The notes below the pieces were generated by a model. The model was not told the origin of the DNA. It searched no databases and saw only the letters and a program-made list of their open reading frames with translations. From Deltaproteobacteria bacterium (GTDB lineage: Bacteria > Myxococcota > Myxococcia > Myxococcales > 40CM-4-68-19): a stretch of DNA of 43,949 nucleotides. The stretch is taken from contig JANYKT010000039.1 in the NCBI GenBank assembly GCA_025358085.1, forward strand, positions 1 to 43,949. The letters run 5' to 3'. The position numbers and the translations under genes are program-made. Below are positions 1 through 43,949 of the stretch, one piece after another (positions within the stretch are counted from its first letter, which is position 1; each line of letters opens with the position of its first letter).

Positions 1-81
1 GGCGGCGCGCAGGGCGGCGCCGTAAGCGGGGCTCGCCTCGGCGACTTCGCGCGCGGTCTTCCATTGACGGCTCCAGCTCAC
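1..81 (-). CDS. Partial unidentified protein, N-terminal 27 codons
   Basis: An open frame runs leftward from a GTG at 81 off the window edge. The first residues read MSWSRQWKTAREVAEASPAY. A weak AGGA lies about 9-12 bases upstream of the GTG. The frame is divergent from the baseplate gene at 179, so the 97 bases between them should hold both promoters. Too little is visible to assign a family. The call rests only on the absence of stops and on natural-looking amphipathic composition, and it could be a chance frame. Confidence 0.35.
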   Translation of the reverse strand, partial: MSWSRQWKTAREVAEASPAYGAALRAA

Positions 82-178
82 GGATTCTATCCTACGTGAA
101 GGCAAGCGCAGGTGCCGCCACTCCTCGACGGCCGAATCGGAAGCGCGCCTGCTCGGGAGCCATCAAGCTGGGGGGTCT

Positions 179-661
179 GTGGCTGAAAATTTATACGCGC
201 TCTTGCAGCAAGCTCAGCAGATCGCCGCGGCTGGTGCCGCCAAGATGTATGGCGCCGAGGTCGCGGTCGTCACGAACGTCAAGGATCCGCTCAAGCAAGG
301 ACGGGTCAAGATCTGCCTTCCGCGGCTGCCGGGAAAGCCCGAGAGCGACTGGGCTCGCGTCGTGCAGCCGGCTGCGGGACCGGGTCGCGGGTTCTACTGG
401 CTCCCGCATGTGCACGACGAAGTGCTCGTTGCGTTCGAGCGCGGCGAGGCCCACAAGCCCTTCGTAGTGGGCTCGCTCTGGAACGGCAAGGACAAGCCGA
501 TGAAGGACGCGTACACCGACGAGAACACCTCGGTGATGCTGCAGTCCAGGTCGGGGCACCAGATCCTGCTCGACGACGCGGACGGGGAAGAGAAGATCAT
601 CATCGCGGACAAGTCGGGGAAGCGCGCGCTGACCTTCCACGTCAAGAATCAAAATTCTTGA
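179..661 (+). CDS. Phage baseplate assembly protein V / VgrG-like spike, N-terminal part (frameshifted)
   Basis: This is the OB-fold (gp5/Phage_base_V) part of a contractile-injection spike. It trimerises under the tail tube and carries effectors. Residues 24-35 (MYGAEVAVVTNV), the following DPLKQGRVK, and WLPHVHDEVLVAF then PFVVGSLWNG are classic for the fold. It starts at GTG 179 behind a run of G. The gpD/gp27-like N-terminal half of a canonical VgrG is absent, as in stand-alone baseplate V and eCIS spike proteins. The frame ends at TGA 659-661 after only 160 residues, in the middle of the transition to the gp5 beta-helix. The expected continuation (LIETSEGDLEL) is in the -1 frame of the next entry. 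I read 179-2256 as one gene of about 690 codons broken by one missing base. Confidence 0.8.
   Translation: MAENLYALLQQAQQIAAAGAAKMYGAEVAVVTNVKDPLKQGRVKICLPRLPGKPESDWARVVQPAAGPGRGFYWLPHVHDEVLVAFERGEAHKPFVVGSLWNGKDKPMKDAYTDENTSVMLQSRSGHQILLDDADGEEKIIIADKSGKRALTFHVKNQNS
650..661 (+). other. Apparent -1 frameshift junction in the spike gene
   Basis: The sequence CAAAATTCTTGA carries the junction. In the upstream frame it reads CAA AAT TCT TGA (Q N S stop). Reusing one A of the AAAA run gives CAA AAA TTC TTG ATC GAG (Q K F L I E), which restores the usual gp5-repeat reading. Three explanations remain: a one-A loss in a homopolymer, an assembly error, or a real -1 slip. The run is short and does not match the canonical X XXY YYZ heptamer. 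The 4-base TTGA overlap would also allow reinitiation at TTG 658. Confidence 0.7.
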
Positions 662-2256
662 TCGAGACAAGCGAAGGCGACCTCGAGCTGCACGCGGCGA
701 AGAAGATCGTTTTCGACTGCGAAGATCTGGAGATCAAGACCAAGAAGAAAGGCACCATCGAGATCGGCACCAAGTTCGATCTGGTGATCAAGGACAAGGG
801 GCAGATCAAGGCGGGGCCGGTGATCAACATGAAGGCGTCCCGCATCGACTTCAACGACGGAGGTAGCGGAGGAGGCGGAGGAGGAGGCGGCGGCGGAGCC
901 AAGGGCGGCGCGAAGGGTGCGGGCGCCAAGGGCGGAGCGAAGGGCGCAGAAGCGAAGGGCGCTGGCGGGGCCGGTGCGAAAGGCGCGGGTGCGAAAGGCG
1001 CGGGCGGCGCGGAAGCGGCGCGCGGGCCCGGCGGGGGAGACCTTGCGCAAGACGCAGTTCCAGCTGGGGCCAAAGGGGCCGGCACTGCAGCCGGCGCCGC
1101 GAGCCCGGGTGATCCCAAGGAGGGAACAAAACCAGGCGATGCGGCATCTTCGAACCCGGCGGCCGACGCCAAAAAGGAACCGGCCGCCAATCCCAAGACG
1201 GAGATCCTGAGTGGGACGCTGGTCAATGCCGCCGGCACGCCGCTCAAAAATTGGCCACTGCGCCTGATCGGACCCGAGGGACTTCCTGTCAGCGACGCCG
1301 GCCTCAGCGGCAGGAAGGGAACCACTCAATGCGTGTTCAAGCGCGGGTTCTTCTATAGCGATGCGGAGGGCAAGTATTCTTTCGAAGGATTGACAGGCAA
1401 GTACCAGGTCGAGCTGGTGATGCCGGCCGTCGCTTATGACCCCGCCGCGATGCCGCTGTCGGGGAAGAAGCCCGCCGGGGGGCAGCCTGCCGGCGACGCT
1501 GCGCCGCCGGCGGCGAATGACGGCCCGCCACCTCCGGGCTCGGGGGAAGAGCTGCCGAAGGGAATGCTCGGCGCCGCCTGCTTCGCGGGCCTCAAGGGCG
1601 CGGACCTGAGCGATGGCGAGGCGAGCTTCATCCTGTCGCTCGCGCACCGCGACTCTTCGTCGGACGATCATCTCAAGATGATGCGGCTTGTCTTCAAGGC
1701 CTACTGCAAGCTCGGGGCGACTCCGCAGGTTGCGGCCGGAATGTCGTCCCAGTTCGCCATCGAATCGGGCTGGGGCAAGTCCGTCTCCGGCAAGTTCAAT
1801 TACTTTGGAATCAAAGGAGAGCCGGGGACACTCTGCAAGACGACGGAGCACAATCTGTCGGACGCGGAGGTCGAAAGACTGAAGAGCAAGGATCTCTGGA
1901 TCAGCTCCGAGCCAGCGACGAAGAAGGACGGCACGCCCTATACCATTCACCATATCTGGGCCGCGTTCTGCGATTACCAGAGCCTGCCCGACGCCCTTCA
2001 GCACAAGTATGATCTGCTGGCGGGAAAGACGAGGCAGCAGACTTATACCAAGCACCAGGTGATGGAGTCGGCCACTCCGGAAGAGTTCTGCAAACGCATC
2101 CTTGAAGCCGGATATGCGACCGCGGTCGATTACACTGACGTGCTGATTGGCGTGTTGAGGAACGTCGATCAATATGCCTTCAAGAAGAAGGGCCAGTCGT
2201 CGGCGATCATCAACGCGACAGCAAACTCCGAAGTCGACCCCTCCCGCTTTTCCTGA
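658..2256 (+). CDS. Spike C-terminal part: gp5 beta-helix, linker, CarboxypepD-like domain, glucosaminidase effector
   Basis: Residues about 1-68 continue the gp5 needle, with repeats such as DLELHAAKKIVFDCEDLEIK. Residues 70-180 are a Gly/Ala/Lys collagen-like linker. Residues about 183-257 (SGTLVNAAGTPLKNWPLRL ... YSFEGLTGKYQVEL) look like a carboxypeptidase-regulatory/transthyretin beta-sandwich. A Pro/Gly linker follows. Residues about 325-520 are a FlgJ-like glucosaminidase; its signature AIESGWGKS ... FNYFGIKG places the probable catalytic Glu at 369. The expected role is cleavage of target peptidoglycan after injection. The TTG at 658 is only nominal, because the reading probably comes from the upstream frame. 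The next gene starts 15 bases later. No immunity gene is recognisable beside it. Confidence 0.8.
   Translation: MIETSEGDLELHAAKKIVFDCEDLEIKTKKKGTIEIGTKFDLVIKDKGQIKAGPVINMKASRIDFNDGGSGGGGGGGGGGAKGGAKGAGAKGGAKGAEAKGAGGAGAKGAGAKGAGGAEAARGPGGGDLAQDAVPAGAKGAGTAAGAASPGDPKEGTKPGDAASSNPAADAKKEPAANPKTEILSGTLVNAAGTPLKNWPLRLIGPEGLPVSDAGLSGRKGTTQCVFKRGFFYSDAEGKYSFEGLTGKYQVELVMPAVAYDPAAMPLSGKKPAGGQPAGDAAPPAANDGPPPPGSGEELPKGMLGAACFAGLKGADLSDGEASFILSLAHRDSSSDDHLKMMRLVFKAYCKLGATPQVAAGMSSQFAIESGWGKSVSGKFNYFGIKGEPGTLCKTTEHNLSDAEVERLKSKDLWISSEPATKKDGTPYTIHHIWAAFCDYQSLPDALQHKYDLLAGKTRQQTYTKHQVMESATPEEFCKRILEAGYATAVDYTDVLIGVLRNVDQYAFKKKGQSSAIINATANSEVDPSRFS
865..1023 (+). repeat. Collagen-like Gly/Ala/Lys low-complexity tract
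   Basis: Poly-glycine (GGN codons) runs into degenerate GCNAAGGGC-type units, giving repeats such as GAKGGAKGAGAKGGAKG. It encodes the flexible or rod-like linker between the spike needle and the effector domains. Slippage is likely here, so length may vary between strains and assemblies. Confidence 0.75.
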
Positions 2257-2271
2257 GCAAACGAGACTTCC

Positions 2272-3573
2272 GTGCCCGACGTCAAACTGGAATTTGTGCA
2301 CCGGTCGAAGGTTTTCACCGGCACCCCGCTGGCCGAGTTGCTGCTGGACGCCGGCTGCCCGCCGCTGGACAAATCGCATGAGAAGAGCGACGCCGTCGTT
2401 GCCCTGCAGACCGCGCTGAACCTGCTCGGCTACGACTGCGGCGCTGCCGACGGCAAGTTCGGGCCGGGCACGGCCGCGGTGGTGCGCAGCTTCCAGAAAG
2501 ACGTGGTGGGCAAGGTCAGGGGCAGCGACTTTGGCGCTACTTCTCCGGGCGATGGTCGCGCCGACTGGCTGACGCTCCTGGCACTCGACGCAGCCTGCGC
2601 GGTGAAAGAAGGAGGCTCTTCCGCCGCTGCCGGGGCGCCCGCCAAAGGTTCCGGAGCAAAGCCCGCGCAGCCTGGACCGAAGCCTGTACCAAACGGCGCG
2701 GCCAAGCCTGGTGAGCCGGCCCGGCCTTCGACCGACCCGGCGCCGGCGCCCGCGCCCGCCGGCGCCCCCGCCGAACCGCAGCCGAAATCGTCGGTGCGCC
2801 CCGGCTATGACCTGCTCCCCGAGGATATGAAAGCTCGCTATTTGAAGATGAGCTTCAGCGTTGATGGGAATCAAATCGATTTCGAGCTCGATCACCTCAA
2901 GTACCAGAACATGCACTTCAAGGATGAGGTCAAGGACGGTGTCAAAGTCTTTAATGAATCCTGCAAGGACTTCCTCGTCAGCCTGGTCTTGAATGAGCTG
3001 CAGAAAAAGGAGATGGCCTGGCTGGAGGAGAACGTCGGGCCCAGGCTGGCCAAGGGAACGCCGGCCTTCATTGCGCGCGCCTTCATGGGGAAAGGATCCC
3101 CCGAGGATATCCAGGCGGTGCTGAAGATCGCCGTGAAGATCACCACGCGCCTGCGCGGAGATTGGCGCGACCAGGGCAGCCTCTCCAGCACCGTCGCTGA
3201 CTTCTACAAGCGGAACATGGGCCTCGACTGCAACGGCTTCGCCGGCAACTACGCCAAGGCCATCGGCGCCGGCTATGGGCCCGAGACGTTCATTCCCAAC
3301 TTCGCTCCTGCCGGCAACCGGCGCCAGATGCTCGACGACATCCTGCCGGGCGACGTGATTGTCTGGAACCCCACCCACATCGCGACCATCCAGGGGCGCC
3401 GCGGTGACGGCGATTTCGACATCGTCGAGTCCAACGGCGAGACCGAGGTGCAGGGTCTGGGCAACACGACGCGGCGCCTGAAGGAGACGGGCAGCGACAG
3501 CTTCAAGATCCAGAAGATCTATCCGGACAAAGTGGGCAACACCGAGACCGTCTGGGTCGCGACACTCAAGTAA
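2272..3573 (+). CDS. Peptidoglycan-binding, NlpC/P60-like putative effector
   Basis: The 433-residue protein starts at GTG 2272, 15 bases after the spike gene. Residues about 38-80 match PG_binding_1 (VALQTALNLLGYDCGAADGK then FGPGTAAVVRSFQ). Residues 111-175 are a Pro/Ala-rich linker. A helical stretch follows (180-300). Residues about 305-433 look like a papain-fold NlpC/P60/CHAP-type hydrolase, with Cys320 in GLDCNGFAGNY and His369 in LPGDVIVWNPTHIATI, and acidic ESNGE after it. The likely role is an amidase or endopeptidase acting on wall peptide stems, complementing the neighbouring glucosaminidase. There is no signal peptide, consistent with delivery by the spike. The exact peptidase family is inferred from the Cys/His spacing. 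Confidence 0.72.
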   Translation: MPDVKLEFVHRSKVFTGTPLAELLLDAGCPPLDKSHEKSDAVVALQTALNLLGYDCGAADGKFGPGTAAVVRSFQKDVVGKVRGSDFGATSPGDGRADWLTLLALDAACAVKEGGSSAAAGAPAKGSGAKPAQPGPKPVPNGAAKPGEPARPSTDPAPAPAPAGAPAEPQPKSSVRPGYDLLPEDMKARYLKMSFSVDGNQIDFELDHLKYQNMHFKDEVKDGVKVFNESCKDFLVSLVLNELQKKEMAWLEENVGPRLAKGTPAFIARAFMGKGSPEDIQAVLKIAVKITTRLRGDWRDQGSLSSTVADFYKRNMGLDCNGFAGNYAKAIGAGYGPETFIPNFAPAGNRRQMLDDILPGDVIVWNPTHIATIQGRRGDGDFDIVESNGETEVQGLGNTTRRLKETGSDSFKIQKIYPDKVGNTETVWVATLK

Positions 3574-3574
3574 C

Positions 3575-3644
3575 GGCGCGGGGGCCAAAGGTGGCCATCC
3601 AGGGGCCGCGAGCTTCATGGGTCCAGATATGGGCCCCCCGCGCC
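3575..3644. terminator. Long imperfect inverted repeat between convergent genes
   Basis: GGCGCGGGGGCC (3575-3586) faces GGCCCCCCGCGCC (3632-3644), complementary except for one extra C. It begins directly after the stop of the NlpC-like gene and precedes the end of the convergent DUF4276 gene. There is no U-tract. It may act as a factor-assisted bidirectional terminator, or mark the edge of the effector cassette. Confidence 0.35.
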
Positions 3645-3664
3645 ACAAGACGGCCCGCTCGGCG

Positions 3665-4225
3665 TCAGCTACCGTCTTGAAGCAAGCGCCTCAACCCGCT
3701 GCAAAAAGCGTTGAAGCTCCGTGAATTGCTCCTCTCGAGCGACAGTAAGGGGCCCATCCGACGCGCCCCATCGCGCTTTTGATACTCAGGAATGAATTTT
3801 CGCAGCTCAGCGACCGGACTTCCGAGTCGGTCCGGCTCGCGATAAAGGGCCTTTTGAGCCTGGGCCAACAACTCGGGCTTATCGAACGCCTGGGCAATCG
3901 CTTCCCAATCACCGAGCACCCATGACTCCAGATCTCGGCACGCGACGCGGACCAGCACTTTTGATCTCCCGGACTGCACCACGAGGTCAACAAGGCGCTG
4001 CTTCACCGCTTGGCAGTCGCCGGAATCCTGGTCGCGCAGAACGACGAAAACCGATTTTGGTGCAAGCCAACCCTTGAGCTTGCGAACGAGCTGCTTCTCC
4101 AGATCCTGTTTCCCTTGAAAGACGAGATAACGGACGTCGGCAACCTCCGGCAGAAGGCGGGAAACCAAGCCTTCCAGAAGATCCTTGGCAGAGGGCTCTT
4201 CGAGCAGGAACACGAGCGTGGTCAT
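3665..4225 (-). CDS. DUF4276 family, TOPRIM-like protein of an ATPase/TOPRIM pair
   Basis: The 186-residue protein starts at ATG 4225, which overlaps the ATPase stop by ATGA. It is therefore translationally coupled and second in the operon. A longer in-frame start at 4360 would lie inside the ATPase and is rejected. The N-terminus FLLEEPSAKDLLEGL has the acidic first motif (Glu9/Glu10) and VVLRDQDSGDC has DxD (Asp65, Asp67), as in TOPRIM metal sites. DLESWVLGD around 98-106 is typical of DUF4276. Pairing with an OLD/SMC-like ATPase resembles split OLD/PARIS-type systems, where the TOPRIM partner is a nuclease effector. The nuclease role is inferred. Confidence 0.78.
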   Translation of the reverse strand: MTTLVFLLEEPSAKDLLEGLVSRLLPEVADVRYLVFQGKQDLEKQLVRKLKGWLAPKSVFVVLRDQDSGDCQAVKQRLVDLVVQSGRSKVLVRVACRDLESWVLGDWEAIAQAFDKPELLAQAQKALYREPDRLGSPVAELRKFIPEYQKRDGARRMGPLLSLERSNSRSFNAFCSGLRRLLQDGS

Positions 4226-5418
4226 TGCGGGTGCGCGCCGCCGAGGAGGCCCTGCGTCCAGAGGTAGCCGAGCTTGTCCCCCTCCGCCATGTACTTCACC
4301 AGCTGCAGGTCGTCGGAGCCGCGCTTGATGACGGTGTATCCATTTTCCTTTACCAGCCAAAACACCTCGCCCAGCTCCACTGCATTCAGGAAGTCGGGGG
4401 AGTGCGTGGACACCAGCACTTGCCCCCCGCGCGCCGAGTAGCTGCGGAACTCCTCGGCCAGGTGGCTGAGAAGCGCGGGGTAGAGCTGGTTCTCGGGCTC
4501 TTCGACGCAGAGTAAGGGATGCGGGTGGGGGTCCAGCAGAAGCACAAGATATGCGAGCATCTTGATGGTGCCGTCGGAGACGTAGCGCGCCAAGAACGGA
4601 TCTTCGAAGGAGCCGTCCTGAAACTTGAGCAAGACCCGTCCCTCGTCGGTAACTTTGGAAGTGACATCCTTCATGCCTGGGATGCGCTCACCGAGCCGCT
4701 TGAGGATCTGCTCGAACACAGCCTTATGCTGCTTCTGCAGATACTCAACGACCAGAGAGAGATTTTCGCCCTCGCGTGACAAATGCTCCGCATACCCCGC
4801 CTCTTGCTCGGGTCGCGCTCTGCTGATGTGAAAGTCCGACAGGTGCCAGTTCTCGATCAGCGTCCCCAGGGCGACTGCGGCCGGAAACCGCTCGAATTGT
4901 GCGAGCCCTTTTATGGCGAGGATGTCCGGGCTCCTGAGCGTTTGTGTTTCGCGGTGCAGCTCACTCGCGCTGTCCACGGAGTCGAGCTCGTTGGTGACCG
5001 CCTCGCCGGTTCCTTTGCTGAAATCCAGGAAGTGCCACGGCTGGCCTCGGCTCCCTCTCCGGTACTTGAGTACTTCGCGCGCAACGAACGGCTTTCCACC
5101 CTGCTCGTCGATCTCGATGGAGTAGGTGATCAAGCTCTGTTTCTCACGGCCCAGGTCGGCCCGGATCTTCAGCTCGATCTCGATCGGCCCGGTGGAGTTG
5201 CGCGACCGCACCTCTTGAAAGCCGCGGCTTCCACCGAGTTTGCCCAGCGCCGCAGTGACATTCGTTGCCATCGCATCGCGCAGGAAGCCGAACACCGAGA
5301 ACAACGTGCTCTTGCCCGCGCCATTTGCTCCCACCAAGACGCAGAACCCGGGAAGGTCGCGCAGATTCACGTCGCGGAACGCTCGGAAGTTCTTGAGCCT
5401 GATTGCCTCGACACGCAT
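4222..5418 (-). CDS. AAA/ABC-type predicted ATPase (OLD/SMC-like), COG4637-type
   Basis: The 398-residue protein opens with IRLKNFRAFRDVNL and Walker A GANGAGKST at 30-38. A helical insertion follows. The ABC-like signature is in YVSDGTIKMLAYL, Walker B is LLCVEEPENQLYP, and the switch His is in VSTHSPDFLN. This is the domain order of RecF/OLD-like sensor ATPases. ATG 5418 has GGAGG 11 bases upstream and AAGG closer in. The overlapping DUF4276 gene follows. In related split systems the ATPase assembles with and restrains a TOPRIM or other toxin until phage cues arrive. Which trigger is used here cannot be read from sequence. Confidence 0.85.
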   Translation of the reverse strand: MRVEAIRLKNFRAFRDVNLRDLPGFCVLVGANGAGKSTLFSVFGFLRDAMATNVTAALGKLGGSRGFQEVRSRNSTGPIEIELKIRADLGREKQSLITYSIEIDEQGGKPFVAREVLKYRRGSRGQPWHFLDFSKGTGEAVTNELDSVDSASELHRETQTLRSPDILAIKGLAQFERFPAAVALGTLIENWHLSDFHISRARPEQEAGYAEHLSREGENLSLVVEYLQKQHKAVFEQILKRLGERIPGMKDVTSKVTDEGRVLLKFQDGSFEDPFLARYVSDGTIKMLAYLVLLLDPHPHPLLCVEEPENQLYPALLSHLAEEFRSYSARGGQVLVSTHSPDFLNAVELGEVFWLVKENGYTVIKRGSDDLQLVKYMAEGDKLGYLWTQGLLGGAHPQ

Positions 5419-5530
5419 GAACCTTATGCCTCCATCCGTCCTCGAAATCAGGCCGCATTCTTATCAGGATCCGGGATCCCTTTCACGGAGAATACCTACT
5501 AGAGGCTGCGCATCCAAAAAATCGATCTTG

Positions 5531-5890
5531 ATGCTGATAGATAGCTTTGGCGCGGCTATCTCCGATGCTGCGAAGAAGGCCAAATACGAGAAAGAGATCG
5601 GTTCTAAGTGGATGATCGCGACGCGCTACAAGGCGTTGCACGAACGCCTCGATGACGTGATCGCAAACAAGGAGATTGCGTTGCCGAAGAACGTCCGAGA
5701 GACAATATCCGCGGAACTCCCTGCAGGCTATGAACTCCTCCGGCGCACTCGGAATGCAGCAGGCCATCCGGAGATTCCGGTCGCCGTAGAATCCGAGACA
5801 GTTTTCATGAATTTGCGAATGTTTGCCGAGTACGCCCGACGAGCACACAGTCTGCTCGATTACCTTCAAAGGACTCCGATTGATTGGTAG
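5531..5890 (+). CDS. Small HEPN-like protein, possibly an N-terminally truncated remnant
   Basis: The frame extends left into the antisense of the ATPase, so I start it at ATG 5531 (119 residues). The protein is helical. It carries RTRNAAGHP at 72-80, giving Arg74-x4-His79, the RxxxxH pattern of HEPN ribonucleases and HEPN-like folds. It then ends in helices (YARRAHSLLDYLQ). The full-length relatives I have in mind have more N-terminal sequence, and no good ribosome site is seen, so truncation is plausible. It is divergent from the ATPase/TOPRIM operon and may be a third component or a fossil of another defence gene. HEPN assignment is from motif only. Confidence 0.5.
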   Translation: MLIDSFGAAISDAAKKAKYEKEIGSKWMIATRYKALHERLDDVIANKEIALPKNVRETISAELPAGYELLRRTRNAAGHPEIPVAVESETVFMNLRMFAEYARRAHSLLDYLQRTPIDW

Positions 5891-5996
5891 TCGCGATACA
5901 CGGCGAGCCAGTATAGGTGCCACCCAGGTCGACGTCCGTGCCCCTTAAGACCAGGCGTGGAGCGGGTCTGATCGGTTGCGAGGGCGCGAGCCTTCT

Positions 5997-8900
5997 CTAC
6001 AGAAGCTGCACCAGCGCGGCCTGGTCGAGCTCCAGGCGCGCGCCGTCGAGCGCCGCGGCCGCCGAGTCGAAGACCTTCCCGTCCTCCTCCAGCAGCGCCG
6101 TCGCCTTCGCCTTGGCGACCTTGCTCTGCGCAAGCCAGCGCGCGAGCCGTTTGTGCGAGGCGTGCTTCTCTGCCGTCACCCGCTCCTTGGCCTGCGCGAT
6201 CAGCCGTTCGAGCCGGTGCTGCGCGTCGGCTTCGGCGTGCCGCAGCGCCAGCTCCACCGCGGCGATGAAGGGAGCGGGAGGCCCGCCATCGGGCGCGGGG
6301 ACCGGTTCGATCTTCTGTGCCGAATCAAGTTGCGCCGCGAGGTCCTGTGACACCGCCGCGCCGCCCCGGCCGTCGAGCCGGACCACCACGCGCACCGAGC
6401 CCTCCTCGAGGTGCCGCGCCGCCCGCCGCGATGGAACGCGCGCCCCTTGCGCCAGGTCCGCCGCCTCCGGGAGTACGACCAGGTAGCGCGCATCCAGCGC
6501 CGCGCCGGTCGCGCCGCGGACCCGTGCGCGATAGACCGTGGCCCGGCCCAATTCGCCGTCGCGGACCCAGCCAAAAAGCGCCTCGACCAGCGGGTGCCCG
6601 GTCGCGAACGAGTCGTGCTCCTCGTGCGCCACCGAGACCGATCGGCGAAAAGAACCCAGCACCATGCGGTCCTGCTCGAGATCGAAGCCCGCGAGCGCAT
6701 CCACTTTCAGCTCCGGCCCGACCTGGAACGAGACCTCGCCGGGCAGCACGTCGACCTCGATGTCGACGGCGAGTCCGATGCGCTTGGCCGCCTCGATGGT
6801 CACGCTCTCCAGCCGCGACTCGAGGTGCTCGGCGACCGCGGCCAGGGCCGTCGCCGCGTCCGCGCCCGCCGGGATGCGCGCGCCCAGCCTGCGTGCGCCG
6901 CGTTCGGCCAGCGCTTTCACGGCGGCGACGTCGGTGCTGCGCCGGTCGAGCAGCGGGTCGTACGCGCGCGCCACCTCCGCCCGCGCGGCCGAGACTCGCG
7001 CACCGATCTCGGCAGTGACCCGGCTCCAGTCCGCGCTGCCGGGCTCGCCCATGCCCAGCGCGAGCAGCTCGCTTTCGACGCGCTCGAGCACCGGATCGAG
7101 CCCGCCCACCGGCTCGGTGAACACGCCCACGCCCGCGTCCAGCACATCGAGCACCCGCGCAGCCAGCGTGCCGATGGGCCGGAAGGCATAGATGCGCACC
7201 TCGCGCGACTGGCCGATGCGATCGATGCGGCCGATGCGCTGCTCAATGGCGGACGGGCTCCACGCCAGATCGTAATTCACCAGCACATGACAGTGCTGGA
7301 AGTTCCGGCCCTCGCCGCCCAGCTCCGTGCAGAGCAGCACGCGCGGACCGTCGGGATCGCGGAAGCGCGCCACCAGCTTGTCGCGCTCGGCGGGCGTGAG
7401 GTCGCCGGCATACGCGAGCGCCTCGATGCCCGCGGTCGCCCCGGAGGCCTGCGCGAGCGCGGTGCGCAGGTAGTCGATGGTCTCGCGGGATTCGGCGAAG
7501 ACCAGCACCTTCTCGCCCAGGAGCTCCTCCGAGAGCAGCTTGCGGAAGGCGTCGAGCTTCGAGTCGCCGAGCGTCGCGAGCTCGGTCGCGCGCGCAGCCA
7601 GGTCTTCCAGCCCTGCGGTGCGCAAGCCCGCTGCCAGCGCGGGCGGCGAGCTTCCCAGCCTGCGCAGCAACGACGCCAGCACGGCTCCGGACGGCAGCTT
7701 GGTCTCGGTCGCGAGCGCTCCGCGGACGTCGCGCTCGAGCGCTTTTTCTGCCTCGCTCAGCTCGACATCGATCTTGCGCAGCACGCGCGGCGTGAAGCCG
7801 CCCACCACGGCTCTTCGATTGCGCAGCAGGCGCGCCGACAAGCCGTAGCTCTCGGAGAGGTGCCTGAGGAGCGGCTCGCCCTCGAGCCCGCGCAGCTCCG
7901 TGTCCTCGGGAAAGAGCGCGACAATTTTCTGCTGCACGGACTCGTCGCCTTCGAGCAGGGCCCGCACCAGCGTGGACAAGTCTCCCTGCCGCGAAAGTCG
8001 CGCGCGCAGCTCGTCTTCGGTGGCCGCGGGCGCGGGATCGACCAGCCGGAGGAGCGCGTGGTACTCGGCCGGGTCGAGCTGCAGCGGCGTCGCGGTGAGC
8101 AGCAGCAAGCCCCAGCTTCGCTTCGCCAGCGCGCTCGCCACTTCGTACGCCCGCTCGCCGCGCAGGTGGTGCGCCTCGTCGATGATGACCAGGTCCCAGC
8201 CCGCCTCGGCCGCCTCTTCCGCTTCTTCCTTCGAGCGCGACAGCCACTCCAGCGAAGTGATCACCAGCGGATGCCGCGCCCAGGGCGTGTCCCCGGCTCC
8301 GTCGGCCGCAGCACTGGCAGCGACGGCCTCGGGCGAGAGGTCGAGCCCACCGGCGAGCGCCGCTTCGCGATCGGCGTGCGCGCGATCGGGGTCCATCAGC
8401 GTGAAGAGCAGGTTGAACTTATGGAACAGCTCGGCCAGCCACTGGACCGTCAGGTGCGACGGCGCGACCACCAGGCAGCGTTTGACCAGCCCGGCGTGCA
8501 GCATGGCCGAGAGCACCAGGCCCGCCTCGATGGTCTTGCCCAGACCGACCTCGTCGGCCAGCACGAAACGCGGCTGCGGCGCCGAGAGCACCTGGTGCGC
8601 GACCGAGACCTGGTGCGGCTTGACGTAGACGCGCGAGGCAAACAGCGCGCCCAGTGCGTCGGCGCGGCGCTCCAGATCGAGCTTCACCGCCTCGGCGCGC
8701 AGCTGGAAATCTTCGACGTGGCCCCAGCGCCCGGAGGCGAGCTGCTCCAGCGGCCCCTCGCGCGGCCGCAGCGCGCGCAGCTCCGCCTCGCTGGTGATGG
8801 ACGGCTTCTTGCCGGCAGTCTCGACCGTGTAGCGATACAGCTCGTACGATGGCCCCGGCAGCGCGCGCAGCACCGTGGCGGGCGTGCCGTCGGCGAGGCG

Positions 8901-9095
8901 CGCCGGGGTGTTCGGCGTGAACTTGAAGCGCGACAGCTGCGCATCACGAGAGGAGAGAATCACCGGCTCGCCGGGCCGCCCCGGAAAGTGCGCCGAGAGG
9001 CGCGGCGGGTCGTCGCTCGTGGCCAGCACATGACCCACGCCCCAGGAGCCCTGGGCGCGGTGAACAATTTTCATTCCTCTTAGGAAGAGCGCCAT
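5997..9095 (-). CDS. rapA: RapA-like SNF2/SWI2 helicase (RNA polymerase-recycling type)
   Basis: The 1032-residue ATPase has motif I ADEVGLGKTIEAG at about 180-192, DEAH in LVIIDEAHH near 300, motif III LTATPLQ, and the helicase C half with VFAESRETIDYL, TELGGEGRNFQ and RIGRIDRIGQ. The last two are typical of RapA-type SNF2 proteins. The N-terminus (MKIVHRAQGSWGVGHV) fits a RapA Tudor-like domain, and a long C-terminal domain ends in coiled helices. I choose ATG 9095 because AGAAGG sits 8 bases upstream. The second Met, eight codons in, has its purines too close. The gene is divergent from chrA with only 27 bases between. It could act on stalled RNA polymerase or be a wider SNF2 remodeler. 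Confidence 0.85.
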   Translation of the reverse strand: MALFLRGMKIVHRAQGSWGVGHVLATSDDPPRLSAHFPGRPGEPVILSSRDAQLSRFKFTPNTPARLADGTPATVLRALPGPSYELYRYTVETAGKKPSITSEAELRALRPREGPLEQLASGRWGHVEDFQLRAEAVKLDLERRADALGALFASRVYVKPHQVSVAHQVLSAPQPRFVLADEVGLGKTIEAGLVLSAMLHAGLVKRCLVVAPSHLTVQWLAELFHKFNLLFTLMDPDRAHADREAALAGGLDLSPEAVAASAAADGAGDTPWARHPLVITSLEWLSRSKEEAEEAAEAGWDLVIIDEAHHLRGERAYEVASALAKRSWGLLLLTATPLQLDPAEYHALLRLVDPAPAATEDELRARLSRQGDLSTLVRALLEGDESVQQKIVALFPEDTELRGLEGEPLLRHLSESYGLSARLLRNRRAVVGGFTPRVLRKIDVELSEAEKALERDVRGALATETKLPSGAVLASLLRRLGSSPPALAAGLRTAGLEDLAARATELATLGDSKLDAFRKLLSEELLGEKVLVFAESRETIDYLRTALAQASGATAGIEALAYAGDLTPAERDKLVARFRDPDGPRVLLCTELGGEGRNFQHCHVLVNYDLAWSPSAIEQRIGRIDRIGQSREVRIYAFRPIGTLAARVLDVLDAGVGVFTEPVGGLDPVLERVESELLALGMGEPGSADWSRVTAEIGARVSAARAEVARAYDPLLDRRSTDVAAVKALAERGARRLGARIPAGADAATALAAVAEHLESRLESVTIEAAKRIGLAVDIEVDVLPGEVSFQVGPELKVDALAGFDLEQDRMVLGSFRRSVSVAHEEHDSFATGHPLVEALFGWVRDGELGRATVYRARVRGATGAALDARYLVVLPEAADLAQGARVPSRRAARHLEEGSVRVVVRLDGRGGAAVSQDLAAQLDSAQKIEPVPAPDGGPPAPFIAAVELALRHAEADAQHRLERLIAQAKERVTAEKHASHKRLARWLAQSKVAKAKATALLEEDGKVFDSAAAALDGARLELDQAALVQLL

Positions 9096-9122
9096 CGGCC
9101 GGACCTTCTATACTGGAAACAA

Positions 9123-10490
9123 ATGGACGGCCACGCGCAAGCGACAGGAAGATCGAGACCGGGTTGGTGGCCGTTCCTGCGCGCCTGCGCGCTGCTCGGC
9201 CTGACGGGCTTCGGAGGAGGGCTCGCCATCCTGGCGCAGGCGGGCGACCTCTTCGAGCGCAAACGCTGGCTGACCGAGCGCGAGTGGGTGCACACCGCGA
9301 CCGTCGCGCAGCTGGTGCCCGGCGGGGCGGCGACCAACGCGCTCGCGTATGCGGGGCTGCGCTTCCTCGGTCCGCTCGGGGCTCTCGCTGCGGTGTTCGT
9401 CTACGTCACGCCGGCAGCGGCGATGATGATCGCGTTCGGACTCGGCTACTCGAAGGTCCACGAGGTCCCGCACCTCGACGCGCTCCTGGCGGGCTTCAGC
9501 GCCGCGGTGGTGGGTCTGGTGGTCGCGGTCACCTGGCGACTCGGGCAGTCGGGCCTCCGGCGCGGCTGGCAAGCAGTGCTGGCCGGCCTCGCGCTGGCGC
9601 TGGAGCGGCTGGGGCACGCTTCGGTGCTCGAAGTGATCGTCTTCGGCATCCTCGCCGGGCTCGCCGCGGACTCGGTGCAGAAGGGCTACCGGCTGCGCGC
9701 GCGACGGCGGCGACACCAATCGCACGCCCCGCTCGCCCACGAAGAGGAAGTGGCCGCACCCGGCGCCGACCCCACCTTTGCGCCTGTCCCCGCGCGGCAA
9801 GACAAGACGGCCGAGACCGACGACGCCGACGAGCCTGGCGACTCCGGTGGCACGCCGCTGGGAGCGCTCCTGCTGCTCCTCGTCCCGCGCACGCCGGGTG
9901 CGCTCCAGCGCCGTATCGCGGCGTTGAAGGGCTGGCTCGGACTCTCGGGCCTGGCGGTCCCGGTCGGAATCGCGCTGCTCTTCACTTTCGCTCGCGTCGG
10001 CGCGGTCGCGTATGGCGGCGGCTTCACCATCGTGCCGCTGATCGAGCGTGAGGCGGTCGAGCAGCACGCCTGGATCACCCACCAGGAGTTCGCCGACGCC
10101 ATCGCGCTCGGGCAGGTGACGCCGGGCCCGGTGATCATCGCCGCGACCTTCATCGGCACCCGTGCGGGCGGCGTGCTGGGCGGCATCCTCGCGACGCTCG
10201 GCGTCTTCGGCGTGCCGGCGCTGATGGTCATCGGCGGAGGCGCCTGGATCGATCGCTGGCGACGCGCCCGCGCGGTCAAGGCGGCGCTGCGCGGGCTGGT
10301 GCCGGCGGTGGTGGGCATGATGGCGGCGGCGGCGGTTGGCCTCGCCGGCGCCGGCATCCACGACGAGACCGGCGTCGTTCTAGCCGCCGTCGCATTCGTC
10401 GGTGTGGCACAGTTCAAGCTCAACCCGGCCGTCGTCGTCTTCCTTCTAGGAGCGGTGCGCGTGTCACTCTCGGTGTTCGCCAATGTCTGA
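9123..10490 (+). CDS. chrA: Chromate transporter ChrA, two-domain form
   Basis: The 455-residue inner-membrane protein has two CHR halves. The first carries LLGLTGFGGGLAILAQ and QLVPGGAATNALAYAGLRF. The second carries FARVGAVAYGGGFTIVPLIE and ALGQVTPGPVIIAATFIGT. The GG-x-x and PGP motifs match ChrA of the CHR superfamily, which exports chromate. A charged loop of about 60 residues (roughly 195-255) separates the halves. It overlaps rpiA by 8 bases, which suggests co-transcription although no functional link is obvious. Confidence 0.9.
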   Translation: MDGHAQATGRSRPGWWPFLRACALLGLTGFGGGLAILAQAGDLFERKRWLTEREWVHTATVAQLVPGGAATNALAYAGLRFLGPLGALAAVFVYVTPAAAMMIAFGLGYSKVHEVPHLDALLAGFSAAVVGLVVAVTWRLGQSGLRRGWQAVLAGLALALERLGHASVLEVIVFGILAGLAADSVQKGYRLRARRRRHQSHAPLAHEEEVAAPGADPTFAPVPARQDKTAETDDADEPGDSGGTPLGALLLLLVPRTPGALQRRIAALKGWLGLSGLAVPVGIALLFTFARVGAVAYGGGFTIVPLIEREAVEQHAWITHQEFADAIALGQVTPGPVIIAATFIGTRAGGVLGGILATLGVFGVPALMVIGGGAWIDRWRRARAVKAALRGLVPAVVGMMAAAAVGLAGAGIHDETGVVLAAVAFVGVAQFKLNPAVVVFLLGAVRVSLSVFANV

Positions 10491-11133
10491 AGATTTCCGC
10501 TCTGCGGCGGGGGAGCACGCCGCGACGCTGGTCACCGACGGAATGGTCATCGGGTACGGCACCGGTCGCGCCGCCACCGCCGCGCTCGAGGCGCTGGCCC
10601 GGCGGGCCTTGCGCGTGCGCGGCGTGCCGACCTCCGCGAGCACCGCCGAGACCTGCGCGCGCCTCGGCCTTGCGCTCACCACGCTCGACGAAGATCCAGT
10701 GCTCGATCTCGTCATCGACGGCGCCGACGAGGTGGACACCGATCTGCAAATCCTCAAGGGCGGCGGCGGCGCGCACGTGCGCGAGAAATTGGTTGCGCTG
10801 GCGGCCCGGCGGCGCATTATCGTGATCGAAGAATCCAAGTTGGTTTTGCGCCTGGGCACCACGCGCGGACTGCCCATCGAGCTGCTTTCCTTCGGGTGGC
10901 GCTCGACCCTGTCGCGCATCGCCCAGGTGCTGCCGGGAGCGGTCCGCCGCGAAGGTCCCCTGAGCGACAACGGCGGCGTGCTGGTGGACGCGCCGCTGCC
11001 TCCCGACGCCGACCTGCACGCCATCGACTTGTTGCTGAAGGCCATCTGCGGCGTGGTCGATCACGGACTGTTTCTCGATCTCCAGCCGACGCTGGTGGTG
11101 GGCGGCGCGGGTGGCGTGCGCGTGCTGCCCTGA
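10483..11133 (+). CDS. rpiA: Ribose-5-phosphate isomerase A
   Basis: RpiA interconverts ribose-5-phosphate and ribulose-5-phosphate in the pentose phosphate pathway. The 216-residue protein has the family blocks VTDGMVIGYGTGRAA (phosphate loop), LVIDGADEVD (catalytic Asp) and LKGGGGAHVREK (catalytic Glu/Lys area). Length is normal. ATG 10483 lies inside the end of chrA. The stop TGA overlaps a CTG that may start the next gene. Confidence 0.93.
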   Translation: MSEDFRSAAGEHAATLVTDGMVIGYGTGRAATAALEALARRALRVRGVPTSASTAETCARLGLALTTLDEDPVLDLVIDGADEVDTDLQILKGGGGAHVREKLVALAARRRIIVIEESKLVLRLGTTRGLPIELLSFGWRSTLSRIAQVLPGAVRREGPLSDNGGVLVDAPLPPDADLHAIDLLLKAICGVVDHGLFLDLQPTLVVGGAGGVRVLP

Positions 11134-12737
11134 ACTGCGCGCGACATCCCGCGGCCACCGCAGGCTGGCAATGCATCGGCTGCGGCGACGCGCTCTGCCC
11201 AGGCTGTGCGGCTTTTCGCAGGGCCGGTTACGGAATCATCGAAGTCTGCCTCTCTTGCGGCGGCCTCGCGACCGTGCTGCGTGAGCGCCGCGCCGTGCTC
11301 CATCCCTTCGGCAACGACTCGCTGCTGGCCGCCATGCGGTGGCCATTCTCAAAAGAAGGATTGCTCTCGGCCGCTGCCTGCGCGGTGGTGCTCTGGCTGC
11401 TCGCGAAGACCGGCGGCCTGGGCGGCCTCGTCGCCGACGGACTGGTGGTGTCATTCCTCTTCCGCGTCACCGTCTCGACCGCGCGCGGTGCCGAGGGCTT
11501 CCACGGCGCCGACGACTTCCGCGGCTTCTTCCAGGACGTGCTGGGCCCGCTCTTCCGCGCGCTGGTCGCGAGCGTGTGGTCATGGGGGCCGTTCTTCGCC
11601 TTCGTGATCTGGCGGCGCGGCGGCTTCTTCACGCCCGACGACCCGCTCCAGCTGCGCGAGATCTCGTTTGTGCCGGTGCTGCTTCTCTTCGCGGGCACGC
11701 TGCTCTTCCCGATGGCGCTGCTCGCCGGCGCGCTCGAGTCGCCGCTTGTGCACCTGCTCAATCCTCTGGTGGTGGTGGGCTACGCCGTGCGGCTCGGCCG
11801 CGACTATCTGCGGGTGTCGCTCTTCTGCCTGGCGGTATCGCTCACCGAGTCGGTGCTGCTGCGGATCTTTGGCTTGGTCGACGCTCACGTGCTCGGGCTG
11901 CCCGACGTGGTGCAGATCACCGCGCTGCTGTATCCGCCGCTGATGATGTTTCGCGCGCTCGGCCTGCTGGTGCGGGCGCGCGGCGACGAGCTTGGATACG
12001 GCGGAGCGGGGACTTATCTCGGGCCGGTGCTGGGTGACGCGCGCCCGGAGACGGAGCTGTTGCCGAAGGACCGCGACGAGCTGCTGCGCGAGCAGTCCGG
12101 GCGGGCGCGCGACGAAGGCACGGTGCCGGGCGAGCGCGCGGCGGGCGAGGCGAGGCCGCATCCGCTGGCGGGAGGAGCTTTCGCTGAGAAGCCCGCTCCG
12201 GATGCGGCGCGCGGCTCGATTGCGGAGCGCGGCTCGTTCGCGGAACACGATGCGACTGCGGAGCGTGATGCGACTGGGGGATTCGATGCGACCGGGGAGC
12301 GTGATTCGATGGAGGCGCGCGCTCCCGCTGGGTCCGTGACCCTGATTGCGCCTGAGGACCTCTCCGCAGGCGCGGCCGAGCTGTTCGCGTTGGCACGCAA
12401 GGTGACTGAACACGACTACGGGGCCGCAGCCGCGCTGCTGGCAAGCGCGCGCGGTGCTATCCCCGCGTCGCTGCTTTCGGCGGGCTCCTGGATCGACCTC
12501 GCCAAAGCCTGCCTTGCTGGTGCACGAGCCGACCTCGCCGTCGCGTCGCTGCGCCGTGCGGTCGCCATCGCGCCGGACGGGCCCCACGCGCCGCAAGCGC
12601 TCCTCCGGGCCGCGCGCATCCTCGACGAGAAGCTCAGCGACCGCGCGGCGTCCGACCAGCTGTTGCGCGAGCTCGTCCTGCGCCACCCCACCTCGGAAGA
12701 AGCGCGCTTTGCCCGCCGGAGACTGCCGGGCTCTTGA
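11130..12737 (+). CDS. Zinc-finger, multi-membrane-span, TPR-like protein of unknown role
   Basis: The start is uncertain. Cysteines begin at once after the rpiA stop and no in-frame ATG, GTG or TTG precedes them. The CTG at 11130, forming CTGA with that stop, is the only candidate that keeps the finger. N-terminal cysteines (NCARHPAA, CIGCGDALCPGC, CLSCGG) resemble a B-box/ribbon zinc site. About six hydrophobic spans follow between residues 70 and 280, like a Yip1-type membrane domain. An acidic repeat region comes next, and the C-terminal 110 residues contain TPR-like helices (AGSWIDLAKACLAGARADLA). It probably scaffolds proteins at the inner membrane. I do not recognise a named family. 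Confidence 0.65.
   Translation: MNCARHPAATAGWQCIGCGDALCPGCAAFRRAGYGIIEVCLSCGGLATVLRERRAVLHPFGNDSLLAAMRWPFSKEGLLSAAACAVVLWLLAKTGGLGGLVADGLVVSFLFRVTVSTARGAEGFHGADDFRGFFQDVLGPLFRALVASVWSWGPFFAFVIWRRGGFFTPDDPLQLREISFVPVLLLFAGTLLFPMALLAGALESPLVHLLNPLVVVGYAVRLGRDYLRVSLFCLAVSLTESVLLRIFGLVDAHVLGLPDVVQITALLYPPLMMFRALGLLVRARGDELGYGGAGTYLGPVLGDARPETELLPKDRDELLREQSGRARDEGTVPGERAAGEARPHPLAGGAFAEKPAPDAARGSIAERGSFAEHDATAERDATGGFDATGERDSMEARAPAGSVTLIAPEDLSAGAAELFALARKVTEHDYGAAAALLASARGAIPASLLSAGSWIDLAKACLAGARADLAVASLRRAVAIAPDGPHAPQALLRAARILDEKLSDRAASDQLLRELVLRHPTSEEARFARRRLPGS
12249..12302 (+). repeat. 18-base tandem repeat inside the TPR-protein gene
   Basis: There are three near-copies of GATGCGACTGCGGAGCGT at 12249, 12267 and 12285, with decayed copies on both sides (about 12206-12315). 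They encode an acidic/basic six-residue repeat (DATAER, DATGGF, DATGER) in the cytosolic linker. The reading frame is kept. Confidence 0.7.
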
Positions 12738-12824
12738 GCCGCGCTAAAGCCTGCACGGGCGGTGCGGCGGGCGACGCGCGCTCCTCCTCCGCGGCCCCCG
12801 TCCGAAACACCGCCAAGAATTGAC

Positions 12825-13436
12825 TCAAGTGGTGTCGTGGCAACCGACGCGCAACAGCCAGGTCTCGGGGCCTGCGACCGGCGCGGCAGGCCCGGGCGAG
12901 CAGGCGAGATACCGCACCGAGCTGAACGGATTTCCGAATGAGGCGCTGATTTTTTCGCCCCAGGCGCGCGCGTGGTGCGCGAAGTTCATCAGCACGTAGC
13001 GCAGCGCGCGGGCGGCCTCGCGCGGCGTCTTCAAGATATGTGCGTGGTAGCGATCGCCGAACACGCGGCCCTTCCGCTTCATCATCCGGTTGAGCGCCCG
13101 CGCGAGCCGCACTTCGAGCCCCTTCATTCCGCGCGCGAGCGACTCCTTGCTCCCGGCCTCGACCAGCAGATGCAAGTGATTCCCCTGCACGGAATAGTGG
13201 ACGAGCCGGAAACCGAACCGCTGGCGCCCGGCGTGAAAGGCCGGCTCGAGAGCGCGCAGGGAGCGGAAGCTGCGCAAATTCCAGCAGCCGTTCGCGACCC
13301 GCAATGTGACGTGGACCGGGTGTCGCGCCGCGAGATCGTCTCGCTGCAGGTGGGGCATGCCCGAGTGCTTCGAGCGCTTCCGCCCTGCCCCGGCACGCAG
13401 GCCTCCCCGCGAGTTGAACCTCAGCTTCGCCTGCAT
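12825..13436 (-). CDS. REP-associated tyrosine transposase (RAYT, Y1_Tnp)
   Basis: The 203-residue protein starts at ATG 13436 with QAKLRFNSRGGLRAGAGRKR, the usual basic lead of deltaproteobacterial RAYTs. VHVTLRVANGCWNLRS follows, then the HUH-type metal motif in GNHLHLLVEA and the tyrosine region GRVFGDRYHAHIL. RAYTs are domesticated IS200/IS605-like single-strand transposases linked to spread of REP hairpins. Just upstream of its start (13519-13564) lie two GC-rich hairpins of REP type. The longer in-frame start at 13622 would translate those hairpins and is rejected. Confidence 0.85.
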   Translation of the reverse strand: MQAKLRFNSRGGLRAGAGRKRSKHSGMPHLQRDDLAARHPVHVTLRVANGCWNLRSFRSLRALEPAFHAGRQRFGFRLVHYSVQGNHLHLLVEAGSKESLARGMKGLEVRLARALNRMMKRKGRVFGDRYHAHILKTPREAARALRYVLMNFAHHARAWGEKISASFGNPFSSVRYLACSPGPAAPVAGPETWLLRVGCHDTT

Positions 13437-13518
13437 GATTTGATTATGGCAGACAATTGGTAAATATCGAGTTTCGGCGCTCACGAAAGGGATGGTCATT
13501 TTTTGATCGTGGCGCTCC

Positions 13519-13564
13519 GGCCCTTCGGGCCTCCGCTTGTGCGGGGGGCTACGCCGCCCCCCGC
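13519..13564. repeat. REP-like hairpin pair next to the RAYT gene
   Basis: GGCCC-TTC-GGGCC at 13519-13531 is followed 9 bases later by GCGGGGGGC-TACGCC-GCCCCCCGC at 13541-13564, a perfect 9-bp stem. They lie 83 bases upstream of the RAYT start and downstream of the ZIP-like gene. Pairs of GC hairpins beside a RAYT are the classical REP/BIME arrangement. Only one copy is present in this window. Confidence 0.65.
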
Positions 13565-13625
13565 AACGCCCCCGGGCGCGCAGGTGCAGCCAGCAGCGAC
13601 AAGGCGCTGCTCCGGGAACCAAGCG

Positions 13626-15104
13626 CTACTCGCGGTGTCGCAGCGGCGCGAACCAGCCGCGCACGCCCGCGCCCCACACGGTCGCCGCAACGAGCGCAAC
13701 CAGCAGCAGGGCCGCGAGGGACTGTGCCGGGTGCGCCAGCAGCTGGGAAGTCAATGGCAGCGAGGCAAGAGTCAACGACGCGCTCGCGGCGGGAAAACCG
13801 ATACGCCCGCCGAACGCTGCGACCGCGACGCAGGCCACGGCCGTGCCCGCCACGCTCACGCGCGCGGTCCGAATCCGGCCGAGGTGCAGGAGCGCGCCGC
13901 AAGCAACCAGCGCCAGGGCGAGACCGGGCGGAACTCCCTTTGCCACCAGTACGGCGGCAAGCAGCGTGGCTCCCGCGACGTCGATGCGCGCTGCGAGCGG
14001 CACCACGAGCAGGAGCGCCACCGCCCGAGGCTCGCCCGGCAAAGAGGTAGGCGCGAGAGTCGCGAGACTGGCCGCCGCAACGAGAGCAACCAGCAGCCAC
14101 GGGGCCCGGCGCCGCAGCTGCGAGAGGGCCTGCTGCCTCAGAGCCGCCAGTCTCAGACCCGCAAGTCTTTGGCCCGGCGCCTCGAGCGAGCCCCGTTCGC
14201 GCGGCGAGAGCAGGAGCAGCACGAGCAGCGTCGCCGCGGCGGCTGGCCCGCCCAGCAAAAGGGCGATGAGAACGGCGTCGACGGGCAGCCGCGTCCACCG
14301 GCTGGCGAGAAGCCCGGCGACCAGCGCGGGCGAAACGGCGAGCCCCAGCGCCAGGAGCGTGCGTGCGAATCCGGCGCTTGCGTGCGGCTGGAGGAGCGCC
14401 CCGAACCCAGCCACTCCCAGCCCCGCAAAGCACGCGAGCAAGTCGCAAGCAGGCTCCCAGCGAGAGGCGAAATGCTGCTCGCGAATTTCATCGGCGACGA
14501 CATGCAGCAGCGCGCCGGCGGTCACCGCGGTCGCCACCTGCAGCACCGCCATATCGGTACGGAGCGCGGGCAGGAACGTGCTGCAGAGCACGCCGGTCAC
14601 GCCCGCCCCCGCGATGACGAAGACTCGCAGCAGCGCCGCGCGCGCACCCAGCAGCTCGAGAAAGGGCAGCGTCACCGCGGCCGTCAGCGGCGCGTGGTGC
14701 GCCACCAGCGCGATCTCCAGGTCGAGGTGACCCTCGGGTGCCTGCAGTGCCGCCACCAACGCGAGGCCCTCGACCACCGAGTGGAAGATCAGCGCGGCAA
14801 AGCCCACCTCGGCCGCGACGCGCGGACCGGTCAGCCCGCGTGCTCGCAAAAGACCGGGGCCGAGCGAGCGCGCGGCCAGCTCCAGCAGCCACGGGAGCGC
14901 GAAGCCGAGCGCAATCCAGAGCAGCGCGCCCGCGCCCATGGCGGGCAGGAGCTCGGGCAGCAGGTGGAAGGCGACCACGCCGGCTGCGGCGGCGAAGGCG
15001 AAGGTGCGCGTCAGCTCGAGCAGCGTCCGGCGCCGCTGCGCAACGAGGGCCAGTGCGCCGCCCGCCAGCGCGGAGAGAGCGGCGAGCGCGACGGCGAGCA
15101 GCAC
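13626..15104 (-). CDS. ZIP-like metal permease with extra C-terminal membrane domain
   Basis: The 492-residue protein has about 14 hydrophobic segments. The first half shows ZIP hallmarks: AFHLLPELLP, FHSVVEGLAL (HxxxE of helix IV), ALVAHHAP and LLHVVADEI (metal-ligand H and E in helix V). The second half, from about residue 260, has GVPPGLALALVACGALLH, like permease proteins of the ArsP/DUF318 type, so this may be a fusion or an enlarged ZIP. GTG 15104 lies 2 bases after the Fur-family stop; CTG 15110 would overlap it. Co-transcription with the regulator supports import of zinc, iron or manganese. The metal is not deducible. Confidence 0.7.
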   Translation of the reverse strand: MLLAVALAALSALAGGALALVAQRRRTLLELTRTFAFAAAAGVVAFHLLPELLPAMGAGALLWIALGFALPWLLELAARSLGPGLLRARGLTGPRVAAEVGFAALIFHSVVEGLALVAALQAPEGHLDLEIALVAHHAPLTAAVTLPFLELLGARAALLRVFVIAGAGVTGVLCSTFLPALRTDMAVLQVATAVTAGALLHVVADEIREQHFASRWEPACDLLACFAGLGVAGFGALLQPHASAGFARTLLALGLAVSPALVAGLLASRWTRLPVDAVLIALLLGGPAAAATLLVLLLLSPRERGSLEAPGQRLAGLRLAALRQQALSQLRRRAPWLLVALVAAASLATLAPTSLPGEPRAVALLLVVPLAARIDVAGATLLAAVLVAKGVPPGLALALVACGALLHLGRIRTARVSVAGTAVACVAVAAFGGRIGFPAASASLTLASLPLTSQLLAHPAQSLAALLLVALVAATVWGAGVRGWFAPLRHRE

Positions 15105-15106
15105 GG

Positions 15107-15529
15107 TCAGGCCGTGCAGCGCTGGCAGAGGCCGCGCAGCTCGAGCAGGTGTCCCTGGACCACGAACCCCGGCGCGCGCACGCGCAATGCGGCCAGCGCC
15201 TTCTCGACAGCGCCGGAACGAAACTCGCGCGCCGCGCCGCAGGAAGTGCAGACGATGGCGTGGTGGCAGGAGGGTGAGCGCTGCGCGCACGGTCGCACCG
15301 CGGTGGAGCCCAGCACGCGGTGCACGAGGCCCAACGAGAGCAGCGTAGCGACGTTGCGATAGACCGAGACGCGATCCACCAGCACCCCGCGCCGCCGCAG
15401 CTCGCGGTGCAGCTCGCGGGGCCCGAGCGGCTTCTTCTCTTCCAGCAGCAAAAGCAGCGCGCGCCGCATGGGCGTAATGCGCCGGCCGCCGCGCCGCAGC
15501 GCCTCTTCTGCCTGGACCGAGAATCTCAT
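15107..15529 (-). CDS. Fur-family metal regulator (Zur/Fur/Mur/PerR group)
   Basis: The 140-residue protein starts at ATG 15529. It has the Fur winged helix (RRITPMRRALLLLLEEKKPL, then DRVSVYRNVATLLSLGLVH) and the dimer domain with CHHAIVCTSCG and a final CQRC. That makes two CxxC pairs for structural zinc. Subtype cannot be fixed by eye. The perfect palindrome at 15547-15569, just before its start and that of the divergent exporter, is the obvious operator, suggesting autoregulation of the regulator/ZIP-like operon. Confidence 0.88.
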   Translation of the reverse strand: MRFSVQAEEALRRGGRRITPMRRALLLLLEEKKPLGPRELHRELRRRGVLVDRVSVYRNVATLLSLGLVHRVLGSTAVRPCAQRSPSCHHAIVCTSCGAAREFRSGAVEKALAALRVRAPGFVVQGHLLELRGLCQRCTA

Positions 15530-15546
15530 CGGACGCCACGCTAGCG

Positions 15547-15569
15547 TAGATGCAACAGAGTTGCATCTA
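15547..15569. promoter_or_regulatory. Probable Fur-family operator (perfect 10-bp inverted repeat)
   Basis: TAGATGCAAC, a centre AGA, then GTTGCATCTA: ten complementary bases on each side. It sits in the 85-base gap between the divergent Fur-family gene (start 15529) and the GDT1-like gene (start 15615). Size and 10-3-10 layout suit a Fur/Zur/Mur dimer site. TTGCAT within the right arm may double as a -35 for the plus strand, but no clear -10 is seen. Confidence 0.75.
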
Positions 15570-15614
15570 GAAAAACCTTGCCCGCCAGCGGACAATCCCG
15601 CATGAAGGCGCGCC

Positions 15615-16175
15615 GTGAACCTGCCCGCGCTCCTCGGTGCCTTCGGGCTGGTCTTCCTGCTCGAGCTGCCGGACAAGACCGCCTATACGGTCCTCATCCT
15701 CTCGACTCGCCACCGCGCGCTGCCGGTCCTGCTCGGCTCGATGGCGGCTTTCGCCATCCAAAGCGCCTTCGCGGTGCTGCTGGGGACGATGCTGCACCTG
15801 CTCCCCGCCGCACTGCTCGACTGGGGCGTGCTCGCCCTGTTCGCCGGCTTCGGCCTGCTGCTCCTCTGCGGCAAGGAGGCGAAAGCGGTCGAGCGGCCGA
15901 TGCCCGATGGCCACGTCTTCCTCACCAGCTTCGGGCTGGTCTTCATCGCCGAGTTGGGTGACGCCACGCAGCTGGCCACGGCCGCCATGGTGGCGCGCCT
16001 GAACGATCGCTGGTCGGTGTTCATCGGCGCGACGCTGGCGCTCTGGGCAGTCGCAGCCATCGCGGTCACCCTGGGCCAAAAGCTTGGCGACCGCATCCCG
16101 AAACTGCTGGTCCGGCGCCTCGCCGGGACGATCTTCCTCGTGCTCGCGGTCTACGTGGCGCTGAGCCATCTCTGA
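15615..16175 (+). CDS. GDT1/TMEM165 (UPF0016) family cation exporter, MneA-like
   Basis: The 186-residue, six-span protein has two family signatures, LELPDKTAYT and AELGDATQLATAA, variants of the E-x-G-D-K/R-T metal motif. Bacterial members export Mn2+, and eukaryotic ones move Ca2+/Mn2+ against protons. It starts at GTG 15615 with AAGG 7 bases upstream. The stop overlaps the convergent aminotransferase by 25 bases. Divergence from a Fur-family gene across a shared operator supports a manganese or related metal-homeostasis role. Confidence 0.88.
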   Translation: MNLPALLGAFGLVFLLELPDKTAYTVLILSTRHRALPVLLGSMAAFAIQSAFAVLLGTMLHLLPAALLDWGVLALFAGFGLLLLCGKEAKAVERPMPDGHVFLTSFGLVFIAELGDATQLATAAMVARLNDRWSVFIGATLALWAVAAIAVTLGQKLGDRIPKLLVRRLAGTIFLVLAVYVALSHL

Positions 16176-17272
16176 AGCAGGGAAGCTCCGCGCGCGAACG
16201 CACCGGGCTCGGGCAGCAGGCTGACGACCAGATAGCCGGTCTCGGGAAAATCGAAAAAGTACCCGGGGTGCACCAGCACGCCGCGCTCCAGCAGCAAGAG
16301 CGCCCACTCTTCCTCTGACCGCGAGCGCGGGACCGAGAGAATGGCGGACCAGCCGCCCTCGGAGGGCAGCACGCTCCACGGGGCATCCGCAGGGCGCGCG
16401 TCGTGCAGCGCGCGCAGGTTCTGCTTCAATCGCGCACTGAGCTGCTGCTGGAAATCGTTGCGTCCCGCAAGCAATTGCGGCGCGGCCAGCTGCACCGGCG
16501 TCGACACGCTCAGGTACGTATCGGCGATGAGTTCCAGCTTGCGCAGAGCGTGATCGTGGCCCGGCCCCGCCGCGACGCACCAGCCGAGCTTGAGCTGCGG
16601 CAGGCCCGCGACTTTCGACAGGCCGGAAAGAGAAAACGAGAGCACGTCATCAAATGCCGCCGCCGTGCGCATGCGGCGCGCGTCGGGCTGCCAGGCGAAG
16701 TCGGCAAAGACCTCGTCGCTGATCAAAGCCGCACCATGGCGCGCGCAGAGCCCGGCCAGCCGCGCGCGCTCGGCGAGCTTGAGAAAGGCGCCGGTCGGAT
16801 TGCCGGGGCTCACCACCAGCACGGCGCGCGTTCGCTCACTGAACGGCAGGTCCTCGAAACAAAGGTGCCATTCGCCGTCGAATCGATATCTGTATGGAAC
16901 CGCGCGCACCGACTCGAGCGCGGTCAACCAGCCAAAGAGCGGATAGCTGGGCTCGGGGACCAGCACCTCGTCGCCCGGATCACAGAGCAGCTTGAAGAGG
17001 AACGAATACGCCTCGCTGGTCGAGGCGGTGAGCAGCACCTGCCCGGCTGCAACGCCGTGATAGGCCGCCACCGCTTCGCGCGCCGGCAGCAGGCCGCGCG
17101 GCTCCGGGTCGTAAAACGGCGCCGGCGGCAATGCGACAGGGGCGCTTGCCAGGCCGATGCGCGTGGGGTTCGACTCGGTGAGATCGATGGTCGACAGCCC
17201 CGCCGTTCGACGCACGGCGAGCGCCTGCGAGAGCGCGTTCGCTTCGGAAGAAGCGAGCGAGAAGCGGCTCAC
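16151..17272 (-). CDS. Class I/II PLP-dependent aminotransferase
   Basis: The 373-residue protein starts at GTG 17272, overlapping the DUF3052 stop by GTGA. Features include LTESNPTRIGL near the N-terminus, the cofactor loop LTASTSEAYSFLF, VVSPGNPTG, the SDEVFADF Asp, and the PLP-lysine block SLSGLSKVAGLPQLKLGW. It belongs to the large fold-I aspartate aminotransferase family; the substrate is not readable. It is likely co-translated with DUF3052. A longer in-frame extension to 18193 runs antisense through DUF3052 and thrC and is not real. Confidence 0.85.
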   Translation of the reverse strand: MSRFSLASSEANALSQALAVRRTAGLSTIDLTESNPTRIGLASAPVALPPAPFYDPEPRGLLPAREAVAAYHGVAAGQVLLTASTSEAYSFLFKLLCDPGDEVLVPEPSYPLFGWLTALESVRAVPYRYRFDGEWHLCFEDLPFSERTRAVLVVSPGNPTGAFLKLAERARLAGLCARHGAALISDEVFADFAWQPDARRMRTAAAFDDVLSFSLSGLSKVAGLPQLKLGWCVAAGPGHDHALRKLELIADTYLSVSTPVQLAAPQLLAGRNDFQQQLSARLKQNLRALHDARPADAPWSVLPSEGGWSAILSVPRSRSEEEWALLLLERGVLVHPGYFFDFPETGYLVVSLLPEPGAFARGASLLQRWLSAT

Positions 17273-17727
17273 GCCTCGGGCATGGAGACTTCGCCGCGCG
17301 TGGGCAGCGGCAGGCGCTCGCGGTCCTTCAGCACGAAGCGCAGCGCGGACCAGATCTCGTCGACAGAGATGATCTTGTCGTCGGTCAGGCCACCCGCGAG
17401 CCCGACCGCGCGCACCAGGTCCTCGGTGAGGTCGGTGAAGAAGCCCGAGCTCTTGCGCGGCCAGGCGACCCAGAGAAATCCGCGCGGCGCGAGCGCATGC
17501 CTGGCCTTGGGGAACAGCTCGCCGAGCACCGCGCGCGACGAGGAGAAGAGCACCACCACGTCGGCCATGCTGACGATCTTGGCCGTGACCGAGGCGCCTT
17601 CGGGCAGCGGGTCGAGCTTGTGCGCGAAGCCGATGGGCGGATCGAGCAGCAGGACCCGGCGCCCTTCCTTGATGCCGAGCTTCCTGGTGAGCGTGATTTC
17701 CGAGGCGGCATCCATCCGTGCGTGCAT
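17269..17727 (-). CDS. DUF3052 family protein
   Basis: The 152-residue protein (or 148 from the second Met at 17715) matches DUF3052. It has LGIKEGRRVLLLDPP, ADVVVLFSSSRAVL, LAPRGFLWVAWPRKSSG and LTDDKIISVDEIWSALRFVL. The function is unknown. The family is common in actinobacteria and myxobacteria. Coupled by GTGA to the aminotransferase downstream. Confidence 0.85.
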   Translation of the reverse strand: MHARMDAASEITLTRKLGIKEGRRVLLLDPPIGFAHKLDPLPEGASVTAKIVSMADVVVLFSSSRAVLGELFPKARHALAPRGFLWVAWPRKSSGFFTDLTEDLVRAVGLAGGLTDDKIISVDEIWSALRFVLKDRERLPLPTRGEVSMPEA

Positions 17728-17817
17728 CTAGGGGCGAGCCGCGAAAATTGGCAAGACCCTCGCGCGCGCGGGGTCGAAAATCCGCTGTAGGCGATGTAGG
17801 CGCTGTAGGATCGTCCG

Positions 17818-17936
17818 GTGAAGACCATCCGGATCGGCCTGCTTGGAGTGGGGACCGTGGGCGACGCCGTGGCGAGAGCGCTTTCCGCAACGGAGCAATC
17901 GAGTCTCGCGCCGTCCGGCGCCGCGGGAGCTTCGCG

Positions 17937-17940
<4 letters not shown>
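17818..17940 (+). pseudogene. hom: Homoserine dehydrogenase fossil (N-terminal 22 residues, rest deleted)
   Basis: GTG 17818 has TAGGA at good distance and opens a 40-codon frame. Its first residues (VKT, then RIGLLGVGTVGDAVARAL) are the NAD-binding start of homoserine dehydrogenase. After residue 22 the similarity stops, the frame runs 18 Ala/Ser-rich codons, and it ends at TGA 17938-17940, overlapping the thrC ATG. A full enzyme has 400 or more residues. Position just before thrC-thrB is where hom belongs in a threonine operon. I infer an internal deletion that kept the coupling to thrC, though an assembly collapse would look the same. Confidence 0.65.
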
Positions 17941-18961
<1,021 letters not shown>

Positions 18962-18965
<4 letters not shown>

Positions 18966-19888
18966 AGCCGTTTACCCTGATGGTCCCCTGCTCCACTTCC
19001 AATCTGGGTGCCGGGTTCGACGCGCTCGGCCTCGCGCTCTCCGGCCCCGACCTGATCGTGCGCGCAACACCGGGTGGCGATCGCCTGCACATCTCGGGGC
19101 TTTCGGGCGAAGGCGCGGACCGGCTGCCTCGCGACGCGACCAATCGCGTGATCATGGCGGCGCACCACGCGGCGGTGGCAGCAGGCAAGGACCCGGCGCT
19201 GCTGGCGGCCTCCCTCGAGATCCACTCGTCCATTCCATTGAAACGCGGCCTCGGCTCCTCGGCCGCGGCAGCGGTCGCCGGCGCGATGCTCGCCGATCAC
19301 CTGCTCGAAGGCGCGGTGGGTCTCGAGCGCATTCAACAAGTCGCGGTCGAGCTTGAAGGACACCCTGACAACGTCGTGCCGTGCCTCCGCGGGGGCGCGC
19401 AGGTGTCGGTGCGTGACGACCAGGGCCGCGTGTGGTCCTGCGAGATCCCCATCAAGCTCGCGCTGCGCGGCGCCATCTACATGCCCGATCAGGAGCTCGC
19501 CACCACGGCGGCGCGCTCGGTGCTGCCGCGCGAGGTGTCGCTCGCCGACGCAATCTTCAACCTGGGCAGGACCGCGCTGTTCGTGGCCGCGCTCGGGCAG
19601 GGCCGCATCGACCTGCTCGGCGAGGCGATGGAAGACCGTATCCACCAGACACCGCGCGCGGGCCTCTTGCCCTGGCTGCCCGAGCTGCTGCGCGAGGCGC
19701 GAGCCGCGGGCGCGGCGGGCGCGGCGCTGTCGGGGGCGGGCACCACCGTCTTCGCGCTTTGCTCTCCGGAGTCGGCGCGCGCCGTCGCTGCCCGGATGAT
19801 GGAGGTGGCCGCCGCCCGCGGCGTCGCGGGCCGCTGCGACGTGGTCGAGGTCGCGGTCCCCGGCGCGCACGTGCTCGGCACCGGCTAG
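18962..19888 (+). CDS. thrB: Homoserine kinase
   Basis: GHMP-family kinase, 308 residues, phosphorylating homoserine to supply thrC. VPCSTSNLGAGFDALGLAL is the first GHMP motif, PLKRGLGSSAAAAVAGA is the ATP loop, and GAALSGAGTTVFAL is motif III. ATG 18962 has GAGGAGG 9 bases upstream and overlaps the thrC stop. It converges on the PilZ gene 45 bases away. Confidence 0.94.
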
Positions 19889-19933
19889 CTCAGAGAGACC
19901 ACCCCAGACCAAGCTCGGCAGACGGCTACGGCC

Positions 19934-20620
19934 TCACGTCCCCAGAATCGTCGAGATGGCGAGGTCGATGCGCTCGCGAAACTTGTCGTCCGCGTCGACG
20001 AACTGCACGCCCACCCCGGCTGGCGTATTTCGCTGCCGTCCCTGCTCCGGCGTCACGCGGTGCACCACCACTGCCTTCGCCTCGACAGGTGCGCCGCCGC
20101 CGGGAAGCTCCATGGAGACGCGCATCACCGAGTCCATGGGCGGCGGCTCGTTGGTCTCCACGAAGACGCCACCGGCGCTGATGTTGGCTGCGTACTGCAG
20201 CACAAAGTCCTGCACGTTTGCGAAGCGCACCGCGAAGCGCGCGCTGTAGCGCGGGAAGGTGCGCGCGTCGTCCGGCGCGGGCTGCAGCACGACCGCGCCG
20301 ATGGGCGTGGACAAAGGCGCGCGCGTCTTCTGCCGAAGCAAATCATCGATGCGCGCCTGCTCGGTTGGACGCAAATCGACAAAGTCCGCCCAGAATCCGC
20401 CCTCGCTCGTCCCCTTGACTGGCTCCGCTACCACTGCGCTCAATTCCACATCGAACGGCGCGCCCGGCAGATACAGCCTCATCCGCAGCCGCGCGCCCAC
20501 CTCTGGCGGCGTCAGACAGCGGACGTAGACGCCGGTCGACCCGAGCTCTCGCGTGGTCGTCTGCACCGCCTGGGTGCCGGAGGCGAAGCGAATGGGAAAT
20601 ACGATTGGAACGCGATTCAT
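19934..20620 (-). CDS. Tandem PilZ-domain protein (myxobacterial type)
   Basis: The 228-residue protein has two PilZ-like halves. Residues 1-100 (VPIVFPIRFASG ... LGSTGVYVRCLTPPEVGARL) lack a good RxxxR. Residues 120-225 carry FPRYSARFAVRF, then NISAGGVFVETNEP, close to the (D/N)xSxxG c-di-GMP motif. The second half resembles the PilZ paralogues abundant in Myxococcus. It may sense c-di-GMP or be a degenerate effector. ATG 20620 follows GAGG 9 bases upstream and begins 10 bases after the SDR gene, probably in the same transcript. Confidence 0.82.
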   Translation of the reverse strand: MNRVPIVFPIRFASGTQAVQTTTRELGSTGVYVRCLTPPEVGARLRMRLYLPGAPFDVELSAVVAEPVKGTSEGGFWADFVDLRPTEQARIDDLLRQKTRAPLSTPIGAVVLQPAPDDARTFPRYSARFAVRFANVQDFVLQYAANISAGGVFVETNEPPPMDSVMRVSMELPGGGAPVEAKAVVVHRVTPEQGRQRNTPAGVGVQFVDADDKFRERIDLAISTILGT

Positions 20621-20630
20621 TGCGGCTACC

Positions 20631-21443
20631 TCATCCTTCGATCATGGTGCGGCACACGGGAGGCGGGGTGGTGCCCGCGACCGTGGAATATGCAGAGAAA
20701 TCCACCGTGCCCCGCCGCTCGCGCAGCACCTCTTCGTCATAGAGCGCGCGTCCCGTCAAATCGGAGCAGCAAATCTCTACCGTGGCGTCGGCGAGGATGG
20801 CAGGAGTCCGCCACTCTTCGGGCTTGCCCAGTTCGAAGTGGCGCGTCGCTTCGCTGTCGATCATCGTCACCGGCCAGAGCGCATTGGCCGTGATTCCGAG
20901 GTCGCGTTCCTCCGCGGCGATGGCGAGCGCCAGCAAGGTCATGCCCATCTTCGAGACGAAGTAGGGTCCCTTGCCCGCAACCTGCGAGACGTTGACCGGC
21001 GGCGACATCATCACGATGCGGCCGTGCTTCTGCTCGCGCATGGCAGGCAGCACCGCGCGCGAGCAGAGGAAAGCGCCGCGCACGTTGACCCCCATGACCA
21101 GGTCGAACTTGCCGGCGGACCAGTTGGCCACGGGCGCCCAATGAATGGCGCCCGCGTTATTGATCAGGATGTCAATGCGACCGAAGGCTTTGAGTGTCTC
21201 GTCGCGCAGGCGCTCGATGTCGGCAAACTCACGCACGTTGCACTGCAGAGGCAAGGCGCGGCGGCCGAGCAGCACAATCTCCCGCGCCGTCTCATGAATG
21301 GTGCCCGGCAAGCGTGCGTGCGGATCGCTGGTCTTCGCCGCCACGACGACGTCGCAACCTTCGCGCGCGAGGGAGAGCGCCACCGCCTTGCCCACGCCGC
21401 GCGAAGAACCGGTCACGATCGCCACTTTGCCCTGCAGCCGCAT
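20631..21443 (-). CDS. Short-chain dehydrogenase/reductase, HSDL2-like
   Basis: The 270-residue SDR starts at ATG 21443 (MRLQGKVAIVTGSSRGVG). It has the Rossmann TGxxxGxG, LINNAGAIH (NNAG), the Ser in GRIVMMSPPVN and the catalytic YxxxK in GPYFVSKMG. The MMSPPVN and ANALWP blocks resemble hydroxysteroid-dehydrogenase-like 2 relatives. Substrate unknown. The open frame extends further upstream to 21602 but the extension lacks SDR similarity. PilZ follows directly. Confidence 0.87.
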   Translation of the reverse strand: MRLQGKVAIVTGSSRGVGKAVALSLAREGCDVVVAAKTSDPHARLPGTIHETAREIVLLGRRALPLQCNVREFADIERLRDETLKAFGRIDILINNAGAIHWAPVANWSAGKFDLVMGVNVRGAFLCSRAVLPAMREQKHGRIVMMSPPVNVSQVAGKGPYFVSKMGMTLLALAIAAEERDLGITANALWPVTMIDSEATRHFELGKPEEWRTPAILADATVEICCSDLTGRALYDEEVLRERRGTVDFSAYSTVAGTTPPPVCRTMIEG

Positions 21444-21736
21444 TTGAGTCGCTCCCTTCCGCAGCCCGCCAGGCACCTCTATCAGATGGACCTCTGCATT
21501 TCGCAAAAGGCTACGACGGGCGGAAAAGTGCGAGGCTGAAACGGTGGTGCCGCGAGGTCGCCCAGCACGGAGGAAAAGCCCTCTTGTCCAGCATTGCGGC
21601 AACGTTCGTCGGTTCCAGCCGTGCTCCGGTCGCAGGCCCGGGCAAGCGTCTTCAATTCCACCGCCACACGATAGACGCTTGCGGAGTCAAGGACCGGCGG
21701 CTAGTTTCGCGGCCCCTTTCCGATTGAGGAGCTTCC
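21444..21736. other. Intergenic region between divergent SDR and gcvT
   Basis: These 293 bases hold the promoters of both divergent units. GAGGAG 7 bases before the TTG of gcvT is a strong ribosome site. I looked for a tandem glycine riboswitch, common before gcv operons, and did not recognise its core. No other gene is convincing. Confidence 0.5.
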
Positions 21737-22825
21737 TTGGCGCTGCGCACCCCGCTCTATCCGGCCCACCTCGAGGCAGATGCCCGCATGGTTGAGTTCG
21801 CCGGCTGGGACATGCCCGTGCAGTACCAGGGCGTTCTCGAGGAGCACAAAGCGGTGCGCGAGCGCGTCGGACTTTTTGACGTCAGCCACATGGGCGAGGT
21901 GCTGATCGAAGGCCCGCGCGCGCTGGAAGCGACCCAGCGGCTGATTACCAATGATCTCTCCAGATGCGCCGACGGACAGGCGCAATACAGCGCACTCCTG
22001 AATGAGCGCGGCGGTGTCATCGACGACATCATCGTCTATCGCTTCTCGCCTGAGCGGCTGTTCATCTGCGTCAATGCCAGCGGGCGCGAGAAGGACTTTG
22101 AATGGATGAAGGCGCATATCGGCGAAGGCGCCACCGTGACCCAGCGGTCCGACGACTGGGCGCAGATCGCCGTGCAAGGACCGCTGGCCGCCGGAGTCGT
22201 CGATGCGCTCTGCGAACCCAGAGTCATTGATCTTGTCTATTACCATTTCAGGGAAGCAACGGTCGCGGGTATCGCCGGCTGTATCGTCGCGCGTACCGGA
22301 TATACCGGCGAGGATGGCTTTGAGATCTTCTGTCCGCCGTTGAAATCAAAGCAGCTGTGGGACACGCTGCGCGAAAAGGGCGGGACGCCCTGCGGGCTGG
22401 GCGCGCGGGACAGCCTCCGGCTCGAGGTCGCTTATCGCCTGTATGGCAATGATATGGACGCAGATCATACGCCTCTGGAAGCGGGTCTCGGCTGGATCGT
22501 CAAGCTGGACAAGCCCGGCGGGTTCATTGGCTCCGAGGCATTGAAAGCGCAGAAAGCTTCTGGACTGAAGCGCAAGCTGGTGGGCTTCAAGCTGACGGGC
22601 AGGGGGATCGCGCGGCACGGATATCCGGTGCTGTCGCAGGGCCTGCGGGTCGGCGAAGTCACGAGCGGCACCATGAGCCCGATGTTGAAGGAGCCGATTG
22701 GCCTTGCTTATGTCCCGGCCGAGCTATCGAAAGAGGGCACTGTGTTTACTATCGAGATCCGCGGCAAGCCCGTGGCCGCCACGGTGGTGAAGACGCCCTT
22801 TGTCACCAAGTCCGCCAGCAAATGA
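21737..22825 (+). CDS. gcvT: Aminomethyltransferase, glycine cleavage T protein
   Basis: GcvT takes the aminomethyl group from lipoyl-GcvH and gives methylene-tetrahydrofolate and ammonia. The 362-residue protein has MVEFAGWDMPVQYQGVLEEH, VGLFDVSHMGE, ERGGVIDDIIVYR, ARTGYTGEDGFEIF and the folate-site blocks up to VTSGTMSPMLKEPIGLAYV. It starts at TTG 21737 behind GAGGAG. Its stop overlaps a 32-codon ORF, then gcvH. gcvP is not in the window. Confidence 0.95.
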   Translation: MALRTPLYPAHLEADARMVEFAGWDMPVQYQGVLEEHKAVRERVGLFDVSHMGEVLIEGPRALEATQRLITNDLSRCADGQAQYSALLNERGGVIDDIIVYRFSPERLFICVNASGREKDFEWMKAHIGEGATVTQRSDDWAQIAVQGPLAAGVVDALCEPRVIDLVYYHFREATVAGIAGCIVARTGYTGEDGFEIFCPPLKSKQLWDTLREKGGTPCGLGARDSLRLEVAYRLYGNDMDADHTPLEAGLGWIVKLDKPGGFIGSEALKAQKASGLKRKLVGFKLTGRGIARHGYPVLSQGLRVGEVTSGTMSPMLKEPIGLAYVPAELSKEGTVFTIEIRGKPVAATVVKTPFVTKSASK

Positions 22826-22920
22826 GCGCGCCGCAAACCGAGGCGCGCAGGCTGGGAAGTTCCACGCTGGAGCTGGACGGCGACACCGCCGTCTGGCGGT
22901 TCAACCAAGAGGGTCTTTAA
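22822..22920 (+). CDS. 32-codon ORF between gcvT and gcvH
   Basis: ATG 22822 overlaps the gcvT stop by ATGA, and TAA lies 3 bases before the gcvH ATG. It fills the gap exactly. The peptide (start MSAPQTEARRLGSST) has no family I recognise. The gcvH ribosome site (GAGGG) lies in its last codons, so translation here would keep ribosomes flowing into gcvH. It may be a real coupling peptide or only spacer. Confidence 0.4.
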   Translation: MSAPQTEARRLGSSTLELDGDTAVWRFNQEGL

Positions 22921-22923
22921 TCC

Positions 22924-23316
22924 ATGGCCACTTATCCGCAGAACCTGAAGTACACCAAAGACCACGAGTGGGCGCGAGTGAGCGCCAACACCGCGACCAT
23001 TGGAATCACCGCCTTCGCCAAAGACCAATTGGGCGACGTGGTCTATCTGGAGCTGCCCGAGGTCGGCGCCCAGATCACCAAGGGCCAGCCCTTCGGCGTG
23101 GTCGAGAGCACCAAAGCGGTCAGCGAGCTGTTCGCGCCGGTGACCGGCAAGGTGACCAAGATAAACCAGACGCTGGTGGAGGCGCCCGAGGGTATCAATG
23201 ACGACCCTTATGAGAAGGGCTGGATGATTGAAGTCCAGGTCGCGAGCGAGGCCGACTTTGCCGACCTGCTCGACGCCCAGGCTTATGAGAAGATCGTTGC
23301 CGGTGAGCAGCATTGA
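22924..23316 (+). CDS. gcvH: Glycine cleavage system H protein
   Basis: Lipoyl carrier of the glycine cleavage complex, 130 residues. YTKDHEWARVS, then LGDVVYLELPEVG and the lipoylation block VVESTKAVSELFAPVTG with Lys64, then NDDPYEKGWMIEV near the end. ATG 22924 has GAGGG upstream. It overlaps the TusA-like gene by 14 bases. Confidence 0.95.
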   Translation: MATYPQNLKYTKDHEWARVSANTATIGITAFAKDQLGDVVYLELPEVGAQITKGQPFGVVESTKAVSELFAPVTGKVTKINQTLVEAPEGINDDPYEKGWMIEVQVASEADFADLLDAQAYEKIVAGEQH

Positions 23317-23533
23317 GCGGTTGGATCTGCGGGGGCTGCTCTGCCCGCTGACCTGGGCGCGAACGAAATATGCGCTGCAGAAGCTTCCGCCCGGCGCGGA
23401 GATCGTCGTCGTACTCGATCACCGCCCGGCGGTGCCCGATATCCGGCGCAATGCGGAAGAGCTGGGTCACGAGGTCGTCGCCACGCGCGAGCCGGAGGAG
23501 GGCGTTTGGGAAATGCAGCTGCGGCGGGGCTGA
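23303..23533 (+). CDS. TusA/SirA-like sulfurtransferase
   Basis: The 76-residue protein starts at GTG 23303, inside the gcvH end. LDLRGLLCPLTWARTKYALQ is the TusA motif, with the sulfur-carrier Cys14 in CPL, where CPxP is the norm, so the second Pro is replaced. The rest (VVVLDHRPAVPDIRRNAEELGH) matches the two-layer fold. Placement after gcvH hints at sulfur or lipoate supply, but that is inference. It overlaps the M20 gene by 28 bases. Confidence 0.8.
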   Translation: MSSIERLDLRGLLCPLTWARTKYALQKLPPGAEIVVVLDHRPAVPDIRRNAEELGHEVVATREPEEGVWEMQLRRG

Positions 23534-24957
23534 TCTTGCTGGGAGCCGCCTGCGCGACGGCGCGACCCGCGGCCGACGGCGCGCGACCCGCGGGCGACGA
23601 CGGCCGGTCCGCCGGCGACGGCGCGCGGTCTACCGGCGACGCTCGGCTCGCCACGCTCACCGCAGAAGCCATCCAGTTTCCCACCGTCGCCGGCAACCTC
23701 GAGGCGCGCGCGGGCTTCCAGGCCTGGGTGCGCCGGACCGCGCAGGGCCTGGGCCTGCAGACGCGCGAGGCCGATATGGTAGTCGAGGTCGAGCTCCCCG
23801 GCCCCCCCGGCGCACCGGTCCTTGGCCTGGTGGTGCACGGCGACGTGCAGCCGGTCGAGTCGAGCGCCTGGACCGAACCGCCTTTCAGCGGCCTGGTGCG
23901 CGATGGCTCGATCGTCGGCCGCGGCGCCGCCGATGACAAAGGCCCGCTGGTGCAAGCGCTCCTGGCAATGTCCGCGCTGCGCCCCGAGACGCGGACTTAC
24001 ACCGTTCGATTGCTGGTCGGCAGCGACGAAGAATCGGGCTCCTCCGATATGAAGGATTACCTGAAGGATCATGCCCCGCCCGCGTTCAGTCTGGTGCTCG
24101 ACTCCGCCTTTCCCGTCGTGGTCGGTGAGAAGGCGTGGAATGCCTTGACGGTGACCGCTCCGAAAGATGCCACCATCGAATTGTCTGCCGGACTCGCGCC
24201 CAGCATCGTGCCGGATAGTGCGCGGCTGAAGTGGCCCGGCGCAATGCTGCCCTCGAAAACGCCCGATCCGGGAACGCGCGCGGAGCTCGTCGATGGCACC
24301 CTCATCGTGCATGGAAAGTCGGCGCACTCGGGTGTCAATATCGAGGGCGGCCGCAACGCGCTGGTCTCGCTTGCCCGCTTGGTCGACGGCTTGTTGCCGC
24401 CCTCGGGAGCCCGCGACCTGCTTGCCTTTGCGCGCTTCGCCGGACAGGACCTGTACGGCACCTCTCTCGGTCTCATCAACGACGACCCGCTCTGGGGCCG
24501 CTTCAACGTCAATGTCGCCGTTATCAAGGACGGCACCTTGACCATCAACCTGCGCCGCCCGCCGCCCATGACCGGCCCGCAGCTCAAGGCGCATCTCGAT
24601 TCACTCGTGGCCGACTTCAATGCGCGCACTGGCGCAAAGCTGGTTGCCGGTGGCTACTACGCCGACGAGCCGCTGGTCTTCGATCCGCAGTCGCGCCTCG
24701 TGCGCCGGCTGATGGACGACTATGCGCGCGCAACCGGTACGCGCGAGAAGCCGGCTATCTCGGGCGGCGGTACTTATGCCAAGCGTTTGCCCCATGCCAT
24801 CGCCTTCGGGATGTGGTTTCCCGGAAAGCCGTATCCGGGGCATGACGTCGACGAAAAGATTTCCATCGCGGACCTGGAGCGCGGGTATGCCGTGCTGCTG
24901 GAAACCCTGCGCGATCTGGCCGAGCACGAGCCGCTGCAAGATCCGTTTGGCAAGTGA
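23506..24957 (+). CDS. M20-family metallodipeptidase, probably exported
   Basis: The 483-residue enzyme starts at TTG 23506 with GGAGGAGGG 8 bases upstream. The N-terminus NAAAAGLILLGAACATA looks like a signal with a loose lipobox (Cys16). A Pro/Ala/Asp repeat follows to residue 47. The zinc ligands are in VVHGDVQPV, GRGAADDKGP, SDEESGSSDM, SLVLDSAFP and GGGTYAKRLPHAI, and the lid has VHGKSAHSGVN. It fits the PepV/dipeptidase branch that uses co-catalytic zinc. It is likely a periplasmic or lipid-anchored peptide hydrolase. Confidence 0.87.
   Translation: MGNAAAAGLILLGAACATARPAADGARPAGDDGRSAGDGARSTGDARLATLTAEAIQFPTVAGNLEARAGFQAWVRRTAQGLGLQTREADMVVEVELPGPPGAPVLGLVVHGDVQPVESSAWTEPPFSGLVRDGSIVGRGAADDKGPLVQALLAMSALRPETRTYTVRLLVGSDEESGSSDMKDYLKDHAPPAFSLVLDSAFPVVVGEKAWNALTVTAPKDATIELSAGLAPSIVPDSARLKWPGAMLPSKTPDPGTRAELVDGTLIVHGKSAHSGVNIEGGRNALVSLARLVDGLLPPSGARDLLAFARFAGQDLYGTSLGLINDDPLWGRFNVNVAVIKDGTLTINLRRPPPMTGPQLKAHLDSLVADFNARTGAKLVAGGYYADEPLVFDPQSRLVRRLMDDYARATGTREKPAISGGGTYAKRLPHAIAFGMWFPGKPYPGHDVDEKISIADLERGYAVLLETLRDLAEHEPLQDPFGK
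23560..23646 (+). repeat. Degenerate seven-codon repeat after the M20 signal peptide
   Basis: Four decayed copies of a unit encoding about ARPAGDG (ARPAADG, ARPAGDD, GRSAGDG, ARSTGDA) lie between the signal region and the catalytic domain. It is a probable low-complexity tether, with GC-rich units of about 21 bases prone to slippage. Confidence 0.65.
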
Positions 24958-24973
24958 TAGCGTCCCCCGCCTC

Positions 24974-26110
24974 ATGACATCCCGACGACTCCAGGGCCTG
25001 GTCCAGTCCGACATCCGCCGCATGACGCGCGAGTGCGAGCGCGTGCAGGGCATCAACCTGGGCCAGGGCATCTGCGATCTGCCCACGCCGCCCCTGGTGC
25101 GCGATGGCGCCATCGCGGCCATTCGCGAGCAGAAGAGCACCTATTCATTCCCTGAAGGCACGCGCGAGTTGCGCGAGGCCATCGCGCGGAAGCTCGCTCG
25201 CGACAACGGCATTGCAGCCGACCCGGCCACGGAGATCTGCGTCACGACCGGCGCGAGCGGCGCCTTCACCTGCGCCGTCCACGCGCTGCTCGACCCCGGC
25301 GACGGCCTGCTCCTTCTGGAGCCATATTATGGCTATCACCTGAATGCGGCCATCGTGGCCGGGCTCATGCCGCAATTCCTCACGCTGCACCCGCCAGCAT
25401 TCGCTATCGACGAAGCCGCGCTGGAAGCAGCCATGACGCCGCAGACCAGGGCAATCGTCATCTGCACGCCGTCCAATCCCAGCGGGAAGATGTTCGGCGA
25501 GGCCGAATTGCAGGCCGTCGCGCGCGTCGCCCGCAAGCACGGCGTCTTCATCATCACCGACGAAATCTACGAATACATCCGCTATGACGGCCGCCCGCAT
25601 CTGTCGCCCGCGTGCTTCGCTCCCGAGCGGACGGTCAGCATCATGGGGCTGTCGAAGACCTTCAGCATCACCGGCTGGCGCCTGGGCTATGCCACCGGGC
25701 CCAAAGAATTGATTGCGCCAATGACGCTGGTCAATGACCTGTTCTATGTCTGCGCGCCCACTCCCCTGCAATGGGGCGCCGCGGCCGGGTTCGCGGCCCC
25801 GAAGTCCTACTTCGACGATCTGCAATCAAGCTATCAAGAGAAGCGCGATTTGATCTGCGCAACGCTGACCGCCGCGGGCCTGCCGCCCATCGTGCCGCAG
25901 GGCGCCTATTACGTCCTCGCCGATTGCTCGCGCCTGGGCCTTCCCACCGCGCGCGAAGCCGCGCTGGCGCTGCTCGAGCGCACTGGCGTCGCGTCGGTTC
26001 CGGGCAATTCTTTCTATCGCGGCGCGACCGGCGAAAAGCTGCTGCGCTTCTGCTTCGCCAAGGAAGACGACGTCCTGGCTGAAGCCTGCCGGAGGCTTCG
26101 CAAGGCATGA
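24974..26110 (+). CDS. Class I pyridoxal-phosphate aminotransferase (aspartate/kynurenine type)
   Basis: The 378-residue protein starts at ATG 24974, 16 bases after the M20 stop. It has INLGQGICDLPTPPLV, CVTTGASGAFTCAVHALL, CTPSNPSGKMF, ITDEIYEYIRYDGR (Asp/Tyr for the cofactor) and the Schiff-base lysine in GLSKTFSITGWRLGY; the tail has LLRFCFAKEDDVL. It is close to general aminotransferases AspC/KAT-like. Substrate not assignable. Its stop overlaps the MFS start by ATGA. Confidence 0.9.
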   Translation: MTSRRLQGLVQSDIRRMTRECERVQGINLGQGICDLPTPPLVRDGAIAAIREQKSTYSFPEGTRELREAIARKLARDNGIAADPATEICVTTGASGAFTCAVHALLDPGDGLLLLEPYYGYHLNAAIVAGLMPQFLTLHPPAFAIDEAALEAAMTPQTRAIVICTPSNPSGKMFGEAELQAVARVARKHGVFIITDEIYEYIRYDGRPHLSPACFAPERTVSIMGLSKTFSITGWRLGYATGPKELIAPMTLVNDLFYVCAPTPLQWGAAAGFAAPKSYFDDLQSSYQEKRDLICATLTAAGLPPIVPQGAYYVLADCSRLGLPTAREAALALLERTGVASVPGNSFYRGATGEKLLRFCFAKEDDVLAEACRRLRKA

Positions 26111-27408
26111 AGCGCAATCCGCTCCTCCCCATCTTCCTGATCGTGGTGGTCGATATCCTCGGCCTCACCATCATGCTGCCCCTCTTGCCCTTCTATGCCG
26201 AGCACTTCGGCGCCTCGGCATTCACGGTCGGACTCCTGGTCAGCAGCTATGCGGCATGCTCGCTGATTGCCGGCCCGCTGCTGGGCCGCATCTCCGACGG
26301 CGTGGGCCGCAAGCCCGTGCTGCTGGTCTCGCAGGCGGGCACTTTCGTCGGCTTTCTCATCCTCGCCTTCGCCAATACATTGTGGGTCGTTTTCCTGGCG
26401 AGAATCATTGATGGCCTCACCGCGGGAAACCTCTCGCTCGCGCAAGCGTATATCGCTGACGTCACCGAGCCGAAGGATCGCGCCAAGTCTTTCGCGGTGA
26501 TCGGAATCGCTTTCGGGATTGGCTTTCTCTTCGGTCCCGCGCTCTCAGGCTATCTCGCGCATTACTCGCTGCATTACCCGATCTTCGTCGCCGCCGGGTT
26601 GTCTTTGACCAGCATCGTCTGCACCGCCACGCTGCTGCCCAGCACGCCGCCGCGGCCCGCGGCGGCAATCGCGCCTGCCACGGTTGCTCCCGCTGCGCCC
26701 GCGATTGGGTCCGTGGCGGAACAAGTGCCCGAGCCGGTGCCCGAGCCTGCTGGCCGCCGCTTGCGTCTGCTTGATTGGGGCACCTATTTTCAATACTTCC
26801 GGCGACCGGTCCTGTCGGGCCTCTTGTGGGAGTTCTTTTGCTTCTGCCTCGCCTTTTCGACTTTTACTTCCGGGTTCGCACTCTTTGCCGAGCGCCGCTT
26901 CACCTGGCACGGCCTGCCCTTCGGTCCCAAGCAGGTCGGCTACGTCTTTGCTTATTCAGGCTTGCTCGGCATCATCCTGCAGGGCGGCTTGATTGGCCGG
27001 CTGGTCAAGCGCTTTGGCGAGGTAAAGCTGATTACCGCCGGCTTCGTCGCCGCGGTCATCGGCTACACCTTTCTCGGCTTCTCAACCACCCTCGCCATTC
27101 TCCTCATCGGCGCCACCTTCGCCTCGTTCAGCAACGGCGTGCTCCGGCCTGCGCTCACCAGCCTGATTACCCAGAACGTCTCACGCGGCGAGCAAGGGGT
27201 GGTGCTGGGCCTGACGCAGTCGCTGCTTTCGGTGGCGCAGATCATCGCGCCCACCATCGCGGGAATCCTCATTGACCGCGGCTATCTGACCGCCTGGGCC
27301 CTCTGGGCTGCAGTCATTTCGGTGGTGGCGCTGGTGCTCAATCGCAAGGCGCGCGCGGCGCGGATGTTGAAGCACGGCCTAGCCCCGCAGCCTGCAACAG
27401 CCGGCTGA
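26107..27408 (+). CDS. MFS transporter, TetA-like DHA1 drug/proton antiporter
   Basis: The 433-residue, 12-span protein has the DHA1 signature GRISDGVGRKPVLLVSQAG (loop 2-3) and LARIIDGLTAGNLSLAQAYI with DVTEPKDRAKSF (motif C region), as in TetA-like exporters. The central loop is Pro/Ala-rich (about 180-215). It is coupled to the aminotransferase and may export its product, though an amphiphile pump is as likely. The 7-base gap to convergent RMD1 leaves no room for a separate terminator. Confidence 0.88.
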   Translation: MKRNPLLPIFLIVVVDILGLTIMLPLLPFYAEHFGASAFTVGLLVSSYAACSLIAGPLLGRISDGVGRKPVLLVSQAGTFVGFLILAFANTLWVVFLARIIDGLTAGNLSLAQAYIADVTEPKDRAKSFAVIGIAFGIGFLFGPALSGYLAHYSLHYPIFVAAGLSLTSIVCTATLLPSTPPRPAAAIAPATVAPAAPAIGSVAEQVPEPVPEPAGRRLRLLDWGTYFQYFRRPVLSGLLWEFFCFCLAFSTFTSGFALFAERRFTWHGLPFGPKQVGYVFAYSGLLGIILQGGLIGRLVKRFGEVKLITAGFVAAVIGYTFLGFSTTLAILLIGATFASFSNGVLRPALTSLITQNVSRGEQGVVLGLTQSLLSVAQIIAPTIAGILIDRGYLTAWALWAAVISVVALVLNRKARAARMLKHGLAPQPATAG

Positions 27409-27415
27409 TTTGAAT

Positions 27416-28282
27416 CTACGCGCGGCGCCAGATCTCGAGCACCAGTTCAACCACGATCAGCGCGGCAATGAAGACTTCCAGCAGCATCATACGGCGGTCG
27501 CGCGCGACGTCCAGCACCAGCTCCAGCGTATCCTGCACCGAGCGCAGCTTCTGCTCCAGCGCAGCATATCGATCGGCCAGGTCGAACTCGGCGCGCAAGT
27601 CGTCATAAATGCGATCCATGGCCGCGTCGTCCCAGGTGGCATCGGGCTTGTCGAGCAGCGTCAGCACTGAAATCACCTCGCTGCGCGTCGCGATGGCGTG
27701 GCCGATGAATCGATGCAGCTTGCCAGTGGCCAGCGGGACCGTACCGCGCTTTTCGAGCGGCTCGACCAGCCGGGAGGTGCGCTCGAAGAGTTCGCTGACG
27801 ATGCGCTCGTAATACTCCATAGCCGCGCTCTGGGCGACGATGAGCGCGACCACGCCGACGCGCTCGGGCGTGAACCGGTCGGCGATCAGCACGCCATCGA
27901 CGATATCAACCTGCGCTCCGGGCACTTCACGCGCCGTGAAGCTCTCGCGCACGACTCGCGTGGTCAGTCCGGGCCGCGCGGCATTGAGCCTTTGCAGGAC
28001 CGACTCGCGCTGTGCCGCGGTGGCGTTGTGAAAGGCGATGGCGCCGAAAGGATAGAGAAAGAACGTGGCCGTCCCATCGCTCCCGCGCACCTCGCGGGGA
28101 CTCGAGCGCGCGCCGGGAAAGGCGGGCAACAGGTCGCGCAGGACGAGGTTCTCCTCGAAAGCGACCGCCGAGAACTGGTGCGTGCTCGAGGTTGCGGAAG
28201 GGGTCGAGTCCGCCGCGGCCGAAGATAGCGATTCCGCAGAAGCCCGCGGGCCCACCGCGTCCCCAGGCCGCGGCGGCGGCAA
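27416..28282 (-). CDS. RMD1/YagE (DUF155) family protein
   Basis: The 288-residue protein has FYPFGAIAFHNAT-like and VVALIVAQSAAMEYYERIV blocks, a long coiled helix (DRYAALEQKLRSVQDTLEL), and a C-terminal membrane anchor (MLLEVFIAALIVVELVLEIW). Eukaryotic relatives sit in mitochondria, and the bacterial role is unknown. The start is doubtful: TTG 28282 lies 3 bases after the TonB-gene stop, but homology begins only around residue 36, and a GTG nine codons in is an option. Confidence 0.8.
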   Translation of the reverse strand: MPPPRPGDAVGPRASAESLSSAAADSTPSATSSTHQFSAVAFEENLVLRDLLPAFPGARSSPREVRGSDGTATFFLYPFGAIAFHNATAAQRESVLQRLNAARPGLTTRVVRESFTAREVPGAQVDIVDGVLIADRFTPERVGVVALIVAQSAAMEYYERIVSELFERTSRLVEPLEKRGTVPLATGKLHRFIGHAIATRSEVISVLTLLDKPDATWDDAAMDRIYDDLRAEFDLADRYAALEQKLRSVQDTLELVLDVARDRRMMLLEVFIAALIVVELVLEIWRRA

Positions 28283-28285
28283 GGG

Positions 28286-29560
28286 CTAGAACCCGCGCGC
28301 TGCGGGCGAGCCCGGCAGGTACGCGGGCCCGATCTGCATGCGCATGCCGCCCGCCGCCGCCAGGAGCGTGAAGGCGAATGGGAGCCGCACCTCACCCTGC
28401 CCGCCCAGCAAGCCGGGCGGCGGGTTGGGGAAGCGCTCGACCACCTTGAACGCCTCGACCGCGACGCTGTCCAGATACGGCACGCCCGATGACGTCGCGA
28501 CCTTCACTTCGGTGATCTCACCCTGTCGATCAAGCGTAAATTCAATCACCGTGCGGCGATCTTTATAGGAGTAGAGCTGGCCAGTCGGATCCCGGCTGCC
28601 GGCGGCGTCCTGCACCTTCTGCGTCCAGACGCGGCCGACGGTCTCTTTCACGCGATTCAAAAAGCCAGCGTACTTGAAGCTGCGGCTATTGAGCAGCGTC
28701 TCGTTGCCCTCTTCCACGTCGCGCAAATCGTCTGGCATCGGCCCGCCCGCAACGGGCCCGCTCGCGCCATCGAGCATCGGAGAATCCAGCGTCAACTTCA
28801 ACGGGCCTTGCGCGCCCGGCGCTCCGGACGACGCGCCTGGGGCCCCTGCGCCCACACTCGACGGCTTGTTGCTGGTCCCCGGATCGGCCATGGCCACGCG
28901 CTTGCCGTCCCCCTTGACGGCCTGGGAGGTCTCGCGGTTCTGCAGCGTGCCTTTCTCCGAAGGATCGATGTGCAACGCATCCCGCCGACCGTGGCTCGGA
29001 AGCTCAGCAAGCTGCTTGGGCCGTGCCTGCTCGACGCCGCCCCCGCGCCCATCCTCGCCCGGCGTGGGCGTCGTCGCGGCCGGCGGCCTCGCCTTCTCGT
29101 TCTTGCCTTCTTTCTGCACCTTCGAGAGCGCGTTCTTGAAGAACGCCGAGGTCTCTTTCGCGCGCGTCTCCTTCAGTACCCGGCTGTCGCGCTCCGAGAG
29201 ATACTTGGTGGGCTTTTCAGGAGCCCGCTCGTCCACCGGCGGGCCGAGCGCCACCACTTGCCCGTTCAGCTTCTCCTCCGGCTCAGGAATCGGCGCGAGC
29301 GCCGGTGGCAGCTTCGGCTGCAACGCGGGATTCGTCTCTGCCTGTGTGGCGACGGGTCCGGCCTGGCCCGCCTGCTTTTGCTGATTCGCGGTCCGCGGTT
29401 GACCCACCAGCGAGACCACTTGCCGCTTCACGCGCGTGGGCAGGTGAAAGATGGCGTCCTTCGCAATCCACGGCAGCAGCAAAAGGTGCGCAGCGACCGA
29501 CACCGCCAAGGCGATGGTCAGCCGCCTTCCGCGGCGAATGGGCTTTTGCGGCAGCGGCAT
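28286..29560 (-). CDS. TonB-family energy transducer / periplasmic linker protein
   Basis: The 424-residue protein has one N-terminal span (LTIALAVSVAAHLLLLPWI). A long Pro/Gly/Lys-rich periplasmic stretch follows. The TonB C-terminal domain is at about 310-405 (RRTVIEFTLDRQGEITEVKV, SSGVPYLDSVAVEAFK, FPNPPPGLLGG). ATG 29560. It resembles myxobacterial TonB/AgmX-like proteins that couple inner-membrane motors to outer-membrane partners. No ExbB/ExbD genes are nearby. RMD1 follows at once. Confidence 0.82.
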   Translation of the reverse strand: MPLPQKPIRRGRRLTIALAVSVAAHLLLLPWIAKDAIFHLPTRVKRQVVSLVGQPRTANQQKQAGQAGPVATQAETNPALQPKLPPALAPIPEPEEKLNGQVVALGPPVDERAPEKPTKYLSERDSRVLKETRAKETSAFFKNALSKVQKEGKNEKARPPAATTPTPGEDGRGGGVEQARPKQLAELPSHGRRDALHIDPSEKGTLQNRETSQAVKGDGKRVAMADPGTSNKPSSVGAGAPGASSGAPGAQGPLKLTLDSPMLDGASGPVAGGPMPDDLRDVEEGNETLLNSRSFKYAGFLNRVKETVGRVWTQKVQDAAGSRDPTGQLYSYKDRRTVIEFTLDRQGEITEVKVATSSGVPYLDSVAVEAFKVVERFPNPPPGLLGGQGEVRLPFAFTLLAAAGGMRMQIGPAYLPGSPAARGF

Positions 29561-29691
29561 TCGGTAGGGAGTGTAGCCCTACGCGGTGCAACGGGCGAGA
29601 GATCCGTCTTCCGGCAGTTCGCTTTGGACGATTCGGGAGCGAGCACTGACCGGCTAACAACGGGAAAAGCCGGCGCGTTCCCGCGACTGTT

Positions 29692-31413
29692 TCAGTATGT
29701 TTTCTCCGGCGCCGCGCCCGAGTAGTACCAGTCGAGAATGCTGCGGTACGACGCGCCCCGCTGCGCGCGGCCGATGGCGCCTGTCTGGCACATCCCGCTG
29801 CCGTGGCCCCAGCCGCCGCCGGTGAAGACCCACTCGCCCTTGACTTTCTCGACCACGAACATGCCGCTGTTCAAGTTCCGGAAGAGGCGGCGGATCGCGA
29901 GCTCGCCGTAGACTCGCGTGGCGCCGAGGGAGCCCTCGATGCGCAATACGCGAGCACGTCCCGAGATGCCCCGGCCTTCCACGGTGAGGGAGCGAGCGTG
30001 CCCTACACCAAGCGCAGCGCACAGCTCATCAACCTCTTTCCCTGAGAACGCTTTGCGCCAGCGGACCTTGTCGGGCTTGGCGAGCCCCGAAAGCGCGCAG
30101 TAGCTGGGCACCGGCCAGAGCTTGATGAAGCGCCCGACCAGCGCCTCTCCGATGCCATTGATGAAGCGTGCCATGGCATGCGCTTTACTATCGAAATCAG
30201 GACGTCCGCGTAGCGATGGATCGGCCGGCCCGCCCCAGACTGCGTCATTGTCCTCGGTATATCCGCCGCAGACTGCTGAATAGACCGAGTCTACCAATCG
30301 CGACTCGCCATCTGCCTTGGCAAAGAGCGCCTCGCCGCGGGTGCCGTCCACCGCCGCGTCGGTGCCGCGCTCCTCGGCTTTCACGCCTTTGTAGACCTGG
30401 CAATGCTGCTCGGCGCAGAGCAGGTACGGGTCGCCCAGGTGGCGCGCGCCGATTTTCGCCAGCACCTCGCCGCGTGCCGTGACCGCCTGCGCCTTGAGTG
30501 CTTCGATATGAGCATTGGGAAATATCTCACTCGGCACCACGCCTTTGACCAGCCGCTCCATCGGCACCGCTGCCACCAGCGCCAACAAGCCCTGCGCGTC
30601 CACGGTGGCGAAGAGCCGCGCGGGATAAGTGCGTGTCTCGAATCCGTGGAAGCTATAGCCCTGCCCGAACTCGACCTCTTCCACGGAGATCCCTTGATCC
30701 GCCGAGAGTTCGAGTGCGCTCTCGCCAATGGCCCTGAGCTCGCCCGCCGGATCGCGCAGCTCGATGCGCCCCTGGGGCCGCGCAGCCAGCTCGCGGTGCA
30801 GCTGCGGCCGGATGCCGAACTTCTTCGCCAGCTCCGTTGCCTGCTGCTGCGCGCCGGCCTCGGTCGCGTCGCCCTCCGCGAGTATCGCGTAGCGCCGTGT
30901 ATCAACGACATGCCCCGCGATACCGTAAACCTCGCCCACCGACGTTGTCCGAATCGGCACGCCTTTCGCAATCCAATCCTTTTGCGAGCGCGCGAGACCC
31001 TGCTTATCGGCAAACCGGAGCTGCTCCAGCTCGACCCACGAGGCACCGACGCTCGGCGTACCGTTCTTGAGCCGCAGCGTCCAGCGGCCCTCGGCGCCAT
31101 TCTGCACCTTGCTCTCCGTCTCGCCCGCTGCCGTGCGTGCTCTCGCAGAAAGCGGACTTCTGGGGGCGAGCACGATCTCCGTCCTTCCCTCGACGACGCG
31201 CACGGTGATGAGCGGCTGTCCGTCCTCGAAGGAGAGCCTGCGCGAATAGAGCAACTCGAGTGGATCGTCCGGCATCGGCGCGCCGGAAAAGAGTGACTCG
31301 CCAGCGTCCGCCACCGGCTGTGCGCTTTCGGCCTCTGCGCCGCGGGCCAGCGTCCCGGCCCGGGCGCGCGCCGCGGCGGCAAGCAGAAATCCCAGGAAGC
31401 CGCGCCGCTTCAT
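29692..31413 (-). CDS. SpoIID/LytB-domain peptidoglycan lytic protein, exported
   Basis: The 573-residue protein starts MKRRGFLGFLLAAAARARAG, a signal with a twin-arginine-like KRRGF. The N-terminal 250 residues are specific to it. The SpoIID domain is at about 270-560, with the core VPMERLVKGVVPSEIFPNAH containing the expected catalytic Glu, then EALKAQAVTARGEV, TDAAVDGTRGEALF and the final GGGWGHGSGMCQTGAIG. SpoIID enzymes are lytic transglycosylases acting on denuded glycan. It overlaps the aminotransferase gene by ATGA and is followed 131 bases later by the TonB-like gene. Confidence 0.88.
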   Translation of the reverse strand: MKRRGFLGFLLAAAARARAGTLARGAEAESAQPVADAGESLFSGAPMPDDPLELLYSRRLSFEDGQPLITVRVVEGRTEIVLAPRSPLSARARTAAGETESKVQNGAEGRWTLRLKNGTPSVGASWVELEQLRFADKQGLARSQKDWIAKGVPIRTTSVGEVYGIAGHVVDTRRYAILAEGDATEAGAQQQATELAKKFGIRPQLHRELAARPQGRIELRDPAGELRAIGESALELSADQGISVEEVEFGQGYSFHGFETRTYPARLFATVDAQGLLALVAAVPMERLVKGVVPSEIFPNAHIEALKAQAVTARGEVLAKIGARHLGDPYLLCAEQHCQVYKGVKAEERGTDAAVDGTRGEALFAKADGESRLVDSVYSAVCGGYTEDNDAVWGGPADPSLRGRPDFDSKAHAMARFINGIGEALVGRFIKLWPVPSYCALSGLAKPDKVRWRKAFSGKEVDELCAALGVGHARSLTVEGRGISGRARVLRIEGSLGATRVYGELAIRRLFRNLNSGMFVVEKVKGEWVFTGGGWGHGSGMCQTGAIGRAQRGASYRSILDWYYSGAAPEKTY

Positions 31414-32297
31414 GCCTGCAGCGCGTGCTTGCGAAAGACCTGGCGCAGCCTGCGCGACAGCGGCCCCGGCACGCCGTCGCCCACCGCGCGCGTGCGGCTG
31501 TCGCCTGCGCTCTCGAGGAAGACCAGTCTGGTGACCGGCATCACCTCGCGAATGCTGCTGGTCAGAAACACCTCGTCCGCCTCGGCGAGCGCCTCCGCCC
31601 CGTGCGGCTCCTCGCGGACAATCAATTGCTCCGCACGCGCAAGGTCAATGAGGATCCCTCGCGTGACACCTTCGAGCATCCCCAGCCGGAGCGGCGGAGT
31701 CACCAGCACGCCGCCGCGCGCGAAAAATATATTGCTCGTCGACGCTTCGGTAACCTGACCCTTCAAGTCCAGCAATATGGCATCGTCCGCCTGCGCGCCG
31801 TGCGACTCACCGAGCGCGAGTATGTTGTTGAGATAGTTTCCCGTTTTGAGCGCCGGATCCAGCGACTGCGGCGAATTCCTCCGCGTGCGCACGATGGCCA
31901 CTTTGAGGCCCTGCTCATATTGAGACTCAGGAGGTACTTCGAGCGGCTTGACGATATAGATGAGCCGCGAGTGCCCCTCCGCCAGGTGCGGGCTGAGCCC
32001 GAATCTTCCCTCGCCGCGCGTCACGATGATGCGCGCGTACGACTCGACATTGCCAGCCGCATCGAGGGTCCGCTGCAGCTCCGCTTCGAGATGGACTCTG
32101 GATGGCAACGTCAGCCCGATGCGCCCCGCCGTCCGCTCCATCCTGTCGAAATGCTTCGCGAGCGCGAAGACCCGTCCGCCATAGGTCCGCACCACCTCAT
32201 AGACGGAGTCGCCATAGAGAAAGCCGCGGTCCAGCACGGGCACCAGCGCCTGCTCAGGCGGCAAAAGGCGCCCCTCGATATTGCACAAGATGGACAT
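31410..32297 (-). CDS. Class IV aminotransferase (BCAT / D-aminotransferase / ADC-lyase type)
   Basis: The 295-residue protein starts at ATG 32297 (MSILCNIEGRLLPPEQALV). DRGFLYGDSVYEVVRTYGG is the fold-IV signature. PLP Lys is in LDPALKTGNYLNNILA. VTEASTSNIFF and GVTRGILIDLA complete it. Which reaction (branched-chain, D-amino acid, or aminodeoxychorismate lyase) cannot be told by eye. The gene precedes SpoIID in an ATGA-coupled pair; a D-amino-acid role would fit a cell-wall neighbour but is speculation. The longer frame to 32450 is not supported. Confidence 0.87.
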   Translation of the reverse strand: MSILCNIEGRLLPPEQALVPVLDRGFLYGDSVYEVVRTYGGRVFALAKHFDRMERTAGRIGLTLPSRVHLEAELQRTLDAAGNVESYARIIVTRGEGRFGLSPHLAEGHSRLIYIVKPLEVPPESQYEQGLKVAIVRTRRNSPQSLDPALKTGNYLNNILALGESHGAQADDAILLDLKGQVTEASTSNIFFARGGVLVTPPLRLGMLEGVTRGILIDLARAEQLIVREEPHGAEALAEADEVFLTSSIREVMPVTRLVFLESAGDSRTRAVGDGVPGPLSRRLRQVFRKHALQA

Positions 32298-32482
32298 CGC
32301 GCTCTTCTGGTACCCCCGCCGATCGGCGCGCGCAACCTCGGCTCTTCCCGCGCTCTCGGCTCGATGTTTGCCTGGCTGCCGCTCCGCAGGTCCGGGCGAC
32401 GCCGTGGTCGCGCCCGCATCGCGATGACAAGGGACGCGAATCCGGTGCACGTCCGCCCGTGATGCGATAGAAGACCTTCCGC

Positions 32483-32555
<73 letters not shown>

Positions 32556-32657
32556 CTCAAAACGACAGCAAAATCAGCGCTTTCCGATGGATCGGCCGCG
32601 GACGCATTGCCTCCGAAGTTGGCCGTGATGCAATCCTGGTGGAGTTTGTACACGCCA

Positions 32658-33257
32658 TCAGGGAGCTTTCGGTGCCCGAGAACCTGACCTGGAAGCCGGA
32701 TCCGCAGGCCCGTCTCGAACCTCGCTCGTGACCCGCGACAGCGCGTCGGTCGTCTCCGTCACGCGCCCGCCGGCGTCGTGGGTCCGCTTGGTCACCAGCT
32801 TGCGCGCGCGGCCGACACCGTCGGTCGTGGGGAAGCCAGCCCCGGTATCCACCGTGGTGGAGAAGGACTGGTCGAAATCGTCCAGCTCTTCCAGGCTGAC
32901 GACGCCCCGCCGGTCGGTGCGCTCGATCGTGTGCGCGTCGTCGTAGCGATTGAGCTGGGTGTATCGGGTGCTGCCGGTGACCGCGCTGGTCACTGTCTCG
33001 TCGATCTCAACCGGCCGCCGCAGCTCGTCGTAGAAGGTCTTCCGCACGACGTGCGCCGACGGGCCGCTCAGCGTCAGCGCATGCAGCGACACCAGCGGCA
33101 CAACGGCTGCCAGCAACGGCCGTCCACAGAGCAGCGCGTTCAGCACGAGGCTATCCTGCACGCCCCGGGGCCACGATCTCATCCGCCGGCGTGCTCGTTG
33201 CTCATTCGGAGACCCAAGGGCCGCATCTTGGCTGGCGGGATTCTGCGCCGCGAACAT
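32658..33257 (-). pseudogene. RHS/YD-repeat protein fragment
   Basis: Within this 199-codon frame, residues from about 68 read VRKTFYDELRRPVEID, YTQLNRYDDAHTIERTDRRG, then KLVTKRTHDAGGRVTETTDA and LSRVTSEVRDG. These are degenerate YD/RHS repeats that build toxin-encapsulating shells. The N-terminal 60 residues and the last 15 do not look like RHS. A working RHS protein is over 1000 residues, so this is a broken piece, on the same strand as the toxin tips and immunity genes that lie upstream of it. Confidence 0.75.
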
Positions 33258-33276
33258 CTCTACGGCGACAATGAGT

Positions 33277-33576
33277 TCAAGCTTCAGGAACTATCTGCCA
33301 CGGCGCATTCCCGTGGACGCGTCGAGCCGCGTAGCCTAGGGGCATGTTAGCAAGCTCCACCAAGCCCGGGTCCAGCGCCATTATTGTATCTAGCCGCACA
33401 AGCTGGAGTCGCTGGGAAGAGTGGTCCCCGTTGCCGCTTTGAAACTGCCAAACCACCGCCTTATCCGCAGGATCCCACTCATGAGATACATAAAGAACTG
33501 GCATGCTGTCGCAGGTGACATAGGTGGTTGTCACCACGGGCTCTTCGGCGGATACATCGAATAGCCATTCGCCCAT
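33277..33576 (-). CDS. Immunity-like protein following HNH toxin tip B
   Basis: The 99-residue soluble protein (start MGEWLFDVSAEEPVVTTTYV) has LYVSHEWDPADKAVVWQFQS and LQLVRLDTIMALDPGLVEL, a layout like DUF2185/Imm33 immunity proteins. ATG 33576 begins 4 bases after the toxin-tip stop, the usual toxin-then-immunity order. It appears intact and would protect against the nuclease tip from which it is inherited. Family placement is tentative; the context is strong. Confidence 0.6.
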   Translation of the reverse strand: MGEWLFDVSAEEPVVTTTYVTCDSMPVLYVSHEWDPADKAVVWQFQSGNGDHSSQRLQLVRLDTIMALDPGLVELANMPLGYAARRVHGNAPWQIVPEA

Positions 33577-33580
33577 TTAC

Positions 33581-33934
33581 TTAGGCTCCTCTGGTGCCGG
33601 CGTTTTTTGGGTGCCCGCAGATGAGTCCCCAGTGGACACCGTGTCGCTCTTGGGTCCTGTTTTTTTCACGAGTAATGAGCCTCAAATTCTTGAATGAGCT
33701 TGTTCCGTCTGCACTAACCGGTATGTAGTGATCCACCTGAGCTTCGCTGGAAGACGCCTTTACGCCCCTGGTTGACTTTCCAGGCGCAACCATCGCCGCG
33801 CCAGTACTATCGTCACGCAAGCTACCCTCGTTGTGAGCCTCATCAGCAGCCCTCATTTAGCGGACTTGTCTTGGCGTGGGCTTCGTTTTCAAGGTTACGT
33901 CCTTCGGGTCTCTGAGATCACTGTAATCTGTAGG
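33581..33934 (-). pseudogene. Orphan RHS toxin tip B: HNH nuclease, interrupted by an in-frame stop
   Basis: Translated on the minus strand, the frame reads DLRDPKDVTLKTKPTPRQVR, then TAA (33859-33857), then an ATG-led 91-codon frame with SLRDDSTGAAMVAPGKSTRG, EAQVDHYIPVSADGTSSFKN and LRLITREKNRTQ. Together these follow the C-terminal HNH toxin module of RHS proteins: DP-K-V and TPRQ boundary, then the DH..P and N..N metal/catalytic residues. A premature stop separates the boundary from the nuclease, and no RHS body is attached. Expression as a free nuclease from ATG 33856 is possible. Confidence 0.6.
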
Positions 33935-34018
33935 TCACTTCCAAGGCTTGGAAGCCGTCGACTCTTCTGGTCTCATTAACGGGGCTCTTGTGCATTCGAG
34001 CCCCCTTAAGGCTCACCC

Positions 34019-34285
34019 TCATAAACAATCCATTCGGCACCTTGGCGCTCCCTGACAAACGACCCGTCCCGCTGGTTCGCCTAGAAGCACCGTAACGTCT
34101 TCAAATCGCTCGACTACCTCGGAAAGCCTCCACAACTCGGGAGCTTCGTTCTCGCCTTCGCCACAGAGAAACTGCCATCCGCTATCCCCTGGATCGATGG
34201 GATTATCGTGAACGGCCATCCGAATGGGGGCCACTCTTTTCGCGACGTGGACGCATACGATCGCAGCAAGGTGTTCGCCCGTCAT
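34019..34285 (-). CDS. Imm33/DUF2185-like immunity protein following HNH toxin tip A
   Basis: The 88-residue protein starts at ATG 34285 (MTGEHLAAIVCVHVAKRVAP), 7 bases after the stop of toxin tip A. It contains NPIDPGDSGWQFLCGEGE, the DSGWxFxxG signature of DUF2185/Imm33, followed by WRLSEVVERFEDVTVLL. It appears complete. It would neutralise the HNH nuclease coded just upstream. Confidence 0.7.
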   Translation of the reverse strand: MTGEHLAAIVCVHVAKRVAPIRMAVHDNPIDPGDSGWQFLCGEGENEAPELWRLSEVVERFEDVTVLLGEPAGRVVCQGAPRCRMDCL

Positions 34286-34292
34286 TTGTCGC

Positions 34293-34481
34293 TCATCTCC
34301 TGATTCTCTCCGGAGCGAGGACCTGCGTATTGCTGGAACCAGTTGGCGCGCCTTTCGAGCGCGGGTCGATATGATCGATCTGAGCTTCATCACTTCGTAT
34401 AACATTTGAAGGGGGGTCCGAGCGAACCTGATCATCCCCATTCCTAGTCTTGTTCGCTTCAAGGAATCTCGTCCGTTGCAC
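34293..34481 (-). pseudogene. Orphan RHS toxin tip A: HNH nuclease fragment
   Basis: The 62-codon frame begins at GTG 34481 shortly after a stop. It reads QRTRFLEANKTRNGDDQVRS, then DEAQIDHIDPRSKGAPTGSS and NTQVLAPE. EAQIDHI-P-SKG...S.TQVL is the HNH core of RHS and MafB-like nuclease toxins. It lacks the spacer between the two blocks and the final Asn-rich helix, so activity is doubtful. Upstream RHS sequence has been lost. Imm33-like immunity follows. Confidence 0.6.
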
Positions 34482-34518
34482 CGGAGTACACCCTCATAGG
34501 GCCCCACGCTCGGGTGAT

Positions 34519-34605
34519 CTGTAATTTCACGGTCTCGGGCTTCACGAACAGCAGCACCTCAGACCACCGGAAGCACAGACGCCGATCGAGCGCGTTCTGC
34601 AGGTC
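34519..34605 (-). pseudogene. Integrase-core transposase scrap
   Basis: About 29 codons read DLQNALDRRLCFRWSEVLLF then VKPETVKLQ. The pattern (LDR...W...L..VKPETV) is the region just before the integrase core in IS transposases that continue with RWHR. Nothing before or after matches, so only a fragment is left, at the upstream edge of the toxin debris. Confidence 0.4.
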
Positions 34606-34743
34606 TGGCCGCACGGCGATCGCTCTTGACCGGCGCTGCCGTTTTCGTGGCGGCGGGCCGGAGCAGCGACCATCCTTCGCTTTTAGAATCGAAATCGCGC
34701 GATTGCCCGGCACTCCCACGACGAACATCCACAGGAGGCACCG

Positions 34744-35082
34744 ATGCACGACAAGATGTATCCGCTCCCGAGCAAGGACTTCTCGCAGCGCCGCCGCGAG
34801 CTGACGCCCGAGATCGACGCGGCTTTTCACGCCTTCAGCGACGCCGCGTTCGCCGACGGCGCGCTGCCACGCAAGCTCAAGCAGCTGATCTCCGTCGCGG
34901 TCGCCCACACCACGCAATGCCCCTACTGTATCCGCAGCCACACCCAGGCCGCGCTGCACGACGGGGCGAGCGAGTGCGAGATCATGGAGGCGATCTGGAT
35001 CGCTTCCGAGATGCGCGCCGGGGCAGCGTTCGCGCACTCGAACATCGCGCTCGAAGCCATGGCGGACGCGGCGCACCGCTGA
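34744..35082 (+). CDS. Carboxymuconolactone decarboxylase/AhpD-like protein
   Basis: The 112-residue all-helical protein has the redox motif in CPYCIRSHTQAALHDGAS (CxxC with downstream His), as in AhpD-type CMD proteins. It may act as an alkylhydroperoxidase or thiol-disulfide partner. ATG 34744 follows a perfect AGGAGG at 6 bases. It ends 2 bases before trpS, so it is probably co-transcribed. Confidence 0.9.
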   Translation: MHDKMYPLPSKDFSQRRRELTPEIDAAFHAFSDAAFADGALPRKLKQLISVAVAHTTQCPYCIRSHTQAALHDGASECEIMEAIWIASEMRAGAAFAHSNIALEAMADAAHR

Positions 35083-35084
35083 GC

Positions 35085-36044
35085 ATGCGGATCGTCTCGG
35101 GACTGCAGTCGTCGGGAGGGCTCCACCTCGGCAACTGGGTCGGGGCGGTGCGGCAGTTCGTGCGTCTTCAAGATTCGGGGGAGGCGCTCTATTTCATCGC
35201 CGACCTGCACGCACTGACCACGGTCCGCGACGGTGCGCGGGCCCGCACGCTCTCGTTCGAGACCGCGGCCAGCCTGCTCGCGCTGGGCATCGATCCGGCG
35301 CGCGCCGCGCTCTTCCGCCAGAGCGACGTGCCGGAAGTGCTCGAACTGTACTGGATCCTCGGTACGTTGGTGCCGCTCGCGCACCTCGAGCGCGCCCATG
35401 CCTACAAGGACAAGGTGGCGCGCGGGCTCGCCGCGGATTTCGGCCTCTTCGCCTATCCGGTGCTGATGGCCGCCGACATCTTGCTATACGGCGCCGACCT
35501 GGTGCCGGTGGGAAGAGACCAGATCCAGCACGTCGAGTTCGCGCGCGACTGGGCAACGCGCTTCAACATCGCCTGGCCTCCCGGCGTCCTCAAGCTGCCC
35601 GAGCTGCGTGTGGATCGCGAGGCCGCGGTGCTGCCGGGCATCGACGGGCTGAAGATGTCGCGCTCGTATGGCAATTCGATCGAGCTGTTCGCCGAGGAGA
35701 GTGAGGTGCGCCGGCGCATCCAGTCCGTCAAGACCGACTCAACGCCGCTTGAGGCGCCCAAGCCCGTGGGCAGCGCGCTCTACGAGCTCCTGCGCGCGAT
35801 CGCGCCTCCAGGCGAGTTCGCCTCCATCGACGAGAGCTGGCGCGAGGGCGGTACGGGATACGGGGCGTACAAGGAGCAACTCGCCGCGTTCTTCTTCGCC
35901 GCGTTCGGCGAGGCGCGCCGCAGGTATGCCGCGTTGATCGACGATCCAGCGGCGGTAGAGCGCGCGCTGCTTTCGGGCGCGCAGCGGGCGCGCGACGCGG
36001 CCGCGCCGATCATCGCTGCCGTCCGCCGCGCCGTGGGGCTGTAG
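35085..36044 (+). CDS. trpS: Tryptophanyl-tRNA synthetase
   Basis: Class I synthetase, 319 residues. It starts at ATG 35085 (MRIVSGLQSSGGLHLGNWVG) with the HIGH variant HLGN. YFIADLHALT, AHLERAHAYKDK, YPVLMAADILLYGADLVPVG, DQIQHVEFAR and the KMSKS variant KMSRSYGN follow. It is close to normal length and appears functional. Coupled to the AhpD-like gene. Confidence 0.95.
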   Translation: MRIVSGLQSSGGLHLGNWVGAVRQFVRLQDSGEALYFIADLHALTTVRDGARARTLSFETAASLLALGIDPARAALFRQSDVPEVLELYWILGTLVPLAHLERAHAYKDKVARGLAADFGLFAYPVLMAADILLYGADLVPVGRDQIQHVEFARDWATRFNIAWPPGVLKLPELRVDREAAVLPGIDGLKMSRSYGNSIELFAEESEVRRRIQSVKTDSTPLEAPKPVGSALYELLRAIAPPGEFASIDESWREGGTGYGAYKEQLAAFFFAAFGEARRRYAALIDDPAAVERALLSGAQRARDAAAPIIAAVRRAVGL

Positions 36045-36258
36045 CAGCCTCTGTCACGCGCCGCCAACCCGAACCCCATGACCAACCTGCTGGTCGACTG
36101 GTCGAAGTACCTCGCGCCCTTCATCGGGCACCTGGGTGCCCGCCTACGAGTTGATGACAGTGGTGGGCGCCAGGGTCTTCGCTGCGCGCACGGTCCATCC
36201 TCGTCGCTCGGGCGCACGCTGCCGAGCCACCTCCAGCGAGCTGCACTCTGGTTGACCG

Positions 36259-36615
36259 ATGCGGCTGACCGTCTGGAGCGTCGGACATTCGACACGCTCG
36301 CTCGCCGAGTTGCTGGTCGTCCTCGCGCCGTATGGAATCGAAGCGGTTGCGGACGTTCGGCGCTTTCCCGCGTCCCGCCGCCAGCCGCAGTACGACAGGC
36401 CGGCGCTCGAGGCCGGGCTTCACGCCGCGGGGATCGTCTACCGATCCATCCCTGCTTTGGGAGGCCGCCGCCACGCCCTTCCTGCCGCAAGTAGAGCAGC
36501 AGGCCCCGCGGCATGGCGCCGAGCGGGCGCCCTGGATTTGGACTCGTTGAGCAGGTGCTCGGGGACCAGCGTAGTCAGCCGCCCTCTTCGCTGCGCGATT
36601 TCTCCTTTGGCATGA
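36259..36615 (+). pseudogene. DUF488 protein, truncated after about 70 residues
   Basis: ATG 36259 opens MRLTVWSVGHSTRSLAELLV, then VADVRRFPASRRQPQYDRPA and YRSIPALGGRR, the N-terminal half of DUF488. The expected WRN.SFRGYADYM block and the Cys-containing C-terminus are missing. After GGRR the frame runs through unrelated sequence and 41 bases into the antisense of sdhB before stopping. I infer a deletion that joined the DUF488 5' half to the sdhB end, with a piece of ribA between. Confidence 0.7.
36461..36514 (-). pseudogene. GTP cyclohydrolase II motif fragment
   Basis: The minus strand encodes PRGLLLYLRQEGRGGGL, nearly identical to the GTP cyclohydrolase II (RibA) block G-LLYLRQEGRGIGL. 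No RibA similarity is visible on either side. It lies exactly at the point where DUF488 similarity ends on the plus strand. A scrap left by a rearrangement is the simplest reading; chance is unlikely for so long a match but not excluded. Confidence 0.4.
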
Positions 36616-37344
36616 TGCACGCGGCCAGCCAGTCGCGGTTCATGCGGACGATGGTGTCGATGCTGATCGATTTCGGGCATGCCGCCTCGCACTCGCCATG
36701 CCAGCTGCAGTTGCCGAAGCCCTCGCGGTCCATCTGCGCCACCATCGCCACCACGCGCCGCGCGCGCTCAGGTTGGCCCTGCGGCAGGAGGCCGAGGTGG
36801 CTGATCTTCGCCGCGGTGAAGAGAGAGGCGGACCCGTTGGGGCAGGCCGCGATGCAAGCGCCGCAGCCGATGCAGGCCGCCGCGTCCATCGCCTCCTCCG
36901 CGGCGCGCTTGGGGACCAGGATGGCGTTGCCGTCCGGCGCGCTGCCGGTCTGCGCGGTGACGAAGCCGCCGGCGGCGATGATGTGATCGAGCGCGCCGCG
37001 ATCGACCACCAGGTCCTTGATCACCGGGAACGCCGCCGCCCGCCACGGCTCGACCTGGATCTCGTCGCCGTCGCGAAAGTGTCGCAGGTGGAGCTGGCAG
37101 GTGGCGGTGGCCTTCATCGGCCCGTGCGCCACGCCGTCGATCATCATCCCGCAGGAGCCGCAGATGCCCTCGCGGCAGTCGTGGTCGAAGGCGATGGGCT
37201 GCTCCCCCGAGACGATCAGGTGCTCGTTGATCACGTCGAGCAGCTCGAGAAACGACATGTCGGGGCTGGCGTCGGGCGCCTCGTAGCGCGAGAACGCGCC
37301 CGGAGCGCCGCGCTCTTTCTGCCGCCAGACCCGGAGGACGAGCT

Positions 37345-37348
<4 letters not shown>
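36575..37348 (-). CDS. sdhB: Succinate dehydrogenase/fumarate reductase iron-sulfur subunit
   Basis: The 257-residue protein starts at GTG 37348, overlapping the sdhA stop by GTGA. [2Fe-2S] ligands are in [18 protein letters not shown] and the later CQLHL. A [4Fe-4S] set is in [12 protein letters not shown]. Further Cys lie in [19 protein letters not shown]. It transfers electrons from SdhA flavin to quinone through cytochrome b558. It is third in the sdhCAB operon. The in-frame extension to 37651 overlaps sdhA and is rejected. Confidence 0.93.
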
Positions 37349-39258
<1,910 letters not shown>

Positions 39259-39260
39259 TG

Positions 39261-39911
39261 CTACCTCACCAGCCCGAAGAGGATGGCGAGCGGGATGGCG
39301 GTGAACCCCGCCCAGATCACGATGGCCAGCGCGGCGGCGATGGGCCGCTGCAGCGGCTCCGCCTTGGGGCGCGAGAGCCCCAGCGTGCGCAGCCAGCTCC
39401 AGGCGCCGTGGACGAGGTGCAGGCCGATGACGATCATCGCCACCACGTAGATGAGCGCGACCCACCAGATGTGGAAGCCGCCGACCACGTTGTCGTAGAC
39501 GCGTGCCTCCTGGAAGGGCGCGGGCCGAATGGTGCCGGTGGTCAGGTGCATCAGGTGGACGACGATGAAACAAGCGATCAGCAAGCCGCCGATACGCATG
39601 GTCCGTGAGGCCACCGTAGCCGCCTGCGGCTGGATGCGCGCATACGCCTGCGGTCGCGCCTTGCGGTCGAGCAGCGTGACCTGCACCGCCGCGACGACGT
39701 GCAGCACCACCGAGACGAAGAGGACCGCGCGCACCGCCCACAGCACACCGGCGTTGTGCTTGAGAAACGCCGACCAGGCGTCCAGCGCCACAGCGCCCCG
39801 GAAGACGAGCAGGTTGCCCGCGACGTGGCCGATGAGGAAGGCGATCATGATTGCACCGGTAACCGCCATGGCGATCTTCTTGCCTACCACCGCGCGCCAA
39901 AGAAAGAGCAC
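39261..39911 (-). CDS. sdhC: Succinate dehydrogenase cytochrome b558 subunit
   Basis: The 216-residue membrane anchor has five spans. Likely haem ligands are His in [36 protein letters not shown] and [26 protein letters not shown] is typical of the b558 family. It starts at GTG 39911. It heads the sdhCAB operon. The 74 bases upstream, to the ndh stop, must hold the promoter unless transcription enters from ndh. Confidence 0.92.
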
Positions 39912-39985
39912 GAGGCCAATCTAACGAAAGCCCTTGCCCGCTGCAGCCAGAAAAGATTGTGCTATCCGGCGGGCCCTGCGTTGGT

Positions 39986-41425
39986 TCAATCCGGCGGCCC
40001 GTGGGCCTCGAAGCAATGGCCGCCTTCGTTTTCCCATCGCTGGATCGCCTTTGCCCGCCAGATTCTCTCGCTCGCGTCACCGAGGGTGGGACGCGCGGCC
40101 TCGGAGCGCGCGGGACTACCAGGGGCGATCACCTCCTGATTCTCGGTAACGCCGGAAGCCCGTTCGAGAAGCTTCCCGACGTCGCCGGTAATCAGGCGCG
40201 CGCCGCGCTCCTTGCGAAAATACACCCATGCCCATTCGAAGAGCACCAGGAAGCGGTTCCTGAACCCGATCAGGAAGAAGATGTGCACCAGGAGCCACAC
40301 CAGCCAGGCTAGGAACCCGCCGATGCGGATCTTGCCGAGTTCGGCGACGGCGCGGGCGCGGCCAATGGTTGCGAGCGTGCCCTTGTCGACGTAGCGGAAG
40401 GGCAGGACCGGCTGGCCGGCCATCGCGCGTTCCAAATTGCGCGCGGCGTGGCGGCCCATCTGCATCGCGGCGGGCGAGACGCCAGGGATGGGCTTGCCGT
40501 CCTGCTCCAGCGAGGCGAGGTCGCCGATCACCTGCACCTCGGGATGCCCCGGCAGGCTGAGGTCGGACTGGATGTGCACGCGGCCGGCGCGATCGAGCGG
40601 CACGCCTAGCGATCTAGCCAGAGGCGACGCCTGCACGCCGGCGGCCCAAATCACGGTGCGCGTGCCGATGGTTTCATCACCGAGCGAGATGCCGTTGGGC
40701 CCGACCGCGGTCACCGCCTTACCCAGCCGCAACTCGCAGCCGAGGCGTTCCAACTGCCGCTGCGCGCTGGCCGACGACTCGGGCGTGTAGGCCGCGAGGA
40801 TGCGCGGCCCCGCCTCGATCAAGAGCACGCGCGCGGCGGCCGGGTCGATGTGGCGAAAGTCGCGCTGCAACACCTGCCGCGAGATCTCCACGAGCGCGCC
40901 GGCCATCTCCACACCGGTTGGGCCCGCGCCGATCACCGCGAAGGTGAGCAATGCCGCGCGGAGTGCCGGGTCTTCCTCGCGCTCCGCGGCCTCGAAGGCC
41001 ACCAGCATGCGGCGGCGGATCTCCAGCGCATCGTTGATGGTCTTCAGACCGGGCGCCGACGCTTCCCACTCCGGGTGGCCGAAGTATGAGTGCGTGGCGC
41101 CGGCGGCCAGGATGAGCCGGTCGTAGGCCACGCTCTTGCCGTCGCGCAGCCGGACGCGTTTGCCGTCGAGGTCGACGGAGACCGCCTCGCCGAGCAGTAC
41201 CTCGGCGTTCGCCTGCTTGCGAAGCACGCGGCGGATCGGCTGCGCGATGTCGCTCGGGTTCAGCGCCGCGGTGGCCACTTGATAGAGCAGCGGCTGGAAA
41301 AGGTGGTGATTCTGCCGGTCGAGCAAGGTCACCTGCACGGGCGCCTTCCGCAGCGCCTGCGCGGCCCAGAGGCCGCCGAATCCTCCTCCAACGATCACCA
41401 CCCGCGGTCGCGTTCCGGCCGTCAT
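39986..41425 (-). CDS. ndh: Type II NADH:quinone oxidoreductase
   Basis: The 479-residue protein has the FAD Rossmann [38 protein letters not shown], the NADH Rossmann [17 protein letters not shown], and [16 protein letters not shown] then [17 protein letters not shown] hydrophobic segment [20 protein letters not shown] anchors it to the membrane. It oxidises NADH without proton pumping. ATG 41425 overlaps the DUF2945 stop. The last 60 residues are variable. Confidence 0.92.
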
Positions 41426-41634
41426 GTCTTCTCCAGAACCGAGCTGTTGTGCATCGCGATGTGGGCGGTCCTGATGCTCTTGATTTCGTATTGCGGCTTA
41501 TCCTTGCTCGCGTGGTGCGCATAGTCTTCATAAGCCACATCTGTTCTGTGCATCTTGATGATGATCCCGCCGCTGACGTGCCCGGCCTCCGAGTTCCAGG
41601 TGACATCATGTCCAACTTTGAATTCTTTGGTCAT
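41422..41634 (-). CDS. DUF2945 (Tudor-like) small protein
   Basis: The 70-residue protein ([20 protein letters not shown] then [20 protein letters not shown]) is a full-length DUF2945 domain, a Tudor-like barrel also called hypervirulence-associated. Function unknown. It is joined by ATGA overlaps to the reductase fragment upstream and ndh downstream, so the three form one transcript. Confidence 0.85.
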
Positions 41635-42014
41635 GCCGACTTGCCTCCGACTGCCGATTCGATTCCCGTCTCGAACTCGAGTTCCGCGCGGAGCCCCGCG
41701 AGGTCCCGGTGAATCACCGCGACCGCCAACTTCCTGCCGCCCTTCCGATAGGTGATCGTACAGTCTCGCGGGTCGAGCCGCCCGTCGATTTCGGCCTTGT
41801 CCCAGGGCTCGGCGTGACCGACAGATGCGAGACCGAAATCATATTGCTCCGTCCAGAAGAACGGGACGGCGTCGAAACGTTCTCGCCGGCCCAGCAGGTT
41901 GCGCGCGGCGGTCTGCCCCTGGCGTTGCGCAACAACCCAGTGCTCGACACGGATCCGCTCGCCGGTGAGCCGGTCCGGCCAGCGCGCAATGTCGCCGGCC
42001 GCGAAGATACCCAT
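41631..42014 (-). pseudogene. Ferredoxin-reductase C-terminal fragment
   Basis: The 127 codons read [34 protein letters not shown], then [20 protein letters not shown]: the last third of rubredoxin/ferredoxin-NAD reductases (end of the NAD domain plus Reductase_C). The coding frame continues a little above 42014 (TATPRM) but then hits non-matching sequence and a stop. About 280 N-terminal residues, including the FAD loop, are missing. The coupling to DUF2945 and ndh remains intact. Confidence 0.75.
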
Positions 42015-42410
42015 GCGCGGCGTTGCGGTAGCACGCCGCGCAGGTCTGCTGCCCTGATCGGGTGAACGCGATACTGGTTGACGATCTTCGGCGCTTCACT
42101 GAGCACCCGCGCGAGCGTCTTCTCGGGGTCTGCGCCGGTCTAAAGGGCGACCCGGCAGAGGAGTATCGAAACTTCCTTCCTAAAGGATTGGAAAGACGTC
42201 GACGTGCGCGATGTCGCGATCGTCGAGCCCGGCGCGGGAGAGCCGCTGCCTCGCGGCGCTGACGAGGAAGGAGGGCAGGTAGCCATCGCGATCGAAGCCG
42301 CGAGGGAGCGCCCAGCCAGCCTGAGCTTGAGCTTGAGCTTGTGGACCACGTTGATGCCGCCGCAGCCACCCAGCGGGACCGTAAATGGTTAAAGCCGAAC
42401 TTTGAAGGGA
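42015..42410. other. Degraded stretch with no confident gene
   Basis: This lies upstream of the beheaded reductase. On the minus strand a short frame ending near 42180 reads DRDGYLPSFLVSAARQRL, which looks protein-like but matches nothing I know. The plus strand has only Arg-rich frames. It probably includes the breakpoint that removed the reductase N-terminus. Confidence 0.4.
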
Positions 42411-42683
42411 TCATAGATCCTCTGCCTTCTGACGTATCTGCGCTGCTGCCGCCTCGGCTGCCGCGCGGTCCTCTGGAGTCGCACCTTCAACCATAGTCTG
42501 AGAGTCTCGCGTCGCGGCTTCCTGAGGAGCCGACTTGTCTGATTCAATTCGTTCAGGCGTGTTTCGGCCACCAGTAGGTCGGGCTGCCCTTGCGGTGCCA
42601 TCGCTTTGGAACGGCAACTGCGGCCCCTTGGTCGCGTCGTTCACGTGTTGCAAGCATTTAGTAATGTCCGGGGGATTGATCAC
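42411..42683 (-). CDS. Hypothetical hydrophilic protein, 90 residues
   Basis: The frame starts at ATG 42683 (MINPPDITKCLQHVNDATKG) and ends in an acidic Ala-rich helix (RAAAEAAAAQIRQKAEDL). There is no signal, span or known motif. Base composition is less GC-rich than the neighbours, as in the toxin debris, so it may be imported. Overlapping frames are open too, so coding status is uncertain. Confidence 0.4.
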   Translation of the reverse strand: MINPPDITKCLQHVNDATKGPQLPFQSDGTARAARPTGGRNTPERIESDKSAPQEAATRDSQTMVEGATPEDRAAAEAAAAQIRQKAEDL

Positions 42684-42731
42684 ATCAGACGGAGTTCGTC
42701 AGATCGCCGCGCTCGGGGGCGATCGATGACA

Positions 42732-43667
42732 TCAGGGCCTCGAGCTGCTGGCAGTCCCCTTGAAGTACCTTCCGGTCAGCGAATAGAACGATGATGTCTT
42801 CGCCGAATTCGAGAACTGCTTGGGGTGATAGTGGAACATGGACTGACCGGCGCTATCCGCGGTCACTCCGACGTGGCCGATCGGCTGGTCGTTGCTGAAA
42901 GTCGACGTGTCCACGTCGGTGCTGCTGCCGGAGTCCCTGCGCCCGTAGAGAAAGAAGCCGTCGGCGAGCACGCCGATCAGGTTGCTGTCGTCCTGCGAGA
43001 CGCTGGGGGGCTCGGAGTGATAGTGGTAGAAATTGTCGGGCGACGGCGTGGGGTGCCCTTTGCAACGATCCAGCGTCGTGAGCTCGTTCCAGATGTCGCC
43101 GCCACCGGCGAGGAACCCGGTCCAGCTGTCCGGACCCGCGAGTGGGCTGAGAATGGCCACGCCGTCGACAGCTACGCCGACACTGCCCTTCCCGACTTCT
43201 GTCCAGCTGCTGTCTTTGCCCACCGGATTCAGCGGGACTTCCATCGTCTCCGTGGCAGTTGAAATCGACGCCGTAATACCTCGCGAGGTATTGAACGACT
43301 TATCTGCGTTGTCCGCCTTGTAGCAGGCGTCGGCCGGATCGTAATAGCTGCTCTTGTGCTGGGGATGATTGTCCGTGGTGATGACGATGTAGTCCACGCC
43401 GTTCTTCGTGGTCTTGGTGAGCGTCAGGCGGCACGAGAACCGGAGCCACGCACCCGTGAGCCCGAGAGCCTCGCGGCTCGCAAGGCAAGTCGACACGTCG
43501 AACGTCAGCTCGGCACATCCTTCACTCGACACAGTCGACGTCGGCGTGGAGTTGGCGATGTATTTGCAATCGTTGGGCGTGCCGGGCATGGCGCTCGACC
43601 CGGAGCTGCACGCGAGAGCAGAAGTAACTGCCAGACAGACTGAAACGAACTGGACCAGGGTCTGCAT
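42732..43667 (-). CDS. YHYH-domain lipoprotein
   Basis: The 311-residue protein starts at ATG 43667 with GAGGAG 9 bases upstream. The signal QTLVQFVSVCLAVTSALAC ends in a plausible lipobox Cys. The rest is secreted and beta-rich, with the YHYH signature in DNFYHYHSEP and a second copy in QSMFHYHPKQF. ITTDNHPQHKSSYYDP and GVLADGFFLYGRRD are also typical of the domain. Function unknown; the His clusters suggest metal binding. An in-frame extension to 43907 lacks a good start context. Confidence 0.85.
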   Translation of the reverse strand: MQTLVQFVSVCLAVTSALACSSGSSAMPGTPNDCKYIANSTPTSTVSSEGCAELTFDVSTCLASREALGLTGAWLRFSCRLTLTKTTKNGVDYIVITTDNHPQHKSSYYDPADACYKADNADKSFNTSRGITASISTATETMEVPLNPVGKDSSWTEVGKGSVGVAVDGVAILSPLAGPDSWTGFLAGGGDIWNELTTLDRCKGHPTPSPDNFYHYHSEPPSVSQDDSNLIGVLADGFFLYGRRDSGSSTDVDTSTFSNDQPIGHVGVTADSAGQSMFHYHPKQFSNSAKTSSFYSLTGRYFKGTASSSRP

Positions 43668-43815
43668 CCAGAGCCGCTCCTCTTCGAGGGATGACCTGAA
43701 CTGAATGTTCCCCAAGTAGCACGCATGGTCGTCCTTTGTTATCGCTCGGGCGATTCCTTGCGAGGAACCGCGACCGCTGGCACCGGAGGCGAGCTCCCGC
43801 AGCGCTTGAGGGTCG

Positions 43816-43882
43816 GAGTAGGGATCGGGCCTTTCGCCCGACCCCCTCCACGGATCCGGACGAGCGGTTTTCCCGCATCCGG
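43816..43882. repeat. Tandem GC-rich hairpins at the window edge
   Basis: The first stem is TCGGGC-CTTTC-GCCCGA (43825-43841), extended outward by GGAG..GGG against CCC..CTCC to about 43849. The second is CCGGA (43856) against TCCGG (43878), with an inner GCGG/CCGC pair and a TTTT-containing loop. No gene is convincing in 43668-43949. The folded block resembles flanks I associate with group II introns or IS elements, but the identity is not proven. Confidence 0.4.
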
Positions 43883-43949
43883 CTCTTGCCTCAGGTAGTG
43901 ACGCCAAGTCGCCTCAGTGGATAGGGGTGATGGATGCGAGCGGGCGGGA

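Follow-up and report, generated by a model that had tools for sequence, protein, structure and literature searches.

We find that the palindrome in front of a Fur-superfamily regulator gene is, with a probability of roughly 0.75 judged from sequence comparison, the operator of that regulator, which, when loaded with a metal that is most likely zinc, would repress its own operon with a ZIP-like transporter (fur-ZIP). The stretch analysed, here called the window, comprises 43,949 nucleotides of a Deltaproteobacteria bacterium contig (JANYKT010000039.1, assembly GCA_025358085.1). In the mechanism that we propose, a dimer of the metal-loaded regulator, most likely holding zinc, would occupy the pair of TGCAAC half-sites that lies a short way ahead of its start codon, and so keep fur-ZIP from being transcribed. 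When the metal is scarce, the regulator would release the operator, allowing both products of the operon, the ZIP-like importer and itself, to be made. That the regulator binds this DNA, that it represses and that its metal is zinc is what we infer; what lies before us directly is the box, its family-wide conservation at the operon, the operon itself and a Fur fold with conserved metal-type residues.

The site reads TAGATGCAAC-AGA-GTTGCATCTA, and the sequence-only reading had both its letters and its coordinates exactly right in calling it a flawless palindrome. It is also AT-rich in a GC-rich background, as that reading said, with a GC content of 39% compared with 66.8% for the window. It is the single box in an intergenic gap of 85 bp (15530-15614), yet its supposed central placement proved wrong, as it lies 17 nt from the ATG of the fur-like gene (15529) and 45 nt from the GTG of the GDT1 gene (15615). 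Palindromicity alone proves little, and perfect inverted repeats with 10-bp arms are not unusual as such: the window contains four perfect repeats with arms of at least 10 and a loop of at most 8, where 20 simulated windows had 0 to 5 each (mean 1.45). The remaining three perfect repeats are G+C-rich. As a sequence, however, the site is exceptional: with up to three mismatches allowed, the window has two occurrences of GATGCAAC-N3-GTTGCATC where 0.22 would be expected. Reading GATGCAACAGAGTTGCATC, the site is not a classical Fur box, which excerpts of PMC545781 describe as a GATAATGATNATCATTATC-like A+T-rich repeat. A scan for sigma-70-like promoters at the locus found none. The fur strand also has a terminator-like hairpin with a T run shortly before the box.

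Table 1. Coordinates of the features discussed, in the window unless a locus (L) or genome contig (G, C) is given.
Feature	Position	Strand	Basis or remark
Operator, Zur-type box (predicted)	15547..15569	.	Inverted repeat with three-nucleotide spacer
Left arm	15547-15556		TAGATGCAAC
Right arm	15560-15569		GTTGCATCTA
Conserved GCAAC-N3-GTTGC core	15552-15564		Inside operator
17-bp match to ATGCAACNNNGTTGCAT	15550-15566		Exact
Fur-superfamily regulator, 140 aa	15107..15529	-	PF01475, alignments, structure model
ZIP-like metal transporter	13626..15104	-	PF02535, E 7.9e-7, 29.0 bits, under the 35.1 cut-off
C-terminal membrane half of ZIP-like protein (about residues 235-492)	13626-14400	-	Without Pfam match
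GDT1-family cation/proton antiporter	15615..16175	+	PF01169, 132.8 bits; divergent neighbour
Terminator-like hairpin and T run	15578-15595	-	
IS200/Y1-type transposase-like gene	12825-13622	-	PF01797
murB copy of the box	G000:C105:10531-10549 (core at 4035 of L159)		GTAGATGCAACAGAGTTGCATCT
Other near-perfect intergenic site	L156:3269 (G000:C45)		GCAACACTGTTGC
Sites near zigA, Cys-poor S14/S18 or DUF1826	L134, L136, L138, L139, L143, L144, L145, L146, L148, L149		Within 200 bp
Tandem boxes (G121)	L134:3979 and 4020		Upstream of DUF1826 gene
Boxes upstream of lipoprotein genes	L151:3973; L152:3979		G087; G094
Putative lipoprotein genes	L151:4068-4712; L152:3150-3896	+; -	Repeated CGEHGHSHGDHCHCDAGY-like units
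HGITPDEHTWPITFSYAIGSY membrane protein	L206:1547-2449; L207:1547-2449; L059:2004-2912	+; +; -	Saccharibacteria

The decisive evidence, at the level of sequence, is conservation upstream of orthologous fur genes. The window's family comprises 12 genomes, of which 10 have an ortholog of the regulator and nine have the sequence upstream of it (G011, where this sequence is missing, was left out of the box counts, and L054 to L057, which represent G010, G007, G008 and G009, respectively, were counted once). The box stands upstream of the fur-like gene in all nine loci. Its 15-bp core is exact in eight of them and carries one mismatch in G004; GCAAC and GTTGC are invariant throughout, with the outer bases and the spacer variable. 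The two family genomes that have no fur ortholog (G003 and G006) have no promoter box, the single match in G003 being intragenic. Together with the match to a published predicted Zur-type consensus described below, the nine-locus conservation bears out the initial assignment of the palindrome to the Fur family.

We assign the box to fur-ZIP because all 10 of 10 loci have fur and ZIP side by side, whereas four of nine have GDT1 across the box (of the other five, four have an aminotransferase there), and because no box accompanies the two GDT1 genes found at other places, in G002 and G009. The description of the site as lying between two divergent metal genes therefore fits the four loci where GDT1 adjoins, but it is fur-ZIP that the box follows. 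GDT1 was rejected as the main target on the same counts, and is a possible second target that is not conserved. One bidirectional operator serving fur-ZIP and GDT1 alike, and so linking import and export, would agree with the single box in an 85-bp divergent gap and with the repetition of this arrangement in the four loci. We consider it unlikely, if not to be lost from sight, since five of the nine loci keep the box without an adjoining GDT1, the distant GDT1 genes are boxless and the fur start is the closer one to the box.

The regulator, whose start codon we fixed by ortholog alignment, passes the gathering score of the Fur superfamily (50.6 bits against PF01475, cut-off 23.1). Its recognition helix, DRVSVYRN, spans residues 52-59, and its two CxxC pairs lie at 94/97 and 135/138. 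These four cysteines (C94, C97, C135 and C138), a putative structural zinc site, are invariant in eight family proteins and in 21 aligned proteins; the G010 regulator, which has an in-frame TAG, and the incomplete protein of L062 were left out of the protein alignments. The candidate sensory ligands are H70, C81, H89/H90 (or C88) and E102. A first AlphaFold2 model built on eight close sequences was poor (pLDDT 66.6) and was discarded, and a second one with a pLDDT of 86.0 was used. The predicted structure shows a winged-helix and dimerisation fold for which Foldseek returns Fur, Zur and PerR, the best TM-score (0.82-0.85) being that to the E. coli Zur-DNA complex (PDB 4mtd). Excerpts of PMC4219657 give the site B ligands of E. 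coli Zur (EcZur) as H77, C88, H96 and E111. In our alignment, H77, C88 and E111 correspond to H70, C81 and E102 of the regulator, and H96 aligns with S87, beside C88-H89-H90, so that the fourth ligand is ambiguous.

Zinc is the likely sensed metal because the structural cysteines are conserved, H77, C88 and E111 of EcZur have aligned counterparts and the best TM-score is that to E. coli Zur; the regulator most likely works like Zur. We do not file it as a certified Zur, since its 45.6 bits fall far short of the cut-off of 167 for the NCBIfam Zur equivalog (NF008646) and a wider zinc regulon was sought in the window genome and not found. NCBIfam gives weak PerR and Fur matches for the regulator as well.

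The ZIP-like gene is read after fur, its GTG following the fur stop by 2 nt. Its product carries HSVVEG and HHAP motifs and an additional C-terminal membrane part; in this operon, which the box precedes in nine of nine loci, the ZIP importer match itself is under the Pfam cut-off. The C-terminal membrane half is kept in family homologs. An IS200/Y1-type transposase-like gene adjoins the ZIP gene on its other side.

In its letters, the predicted operator is of a known kind, the ZUR_D type. In the portion of Rodionov et al. (2004, PMC545781) that deals with it, ATGCAACNNNGTTGCAT is a predicted site that precedes znuABC-zur in two genomes of Desulfovibrio. The window site matches it exactly over 17 bp and likewise precedes an operon with a metal transporter and a Fur-family regulator, whereas the operon is znuABC-zur there and fur-ZIP here, and the ZUR_D site is itself a prediction. 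E. coli Zur resembles the window regulator in fold, in the four structural cysteines and in three of the four sensory ligands. It differs in its recognition helix (PPTVYRA rather than DRVSVYRN) and in its motif, which excerpts of PMC6103462 give as TRWNAYRWTATAWYRTNWCA, with other half-sites; the window regulator, moreover, misses the NCBIfam equivalog cut-off. The closest solved sequences are the actinobacterial Zur proteins (M. tuberculosis FurB, 2o03; S. coelicolor Zur, 3mwm), with FurB, a Zur, the closest of all. In contrast to the window protein, they have the helix LTTVYRT, and they group apart from it in a tree whose deep forks are weak. The literature, in the excerpts that bear on this question, yielded no Myxococcota Zur box. 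A study of 2009 covered 26 genomes including Myxococcus xanthus with A+T-rich Zur profiles and, in the excerpted part of its text, has no Zur site near the M. xanthus ribosomal-protein paralogs (PMC3087516).

Within the window genome, the recognisable regulon, as predicted from sequence, is one operon. The 15-bp core TGCAACNNNGTTGCA occurs four times exactly in 5.42 Mb and eight times with at most one mismatch, and its reversed control not at all. The three other exact cores are intragenic (murB, a HAD hydrolase and a methyltransferase), and the only other near-perfect intergenic site among those examined precedes a gene of the histone-deacetylase family (PF00850) by 77 bp; in this genome the motif thus fails to define a regulon, contrary to the sequence-only reading. 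The genome scan gave 26 places with at most three mismatches, and gene context covers the 10 that hold GCAACNNNGTTGC. Among the sites examined, no further promoter box was found by metal genes, with ribosomal paralogs outside this search. The copy in murB is identical to the window box over 23 bp, which is very unlikely to be plain chance. It is missing from 10 of 10 family murB orthologs, and the intragenic copies were rejected as regulatory sites on this ground. Genes resembling znuA are present in 10 of the 12 family genomes, and the 12 znuA loci fetched were without a box (best score 9.2), so znuABC was rejected as a co-target; such boxless loci are odd for a zinc regulator. No zigA was found in the family genomes, except for a 31-residue fragment in G005. 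The lack of a second site near other metal genes, which the sequence-only reading had set as a refutation, would thus have refuted it on the window genome alone; the comparative data do not, and the predicted regulon shows itself only in relatives.

In the phylum, ATGCAACNNNGTTGCAT was found in 21 of 195 genomes, and the reversed control in none. We fetched all 22 sites outside the window's family. Ten are no more than 200 bp from DUF1826 or from the zinc-sparing genes zigA and Cys-poor S14/S18, one lies 50 bp upstream of a CbiM-like gene, another 29 bp upstream of another fur-like gene, and the remaining sites are beside other genes. A zigA representative clears its NCBIfam cut-off (638.5 bits against 600), and CxxC is absent from all six of the S14, L28 and S18 proteins that we checked, which suits zinc-free paralogs. 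A simple gene finder chose an opposite-strand ORF at the window fur-ZIP, and gene contexts elsewhere were therefore taken from family-model matches; those of the sister loci were judged by the likeness of protein starts. In G121, a DUF1826 gene is preceded by two tandem boxes, and L28-like and S14-like genes are in the vicinity. In G087 and G094, a putative lipoprotein gene has a box 83 bp ahead of it; with its repeated units, the product has the look of a zinc scavenger that Zur controls.

We also scanned with a score matrix built from the nine family fur sites only, at a threshold of 15 that was our own choice. The 30 zigA loci used are among the matches listed (any zigA match occurs in 47 of 145 genomes). 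Upstream of zigA, the matrix hit within 450 bp in 17 of the 30 listed loci and within 1 kb in 22, leaving eight with no site above threshold. Neither in the other 93.5 kb nor at 20 loci of another Fur paralog did it give a match, and its reversed form gave none. An earlier matrix scan with a threshold of 11, limited to 250 bp of zigA, had hit 14 of the 30 listed loci. The family f4 regulators near the box have another ligand pattern, DPHPH, with no Cys81, and the tree does not join them with the window protein.

To look beyond the phylum, we used a protein search of genome contigs that gave 16 loci, four of them in the window's family and the other 12 mostly in MAGs of Saccharibacteria and Bdellovibrionota. 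The 12 far loci were picked by protein and not by box. TGCAAY-N3-RTTGCA occurs 12 times in the 12 far genomes, in 11 of them, and within 1.2 kb of the regulator gene in eight of the 12. No such box was found in G195; in G203 the exact box is intragenic and a looser one lies upstream of the regulator. The sole box of G201 and of G205 is upstream of a 300-aa membrane protein gene with a weak DsbD_2 match, and in G196 a homolog of this protein is the divergent neighbour across the box. All 12 far loci encode DRVSVYRN, a helix that was among the peptide patterns finding them and was thus selected, as the box was not. Three members of the window's family have D[VL]VSVYRN, and DRVTLYRN/T is the helix of the f4 and G153 regulators; in Fur, PerR, EcZur and actinobacterial Zur the helix residues are different. 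A single origin of the helix carriers is not supported, because the tree does not join all of them. Boxed or neighbouring genes in Saccharibacteria include VIT-family and DsbD_2-like membrane proteins, with no pointer to zinc. Downstream of the box and close to a VIT-family gene, one Saccharibacteria membrane protein (HGITPDEHTWPITFSYAIGSY) turns up repeatedly as a neighbour; it is possibly a so far unstudied metal transporter.

The same operator and autorepression could instead belong to a regulator that senses manganese or iron in the manner of Mur, Fur or PerR, with ZIP carrying that metal and GDT1 exporting manganese. The divergent GDT1 of four loci in nine, the boxless znuA loci, the VIT-family genes by related regulators or boxes in Saccharibacteria and the weak PerR and Fur matches in NCBIfam all point this way. 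Against these stand the identity of the box with the one at zinc-economy genes in other parts of the phylum, the conserved Cys81 in a Zur-like ligand pattern and the best fit to Zur structures, and we hold a manganese or iron sensor to be rather improbable. An RNA hairpin or attenuator, or a chance palindrome, would account for perfect 10-bp arms around a 3-nt loop, a repeat not rare in simulation, but is highly improbable given that letters are conserved and not pairing (GCAAC/GTTGC invariant in nine of nine, outer pairs often mismatched) and that the motif recurs at other promoters; chance is rejected here on conservation, not on palindromicity.

Beyond the operator of a most likely zinc-loaded autorepressor, we regard it as an evenly balanced proposition, drawn from sequence, that a cross-phylum set of Fur-family regulators with the helix D-x-V-[ST]-[VL]-Y-R-[NT] reads TGCAAY-N3-RTTGCA and not the A+T-rich boxes of Fur, Zur and PerR. 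Such a portable code would extend from Myxococcota to Bdellovibrionota and Saccharibacteria, and the regulon of the window's family would have shrunk to one self-limiting regulator-importer operon.

For the Myxococcota, the finding would provide a zinc-type operator for use in genome scans. In a large-genome sister family, the box lies beside ribosomal-protein paralogs of the kind considered in the 2009 study, and a box of this kind would explain why its A+T-rich profiles, in the excerpted text, failed near those of M. xanthus (PMC3087516). The box also points to unstudied candidate zinc genes. The point of interest is the pairing of helix and box, a recognition-helix signature that appears tied to its operator across phyla.
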